Positions 1-64,000 of a stretch of 64,000 nucleotides of DNA are shown here, piece after piece. The notes beneath the pieces were generated by a model. It was given only the letters and a program-made list of their open reading frames with translations, did no database searches and was not told where the DNA came from. Position 1 is the first letter of the stretch. The number at the start of each line of letters is the position of its first letter. The stretch spans positions 51,836,916-51,900,915 of the forward strand of contig NC_079219.1 in the NCBI RefSeq assembly GCF_029633865.1, in the 5' to 3' direction. Origin of the DNA: Lampris incognitus (taxonomy: Eukaryota > Chordata > Actinopteri > Lampriformes > Lampridae). The translations under genes and the position numbers were made by a program.

Positions 1-200
1 CACAAAAAATTCTCTGCCACCGCCACTTGGTATTTTGAAGATGCGTCATTCTCGACGTTACTGTTTAAAAAGTGCAGCGGGAAGACTGATAGACTGATAA
101 AAACAAAAGTTAAAAGAAAAAACTGAGGGGTTAAGAAATCTACTTGGCAGCTCTTGGCTGAAAGGAAGTGTAATGCTCGTGGGATGCGGCGGGGGCGGGG

Positions 201-7968
<7,768 letters not shown>

Positions 7969-8659
7969 GCCTGTACCAACAGCAGATAGCATTAATGAGG
8001 ATGTGACTCCTGTGACCCCTCTGCAAAACTAGACTCCTACACGGTGAAAAGGAGGAGCGCAGCCTGAGAAGAAGGACGGGTGACATCACGCTGGTGCAGA
8101 CGCAGAGTGTGTTTGTCTGAACTTCTGGCGTGCAGCAGATCACCGGGCTGACAGAAGAACAGCAGCAGATCAAACGACAGGATATCCTCTTGACTTCTGA
8201 TGAGGGTTGTTTAGATGCAGACAGCACGCCTCCAGATCTTTGAGTCACCAACACCACCAGCACTATCAGCACCAGTGTATTCTAGTGTGTGAGAAGCTCG
8301 AAGTGGCTGCCAGATGCGGCAGGCGTGTGCGTCTGGTGGTGAACTTCTGATTTCAGAGGAACTTCAGATGTGCTTTCTGCTGCAGGAGCCTCCATGTCAC
8401 CCGGCGGACTCGACGCTAATCTGATCTCAGAAGGTTGCAAAGAAATAAGTGATGCTGGCCTCGCAAATTTAAAGCCCCTCGTGACGATGAGTGACGCTGT
8501 AGTTTTTAATTTCATCATAAATGGTGACTATAATACATATTTGGTAAAGTCCGCTGGACTGCTGCCACCGTTGGATTTCACTTCTTGTTCTGGTCAAAAT
8601 TAAACTTCTGCAAGTCACTATTCATTCACACAGATAGCCGACCTTGCCCTGTGTATTTT

Positions 8660-8661
8660 TT

Positions 8662-8719
<58 letters not shown>

Positions 8720-8720
8720 T
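8660..8720. repeat. (GT)n microsatellite
   Basis: About 30 GT units. The flanking 8000-8660 stretch, upstream of ctss, should contain the ctss promoter and non-coding exon 1, but I see no clear TATA box or donor pairing there. Confidence 0.95.
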
Positions 8721-8734
8721 GTTCACATCGGATC

Positions 8735-9140
8735 AACCCAACTCACGCCCACAAAGTCAGCCCGAAACCTGGGTGTCATGACTGATGACCAACTAACCGT
8801 TAAGGTTGAATCACGTGGCCTCGATCACTCGGTCGTGCCGATTTGCCCTGTACAACGCCAGGAAAATCAGACCCCACCTGTCTGAGCATGCAGCACAGCT
8901 CCTGGTACAGGCTCACACATTGACTACCGCAACTCCTTACGGGCAGGTCTCCCTGCCTGCACTTTCAAACCTCTGCAAGTGATCCAGAACGCGGCGGCAT
9001 CTGCCCCAACCAACCCAAAACAGCAGATGTCACTCCGCCGTTCCAGCCCAGTATCACGCCAAAGCGTGGAATACACTCGCCGGTCCAACGTGTCGGTGTC
9101 ACGATTTGCCTCCGCTCAGGCGTGAAAAGTACACGCGTGT
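8735..9140 (+). mobile_element. L2-like LINE reverse-transcriptase fragment
   Basis: Translations in shifting frames give NLGVMTDDQLTV and then, after frameshifts, pieces equivalent to the L2 LINE C-terminal region (HLSEHAAQLLVQA, LLAGLPAC, LQVIQNAAA). Multiple frameshifts make this a dead 5'-truncated copy. It does not belong to ctss. Confidence 0.65.
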
Positions 9141-9237
9141 ATGAAGGTGCAGTGCCAGCAGGAGGCGATGATTGACTCAATGCCAGCAACTCCCCACGGA
9201 GGAAAAGAAGCATACAGCATTTTCCAAAATCCCTCCC

Positions 9238-9292
9238 CTAACCCAACCCTAACCCTAACCCAACCCTAACCCTAACCATAACCCTAACTGTT
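9238..9292. repeat. Telomere-like CCCTAA repeat, left of Gypsy
   Basis: Degenerate CCCTAAC/CCAACCCTAA units ending CCCTAACTGTTA, directly abutting the left LTR of the Gypsy element. A matching tract abuts the right LTR at 13324-13357. Confidence 0.85.
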
Positions 9293-9293
9293 A

Positions 9294-9449
9294 TGTTGAA
9301 ATAACAGACAAAACTGGAGCTGTCTTTGGAGTTGAACCTGTTCCATAATCAACATACCGACCTGACCATCAAGCAAACAGGCGACGTAAACACAACACCC
9401 TGAAATTAACATAAAGCAATGCACTGTCGTATCGGCGCCAAATGTAACA
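9294..9449 (-). repeat. Gypsy 3' LTR
   Basis: Shares the order TGTTGAAATAACAG, GGAGCTGTCTTTGGAG and CCATCAAGCAAACAGG with 13172-13326. It is bounded by a polypurine tract at 9450-9460 (minus orientation). Confidence 0.85.
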
Positions 9450-9629
9450 TCCCTCCCCCCATAACCTAGGAGTGGTACTCAGTCTCAAAGTCACGCAGGT
9501 GCCCGGGCCTGCTGCGTGCCGTGACCGGGCGGGGCTCAGGTGCAGCCACTACAGGCGGTGGCCCCACTGCTTCAGGCTGGGCTGGAGAGGCTGGTGTTGC
9601 TGCAGCATCGAACCGTGCAGCCGGCACAC

Positions 9630-11833
9630 TCAGTCCCGGCCCAGGGGGGGGGCCCGCACCTTATGCGGGCAGCTAGCATGCCAGCGAGTGCCATCGGCAA
9701 GCCTGAATGAAGCTGGACCAGGCTGTTGACTGACCTGAACAGGGTTCAACCAGAACAACTGGAGCTTGTTGTCACGGTGGGGTCGCTGGATCCTGACCCA
9801 GTCCGAGATGGCGATGGCAGATGATCTGGCATGTCGGGTCCTGTCGAAGTGATTCTTCATAAGGCATTGGTATGTGGCAACTGTGTCTTGAACTGGGTGG
9901 ACTGGGGCCTGAGCCGGTGTAGGGTGGAGCCTCTCCAGAGGTAGTTGGAGCTCCCGCCCCAGCATGGGGGAAGCTGAGGAGACCCCTGTGGTGGCATGTC
10001 GGGTGGCCTGGTAATGCAGCAGCATCTGGAGGAGGCTGGTGGTGAGCGTGCACCCTTGTGCCAGGTGGGCCCTTATATTCCAGTTTTCAGTGATTGATTC
10101 AGCCATTCCACCCCCTGTTCATGGCAGGGTTGTAAAAGGTTGTGCGGATGTGGTGGATCCCCTTCCCCACCAGATAGGAGGACAGCTCATGGGAGACCAT
10201 TTGGGGGCCGTTGTCGGTCGTGATCCTCTTGGGCAGGCCCCAACGTGCGAACAGGGCGTCGAGGACGTCGATTAACGCCTTGGCTGTGACTGAGCCCACA
10301 GGTGTCACCTTGGGCCACTTAGAGTGGAGGTCGTAAATGGACAGCCAGTCCAACGGCTACGTGGGTGGGGGTGGGGCTGGGGCCCTGGTCTTACCACTGA
10401 GGAGACAGGCAGTGCAGTCCTTGACCAGGGTCTCGATTTCCCTGTCAATGCCTGGCCACCACACGATATCGCGACACCGCTGTTTGAGCCTGACTATGCC
10501 CAAGTGGCCCTCATGCACCATAGGAAGGATACATGCCCGAAGGGCACCTGGGGCCACAGTGCAGAGCCCATGAGCAATGCAGGTGTCATTCCAACACGAC
10601 AACTCGTCCTTGACCCTGAAGTAGGGGAGCAGCTCATCTGGTACCCTGGGGTGGGGCCGTCAGCTGAGGCATCCTGGAGCTCCTGCAGGGACACCATGTC
10701 TTGAAGGGGTGTGGGGAGGAGTTGGACGAGGTCATGGGGCCCCACTTCTGGGCCCCGAGATACATGTGCCAGCACTCACATGCCCAGAGGCACGCTAAAG
10801 CCTCCCGCTCCCCCACTACGTACCTCTGCTCTGTGGGGCTGAGAGCTCGTGAGGCGAAGGTGATCGGCCTCTCGATCCCATCTTGCAACTGGGACATCAC
10901 AGCACGAATGGCTGTGGCAGAGGCATTGCATGTGACAAGGGTTGGGCTAGCCAGGTCGAAGTATGCCAGAACTGGTGATGAGGTGAGCTGGGACTTCAGG
11001 ATGTACACGGCATCTGAGTAGGCAGGTGTCCAGAGCCAGGGCTCGCCATGTTTCAGTAGCTGTCACAGTGGCGCAGTTGTGGCCGAGTACTGTGGCAGAA
11101 AGCAGAGGTAGAACGCTGTCATGCCCAGGAAGGAGGCCAACTGGGCGGTTGAGGTGGGCTCCGGGATCCGGTGGATGGCCTCTGTGTTCGAGTGGAGTGG
11201 GTACATGCCGTCAGCCGAGAGGCAAAACCCCACAAACTCGATGGCTTGGGCAGCAAAGACACACTTCTCGCCACTGAGTGTGAGGTGGTGTTTGGCAATC
11301 ACACTGAACACGCTGTGGAGGCGCTCGTCGTGGCTCTCAATGGTGGCCCCGTGCATCACGATGTCATCAAGATAGATGGCCACACCTGGGATTTCAGCGA
11401 AGATGGAGGCCATGATCTTTTGGAAGCAGCTGAGGGCAGAGCTTAGGCCAAAAGCCACTGGCAGCAGCTCTACAACTAGCGGTTCAGGTCGAATCGGCTT
11501 TGGAATGCGCTGCTAGTTTGTCTGCCTCTTCCGCTTGTAGCGGAAGACCCCTTTGTGGGTGATAAATGCAGTGAGGTTGCGGCTCTCAGGGTGTAGTGGC
11601 ACCTGGAGGTAGCCCTGGCAGAGGTCCAGTTTAGAGAAGACTGTGGACCCATGGAACTGGGCGATGAGCTCCTCTGTCGTTGGCAGGGGGTACTTGTCAG
11701 GGATAATGGCCTTGTTGACCGCTCTCAAGAAAACACAGAGTCGCAGCCCCCCAGACTTCTTCTTTGCCACCACCAGGTTGAAGATCCAGGGTGATGCATT
11801 CACCTGCTCGATGATGTCGCCGTCGAGTGTGCT
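9630..11833 (-). pseudogene. Gypsy pol (RT, RNase H, integrase), broken
   Basis: Reverse transcriptase: FSKLDLCQGYLQVPLHP (11803-11533) and AFGLSSALSCFQK with the YLDD catalytic box (11453-11063). RNase H: LVTCNASATAI and SRALSPTEQRYVVGEREALA (11008-10780). Integrase: zinc-finger-type VKDCTACLLSGK (near 10400), core WLSIYDLHSKWPKV and TTDNGPQMVSHE (10353-10150), and a C-terminal strand SDWVRIQRPH (near 9800). The RT is interrupted by an inverted 79-bp gag copy (11454-11532), the RNase H C-terminus is frame-shifted, and a TAG lies at the IN core entry near 10354. Confidence 0.85.
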
Positions 11834-13120
11834 CTATAGCTCAGCAGAGATGTTGTCACGGAGAGCCAGGGGACAGCGGCGGAGAGGCTGGATGACAGGT
11901 GTCACTTTCGGGTCTATCAGGGGCTGGTGAGTGAAGCGCTCAAGGCAGCCCACACTACTTAACAGCACGGGCCACTGTTGCTGCCATGGGATGGCCACGG
12001 TGTGAATCTCTGAGCCAGTGGTGTCTAACAGGGTGAAACTGAGGCCGTTGAATAGGTCGAGGCCTAGGAGGTTGGTCCCACGGTGTGCAATATTGAACCT
12101 GATGACTGGCAGTGTCTTCTCTCCATATCTCACTGGAAGCTGGAGGGAGCCCACGATGTCAATCTCAGAGTTGGCATAACCACGCAGGGTGGTGGTGGGT
12201 GGCCCCAGTGGCCCGTGGGAGGAGAACTGTGAGTAAGTTGCCAGGTTCAGAAGGGACACTGTGGCTCCAGTGTCCAGGAGGAGGGGCAGGGTGACATCAC
12301 CAACCATCAATGAGCATGTTTTAAATGGCACTCGTCCTGAGCTGACATTGTGGATGATTGTGGTAGGTGGCTGGGAGGCTCTAGCCGGGGCAGATCTACA
12401 GACTTTGTGGAAGTGATTCCTCTTTCCATAGTTGGAGCATGTTTTACCACAGGCAGGGCAGATCTGAGCTCTGGAGTTGTGTGTAGAAGAGTCACAATTC
12501 CCACACGTCTGGTGCTGGCAGTCACGTGACTGAGAGGCTAGTAGTACGCTTTCCCCGCGGCTGTCTGCAGACTCTGCACTCGCGCCGAGGGGGTGCGTCT
12601 GTGAACTGAGCGCGCCCGTTTCCTGTGCTGGCGAGTTGGAAGAGGCAGACAAACTAGCAGCGCATTCCAAAGCCGATTCGACCTGAACCGCTAGTTGTAG
12701 AGCTGCTGCCAGTGGCAGGTCATCGTTTTCTACCGACAGTCTTTCTCTAATCTTGACACAGTTCGTGTGCAATATGAGGTGGTCTCGGATCATTTCGTCT
12801 TGTAACGCCCCAAATTTGCACGAGCTAGCTAAACCTCTTAGATCAGCCACGTACTGTGTCACTGAGTCACCCGACCGTTGGTGTCTCCGTCCGAATATGA
12901 CTCGGCGGAGAAGAGCACTTTGTGGAGCGGCAAAATGATTTTTCAGTAACTCCTCAGCCTGTTCGTAAGTATTTGCGGTGCCGAGAGTCCCAAACACGCG
13001 TTGCCCCTCTGTTCCTAGACAGTGCAGCAGCAGTGCACGTTTCCTCTCGACCGATACTTCGTCCAAGCCGGCAGCTAGGATATAAGTTTCAAACGAGGAC
13101 ATCCAGCAGGGCCACGCCAT
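11834..13120 (-). pseudogene. Gypsy gag-protease ORF (428 codons open)
   Basis: The longest open frame in the window, from an ATG at 13120. The N-terminal half is capsid-like (retrotransposon gag, with YEQAEELLKNHF and DSVTQYVADLRGLA). A Cys/His cluster, CPACGKTC...KVCR, near residues 215-240 resembles a zinc knuckle. The aspartic protease follows, with LLLDTGATVSLLNL as its active-site DTG. The frame stops at AEL just before the reverse transcriptase, and the in-frame continuation past the stop is clearly pol (STLDGDIIEQ), so this stop is a lesion or a recoding site. Confidence 0.88.
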
Positions 13121-13171
13121 CGGTGGCTAGCCCGGCAGAGAAAAATCAGTCCTCTCTCGTCGCCAATGTCA

Positions 13172-13326
13172 TGTTGAAATAACAGGCAAAACCGGAGCTG
13201 TCTTTGGAGCTGAACCTACTCCATTTAATCAACATACCGAACTGACCATCAAGCAAACAGGTGACGTAAACGCAACACTGAAATTAACGTAAAGCAATGC
13301 ACTGTCGTAACAGTGCCAAGTGTAAC
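13172..13326 (-). repeat. Gypsy 5' LTR
   Basis: Partner of the 9294-9449 repeat. Its outer edge runs directly into CCCTAACCCTAACCC. Its inner edge meets the leader TTGGCGACGAGAG. Confidence 0.85.
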
Positions 13327-13467
13327 CCTAACCCTAACCCAACCCTAACCCTAACCTGCCTGAAAAGTTAGTTAGTTAAAGTTTTGTACACGGAAAAGAG
13401 AGCCAAGGTGGATATTTAGTAAAGCACAGTGGGATCACTTCGAGTATTTATGTGAGAGGGAATGTAT

Positions 13468-13682
13468 TGTAACGTGCATGGATAAGTAGTCACGCTGGCC
13501 GCTGGCTGGCAGGTCTGACCCTATAGTCGAGCGGTTAGCGATGTCTCCTGCGGTGCGGGCGATGCGGGTTCGCTTCCCGGCCGCGGCAGTTCCTGTGGTT
13601 GTGTTGTCCCCCGAATTCACTACATTGGTGTCAGAAGTGGGATGGGGCGACCGTAAGGCCCTCGGAAGCGTATGTGCCCTGA
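13468..13682 (+). mobile_element. tRNA-bearing miniature LTR element, copy A (5' part)
   Basis: LTR 13468-13624 (157 bp) runs TGTAACGTGCATGG to GAATTCACTACA and holds TAGTCGAGCGGTTAGCG (A-box-like) and GGTTCGCTTCCC (B-box-like). The primer-binding site TGGTGTCAGAAGTGGGA starts at 13626 and matches the complement of a tRNA-Leu 3' end. About 55 bp of internal sequence follows, shared with copy C. It then ends at the junction with the I-type LINE near 13682; no right-hand LTR is found downstream. Confidence 0.75.
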
Positions 13683-16600
13683 GGCGTGAAGGAACTGATA
13701 TGCTTAAATCAAGGAACAGAGCGTTTAAAGTGTTAAAAAGAACCCATAATTTCCAAAAACCAATTGAATATAAAAGGGCACAGGCGCAAGCAGGGAAAAC
13801 TGTGAAGGAAGCAATGAAACGACGTTGGAGGGATTTCTGTAAAAACATAGGCAGATCAACACCTATAGGTGATGTATGGGGAATGATAAGAAAGATGAGG
13901 GGAATCAGAAGAGTGGCAGTACCCAGTACTAATAGAAGGAGATGAAACAGCTGTGTCAAATGAAGATAAAGCAGAAATATTAGCTAAGACATTCACCAAC
14001 ATCCACAGTTCTAACAATCTAACAGAGGAGGGGAAATGAGGGAGGGATGCAAATAGAGAAGCATACTCAAGATGTTTTGCAAGATCGGGAGAGCAAAACT
14101 TGTGCATTGGATGCACCTTTTGCTATAGAGTAAATGAGAGCTATAGCAAAAACTGGCCTGACATCCCCAGGGAAAGACCATTTCTGTTATATAATGTTGA
14201 AATATTTAGGAACTCAGACAGAAATGAAGCTTCTAGTGTAACGGGGGCAGTCCTATGGTGTTCTATGCTGGTCAGCCTGCTGCACGCCCGTCACTCTCAT
14301 CATTAGCTCTGCGTTGTGTTCTATTTTCGGTGGGGCCCCAGGTGTTGTGGGGGGCCCTCAGTCTCTCATCATCATCATCATCATCATGATCAAGGAAGGA
14401 GGGGGGACACACAGGACTCTATTTGGCCCACCTTGCCATTTATTTTGGTTTCAAACCCTTCGACAAACGTCCAGTCCTCCAGCGGGAGCGGTGTTTCTTA
14501 CGGACGTGGGGGTCGAAGTTCAACCACTGCCCGGACTTCACTCGTGTGCGTTAGAAGGAGAAACCGTCCACGGGACTCCGATGTAAGAAAGGATAAACAA
14601 GTATTTTATCCCACAGCTTGCAGTATCTTCTTACAGGGATACTCAAGGTTACGTTCTCCTCAACCAGCAAAACTGTCCTACGGTAAGAAACACGCGTGGC
14701 TCGGCTCGATCGCTGCTTGAGACTCCTCCCACAAAACAAAAAATGGCCTCTCCCGCGTTCCCTCTTCCGTGTACCCACAAGACCTCTCTCTTAAAGCGAC
14801 AGTACATGTATATGACGGTCGTTATAAAACATACATAAAAGTAAATAATGACATAAAATAAAATGTAGTAAACACAAATAACAGCACACAGACAGGATTT
14901 GGTGATATTTCATACTCAAACAAAATAAAATAAAAACATTAATTTCAACCTGGTTACACTAGCAATACATAATAAAGTTTGGGAAGAAGGAAGGTTACCT
15001 ACCAGTTGGAAAGAGGCTGTCATTATGCCCATAATAAAACCAGGAAAGGACCCAACAAGTCCAACAAGCTACAGATCAATTGCACTCACTTTCACATGTA
15101 GGGAGGATAATGGAAAAGATGATTATAGAAAGAATGACATTCTATATAGAAACTAGAGGGTTATTATCCTCTTACCAGAGTGGATTTAGGAAAGGCTGAG
15201 GAACAATGGATCCAGTAGTTTGTCTGGAAAGTGAAATTAGAAAAGCCCAAGCTAATAATGAATCAGGGATGGCAGTGTTCTTTGATATAGATAAAGCTTA
15301 CGATATGGTATGGAAAGAGGGATTGTTGATCAAATTAGGAAAAATTAGAATAACTGGAAGAACTTTTAATTGGATCAAACATTTTTTATTTGATAGAGTT
15401 ATTCAAGTTAAAATTGGGACAGCGTTATCTAATAAATACAGGGTAGATAACGGAACATATCAGGGCATTGCTATCAGCCCAATCCTTTTTTCTATTATGA
15501 TTAATGATGTATTCGCTGACACAAATTACGACATTGGGAAGTCACTATTTGCTGATGATGGGGGTTTATGAAAGAGGGGGAAGAATTTAGTACTACTTAG
15601 AAGGAAGATTCTGGAAGTGATTTATGTGGTAGAGAAATGGTCACACTCATGGGGATTTAAGTTTTCTGTAGAAAAGACAAAGGTTGCGGTGTTTAGTAGG
15701 AAGGAAATAAGGGAAGAATGTGTAATGATGTATGGGGAACACTTAGAGCAAGTAAAGACTTTTCGATTTCTGGGGGTTTTATTTGACACAAAGCTGACCT
15801 GGAGGGATCATATTAATGATATACATAAAAATGCAAGAGGGTTCCTAATGTCATGAGATGTTTGACAGGGTCAGAATGGGGAGCAAATAGGAGCACTTTG
15901 ATGACTATTTATGTTGCGTTAATAAGATCAGCGTTTGATTATGGAAGTGTAGTGTACAGGTCAGCAGTAAAATCACAGTTAAAAAAGCTCGAAGTGATAC
16001 AAACTCAAATATAAGCATATCATGGTGAACTACTAGGCAAATCTACAAGGGCATAGGGAAGACCATCCTGCTGTGAAGGCCCTCAAACCATGTTGGGAAA
16101 GTAGGAAAGTAAAGGGAGAATGTTTTGCTTGGGCAGCAAATAAAATGGTTGAAGAAATGGGATTACATGGGAGAAGTTATTGTTCCACAGTGCCATACCC
16201 GGTGACTCCGCCACGGTTATTTCCCCCTGTGATATTAGATTGCTATACTCAAGAAGAAATGAAGAGAGTGAAAGGAAGAGGTAATTGGGCAGAGATAGTG
16301 GACAGCAGATTAAACACAATACATCAGTCATTCACTCCACTATATTCAGATGGATCAAAGGAACCAAAAAAATTAAACACAGGACTTGCTTATGTTATCC
16401 CAGAGTTAGATATACTACATATCAAGGAAAGAACACTGAACAGTATATACAACTGAGATATTGGCTATTGCATTGGCATTAGAGTGGGTAGAGCAAAACA
16501 AGCTTAAAAAAGGTCATAGTGTGTTCAGATTAATTGTCAGCTCTGGTATCATTACAGTCCATGTCATCTCAATGCAGACCAGATATCATCTACGAGACAT

Positions 16601-17365
16601 CTATGAGACACTATTCAGACTGCATCAAGCAGAGACAGAAGTTCGGTTTATGTGGATTCCAGCTCATAGGGGTATAGAGGGGAATGACTCACTGGCTAAA
16701 CAAGCCCTGAAGCAGGATAGAGTCATGAAGGTGCCCTACAGCAAAACTGAAATTAAAACAATAATAATAAGGAGCAAAATCATGACGGCGTGGCAAAAGT
16801 TATGCGATGAGGGAAACAAGGGCCGTCACTTGTATAAAATAAAACCACAAGTGGGAGGGAGGATATCTGTAGGGAAAATATTCTAGGGAACAAGCAGTCA
16901 TTTCAAGATTGAGGTTAGGACACACTGGATTAAATGGAACAATGCACCGATTAGGGAAGCATCCATCAGGACTTTGTGAATGTGGATCAGAAGAAAGTGT
17001 TGAGCATGTTATTTGTCACTGCCAGAAATACTCAACACACAGAGAAAAGCTGAAGAAGGAACTCAAGACATTTGGGGTGGGAGTATTTAATCTTAAAAAT
17101 GCATTCAGTATTGAGGGGCAGAAATATAATCCATTGTGTGTGTTCTTAAAAGAAATTGGCATAATGAAGAGCATCTAGTGCTATAATTATGTATCATTAT
17201 TATTAGTTTTTGTCTCTCTTGCCTTTCATCCTCTAATACTCTGGCCCACTCTCCAGCATAGTAGGTGGCGGTAATGCACCTTAAACGCGAGTTGCCACCC
17301 GCCATTAAATACAAGAAGAAGTAGAAGAAGTAGAAGAAGAAGAAGAACAGCAACAACAACAACAA
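13683..17365 (+). mobile_element. I-type LINE, 5'-truncated, split by a solo LTR
   Basis: Pieces in order: the linker upstream of RT (13690-14235, KRRWRDFCKNIGR); a reverse transcriptase (14990-15860) with IDKAYDMVWKEGL, TYQGIAISPILFS and FADD; an RNase H (16340-16890) with YSDGSK and IPAHRGIEGNDSLAKQA; and a C-terminal Cys/His region (16905-17178, CECGSEESVEHVICHC). A downstream RNase H is characteristic of the I/Nimbus LINE lineage. Stops and frameshifts at several points make it inactive. The 3' end is GAAGAAGAAC then CAACAACAAC. A 722-bp solo LTR interrupts it at 14237-14958. Confidence 0.85.
14237..14958 (+). mobile_element. Solo LTR (722 bp) with 4-bp target duplication
   Basis: Starts TGTAACGGGGGCAG and ends CAACCTGGTTACA, flanked on both sides by CTAG (14233-14236 and 14959-14962). 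AAATAAAATAAAAAC lies just before its 3' end, suggesting plus orientation. Removing it restores the flanking LINE. There is no internal domain, so it is the product of LTR-LTR recombination. Confidence 0.82.
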
Positions 17366-17577
17366 CGTCCCGTGATTTGCGCGAGATCGTGCGCGTCATG
17401 TCACTATTTACGATGTGTTTTGGTCGCAAGTGCGTTGCTCTGTCCTAGCAACCCACTAGCGCCCTCCAGTGCAGAGTAATATTCTAAACTTGATGTTTGA
17501 TTATTTCCAACGTGTCTGGTTACAGACGCAGTTTCAGACGCACCGTAACTACCATTTACAGGTGTTGGACAGCGGCC

Positions 17578-17800
17578 ATTTTAAATTGTTTGAAAAATAG
17601 TATTTAAGTTTTTAAAATGTTAATTTGTTAAAATGTTACTGGTGTCCGTTAGTTTCATAACAAATATAGTAACATGTAACGCATTGATATCTCAATTGGG
17701 TATATCTCTTGACAGAATACGGAGTTTAAAAACCGCGGCGATCAAAATGACCGCCCACGGTCGTTCTAGTAGTTTTTAAGTTCCAGTCGTTGTTTGGGAC
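17578..17800. repeat. Tandem duplicate unit 1 (uninterrupted)
   Basis: Shares many blocks with 17960-18660: TAAATTGTTT, GTTAGTTTCATAACA, GAGTTTAAAAACCG and GACCGCCCA. The second copy is interrupted by the miniature LTR element. This gives a built-in empty-site comparison. Confidence 0.75.
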
Positions 17801-18047
17801 TGTTTCGGTGTTTGTTTATTCATTTATTTATTTATTGCAGTTCACGTTTTATAGGCCTTGTTACGTTTGGTAGATTGGCAATATGCGTTTTCCGTTTTGT
17901 TTTTCAGGTAATATTTTCACTTTTTCAATTTTGCTATTCAAGTTCGGCCATGTCTCTCGGAAGTTTAAATTGTTTAAAAATAGTATTATGGTTCTTAAAA
18001 TGTGAATTTTGGTGTCAGTTAGTTTCATAACAGACATACTAACATAT

Positions 18048-18543
18048 TGTAACGATCACGGATGAATAGGCTCGGTAGCCCTTGCCGAACGGGTCGGACC
18101 CTTTAGTCGAGCAGTTAGCGCTATCGCCCGCGGTGTGGGAGATACGGGTTCGCGTCCCGGCCATGGCGGTTCCTGCGGTTGCCCCCCCCGAATTCACTAC
18201 TTTGGTGTCAGAAGTCGGATGCGCGCGGACGCGCTTCCCGAAGGAGGGGGGTAGGGTAACGTGCACGGATAAGTTCACACGCTTGGCTAACGGGTTGGAT
18301 CCTTCAGTCGACTGGTTAACGTAGTCGCCCGCAGTAGGAAATACACGAGTTCGCGCCCCGGCTGTGCCGGTCCGGCCGGGGACGCCCTTCCCGAAGGAAG
18401 GGGACAAAGTAACGATTACGGATGAGTAGGCTCGGTAGCCCTTGGCTAACGGGTCAGACCCTTTAGTCGACTGGTTAACGTAGTCGCTTGCGGCGTGGGA
18501 GCCACGGGTTCGCGTCCCGAACTGCCCCCCTGAATTCACTACA
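18048..18543 (+). mobile_element. tRNA-bearing miniature LTR element, copy B (three LTRs)
   Basis: Three LTR units (18048-18200, ~18256-18378 damaged, ~18409-18543) alternate with two very short internal parts (18201-18255 and ~18379-18408). The first internal part has TGGTGTCAGAAGTCGGA as primer-binding site and CCCGAAGGAGGGGGG as polypurine tract. Each LTR carries TTAGTCGA(C/G)(T/C)(G/A)GTTA and GGTTCGCGTCCC-type boxes. ATAT flanks both ends (18044-18047 and 18544-18547). There is no coding capacity. Confidence 0.82.
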
Positions 18544-19028
18544 ATATGTGCTGCATTAATACCTCAGTTGGGTATTTATCTTGACAGAATATAGAGTTTA
18601 AAAACCGGCCGTCATTTTGACCGCCCATGGTCGTTTTAGGTAGTTGTGAAATCCCGTTCGTTATAGTGTTAAAAAAATCGTGTCTATGTACCCTATGGAC
18701 AGCTGTGTCCTATCGGACTTTAAACTAATTTTTGGACACTTCCTGGAGTTGTTGTCCCCTGACTAGATCCTAGCTTGTGTTGTATTAACTCTCAGATGCA
18801 CGTCGCCTGGACAAAAGCGTCTGCTAAATGAAACTGTAACATCGCTTGTTTCCTTGGCCTGTATGTTTGAACTCCTTTGGTTCTGCTTGCCCACCATGTC
18901 CTGTTGTCCATTCCGCCTTGGTGTTTGTATGTTTTGTGTGTGTGTGTGAGAGAGAGTTTTATTATACTGGCTGCAAACCAATTTCCCTGTAAGGGACAAT
19001 AAATACTTTGACTTGGATTGTTGTAACA

Positions 19029-19032
<4 letters not shown>

Positions 19033-19082
<50 letters not shown>
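19033..19082. repeat. (GT)n microsatellite
   Basis: Perfect GT tract. The flanking stretch 18660-19030 contains a short repeat end (AAAGCGTCTGCTAAATG) that also occurs in altered form near 32333, and otherwise nothing recognisable. Confidence 0.95.
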
Positions 19083-19084
<2 letters not shown>

Positions 19085-19873
19085 TGTTGGTGGTGACTGG
19101 GCAGGTGAACGTCACGGGTCTTTACGCAGGTGTTGTGTGTCGGTGCCGGGTGGTGTTAAGCCGGACCGCCGCTGCTTACAGATGGGCCAACCAGTCCCCG
19201 CACAGCCTGGTCCACAAACGACGCATTAGTCACGAGACCGAAGATGAAACTGAGGGCCAGGCAGCGGACGGGTGTGACGTCACCAACATTATTTAGCCTG
19301 TTTTATTCTGGCAGGGACGCGCTGTAGATATTTTTGATTAGATGACAAAGTGCCGCAATTCGACGTGTGCCGGACATGGCAGCCTTTCAAGCGAGCTTGT
19401 GAGAAGTAAAACGAAGGGGGCTTAACGCGGCGTAAATCCCCCGAAGCAGAGAAGAAGAAGTGGCCCAAGTGACGCGTCGCGCGGCCGCGGAGCGTTGCTA
19501 CGAGCCCTCGGTAGGCATAACACATGGTGCCGTTACTGGCAGCGTCTATCTGCCATAACCGGGGCGTTTCAGGTCGTTTCTGCCAACGCACCTCTCTCTA
19601 CACACCGCCACCGCCGCCGCTGGAAAAAAGTTACAAACTGAAAGTGAAAGCTGAAACATCTACGACGAAAATAACAATCCTCTCAAAACCGGCCCGGGGG
19701 CTTCCACTGAGGCGTCAAGTAAAGGAGACAGGTTCGGTCTTAGAGACCTGGACTCACCTTGTGAAGTCTGCGCGCGTGTGAGCGAAGGAGAAGTCTGGCC
19801 GCTGTTCTTCACCCGCGCGTCACGTGCTGTCCTCTCTTCCTCCTCTGCCTTTAAAGCCATCTGCATATTCATT

Positions 19874-20055
19874 GTCTGTGTGTGTGTGCGTGTGTGTGTG
19901 TGTGTTTCAAGCACAGAATCTGTGCTTGAAACACACACACACACACACGCACACGCACGGGTTCTCGTGCGTGAAATGTGATAATGTTGAAACATTTGTG
20001 TGTGTGTGTGTGTGTGTGTTTCAAGCACAATCTGTGCTTGAAACACACACACACA

Positions 20056-20102
<47 letters not shown>

Positions 20103-20141
20103 GGTTTCAACATTATCACATTTCACGCACGAGAACCCGTC
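19874..20141. repeat. Nested palindromes with GT/CA arms
   Basis: Two GT-tract/TTTCAAGCACA...TGTGCTTGAAA/CA-tract hairpins (19874-19955 and 20000-20101). The second is enclosed by an outer inverted repeat of about 37 bp (ACGGGTTCTCGTGCGTG... at ~19956-19993 and its complement at ~20103-20140). Every open frame here is repeat-derived. Confidence 0.88.
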
Positions 20142-20384
20142 TTCAAATAATTCAATATTTTCTCACAATGACCCGCAGCCGCAAATTGGGGGAAGGAGAC
20201 AACAAATAGATAAAAACAAATAAATAAATAAAAACAAATAAATGGAAACAAATAGATAAAAAGTTTTACGTGTGTGGCTCCTGACCATCGAGCTGCACGG
20301 CAAACAGATCTCTGCTCAGAGGGCCTCAGAAATAATTTGTGAAGAGAGAAAACCTAGTGCGGAAGAAGAAGGACCCCCAGGGGC

Positions 20385-20815
20385 GTCAGGGTGGCGTGGC
20401 GGTCTATTCCGTTGCCTACCAACACGGGGCTCGTCGGTTCGAATCCCCGTGTTACCTCCGGCTTGGTCGGGCGTCCCTACAGACACAATTGGCCGTGTCT
20501 GTGGGTGGGAAGCCGGATGTGGGTATGTGTCGCTGCACTAGCGCCTCCTCTGGTCGGTCGGGGCGTCTATTCAGGGGGGAGGGGAAACTGGGGGGAATAG
20601 CGTGCTTACGCCCCCCCCCCCGGTGAAACTCCTCACTGTCAGGTGAAAAGAAGCGGCTGGCGACTCCACGTGTATCGGAGGAGGCATGTGGTAGTCTGCA
20701 GCCCTTCCCGGATCGGCAGACTGGGTGGAGCAGCGACCGGGACGGCTCGGAAGAGTGGAGTGGGGTAACTGGCCAGATACAATTGAGGAGGAGGGGGGGG
20801 GGGGAAGCCCCTCTA
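20385..20815 (+). mobile_element. tRNA-derived SINE, copy 2
   Basis: Near full-length copy of the 6278-6735 family, with GTGGCGTGGCGGTCTATTCC at the head, GGTTCGAATCC as an intact B box, the same body, and a G-rich tail. Confidence 0.86.
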
Positions 20816-20859
20816 TTTTTTGTCATTGTATTCTTACAATGACATGTGTCCTCTGCATG

Positions 20860-21119
20860 TAACCCATCCTGTTGTATAGGAGCAGTGGGCAGCTGCAGCG
20901 CCCGGGGACCACCTCCAGTTCTTCTTTCCATTGCCTTGCTCAGGGGCACAGACAGGAGTATTACCCCTAACCTACTGTGGGAGGAAACCGGAGCATCCGG
21001 AGGAATCACACGCAGACACGAGGAGAACATGCAAACTCCACACAGAAAGGACCTGGGTTCGAACCCAGGACCTTCTTGCTGTGAGGAACAGCGCTAACCA
21101 CTGGGCCACCGCGCCGCCC
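20860..21119 (-). mobile_element. tRNA-derived SINE (second family), minus orientation
   Basis: The head at the right end reads, on the minus strand, GGCGGCGCGGTGGCCCAGTG then GTTAGCGC and GGGTTCGAACCCAGG. This is a tRNA-like start followed by the ACTCCTCCGG.. body shared with 37145-37457 and 40550-40650. Confidence 0.7.
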
Positions 21120-21800
21120 AAACTTGGAAGATGGAGAAGTTTCCAGAGATGAGGATCATGTCTCTGTTAACTCGCAGTCTGAAAACGAGTTTGAAGAAGA
21201 GGACGAGACTGATCCTCAGTTAGCTACTTATTGTAATTTTGCCAGGTATACGTTTTGTTTTCGGCTGCAAATTTAAAAAAAGGAGAAACAAGGAGCCTTC
21301 ACTTATCACCAAAGGATCCTAAAATCCGTCTGTCTCGGTCGCCTGGCTCCGCTTGCCAGAGCAAACTGGTGGCTCAGCGGGGAGGACAAAAAGCTCCACA
21401 ATCACGCCAACTGGCCTCCTGCTCCCCGCTGGCTCTACCGAGCCACAGCGACCCTGTCCAATTTGTCCCTCTTCGAAACCAGTTTCCGGTTTGAACAGGT
21501 TTGGCTGAATAGCTCCTATATCAGTATTTGCCATTGTGTAGCGAGCAAAACAGAGAACCAGCAGAAGTTAGTGTTTGATGGGCGGAGTATTTGCACCGCA
21601 GGCGAGCGGCGGGGGGGGGATTTGAATTGAGGGTGGGGATAATTTGCATATTCATAGATTCTAGATTTTTCACGAGGGGGGAGGAGTAGATGTGATTTTC
21701 AGGATTCTAACTAGATAATTGAACTTATTTTGTAAGAAAAAACAACAATTTGTTATCTCACGCAGAACATTTTATGTCTTAAAACATGACCGGAGGGGGA
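21120..21800 (+). mobile_element. Unclassified DNA-element remnant, related to 52080-52440
   Basis: Begins with an acidic open stretch (EDGEVSRDEDHVSV... to about 21250). Later it shares GCGAGCGGCGG, ATTTGCATATTCATA and GAGTAGATGTG-like blocks, in the same order, with 52220-52320. Two loci sharing this order indicate a dispersed family. No transposase motif is visible, so its class is unknown. Confidence 0.4.
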
Positions 21801-21994
21801 CTTGAGGTTTTAATTCTGAGTCCAAAACGTTCAAATTAATACTTTTATTTCAGTTCTTTGCCAAGTGACCATGTTATAAACGGGATAACCCACTCCAAGA
21901 TGTGCGTTTAAGGATTTTATACCTAAAATGGAAGGAACCTGTCTGTATGTACGTCTCTGTCTGTCCTTTGATTTTCTCGACAACCGTTCATAAC

Positions 21995-22452
21995 GTAGCG
22001 AATTCGGAGGGCAGTCTGGGAGACCGTCGCCGCAGCCGGGACGCGAACCCGTGTCTCACACTCCGCAAGCGACAACGTTAACCAGTCGAGCGGTCGGCGA
22101 TGTCGCCCGCGGTGTGGGCGATACGGGTTCGCGTCCCGGCTGCGGCAGTCCCTGTGGTTGCTCTCCCCCGAATTGGCTACATTGGTGTCAGATGTGGGAT
22201 GGTGAGACCGTAAGGCCATCGGAAGCGTATGCGCCCAGAAGCGTGAAAGAGCTGATATGCTGAAGCGCGGGGACGCACTTCCCGAAGGAGGGGGTAGTGT
22301 AACATGCATGGATAAGTACACACGTTGGTCCTTGACTAACGGGTCGGACCCTTTAGTCGACTGGTTAACGTTGTCGCTTGCGGAGTGGGAGATATGGGTT
22401 CGTGTCCCGGCTGTGGCGATAGTCTCCCAGACTGCCCCCCGAATTCGCTACA
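21995..22452 (+). mobile_element. tRNA-bearing miniature LTR element, copy C (palindromic 5' LTR)
   Basis: The right LTR 22298-22452 (155 bp, TGTAACATGCATGG to GAATTCGCTACA) is complete. The internal part 22182-22297 (116 bp) has TGGTGTCAGATGTGGGA and a CCCGAAGGAGGGGG polypurine tract. The left LTR is abnormal: 21995-22090 is the inverted 3' half of an LTR, joined at the A-box to the direct 3' half (22085-22181). Confidence 0.78.
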
Positions 22453-22807
22453 ACATGATCGACTTCACACCTGGCGGGTGTGTTGCTGAGGCCCAGAGGA
22501 GGTGCAGTGAGAAGTTGTTTGGATAAGCGGTTCTCGAAGGCCGCACCAGAGCCTTCAACGAAGGTAGTTATGAAACTTTGAATCGCTGTTTCTTCACTTC
22601 CCACACGAACAGCGCCACACTGCCGTTGCAACCCACGCTGTGGTCGGAGGGGGGATTGCAGCCGAACGGGCACTGCACTAGTCTTTAAAAAACACCAAAC
22701 GCCTCGTGTAAACTGCTTGAGGTTTATCACTTGTTCCACCACCAATTTTGTTTTCCGTGTTTAAATATAAAACAACCAAATGACAACTTCAAATTCGAAA
22801 TGAAACC

Positions 22808-22813
22808 TTTATT
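22808..22813 (-). promoter_or_regulatory. ctsk: Probable ctsk polyadenylation signal
   Basis: AATAAA on the minus strand about 1 kb downstream of the ctsk stop codon. The stretch 22790-23810 has no other feature apart from a (GT)n at 23675-23720 and would be the 3' UTR. Other A/T-rich hexamers could be used instead. Confidence 0.45.
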
Positions 22814-23668
22814 TCATAGAAAACATCAAGTCACTGTTTTCAAAAGTGCTGAACGGAGCATCAAAAACAAAGTCATCCTAGAATCAATATAATCACTGGT
22901 TAAACATGTAAAAGTCAAAAAAGGAAATTCTGCACTAACAAAACCAAGGAACTAATGCTGCCCAGCAATGGTCCCTGCCGTGCTGAATTCAGCCCATGTT
23001 AACTGTAAGGCTTGGACACAAATCAGTATCACAACCAGCTGAAAATGAGCCCAAGTCACCAGTGAAACATAGCAAGCCTGGTAATGCTAATTATCTGGTA
23101 ATTCTAAAATGCTACGTTGGCCTGTTATTGTGTTGTGTAAGACATTTATATACTAACAACTGCTTTGGATGTTAAGACATGAAGGTGGTTTTCAAAACAG
23201 TTTTACTAGCCACTGTGGCCAGCTGCCAAATAAAAAATACTATCCTGATTGCATAGAAAGTTAATTTCCAGAAAGGGTCAAACTGTAGTGAAAATCTGGT
23301 GGTTTAGAGATAAAAGTTGTTCAAAGTGCTTAAAAGGATTCATGATGGTAACTCCAAAGTATTGATACTGTTAGGACGCTTGACTAAAAGACCAAACAAG
23401 TGACTGTTTCATCACTGGGAGAATTTCATTCCAAAACAATGCAAGTCCTTCTCCTGTTTGCCTGAGTTTCACTGACTAGTCCTAGCGTGATACAGAAATG
23501 ATTCTATCCACTAGAACTATTTTAGCAACTGAAGTGTTTAGTCTGTTAGCAACTCAATAATACCCCACAGTAAGTTAATGTCAACATTCTTTGTCAGATA
23601 TTGTTTTTAGGGTTGATATTTTGGAAGGAAACTCGTTTGATTTGTTCCTATAAGCAGCTTTTGTGCAT

Positions 23669-23712
<44 letters not shown>

Positions 23713-23810
23713 TGTGTGTTTTGATCTAGTGTCAAGATGTCCACGGATGGGCACCGAGGTCCTTCACATTTTCCCTTGTGCCCTGGAGCCTTGTGATGCG
23801 TCATTCTTGC

Positions 23811-45079
<21,269 letters not shown>

Positions 45080-45185
45080 TCTGAAAAATCAGCAACAGGG
45101 ATTAAACTTAAAGTACATAGCAATATGTGGGCTTTACAGGTACATCAGAGTTATAGTGACATTTGTGTTATTTTTTTTTTACTGT

Positions 45186-45475
45186 CAAGTCAATTCTATT
45201 TGTGTAGCCCAATATCACAAATTATAGATTTGCTTCAAGGGGCTTTACAGCAACACAACATCCTGTCCTTAGACCCTCACATCGGATAAGGAACAACTCC
45301 CTAACATTTTTTTAAAAAAAGAACAGGGAGAAGAAATAGGAGGAAACCTCAGGGAGCGCAACAGAGGAGGGATCTCTCTCCCAAGATGGACAACGCGCAA
45401 TGGATGTTGTGTTTACACAATTTACACAATACAACATTGAAAGAGGATAACAGAATTATAATGGATTTATAAAAT
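45186..45475. mobile_element. Teleost dispersed repeat upstream of ctsk exon
   Basis: Blocks TTGTGTAGCCCAATATCACA, GGGGCTTTACAGCAACACAA and GGAGGAAACCTCAGGGAG match, as I recall, an abundant non-coding teleost repeat. Class unknown. It lies in the first ctsk intron. Confidence 0.5.
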
Positions 45476-45492
45476 GTATGAAGAATATGATG

Positions 45493-45564
45493 AGCAGTGT
45501 CCAGATGCCACCAGAACAACCCAAGAAGTTTTTTCGGTTGTTCTGGTGGCATCTGGACACTGCT
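45493..45564. repeat. Perfect 29-bp inverted repeat with 14-bp loop
   Basis: Arms 45493-45521 and 45536-45564 are exact reverse complements (AGCAGTGTCCAGATGCCACC...), separated by CAAGAAGTTTTTTC. Confidence 0.93.
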
Positions 45565-45675
45565 TGGCATTCTGGACATCATTTTGGTTTCTTATTGCCA
45601 TTGTCAGGACGCCAACGTGTCTCAGTATAAACTACGACTCGAACGCTGAAGCCCTCCAACCAAGGACGTTTTAGT

Positions 45676-46278
45676 CAGAGGCGAAGCTTCTGAACAGGCA
45701 AGCCGGGCAACTGCTTGGAGCCCCAGGCAGTAGGGGCCCCCGAGGACTGACAGAATTTACTCCAAAGCAGTGACCGCAACCCCCCCCCCCCGCCTTAAAC
45801 AACCAATGGACGATTTGCAATGACATGACATCACGATAGGAAACCTCCCTTGTAAGGGCCCCATGTCATTCGCGTTCGCCTGCGCTCTTCGAAAGTGAAA
45901 GTTACTCCCAGCGTCCACGCCATATATTTTTTGGAGATATATATTTTGTCATATGTTCATACTGTTTTTATTTTGAGTTATTTACTGTGTTTTATTGTTC
46001 TATATATGTCTATTGTGCCAATTTATTTATTTTCTTTTGATGTGAGCGACAGCATTTGCACTAGCCTTATAGTGTGACAATGTTCAGGTTTTTATTGTTC
46101 TTTATATTTCGAAAGTTACATTATGTGCATATTTTGAATTAAAAAAAAGGTTTATATTTTGTATATTTTTTTGTTGGTGTCAGATTATTTATTAAATACT
46201 GGCGATGAACGCTGGTTGGGGGGGGGCCCTCCTGAGAATTTTTGCCGAGGGCCCCAACAGACCCTAGCATCGCCACTG
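45676..46278. mobile_element. Non-autonomous hAT-like element (~600 bp)
   Basis: Ends CAGAGGCGAAGCTTC and, inverted, CAGTGGCGATGCTAGG form imperfect terminal inverted repeats of the hAT type. They are flanked by near-matching 8-mers GTTTTAGT (45668-45675) and GTTACAGT (46279-46286). The interior is A/T-rich without a transposase. Confidence 0.65.
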
Positions 46279-46339
46279 GTTACAGTACACCCATGCCCCC
46301 AACCCGCTTCGAGTTGATTCCTGTTGTTTACTTAATTCT

Positions 46340-47100
46340 CTTTATTGCCGACAAGAACGGCCCTAACCCGCGCATGCGCAACAGCAGCCGGCGGCACCCG
46401 GGCACAGGTAATACGACACCTCCCGACACCGGCGTCAGCGGTCCGTTCAACACCTTCGCAGGCGAACGCTCATCCGCTCATCCCTCCTCTTCATTAAGCT
46501 GCTTTCGTTTGTCTTTAACGTTGTCTTGCTGGGTACCGGCCCCAACGAAACCCCTTCTGACCAAACACGCGAGTGCACGCGGTCCACCCTCGGCTGCCCG
46601 GCTTGGCGCCGAGTTTTGCGGCGAGCACGTAACTTTATTCCCGGGCGACTCCAAAACCGTGTGACGTTCAGCTTCCCCCATGGCCGCGGTCCGTCTACTG
46701 GGAGTCCCGCATCTAAGTTTCCCCTAATGGCTGCGACCTGCGCAACCATGTCGGTCCTCTTTTTTTTCCCCCGAGGCAAATCTACGAGGCCTTGGTTTCT
46801 ACTTTGACAGTTATAACGTGTCGTTATAAGCGTCATCCACGAAGCTTCGCGTTGGCTGCATAGCGACACGTCTTCTGTCCGCGGCCCCTCGGCTGAGCGC
46901 CTCTGCGAAGCCCCTCGGGACCGTTAAAGCGACTCGTTGGTCCTCCCTCGTGACTACAAAATCAACATAATCCAAATCCCATTACGGCTAATTTACCCGC
47001 TTCGCCCACCAAAACCCCCCGAATGAACACACTGCCGCCTTTTTAAGGGGGGCGATTACAAACTGAAACCAACCGTCGCTGCTGGTTAAAGACGGCTGGT
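46340..47100. other. CpG-rich stretch upstream of ctsk
   Basis: No repeat or gene recognised. Rich in CG dinucleotides (CCGGCGGCACCCGGG, CGCGAGTGCACGCGG) within about 0.7 kb of the ctsk promoter. It may be a CpG island. Confidence 0.35.
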
Positions 47101-47124
47101 ACTGGTGCAGTAAAACTAGCTTAC

Positions 47125-47158
47125 CTGGCAAGTTGAGTCGTCTGAAGTGAACTTCTGT
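47125..47158 (-). other. ctsk: ctsk non-coding exon 1 (5' UTR)
   Basis: A good donor (CTTGCCAG then GTAAG at 47120-47124) follows about 30 bp downstream of a TATA box, and the ATG exon begins with an acceptor, so a short untranslated first exon is expected here. The transcription start is inferred from TATA spacing only. Confidence 0.6.
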
Positions 47159-47180
47159 GATGGAGGAGCCGCTGGTGGAC

Positions 47181-47215
47181 TTTATATTGGCTGCGGATTG
47201 AGGAAGTGGGAAGAA
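47181..47215 (-). promoter_or_regulatory. ctsk: ctsk core promoter (TATA, CCAAT, ETS/PU.1-like site)
   Basis: On the minus strand, CCAATATAAAG places a TATAAA at 47181-47186 with CCAAT overlapping upstream. GAGGAAGTGGGAAG on the plus strand (47199-47212) fits an ETS/PU.1 core. PU.1 with NFATc1 and MITF is known to drive mammalian CTSK in osteoclasts; that this site does so is inference. Confidence 0.6.
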
Positions 47216-48790
47216 AAGAGCTGCTCCAGGTTTTTTTTTTTTTGGTTGGTTTTTTTGTGGGAGGGATGGGGGGTGGGGGTTTACATCTGGATTCTCTCAA
47301 ATACCAAAAACCACAAAACCAGATTAGCACGTGTCAGAATTCTGCACATTCTCGTGAGTTGTTTGATCAAGCACGATGCGCGTGAACTTTGACTTTAATT
47401 ATAATCATTAATGATTATTCTCATTATATTATCATTGTTATCGTCATCATTAAAGCCATCAGATTCTGCTCAGACACTGACCCTTAGCTTGTTTTGTTCT
47501 TAACCATGTAAGGCGGTGACTGGATAACAGAACTACAGAATCTCACCCCCATACATACACAGGCACGGCTTTGAATTATGAATTTATCATTTACTTATTT
47601 TTCACCAAAATACACTCGCTGACTGTCATATTCTGCTGCACTTTTGGAGGAGGTCCTTTTATTGGGCGATACAAATGAAACAGCTGCATTTGGGGTGGAC
47701 TTAAGCTGAGCCCGAATCCTCTGTCTGGAGGGCCACACAGAAAGGATGCTAATGCTAGTGCTAATGACCCCCCCAAGCCCGGGGGCCGAGGGACAGGTTC
47801 TCTGGCATATCACTGTAAACCCGTTGGAAACACGATTTTCTTTAAGCTAAATGAGAGTAATTTTGCATAAACATTTAAAACATGTACTCCAGCTTGAATA
47901 TCAAAACCCACTTATATAACGGGTGTGATTAAACAAGCAACATCTCAGAAAGAAAAGAAAACAACAGTCGGTATTTGGTACAGACTTGCAGTTTGCCATT
48001 AAACAGTGCTTTGATATCAACATCTCACAAATCTGGGTGGGACCTCTCAGAAATGTGCCTTTCACTGAGCAAATGAAACGAAACCCAGCACCTACAAAAG
48101 ACAATGACCCCCCCCCCCCACGCGCTGTGTGATGGGTAACGAAGGCTGCTGCTGCACGTTACAAGTAGGCTCCACTTTCACCGTTCAACCGCTGTGTACC
48201 CTTTTTATGACACCATAACGTGGGTGCGGTTGTAGTCAAGTCGAGGTTTATTGATTGCCAGTTGAGTCTGCACATTGGCTACGGGGAATTTGATGGTGGG
48301 ATTCTCCCATTAAGAAGAGCACAAACGCAAGGTATCAGACACACGAGCAAAGACGAGATGTATTAATGTTTTCGGAGACAGGGGCTTTACAGACTCGTCT
48401 AGGTGGGAGTCCACTTCCCTGTTGTGTTAGTCAACAGTCTGCGGTCCTGAGCTAATGTGTCAGGACTGTGTGTGTATATATTTAAATATATATGAACACG
48501 TCTCATGACTACTATGGCTATACAGTCATCCCAATAGTCTACCACATGCTTAAGTCACCTTCTAAAAAAGGGTACATCCGGGTACCTCATTATGTCCCAT
48601 GATAAATACCATTTTTACAGCGCGCGTGTTACTCACGCATGTAATGGCGGCTGAAATGGAGGCCACTCAGACCAGTATGCAGGTTTGTTAATGAAAGGCG
48701 TCAATATTCCACTTTTACTCCTTCTGTGACGGCTGCTACTGCCACGAGTACAAGTATTACCAGTTCTCCTGCTGCCAGTCGCAGCAAATC
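47216..48790. other. Intergenic, nothing recognised
   Basis: A/T-rich DNA upstream of ctsk with short homopolymers (C run at 48108-48119) and ATATAT near 48475-48490. No coding or repeat signature I can support. Confidence 0.5.
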
Positions 48791-48796
48791 ATTGAT

Positions 48797-48955
48797 GCCC
48801 GGGCGCCTCCGTAGCAGAATGGTTACAGCGCAGAACACGTGGTCACATGGTCGCAACTGTCGCCGGTTCGAATCCAGCCTTTGTTGCATTCTTTACCTCT
48901 CCCCCCCCCCCATTACCTGTCTGCCTCCACTACCCAATAAAGGTATAAAAAACAG
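48797..48955 (+). mobile_element. tRNA-derived SINE (third family)
   Basis: Head GCGCCTCCGTAGCAGAATGG (A-box-like), B box GGTTCGAATCCAGCC, then a pyrimidine-rich body with TACCCAATAAAGGTATAAAA at the end. Confidence 0.75.
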
Positions 48956-49299
48956 CAACAACAAAAATGAAATCATTGATAACAAAAAAAATAAACTTGA
49001 TTATGAGGCTGCAGTAGGGTTATGGTCCTCATAATATAGTTGGGAACTTAAAGATCTCCTCCACTCAGACGTGTGTTTTTGTAATGTTTCAATTCAAGTT
49101 ATTGTCATTAAAAACAGTGTGCAGGCACATGTTAAAAAGGAAACGAGGGAAATGTTTGGTTCCCCTACTAAAATATCTGGCCTTGACTATACTGATGTGT
49201 AACAAAGTTTGCCACTAGACCGGTGTTTTCACACTCCTCTACCGGAGATGGAGCTGTCTGTGCACTTCCCTAAAATCTGAGAGTCAAACGTACCCCGTG

Positions 49300-49545
49300 T
49301 TGTAACCTGTCTTTAGTTAGACTGATTACACATTTTTGGGACGATACAGTCCTACCGCAGACCTGAACTTGAACTCCGACTCGACATCCGTCATCAATGA
49401 GACACCTTTTTCGTCCATCCACCACCCTCGTCGCCAACATGTTGTAACCTGTCTTTAGTTAGAATGATTACACATTTTTTGGGATGCAGCATTGCTGTTC
49501 ATTATTAACTTATCAGTTCACATGTCGAAGCCACCATTAACGTGA
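49300..49545 (-). mobile_element. LTR-leader-LTR remnant with a gag stub
   Basis: TGTTGTAACCTGTCTTTAG followed by TTAGA(C/A)TGATTACACATT occurs at ~49302 and ~49440. Between them, on the minus strand, TGTTGGCGACGAGG (a Gypsy-type leader) is followed by a short open start, MTDVESEFKFRSAVGLY, that runs straight into the second LTR piece. All of pol is missing. Confidence 0.6.
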
Positions 49546-50111
49546 CGCCTCTTGTGTGCCAGGTCTTCACAGGAGAGAGAAGAGAACCGATAACAGGTAA
49601 GTATATAGCTCATCACTTAGGGTCGTACGCCCGTTTGTGGCGTCGGGATGGTACTGCAGGTAACCATCTCAGGATCTCATACCCCGGGGTAAACAAGATT
49701 TGGTACGTCACAAATCCAAAAGCCAATCGCTGTCTAATATGCAAATATCGGGCGGGCAAAGACGCCTGCACAGAGCGGACTTGTCAGTACAGAGAGCGAG
49801 TTTGCGTTAGCATAGTGAAGGTTTTGACCGCCAGCACGGTTAGAGTGTGCAGGTTTTGGATGTAAACTGGACCCTAGAGTTTCCTTCCACTATCTAGCAA
49901 AACACCCCACTGTACTGCTGAAATGGTTGGGACTTATTCACAGGCATCGGGCTAAGGTGCCTGCAAACCTGGAGGGACTGCGTATCTGGGTGAGGAGAGT
50001 TTCCATAAACAAATACAAAATCCCGGGTTTTCACAAGAAACCGGTTTTGAAGTCTGATGTTGCGCCGACTATTTCGTTATCCTGGGACTGCAACAGCGAG
50101 CGGGAGTCAGT

Positions 50112-50225
50112 AATGTAACCGGTTATTTTCTTGCCCGGTGCGGGATTCGATACGGGGTGTACTGCACCACAAGGCGACATCACTAACCGCTCGGCTAAAG
50201 GGTCAGACCCGTTAGTTAGGGACTA
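50112..50225 (-). mobile_element. tRNA-bearing LTR, divergent relative (copy D)
   Basis: On the minus strand: CCCTAACTAACGGGTCTGAC, CCTTTAGCCGAGCGGTTAG (A-box-like), CGAATCCCGCACCGG (B-box-like), ending AACCGGTTACA. The first half matches the LTR family at 18048; the 3' end differs. Confidence 0.55.
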
Positions 50226-50669
50226 ATGTGTCTTATTAGTAGTTTACAGTAAGTTATGCGTTTCTTTTATTCAACCAACACTCGAACGAAAGCTTGTCGC
50301 TAGCTGCTGCTAGTGGTATGGTGATAGTAAAACTGTAAACTGTGTATTTAGCTAACGTTTCGAAGTTCAGCCATATGAAACGACGACGATGGCCCGAGGT
50401 GCGTCGTTTTTCACCCGAAAAACGGTGCGGGGGTGCAATGTAAACCTTTATTTCTAGTCTGGATCCGGGCTCGTGCAGGTCCCCCTCCCGCGCGCCACTA
50501 AAGGCGTCCGTCGCTGTACGCTCCGACGGCTGACGGAGCAGCGGTACAAGGTTCCTCAAGTGCGGCGTGGGTCGCCTCGCCCGGACGTCCCGGCGGTTTT
50601 GAATTTTAGACTGCTGCCAGTGAGCCACTTCCCAGGGAAATGTTGTTGGCTATATGAAGATAAACAAGT

Positions 50670-51532
50670 CTACTACTACTTTCGGCTGCTCCCGTTAGGG
50701 GTCGCCACAGCGGATCATCCGTTTCCATTTCTTCCTGTCTTCTGCGTCTTCCTCTGTCACACCAGCCACCTGCATGTCTTCCCTCACCACATCCATAAAC
50801 CTCCTCTTTGGCCTTCCTCTTCTCCTCTTCCCTGGCAGCTCCATATTCAGCATCCTTCTCCCAGTATACCCAGCATCTCTCCTCCACACATGTCCAAGCC
50901 ATCTCAATCTTGCCTCTCTTGCTTTGTCTCCAAACTGTCCAACCTGAGCGGTCCCTCTAATATAATCGTCCCTAATCCTGTCCTTCTTCGTTACTCCCAG
51001 TGAAAATCTTAGCATCTTCAACTCTGCCACCTCCAGCTCCGCCTCCTGTTTTTCGTCAGTGCCACTGTCTCCAAACCATATAACATAGCTGGTCTCACAA
51101 CCCTCTTGTAAACTTTCCCTTTAACTCTTGCTGGTACCCTTCTGTCGCAAATCACTCCTGACACACTTCTCCACCCACTCCAACCTGCCTGCACTCTCTT
51201 TTTCACCTCTCTACTGCACTCCCCGTTACTTTGGACAGTTGACCCCAAGTATTTAAACTCAAATGCCTTTGTCACCTCCACTCCTTGCATCCTGACCATT
51301 CCACTGTCCTCTCTCTCATTCACGCATAGGTATTCCGTCTTGCTCCTACTGACTTTCATTCCTCTTCTCTCCAGTGCATACCTCCACCTCTCCAGGCTCT
51401 CCTCAACCTGCACCCTACTCTCACTACAGATCACAATGTCATCCGCGAACATCATCGTCCATGGAGACTCCTGTCTGATCTTGTCCGTCAACCTGTCCAT
51501 CACCATTGCAAACAAGAAAGGGCTCAGAGCCG
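50670..51532 (-). mobile_element. RTE-type LINE, copy 3, with 16-bp target duplication
   Basis: 863-bp 5'-truncated RTE copy on the minus strand: RT FADDIVICSESRVQVEESLE, then FKYLGSTVQSNGEC, GWSGWRSVSGVIC, AELKMLRFSLGVTKKDRIR, LPGKRRRGRPKRRFMDVV, and an AGTAGTAG tail at the left end. ATGAAGATAAACAAGT flanks both sides (50654-50669 and 51533-51548), fixing the boundaries. Few lesions, so a fairly recent insertion. Confidence 0.92.
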
Positions 51533-51598
51533 ATGAAGATAAACAAGTATTACACGTAAATAAAAATCTCAGCCAGACGGAATAATATTGTAACGTGC

Positions 51599-51912
51599 CT
51601 TGGCTAGCGGGTCGAACCCTTTGGTCGACTGTGGTGCGTGATTTTTTTTCGCACCCGTTTTCGAGAGCGTTATTATTTTTCCCATCTCGATTCCGGGAAG
51701 ACCCGCCCCTAACCCCACCCGAACCCTATCCCTAACCCCACCCTAACCCTAACCTTAACCAACCTAACCAACGGAGGCAACGAGTACTAGCCAATCAGAG
51801 GCAGAGTTCCCGGAAAACGGGTACGAAAAAAAATCACGCGCCCGTGGTGCGGGAGACCCGGGTTCGCGTCCCGGCTGTGGCGGTTTCCGGGCTGCCCCTC
51901 GAATTCGCTATA
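51599..51912 (+). mobile_element. tRNA-bearing solo LTR, copy E, hit by a MITE
   Basis: Starts TGTAACGTGCCTTGG, ends GAATTCGCTATA, and is flanked by ATAT on both sides (51595-51598 and 51913-51916). Inside, at ~51646-51839, lies a small element with inverted ends (GCGTGATTTTTTTTCG, one mismatch over ~27 bp) and telomere-like CCCTAACC units in its middle. The 8-mer GTGGTGCG is repeated at 51641-51648 and 51844-51851. The LTR tRNA-like region continues after it (GGGAGACCCGGGTTCGCGTC). Confidence 0.8.
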
Positions 51913-52079
51913 ATATCCTCCTGCAAACTTTGGTATATAATGACGTAATGACAACGTGACAGTGTGAACACGTTAACATCGTCGCAGATAATTGTGTATG
52001 TTTCACAACCACTGCTGCGTCAGCCACAAGCTAACAAACAACATAAACAAATAAAGGCTGCGTACACTTACCATTCCGA

Positions 52080-52440
52080 TACGTCTGCTTAGTCACCGAC
52101 TTTGATGCACAACAGAGGCCGAGTCTGGGACGGACCGAGGCTCAATCATGTATGGCCGAATCTCTCCGATGTTCGCTCTAACGCCAGCCATCTAGATGCG
52201 CACCGCTCCGGTCAACCTAGTCCTAGAGCGAGCGGCGGTGGTGGGCGGGGCGTGAGGCCTGTAACATTTGCATATTCATATACCATGAATTTCTCAATGA
52301 GGGAGAAAGAGTAGACGTGCTTTCAGCCCCCTTTCAGACTTTTATTTGCTATTTATGAGGGGAAACCATGTTGAACAATATATTAATCATAGCAGAGTAT
52401 TTTTACATTTTCAAATGTGTCTGGAGGGGTACTTTAAGAT
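52080..52440. mobile_element. Dispersed repeat related to 21500-21880
   Basis: Shares, in order, GCGAGCGGCGG, ATTTGCATATTCATA, GAGTAGA(C/T)GTG and a GGAGGGGTACTT-like end with the earlier locus. The GC box and octamer-like ATTTGCAT look like promoter elements, but because they recur in both copies I assign them to the repeat. Confidence 0.45.
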
Positions 52441-52499
52441 CAACTGAGACCACTTAAAGTGACATGGTGTTGGGTCTCCCCCCCCCCCCCCCGTTAATC

Positions 52500-55400
52500 T
52501 ATTAAGCTCTGGAGTGTGTCCACTACAAATTGAGACCTCTGGTGCTTCAATGCACCACGTATTTCCCCTGCTATCCCCTCAGATGGTCTGGTAAGACACA
52601 TGGGCAGTATTGTCATAGTAAGAGTGGATGTGAGCCTTTATTCTCACACAGAAAGTGAGGCTCACTTCGAGACATGATAACAATGCACGTGGGATTTTAG
52701 ATGTGTTTTTCTTCAGTGATGGCTTGTCGGTGGTAGAGGTTACAGCAAGGTATGTACAGTCCACTGTTGAAGAAAAGAAATGTAAAATCCCACGTTCATC
52801 TTCATGCTTCGTAGAGAGCGTTGTTTCCTGTGCGTGAAGAAGCGATCACGTGTCGCTCGCTAAGTTAACTGGAAAATTAAGCAACTTTGCTTGAAGGCCA
52901 CTTTATAAACGAAACACTAACATGCTTAATGACCATTATCTCAATAGTTTAGAAACGAGGAATGATAAATGTTTGTTTCTAGCATTTCTGTAATGCACCG
53001 TAACCTGAAGCACACATGAACGCTTGATAGGTTAGCAAAACTGAAATTCAAGTAAAACAAGAGTTTCTTTGTCCCCCCGTAAGTCACCAGATCAGCGCTT
53101 CCCAAGGTCACGAGCAATCTCCAGAGTGCTGAGCTCAACGCGGGCCCCTCCATAGATGAGCCAGCCCATAGGCGCTCATCAATGATCACTTACTATCTGT
53201 CTCATCAACGGGCTTCTTTTAAGTGTCAGGAATATCTGGCTGCCGTATTCCACCGGCCGTGAGAGTGGACGTTAAGCTCTTCTGAGACTCTTACCTCCGG
53301 TTTTCCCATATAGCCCAGCACTTTAGATAATGAAAGCCAGGAGCAGCATCTCCATCGATTCCAGTAGCCACCACCCATCCCCCAGGCTCTCATCATCAAA
53401 GAACATACCATCAGCCGGGGGGTCATGACCCCTGTGTGTGTGTTCGACTGAGAGGAAGAGGAGGAGAGAATTTAGAGGGTGATAAATTCATAAACGGAAA
53501 TACGTTACCAAGGTGGTTACTGACCACATGGTAACCTATTCATCACGGGAAGGTATTTTATCTGAAGCCCTGTGAAAATCTATCGCTGTCTCTATCTGAC
53601 TGCTCACGTTGTCGACCGGTCTGTTTCCTCCTAAATGCTGAGTAAACACAATTTGCATTCACACACATATGAGGTAACACATGGCCGTGTGGCCACCACA
53701 CTTGTGTGTGAACTTGTCACAGTATATTGATTGTGGGTTTGTTTTTACTTCCGCCTGTGCACAATAGACATTACTAATAGGCCAAGTTTGATTGCACGCG
53801 GCTGTTCCTTCGCTCCACTGCATCCTTTTTTCTTCCTCTTTTTCACCAATGCTGCAGATCCCACATCTGTTTCCTGTTAAGAGCACTAACTGACAGTGCC
53901 CACCAAAAAAAAACAAAACCTGGAGCCAGTTCAGTTTCCCGAAATCCTTTGCTCCTGTCATATGACTGGGCCTCGCTGACTCAGACCAGTCACGGGCTGC
54001 ATCTGCTGCTTGTAACCAGACCTGGTACCGTAATAAAAAGAAGGGAGATTACGCCACGGCAAGAGCCATCTAACGCCCCGTTTTCTATATGCATCCTGAT
54101 CCATACATTAATGTACATACATTCTGCCCCCCCAGTTTGCATTGCGTAAGCCTAGGCAGCGATGGCAGCCGTCAGCTATATTTGTATAGCCCTACTTCTG
54201 GTTGGACTCAAGATCACAACGCATGTAGGTACGGATCGCCCCGGCCCAGCGTCTCTGCAGGGCCCTCCGGGTCCTCCGTTCACATTCAGCCGACTACATC
54301 TGGTGAAAGAGAGGGAAAGGATTTGATTCCGGATTTGAACTGCGTGCACTTTTCACTGACCGGTTCAGAGATTAGTGGCTTAGGAACCAAAGGAAAGCGG
54401 GTGGGGGTGGGGGTGTTAGAGCCTTGTTTGGATTCAAACAGATTAGATCCCGTTGTCTTTTTTAATTCCTTACGGAGGTTGTTTACTGGAAAAGAAGCCG
54501 GGTATCTGCAGTAAGGTTTGTTTGGTTTTTTTTGTACACTGCTTGTGCATCCTCCTGTATCTGAATGCAGTACACTACTTTACATCAGAGTACTCAGACG
54601 GCAGGATTTCTGTGTTTTCTATGTGGGTATCCTGCCGTGTTGTGCAGCTGAAGGTGGTGACAGAAGCGACGTGTTTCAAAGCAACAAACCTGCCGTTGTG
54701 TGTTTCATTTTGGCTTAATAATTCTAATTATTAATGAATTTAATCATAAAAACTGAATGCAAACCAAAACAAAAAGGAGGGATTGGCAAATATTCCAGGT
54801 TAAAAAGCACCAGGAAAAAAGAAAAGAAAACTGACTTGAGATGACAAGCTGACGTTCGGTGAGCGAAGGCCGGCTGTGCAGAGCCCGGACGCAGACAGGC
54901 CGTGCCGCTGCAGCCGGGTGGGATGGGAACTGAAGTGTTGTTTTGAACTCTGTCCCAGAACCGGGGGATTAAAGTCGTCATAATCCCCCAGTTGGGCAGC
55001 AGGAGATGCAATATAAAGTGTGTTATTAATGTGATTTAAACTATGCCGCGTTTTCTCCTGTCACGGCGAGCTCTGAGAGAAGGTGGAAAAAAAAGCAGGC
55101 GAGGGGGAATGATAACAAATGCTGGCTGTCTTTGGTGCAATTCAGGCAGTGCATTTTGTGCGCTTTAATGCACAAAGTTTGTTAAATGTGGGATCCGCGC
55201 CACCGTCGCCGGAAGACGGTCAGATTCCAGTCACAGTAGCATTGGATCAACATCGCTGACGCACTACAACTGTTTAAAATCCAGTCTCAATATTTGATTT
55301 AGGCTGCACAGAAGTCTGCGTGCTGCTCTCTTACCGGCGTGCTTCGTCTTCTTCCTTCACAGGTTTCCGTCAAATTCAGCCGAGTTCAGATCCCTCTTTT

Positions 55401-55640
55401 ACTGCCAGCAGGAAACATGAACCTCAAGATGAATTGTGACGTCAGAGCTCCTGCAAGAGTTTGAGGTTTGTCTTAAAAGCAGTGTCACATCACCTCTGAC
55501 AGGCTCCCTGCATACAGATGTTGAAATTGTCAGACGATAAAAATCAGCAGTCTTGGTAAATTCAAGTTCAAATTCAGCTTCTTTTTTTTTACTCTAAGCC
55601 AAGTAAATGTACACATACAGGTGATGTAAGTTGGGTTTTG
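52500..55640. other. Intergenic, no supported gene
   Basis: Only short open frames. One exon-like segment lies on the minus strand near 53294-53448. Homopolymers occur at ~52480 and ~55580. Nothing else can be named. Confidence 0.5.
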
Positions 55641-55686
55641 TTCAGCATAAATAAGATAAAGGGAATAAGCAGGACTGTGAAGAGCA

Positions 55687-55690
<4 letters not shown>

Positions 55691-55720
<30 letters not shown>
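55691..55720. repeat. (GT)n microsatellite
   Basis: Short perfect GT tract. A (CCCA)n run follows at 55849-55875. Confidence 0.9.
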
Positions 55721-55721
<1 letters not shown>

Positions 55722-56106
55722 TGGAGGGGGTTGCCTCTTCTTTGTTTGACTTTGCTGTTAAGATTTGTGAAGGTGTCTTGGCCTCATTCAGGGACCCTTC
55801 CGCGATAACGGGTGCTCGCTTATTATCCCTACTGAAACACCTGCTACCCCCCCACCCACCCACCCACCCACCCAAACCTAATTTGCATTAAAATCCAAGC
55901 CATGCAGAACAGACAAGTGCACCAATAAAAGGGCCCAAGAAAGAGCTACATCACATGTTCGGGGGTTTCTTAGACAGCTTCCTCTTTTGGGCATGGTTTC
56001 AAAGTTACAATTCTGAAAAATCATATGCAAAAAAATAAAATAAAATTCTGACACCTGCTATTGCTACCCCAGGAGGCGGCAACTACATGCAAGCTCATAA
56101 AAGATC

Positions 56107-56253
56107 TGTAGTGAATTCGGGGGGCAACCGGGAACCGCCGCAGCCGGGACGCCACCCCGGGTCTCCCGCACCACGGGCGGCTACGTTAACCAGTCGAGTA
56201 AAGGGCCCGACCCGTTAGCCACGGGCTAGCGAGTCTACCCATCCGTGGTTACA
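56107..56253 (-). mobile_element. tRNA-bearing solo LTR, copy F
   Basis: 147 bp. On the minus strand it runs TGTAACCACGGATGGG to GAATTCACTACA, flanked by GATC on both sides (56103-56106 and 56254-56257). The internal A-box-like TTTACTCGACTGGTTAACG is intact. The B-box region is altered (GGGGTGGCGTCCC). The best-bounded single LTR of the family. Confidence 0.85.
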
Positions 56254-56700
56254 GATCTTTACCAGTCGATAACTACAACGCCGATCTGCAACCCGGGGAA
56301 ACGCATGTTTCGCTTTGTTGGTGGAGGGGGGGGGTGCTGGGGGTGCTAATGCAGTGTACGCATTGGCAGTTCCTTTGTTTCAAACGGATTTCTGGGACGC
56401 ACCATTGCTCAAACACTGATGCAATTACTACATATCCCAGTAGGTGTCAGTATATTTGTGGTGAGAAGTGGCTTTGACGTGACGTCATCAGTGTTGTCAA
56501 GAAGCGAGGTTAAACCCACGAGCGGGCTGACGAGTCACTTATTTTTAAATTGTCCCGTACGCGAGCTGGTGTCAGAAGTGGCCGATTGGACACCGTCAGA
56601 GTAAGAAATGGCCGTTTGGACCGCCAGAACCATTTGGCTTCTCCCGTCCGGCTGAATGGCCAGTGCGGCGCCGTCGTTTCGATCGCTCTCGAGTGGCGTC

Positions 56701-56812
56701 GAAGCTAGCCGAGGGAAGCTAGCCGAGGGAAGCTAGCCGAGGGAAGCTAGCCGAGGGAAGCTAGCCGAGGGAAGCTAGCCGAGGGAAGCTAGCCGAGGGA
56801 AGCTAGCCGAGG
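56701..56812. repeat. 14-bp tandem repeat, 8 copies, in gag
   Basis: GAAGCTAGCCGAGG repeated exactly eight times (112 bp) inside the gag of the second Gypsy element. Because 14 is not a multiple of 3, the expansion shifts the frame and brings in TAG stops. Confidence 0.95.
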
Positions 56813-57215
56813 ACAGCGGGGAAGCGCGGGTCTACCGCTCTTCTGTGTTCGGCGATGCTGTGGGGCACTCGGACAGGGTTCGTCTAGAGTTCGACGACAC
56901 AACAGCGACGGCTAAATTTAGCGACCTTTTTGTTGCCTAAGCGAAACGTGATACACGAGAGAGCAGGCTTTCACAGATGCGCGGGGAAATGGCTGAAGCC
57001 TTTGTTAGAAACTTGTACGAGCTGGCACAATGCCGTGAGTTCTGAGGGGACTAAAGAAGAGCAAATAAGAGGCAGAAATGTTATTGGCTTATCGGACAAT
57101 GGCGTTTCTCAAAAGTTACAGCTGTAGCCAGATCTGTCGTTTGAAAGAGCTACCCGGATAGCACGCCAGAGTGAACAAATCAAGCAGCAGAACGCGAGTC
57201 TGCAGAGGACGCTGT

Positions 57216-57830
57216 GAGACGAGTGAGACAGCAGTTCCGTGCAAAAAAAAAAGGGCAGCAATGGCGAACAATGGTGGAGAAGGCTCGCCCGTGGGTGGGG
57301 AAAGCCCGTAGGATTATCAAAGACCCCAGCCACCCCAACTATGGACTATTTCAGCTGCTACTGTTAGGCAAGCGGTACCGCAGCCTCAAAGCCTGGACCA
57401 GTAGGCTCCGGAACAGCTTTTTCCACCAAGCAACCAGGCTTTTGAACAACGAACATTAAAGACACTAAGTCTGTCGCCGGACTGACTGATACTGACCTAT
57501 GGTCTTCAGGACCTACTATTGTTGCTGCCGTTAGGGGTCGCCACAGCGGATCATCAGCGTACACACACACACACACACACAAACACACACACGTACCTTG
57601 GAATACACAACTACACACATATGCACATTTATTAAGGCAGGGCCTACACACAGCATCGTACATACACCGCACACTATTCACTATTATTACTGCATTTTTA
57701 TTTTATTTTATTGTTATTTTATTGCTATTGTTGCTGCAATTTTGAGAAGCCGAAACACAAGAATTTTACTCTACGTGTACGAGGATGTAACAATGAAGGA
57801 TCTTGAAATCTTTGAATCTTGAAAGGCAGG
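57216..57830 (+). mobile_element. LINE 3' end inserted in Gypsy gag
   Basis: The C-terminal RT-downstream block KARRIIKDPSHPNYGLFQLL, RYRSLKAWTSRLRNSFFHQA, RLLN is followed by a non-coding 3' tail ending GAAATCTTTGAATCTTGAA. A CA tract lies at 57563-57592. It separates gag from the zinc knuckle of the host element. Confidence 0.72.
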
Positions 57831-59288
57831 GACATGGTGAGTCACGCTATAATAGACAGCATGGGAAAACACATCCCTGCCCAGCCAGGAACAAGAGGTG
57901 CAGAAAGTGCAATAAGATGGGACATTTTGAGGCAGAATGTCAAACAAAAATGATCAAAGAAGTGGCTCCGGTGTCCAGTAGTACAACAGACAGAAAGGGT
58001 ATGTTTTTCTTTGGAGCAGTAACTGAAGCTGTGTCAGCCATAACCAAGCAGCCATATTAAGAAAGTGACTCGTGGTGTTACCTGTAAATGGCAGCACTGT
58101 AGACTGTAAGAAAGACACAGGGGCAGACATCACTGTACTGTCACAGACTGCATTTAATAGACTGCCACAGCACCCACGATTGGTTACAACAGGGCCAAAA
58201 CCACCCGTCACCAGTCCCTGTGGTGAAGTGCAGTGTAAAGGCAAATTCCTGGCCACAAGTCACTGCAAAGGACAGAAATACCAATACTGGGTAACCGTCA
58301 TAAGGGGACCATACTCTCACAAGCAGCTGGGACACTGTTGCCAAGAGGATGGGTCTACTCATGAGAGTCGATTACATTGACACAGACATAATTGTTATGT
58401 TTGGGGATATAGGTCTGCTCAATTGTGACCCCCATCAAAATTGAACTGAAGGCTGATGGTGAGCCCTACACTCTGACGCTACACCATGTCCCGTTTCCCC
58501 TCCCGTCAAAAGTTTAGACAGAACTGAAGCATATGCTGGTCCTGGGCAAAATAGAGGAGGTCACTGAACTCACTGATTGGTGTGCCTCGATAGTTCCTGT
58601 GGAAAACAGATACCTAGATCAAGTGTGGGTGTGTGTAGCTCTAAAATGTTTGAACATGGCAGTTAAGTGAGAGAGGTACATCCTGCCAACTTTGGAGGAC
58701 ATTGCTCCAAAACTGGCTGGAATAAAGGTGTTCTCGACTCTTAATGCTTCATGTGGATTCTGGCAGATCCCCATGGATGCAAGCAGCCAAAAGCTGATGA
58801 CGTTCATAACCCCTATCGGTAGATTCTGCTTCCGTGGCTGCCATTTGGAACCACTACAGCTCCAGAAATCTTCCAAAGACAGATGTCAGTGCTGTTAAAG
58901 GGCCACGAGAGAGTTTTCGTCATGATGGACGACTTACTTATCTTTGGAGCAACTACGAAAGAGCCATCTAGCAACCAGCCATCTAGCCATCTAGCCAAGT
59001 GCATCCAATCACTGGCCTGCTCAAGAGAGAGTGAGTGGATATAGAGTGATGGGCGTTCAGCATGACAGGCATTCAACAAGGTTAAAGCCATGCTCGCCTC
59101 AACTCCAGCACTTGCATATTACAATCCCATTTGGAAAACTATTATCCTTAGCACGGATGCAAGCAGCTACAGCTTAGGGTGGTGTTATTACAGGAACATG
59201 ATGACGAGTTGCTAAAGATGAAGAGATACTCCCAAATAGAAAAAGATTGCTTGGCAGTTGTGTGGGCATATGAACATTTTGCACGCTA

Positions 59289-60728
<1,440 letters not shown>

Positions 60729-61254
60729 TTTAGGGCACGATAACGGGTTTACTAATTATTATAAACGGAGGAATAAAATAAACAGCTCGTTACCAGATTC
60801 AGCTTAACCGGAAAGAGAGGTTTCTTTATTCGTGCTCCTGCACATATATAACAATCACTCAGGTGAGACATCACAGCGCCACCACTGGTCAGGAGGCAGT
60901 ACAAGTTAAATCACTGCATGAGAGCACAACAATCCCCACACAAATCAACACCCCCACTTGCTCTCATAATGCACAGTTCAAACACATTGTCACACTTGTC
61001 TGGCAAACTTGAACATCTGAACATCTGAAACATAAAATTACATTCCAAACATAAGATTCCCCAAATTCTCTATCTTAACCTTTGTCGCAGTCGTAACATC
61101 TGCCACCATCTCTGTTGTTGGACAATATTCTATGGCTATTTTGCTCTCATTGAGTGCTGATCGAACGAAATGAAATCGATTATTGACATGTTTACATCTC
61201 TTGCGATTTACGGGATTTTTGGATAAAGCAATGGCACCTTGGTTGTCCTCCAAG

Positions 61255-62049
61255 TGTTGTGGTTACACCGCCCCGAGCTGCCTCCCCGGCACGTTCAAGC
61301 CACTCCCCCCAGCTCGGACGTGCCGGAAACATCCGAGCGCTCGGCTCGCGCTCTGAGGAGACGAGCGCTGCACTGCGCCAGGTGTTTGCCATCATCCATC
61401 AGGCACACCTGCGGCAATCAGGCAGCCCTCTACAAGAGGTCTCCCAGAACACCACTCCGGGCTTCGACGTACTGAACCCTGCGGTAAAGCTCTGACAAGC
61501 CCTCCAGCGGTCCTTGCCCGCTTGCAAGTCCGTTTATTCCCCAGTGTCTAATATTCGTGTCTCTCTGTTTCCTCCCAAGACTCTCTCTCCGCGACTTCCA
61601 CGGCTCCCCCGTCCCCAGCGACCCCCCCCCGTGTCTCTCTACCTGGACCCCCCCCTTCCGGACTTGACTACCTGGATCCCGGACTTCCTCGGACAACCCC
61701 TTTTGGATCACGGACTGGACTTGCTTGCCAGGTGCACGCACATTATTCAACACCTCCTTGTCATTTACATACCGCACCACACAAAGGCTGAAAACACTCA
61801 CACATAGTCATATACGCAAACCACTGGACACCAACATAGTTTATTCACACATCCCACTAACCGAACGTTTTTTGCACCATACAACCCCCCTCCCCCTATT
61901 CCATTTATTATTTAGTGGCAGTATTTATCTCCCTACCTTGTTATTCCCCTTCCCCAATAAAACCGCCTTTTGGATTTTGAACTGTCATCCTGTGTCTGTC
62001 TGCCTTGGGTTTCGCCACACGGGTCGGGTTCTGGTGCGTGAGCATAACA
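61255..62049 (+). mobile_element. Solo LTR (795 bp) in Copia RNase H
   Basis: Starts TGTTGTGGTTACACC, ends GTGAGCATAACA, flanked by CCAAG on both sides (61250-61254 and 62050-62054). CCAATAAAACCGCC near 61955 is a polyadenylation-type signal in plus orientation. Removing it rejoins the Copia reading frame (PVKVL to EDNQGA). Confidence 0.88.
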
Positions 62050-62118
62050 CCAAGACTTTGACGGGTACATATTTGCACTCACTATCTATCCCATTAAACA
62101 GTTCTACTGTGGCAGGAT

Positions 62119-62437
62119 AAAAACACAGGAGACGAAGGCGAGTTTGAACTTTATTCCTCAGCTCCAAAACCAAACTGCAACAAGAACAAGCTTGCACCAG
62201 AGAGCCCGGGAACGTAAACCACGTTCACGGCCCTGCTGGGTGAGAGGCTTAGCCCCTAGTGTCCGCCACAGTACAAGATCTAGACCAGGGGTGGCTAACC
62301 ATGTGCCATGGAGAGCCATGTGTATGCAGGTTTTCATTCCAACCCGACTCCACACCAGGTGGTTTCCCTGATACATTATTCCTCTTTGGTTGAAGGGTTG
62401 CTAATTAGTGAAATCATCTGGTGTGGAGCCCAAAACA
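62119..62437. mobile_element. Further insertion(s) in Copia RNase H
   Basis: Non-Copia DNA replaces part of the RNase H. 62282-62425 begins ACCAGGGGTGGCTAACCATG and contains GCAGGTTTTCATTCCAACCC, recalling an abundant teleost repeat of unknown class. The 62119-62281 part is not recognised. Confidence 0.5.
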
Positions 62438-64000
62438 ATACCCTGTTGTACTGTGTCTATCACTCAGATCTGCTGCCCAATCAGCATCACTATGTGCCCC
62501 TAGTTTGAGTGTTTCTTTGCTTTTCTTGTATAACTCCTTGTTGATCGTGCCTTTTAAATCCCTCATCACATGTTTGGCTGCTATCATGTATTGCTGTTTT
62601 GGCTGTGATAAAGGTTGTGATTGCTTGCTGACTATCCAGCGTAGATCTGGCCTTGTAGATTTCATTATACATAAATCAAGCTGCCTATCACCTCCCGATA
62701 TCTCCTAGGATCAGTAAGTTCACCATCTAAGTTTAGTTTCTGTTCACATTGAGTTGACCTTGACTTACAATCAGACATACCAAACGTCTCCAGTATTTCT
62801 GATATGTACCTCTTTTGGTTCATCCTTACTTCTCCCTCCCTCTGATTGAAATCGGTGCCTAGAAAGTGCTTAAGCTTCCCGAGATGTTTCATTTTGAACT
62901 TTGCTGCCAACAGTTTCTTCACATCATTGAGAGAATCATTGTCCCTGGCTGCAATGAGTAGATCATCAACCCAAATGATAAGTATGATCCTATCACCCCC
63001 TGTTCCTTTGGTGTATACACAGTGGTCTGCTGGATTCTGTGTAAATCCATTTTCACTGAGGTGATCATGTAACACTCTGTTCCAATCTCATCCTGACTGT
63101 TTCAGGCCACAAAGTGACTTGTTCAGTTTACCGACTAGTTTTTCACCTGTCTCTGATTTGACTTCAAATCCTTCTGGTTGCTGTATGTACACCTCACATC
63201 AACAGGAGCATTTAGATAAGCTGTCTTCATATCCATTTGATGGAGTTCAAGGTCACATTGAACTGCCATTTGCACCAGGGTACGTGCTGATGTCATATTC
63301 GCAGTTGGAGAGAAAGAAATTAACCTGCTCCCCACTGCATTTTGACCCTCTGGCAGTGTGGTCAATGTGTATGTGTCATTTTCTCTGAGAGAATTCATCT
63401 CCTCTTTCATAGCACTATAGCAATTCTGTGAATTTGATGAGCCCATGGCTTCATCAGAAGTTTGTGGTACACTACTACACACCATCCTGTAGCAAAAATC
63501 AACATTGGCTAATATTTGGTCATCGTTGTCAACATCAGATACATAGTCGTTCAAGTATTTAGGAGCGTTCCTATCCCCTCTGGGGTAGTGTGTACTATGA
63601 CTATCTCCTGTCCTCCCTTGTACGGCATCTCTTTTGTCGGTTTCTAGTTTGAGAGTCATTTCTGGATTTGCCATGTTAGACTCTCAGCTCCCTTTTTATG
63701 TCTGCTCAGCTATCCGAGGCTTTGGCATGGGGGATGCCCGTCTCTTCCAATGAACATCATCTGTCATCATCAGGTCAGTCTGAGTTTCATGTTCAAGTGC
63801 TTCCTTCGTAATGAACTTCACAAGCCTGTGCTTGAGTACTTTCCCTGTGTGTGGGTAGTAGACTAGGTGCGCTGGGCCTTTCTTGTCAACTCCTACAAAC
63901 AATCTCTTCTCGAAACCGGAGTCTAGCTTTTTCTTGTTTTGTTTGTATGCATAGCACACCGTTCCGAACACTCTCATTTTGGAGAGGTCCGGCCTCTTCC

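Follow-up and report, generated by a model that had tools for sequence, protein, structure and literature searches.

A Helenus-type miniature LTR element whose LTR carries a two-box, tRNA-like segment and whose three-repeat and head-to-head inverted forms appear to be inserted whole

The window of this study, a stretch of DNA of 64 kb, carries a miniature LTR element of 496 bp at 18048-18543, the middle LTR being counted in (Table 1). The element noted in the sequence-only reading of the same stretch stands, with the correction that it contains three LTRs (154, ~118 and 136 bp), of which the middle one is cut. A BLAST search inside the window placed copies also at 13468-13624, 21995-22452, 51589-51912 and 56107-56253 (minus), in agreement with the earlier count of at least five places, with the refinement that 56107-56253 is a solo LTR and 51589-51912 is an LTR interrupted by another insertion. 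The internal regions in the window are 54 and 116 bp long and end in a polypurine tract, as had been claimed. A profile of 152 positions was built from five LTRs of the window and used to place the LTRs in the window and in the genome loci. The description as a miniature LTR element is thus confirmed by window copies with an LTR of 152 positions, a tRNA-Leu-type primer site, a polypurine tract and 4-bp target duplications. The primer site is of the tRNA-Leu(CAA) type.

Table 1. Positions of the three-LTR element, of the other copies of its family and of a second-family LTR in the window
Feature	Position	Strand
Target duplication ATAT, left	18044-18047	none
LTR 1, complete (profile positions 1-152)	18048-18201	+
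A box of LTR 1, TAGTCGAGCAG, LTR position 57	18104-18114	+
B box of LTR 1, GGTTCGCGTCC, with C in place of the A58 of tRNAs	18147-18157	+
Primer-binding site TGGTGTCAGAAGTCGGA	18203-18219	+
Polypurine tract GAAGGAGGGGGGTAG	18240-18254	+
Middle LTR, lacking U5 and primer site; cut end at about LTR position 124	18255-18372	+
Second polypurine tract GAAGGAAGGGGACAA, resembling the first	18393-18407	+
LTR 3, end CTACA	18408-18543	+
Target duplication ATAT, right	18544-18547	none
LTR copy A	13468-13624	+
Copy A: primer site; the 5' part of the internal region comes next	13626-13642	+
Copy C: left arm, in inverted orientation, of the head-to-head dimer (LTR positions 151-60, U5 outward)	21995-22089	-
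Copy C: right arm of the dimer, LTR positions 58-152	22084-22181	+
Copy C: long version of the internal region, with its primer site at 22183 and a terminal polypurine tract	22182-22297	+
Copy C: 3' LTR, complete	22298-22452	+
LTR copy D, 5' part; ATAT to the left (51585-51588), another insertion next	51589-51631	+
LTR copy D, 3' part; followed by ATAT (51913-51916)	51839-51912	+
Copy E, a solo LTR flanked by GATC on both sides	56107-56253	-
Second-family solo LTR, TGTAAAC...GGTTACA, 135 bp; TTAC on both sides in minus-strand reading	50114-50248	-

The insertion which splits copy D (51632-51843) has inverted ends, TGATTTTTTTTCG and CGAAAAAAAATCA, together with CCCTAACCC repeats, and GTGGTGC is present at both of its edges. 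Elsewhere, the window contains minisatellites (26 bp x 36 copies at 41852-42789 and 31 bp x 20 copies at 4546-5165), parts of two genes, a papain-type cathepsin and a WDR5-like one, at 28791-29165 and 59286-59810 (minus), and fragments of reverse transcriptases, both Copia-type (RVT_2) and RVT_1-type, at 62665-63087 (minus), 15200-15571 and 51018-51725 (minus). Taken together with the repeats, the gene pieces point to a bony fish. A scan for a viral-contig pattern gave 0 hits.

The window's own genome (1.48 Gb in 537 contigs) was searched with several queries and the best 40 candidates of each search were scored, out of 7,282 for the 496-bp element (38 loci used), 2,774 for the 117-bp internal region (20 loci used), 1,983 for the second-family solo LTR (20 loci used), 2,734 for the head-to-head part and 2,250 for a dimer of the second family. 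Since the loci were chosen by similarity as best-scoring sets, the counts given below are neither a census nor frequencies, and composites and dimers are over-represented in the best 40 of such longer candidate lists. The LTR-primer site-polypurine tract-LTR anatomy was found at dispersed loci of the genome. LTRs of the family of the window element (family 1) start with TGTAAC and end with CTACA, and the internal regions, mostly of 53-54 or 116-117 bp, end with GAAGGAGGGGGGTAG or a variant of it, after which the next TGTAAC begins. The family-1 LTR pairs have a median identity of 0.846 (0.775-0.973, 20 pairs). Exact 4-bp duplications were observed in 16 of the 39 family-1 chains with both ends complete, among which 6 left ends are by reading polypurine tracts and no true ends; re-pairing of the flanks gave a mean of 5.0 and none of the 5,000 trials reached 16. 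The duplicated tetramers are ATAT (6), ATAC (4), GTAT (3), CTAT (1), ATAA (1) and GATC (1). At two loci, L039 (500-1002 and 2034-2536) and L063 (972-1770), complete LTRs lie start to start at a distance of 4 bp, as if one element had been inserted beside the target duplication of another.

The solo LTR at 50114-50248 represents a second family (family 2), which has the box region and the stretch before it in common with family 1 and differs in the ends. In the genome, family-2 elements of ~135 + 102 + 135 bp were found with the primer site TGGTGGCAGCGGTGGGATCC, of the tRNA-Leu AAG/TAG type. Exact 4-bp duplications are present in 12 of 19 chains; a tandem of three LTRs at locus L075 has both of its primer sites and is flanked by CTAC on either side. 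The LTR pairs of family 2 are 0.90-0.97 identical (8 pairs) against the family-1 median of 0.846, which makes family 2 the younger one. The internal regions of L071 and L073-L076 hold AGTCTCTTCGGAGCGCGGG or a close variant, and this sequence resembles, in sense orientation, the variable arm of the would-be primer tRNA-Leu.

The proposed tRNA-like segment with about 44 nt between its A and B boxes was recovered in both families. The spacing is 43 nt in 71 of 78 family-1 LTRs and 44 nt in 31 of 31 family-2 LTRs; in 12 comparison tRNAs it is 42-44 in eight, 53-55 in three long-armed ones and 37 in one. Local alignment with 16 human tRNAs and 17 distinct host tRNAs gave a median best score of 17 for the 78 family-1 LTRs vs 11 for shuffles, 1 of 780 shuffles reaching 17, and of 18 for the 31 family-2 LTRs vs 10 for shuffles, with 0 of 775 reaching 18; as the LTR copies are related, these are two cases and not 109. 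Comparison with shuffled LTRs had been set beforehand as the point on which the tRNA likeness could fall, and the LTRs exceeded the shuffles both in pairwise alignment and in box spacing. The part of the earlier proposal that did not stand is tRNA-Asp as the source, which had no advantage over Gly or His in local alignment: the nearest tRNA was Gly in 58 and Asp in 6 of the 78 family-1 LTRs, and His in all 31 of family 2. Models of the whole tRNA did not recognize the segment. The covariance check with the Rfam tRNA model (E<=10) was negative for the window, for the element and for the LTRs at 16 loci; the same model did find a tRNA-like place in the flank of locus L013. ARAGORN reported 0 tRNAs in the window and 0 in 24 loci, and a profile of the 17 host tRNAs reached at most 3.0 bits on the 78 family-1 LTRs vs 8.6 on 780 shuffles and found nothing on the 31 family-2 LTRs. 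Proof of a tRNA origin by covariance model, ARAGORN or host-tRNA profile therefore had to be given up, the supportive results being those of the pairwise and box tests. The B boxes deviate from tRNA, with GGTTCGCGTCC in family 1 and GTATCGAATCC in family 2.

Comparison of 86 LTRs showed the B box and the last 20 bases as the best kept regions, at 0.926 and 0.924. The palindrome region stands at 0.893, the first 20 bases at 0.856, the spacer at 0.845 and the part after the B box at 0.803; the A box as a whole reaches 0.888, all its positions being at least 0.92 except two free ones at 0.54 and 0.56. The palindrome is a near-palindrome centred at LTR position 49; 8 or more of its 10 pairs are formed by 47 of 78 LTRs vs 1 of 78 after shuffling. 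A Pol III start is expected some 12-25 nt before an A box, and the palindrome, together with AGTCGACT in the A box, would lie close to such a start. TTTT occurs in 5 of 113 family-1 LTRs vs 31% after shuffling and in 0 of 31 family-2 LTRs vs 30%; this depletion lends weak support to Pol III because AAAA is equally rare in family 1 (3 of 113 LTRs; in whole elements TTTT 3 of 20 and AAAA 4 of 20), giving no strand specificity, and with related copies the cases amount to few independent ones. As far as the sequence features go, the LTR segment may be used by Pol III.

Elements of this kind have been published as Helenus, i.e. TRIMs with a tRNA-derived sequence in the LTR, from fungi, animals and one plant (Kojima 2024, PMC10886601; here and below with reference to those parts of the paper that were available). 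The idea of an animal counterpart of the plant element Cassandra therefore fits, but not as a new kind; for the kind, the prior description that had been named as a point of refutation exists. In that paper, Helenus elements are <1,000 bp in the screen and 311-1,263 bp in the results, the tRNA-derived sequence was identified with Censor and tRNAscan-SE, and the animal families make 4-bp duplications, with His, Leu or Lys primers in vertebrates; a Gypsy helper was inferred, and Pol III transcription was not validated there (PMC10886601). The window element is of TRIM size with LTRs and no coding region. Its LTR contains A and B boxes whose tRNA derivation is indicated by the boxes, their spacing and the alignment against shuffles, the tRNA models being negative; a primer site complementary to a tRNA-Leu 3' end and a polypurine tract are present, and 4-bp duplications occur in both families. 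The letters of the boxes agree in part only with those of most Helenus families, with GGTTC and TAGTC in family 1, and TAGCC but GTATC in family 2.

The Gypsy at 56566, suggested earlier as the helper, was not supported. It has 15 bases of the primer site, TGGTGTCAGAAGTGG, in common with the element, and these are preceded by GCGAGC in the Gypsy (~56566) and by TACA in the element. A genome search with it gave 13 matches from 12 candidates, as compared to the thousands of unscored candidates of the Helenus queries. With a different LTR end and few genome matches, it is not specifically supported in this role. The Gypsy at 9289-13326 (minus) was rejected on account of its different primer site, TGGCGACGAGAGAGGA. 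The LTRs of this Gypsy (9289-9448 and 13167-13326) are 89% identical, and it sits between CCCTAA telomere-like repeats (9236-13356). Among these two Gypsy candidates of the window, no helper with matching LTR ends was found.

The three-LTR structure of the window element recurs at other loci, where a complete LTR is followed by ~54 bp with the primer site, an LTR cut at about position 125, ~34 bp with a second polypurine tract and again a complete LTR; the share of such composites is inflated because the first query is itself a composite. Among 111 adjacent LTR pairs, 68 have a complete U5 and a primer site and 38 have a cut U5 and no primer site, with 4 and 1 mixed; the primer site is present in 68 of 72 U5-complete junctions and absent in 38 of 39 U5-cut ones. 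Exact duplications flank 6 of 10 three-LTR and 4 of 5 four-LTR chains. In 19 triplets, the middle LTRs are 0.172 apart across loci vs 0.216 and 0.223 from their own flanking LTRs, and a tree of 122 LTRs required 13 changes of the middle label vs a mean of 31.4 and a minimum of 26 in 200 shuffles. Fitting less well, LTR 1 and LTR 3 of one locus (0.165 apart) are hardly nearer to each other than LTR 3 copies between loci (0.171). From the other results we infer that a tandem dimer lost its second U5 and primer site and that the resulting three-LTR composite then spread as a unit, 18048-18543 being one example.

Copy C contains an inverted form, the head-to-head LTR dimer. Such pairs (14) are present in 13 of the 58 loci of the first two search sets. 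The window dimer as a query gave 40 loci, the window included, of which 37 are paired, with a length of 175-200 bp and with U5 outermost in both arms. The neighbours of these 40 were classified in two ways with the same outcome: 11 loci have host DNA on both sides, 19 have a primer site next to one arm and 7 next to each arm, and 3 are unpaired. Of the 11 dimers called stand-alone, 6 have exact 4-bp duplications, with 1.9 expected by re-pairing (p 0.001); 5 of 10 (p 0.012) have them after removal of L127, which lies in a TTA repeat, and 6 of 9 remain when L135 and L137, which by reading run into primer-site remnants, are set aside. A looser filter, with two other loci, gave 6 of 11 dimers with duplications (2.1 expected, p 0.0007), and the dimers of the first set gave 4 of 10 (1.7 expected, p 0.039). 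The host-side tetramers of the dimers have a central TA in 36 of 41 cases, as in ordinary insertions. The near-palindrome at LTR position 49 and AGTCGACT in the A box lie at those dimer junctions that were read. A literature search found no report of head-to-head or inverted LTRs with target duplications.

The two arms of a dimer come from different LTR subtypes in 35 of 40 loci by spacer comparison. They differ by 0.285 within a locus and by 0.286 between loci, left arms differing among themselves by 0.11 and right arms by 0.11, in a set of loci picked by likeness to one query, which lowers the arm distances and favours the arm pair of that query; for ordinary LTRs, the two subtypes have values of 0.177 and 0.149. 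No covariance of the arm distances was seen across loci (correlation -0.16, a value equalled or exceeded in 439 of 500 shuffles). Since the arms at one locus are as different as those of different loci, copying of one arm from the other, as in snap-back copying of one cDNA, is excluded for the family-1 dimer set, which agrees with the spread of one unit as well as with repeated joining. Family 2 has dimers with another junction, both arms being covered in 6 of the best 40 loci, the query included. Of the 5 loci fetched besides the query, 4 were measurable; 2 are without an adjoining primer site and 1 of these is flanked by ATAC on both sides. The flanks of the query locus (L085) are CTAA and TTAA. 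The presence of dimers in both families points to their repeated formation.

These results are very probably explained by a Helenus-type TRIM of ~360-500 bp, non-coding, with a tRNA-derived two-box Pol III promoter in its LTR and with the cycle, composites and dimers described here. This reading draws directly on the anatomy, the duplications, the likeness and conservation of the two boxes, the clustering of the middle LTRs and the dimers with duplications; anatomy, duplications and box conservation likewise uphold the earlier claim of a non-autonomous miniature LTR element with a tRNA-like LTR segment. In the cycle that we infer, Pol III would start within the 5' LTR, slightly upstream of its A box; the promoter would thereby lie inside R and be copied into each new LTR, and the transcript would run across the short internal region into the 3' LTR. 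Reverse transcription would be primed by tRNA-Leu at the primer site and the second strand by the polypurine tract, after which an integrase, probably of Gypsy type and supplied in trans, would insert the product with a 4-bp duplication, mostly at NTAN. A tandem dimer without its second U5 and primer site may then give rise to the three-LTR composite and its spread as a unit. The palindrome immediately preceding the A box, together with AGTCGACT, a palindromic part of this box, may favour head-to-head joining of first-strand (R-U5) products, and the joined duplexes, carrying U5 at both ends, may be accepted by the integrase as well. This second, inverted architecture, with R-U5 halves joined at start-site palindromes and inserted by integrase like an inverted-repeat transposon, separately in two families, is proposed tentatively and can be regarded as a real possibility.

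Other explanations were weighed against this reading. The element may be an ordinary deletion derivative of a coding Gypsy, transcribed by Pol II and resembling a tRNA by chance, as could be argued from the failure of the tRNA models on the LTR and from the presence of a Gypsy with a related primer site in the genome; however, two families with different LTR ends have retained the boxes at tRNA spacing and the boxes are among the best conserved parts of the LTR, and such an origin is considered highly improbable. It is also rather unlikely that the three-LTR composites are separate products of unequal recombination at each locus, with no spreading unit. Tandem arrays are on record, of ~three LTRs in Cassandra (PMC7215508, in the part available) and for zebrafish LTR-11_DR (PMC10886601), tandems with all primer sites exist here as well, and 5 of 19 triplets have LTR 1 and LTR 3 farther from each other than either is from the middle one. 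Against this stand the restriction of the cut ends to LTR positions 120-130 and 140-142, the ending CAA in 24 of 38 cut junctions vs TAG in 47 of 68 ordinary ones, and the grouping of middle LTRs across loci.

The dimers, in turn, may be non-autonomous DNA transposons, mobilized via their inverted ends, for example by a Ginger2-type transposase, and without reverse transcription. Their inverted ends of ~90 bp start with TGTAG and they have 4-bp duplications, and Ginger2 is described, in the available part of PMC2836005, with TIRs of 50-180 bp, TGTNR ends, 4-bp duplications and RTATAY targets; arms which are equally different within and between loci are also what a unit carried along would show. 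Against this, ordinary insertions use the same NTAN sites and U5 ends, the dimers run into a primer site in many of the 40 loci, those of family 2 have another junction, and the arm distances lack covariance between loci. A DNA transposon is accordingly considered unlikely, and the joining of reverse transcription products is the reading we prefer for the dimers.

With this study Helenus gains families, and a single genome is seen to contain two that differ in their Leu primer site. A Pol III start predicted to lie at a palindrome makes the proposal testable, and copies such as these may be mistaken for tRNA pseudogenes or MITEs. The composites suggest a route from a tandem to a stable unit by loss of the second primer site. 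If the proposal on the dimers is true, reverse transcription products would feed a TIR-type element, and U5-U5 dimers, if accepted by the integrase, would link LTR retrotransposons with inverted-repeat elements of the same ends and targets.

In comparison to known systems, Ginger codes for a transposase and is not known to have an LTR, primer site or polypurine tract. The likeness of Ginger2 concerns the dimers only and lies in the TGTNR ends, the long inverted repeats and the 4-bp duplications at AT-rich sites (PMC2836005). Cassandra is likewise a TRIM with a Pol III promoter in its LTR and has short tandem arrays (PMC7215508), whereas its promoter is 5S rRNA and its hosts are plants. The closest agreement is with Helenus, in the A and B boxes within the LTR, the Leu primer among those of vertebrates, the 4-bp duplications, the suggested Gypsy helper and the tandem arrays noted for LTR-11_DR; the cut-middle three-LTR composites and the U5-U5 dimers, which are not mentioned in the available parts of that paper (PMC10886601), set the present families apart.
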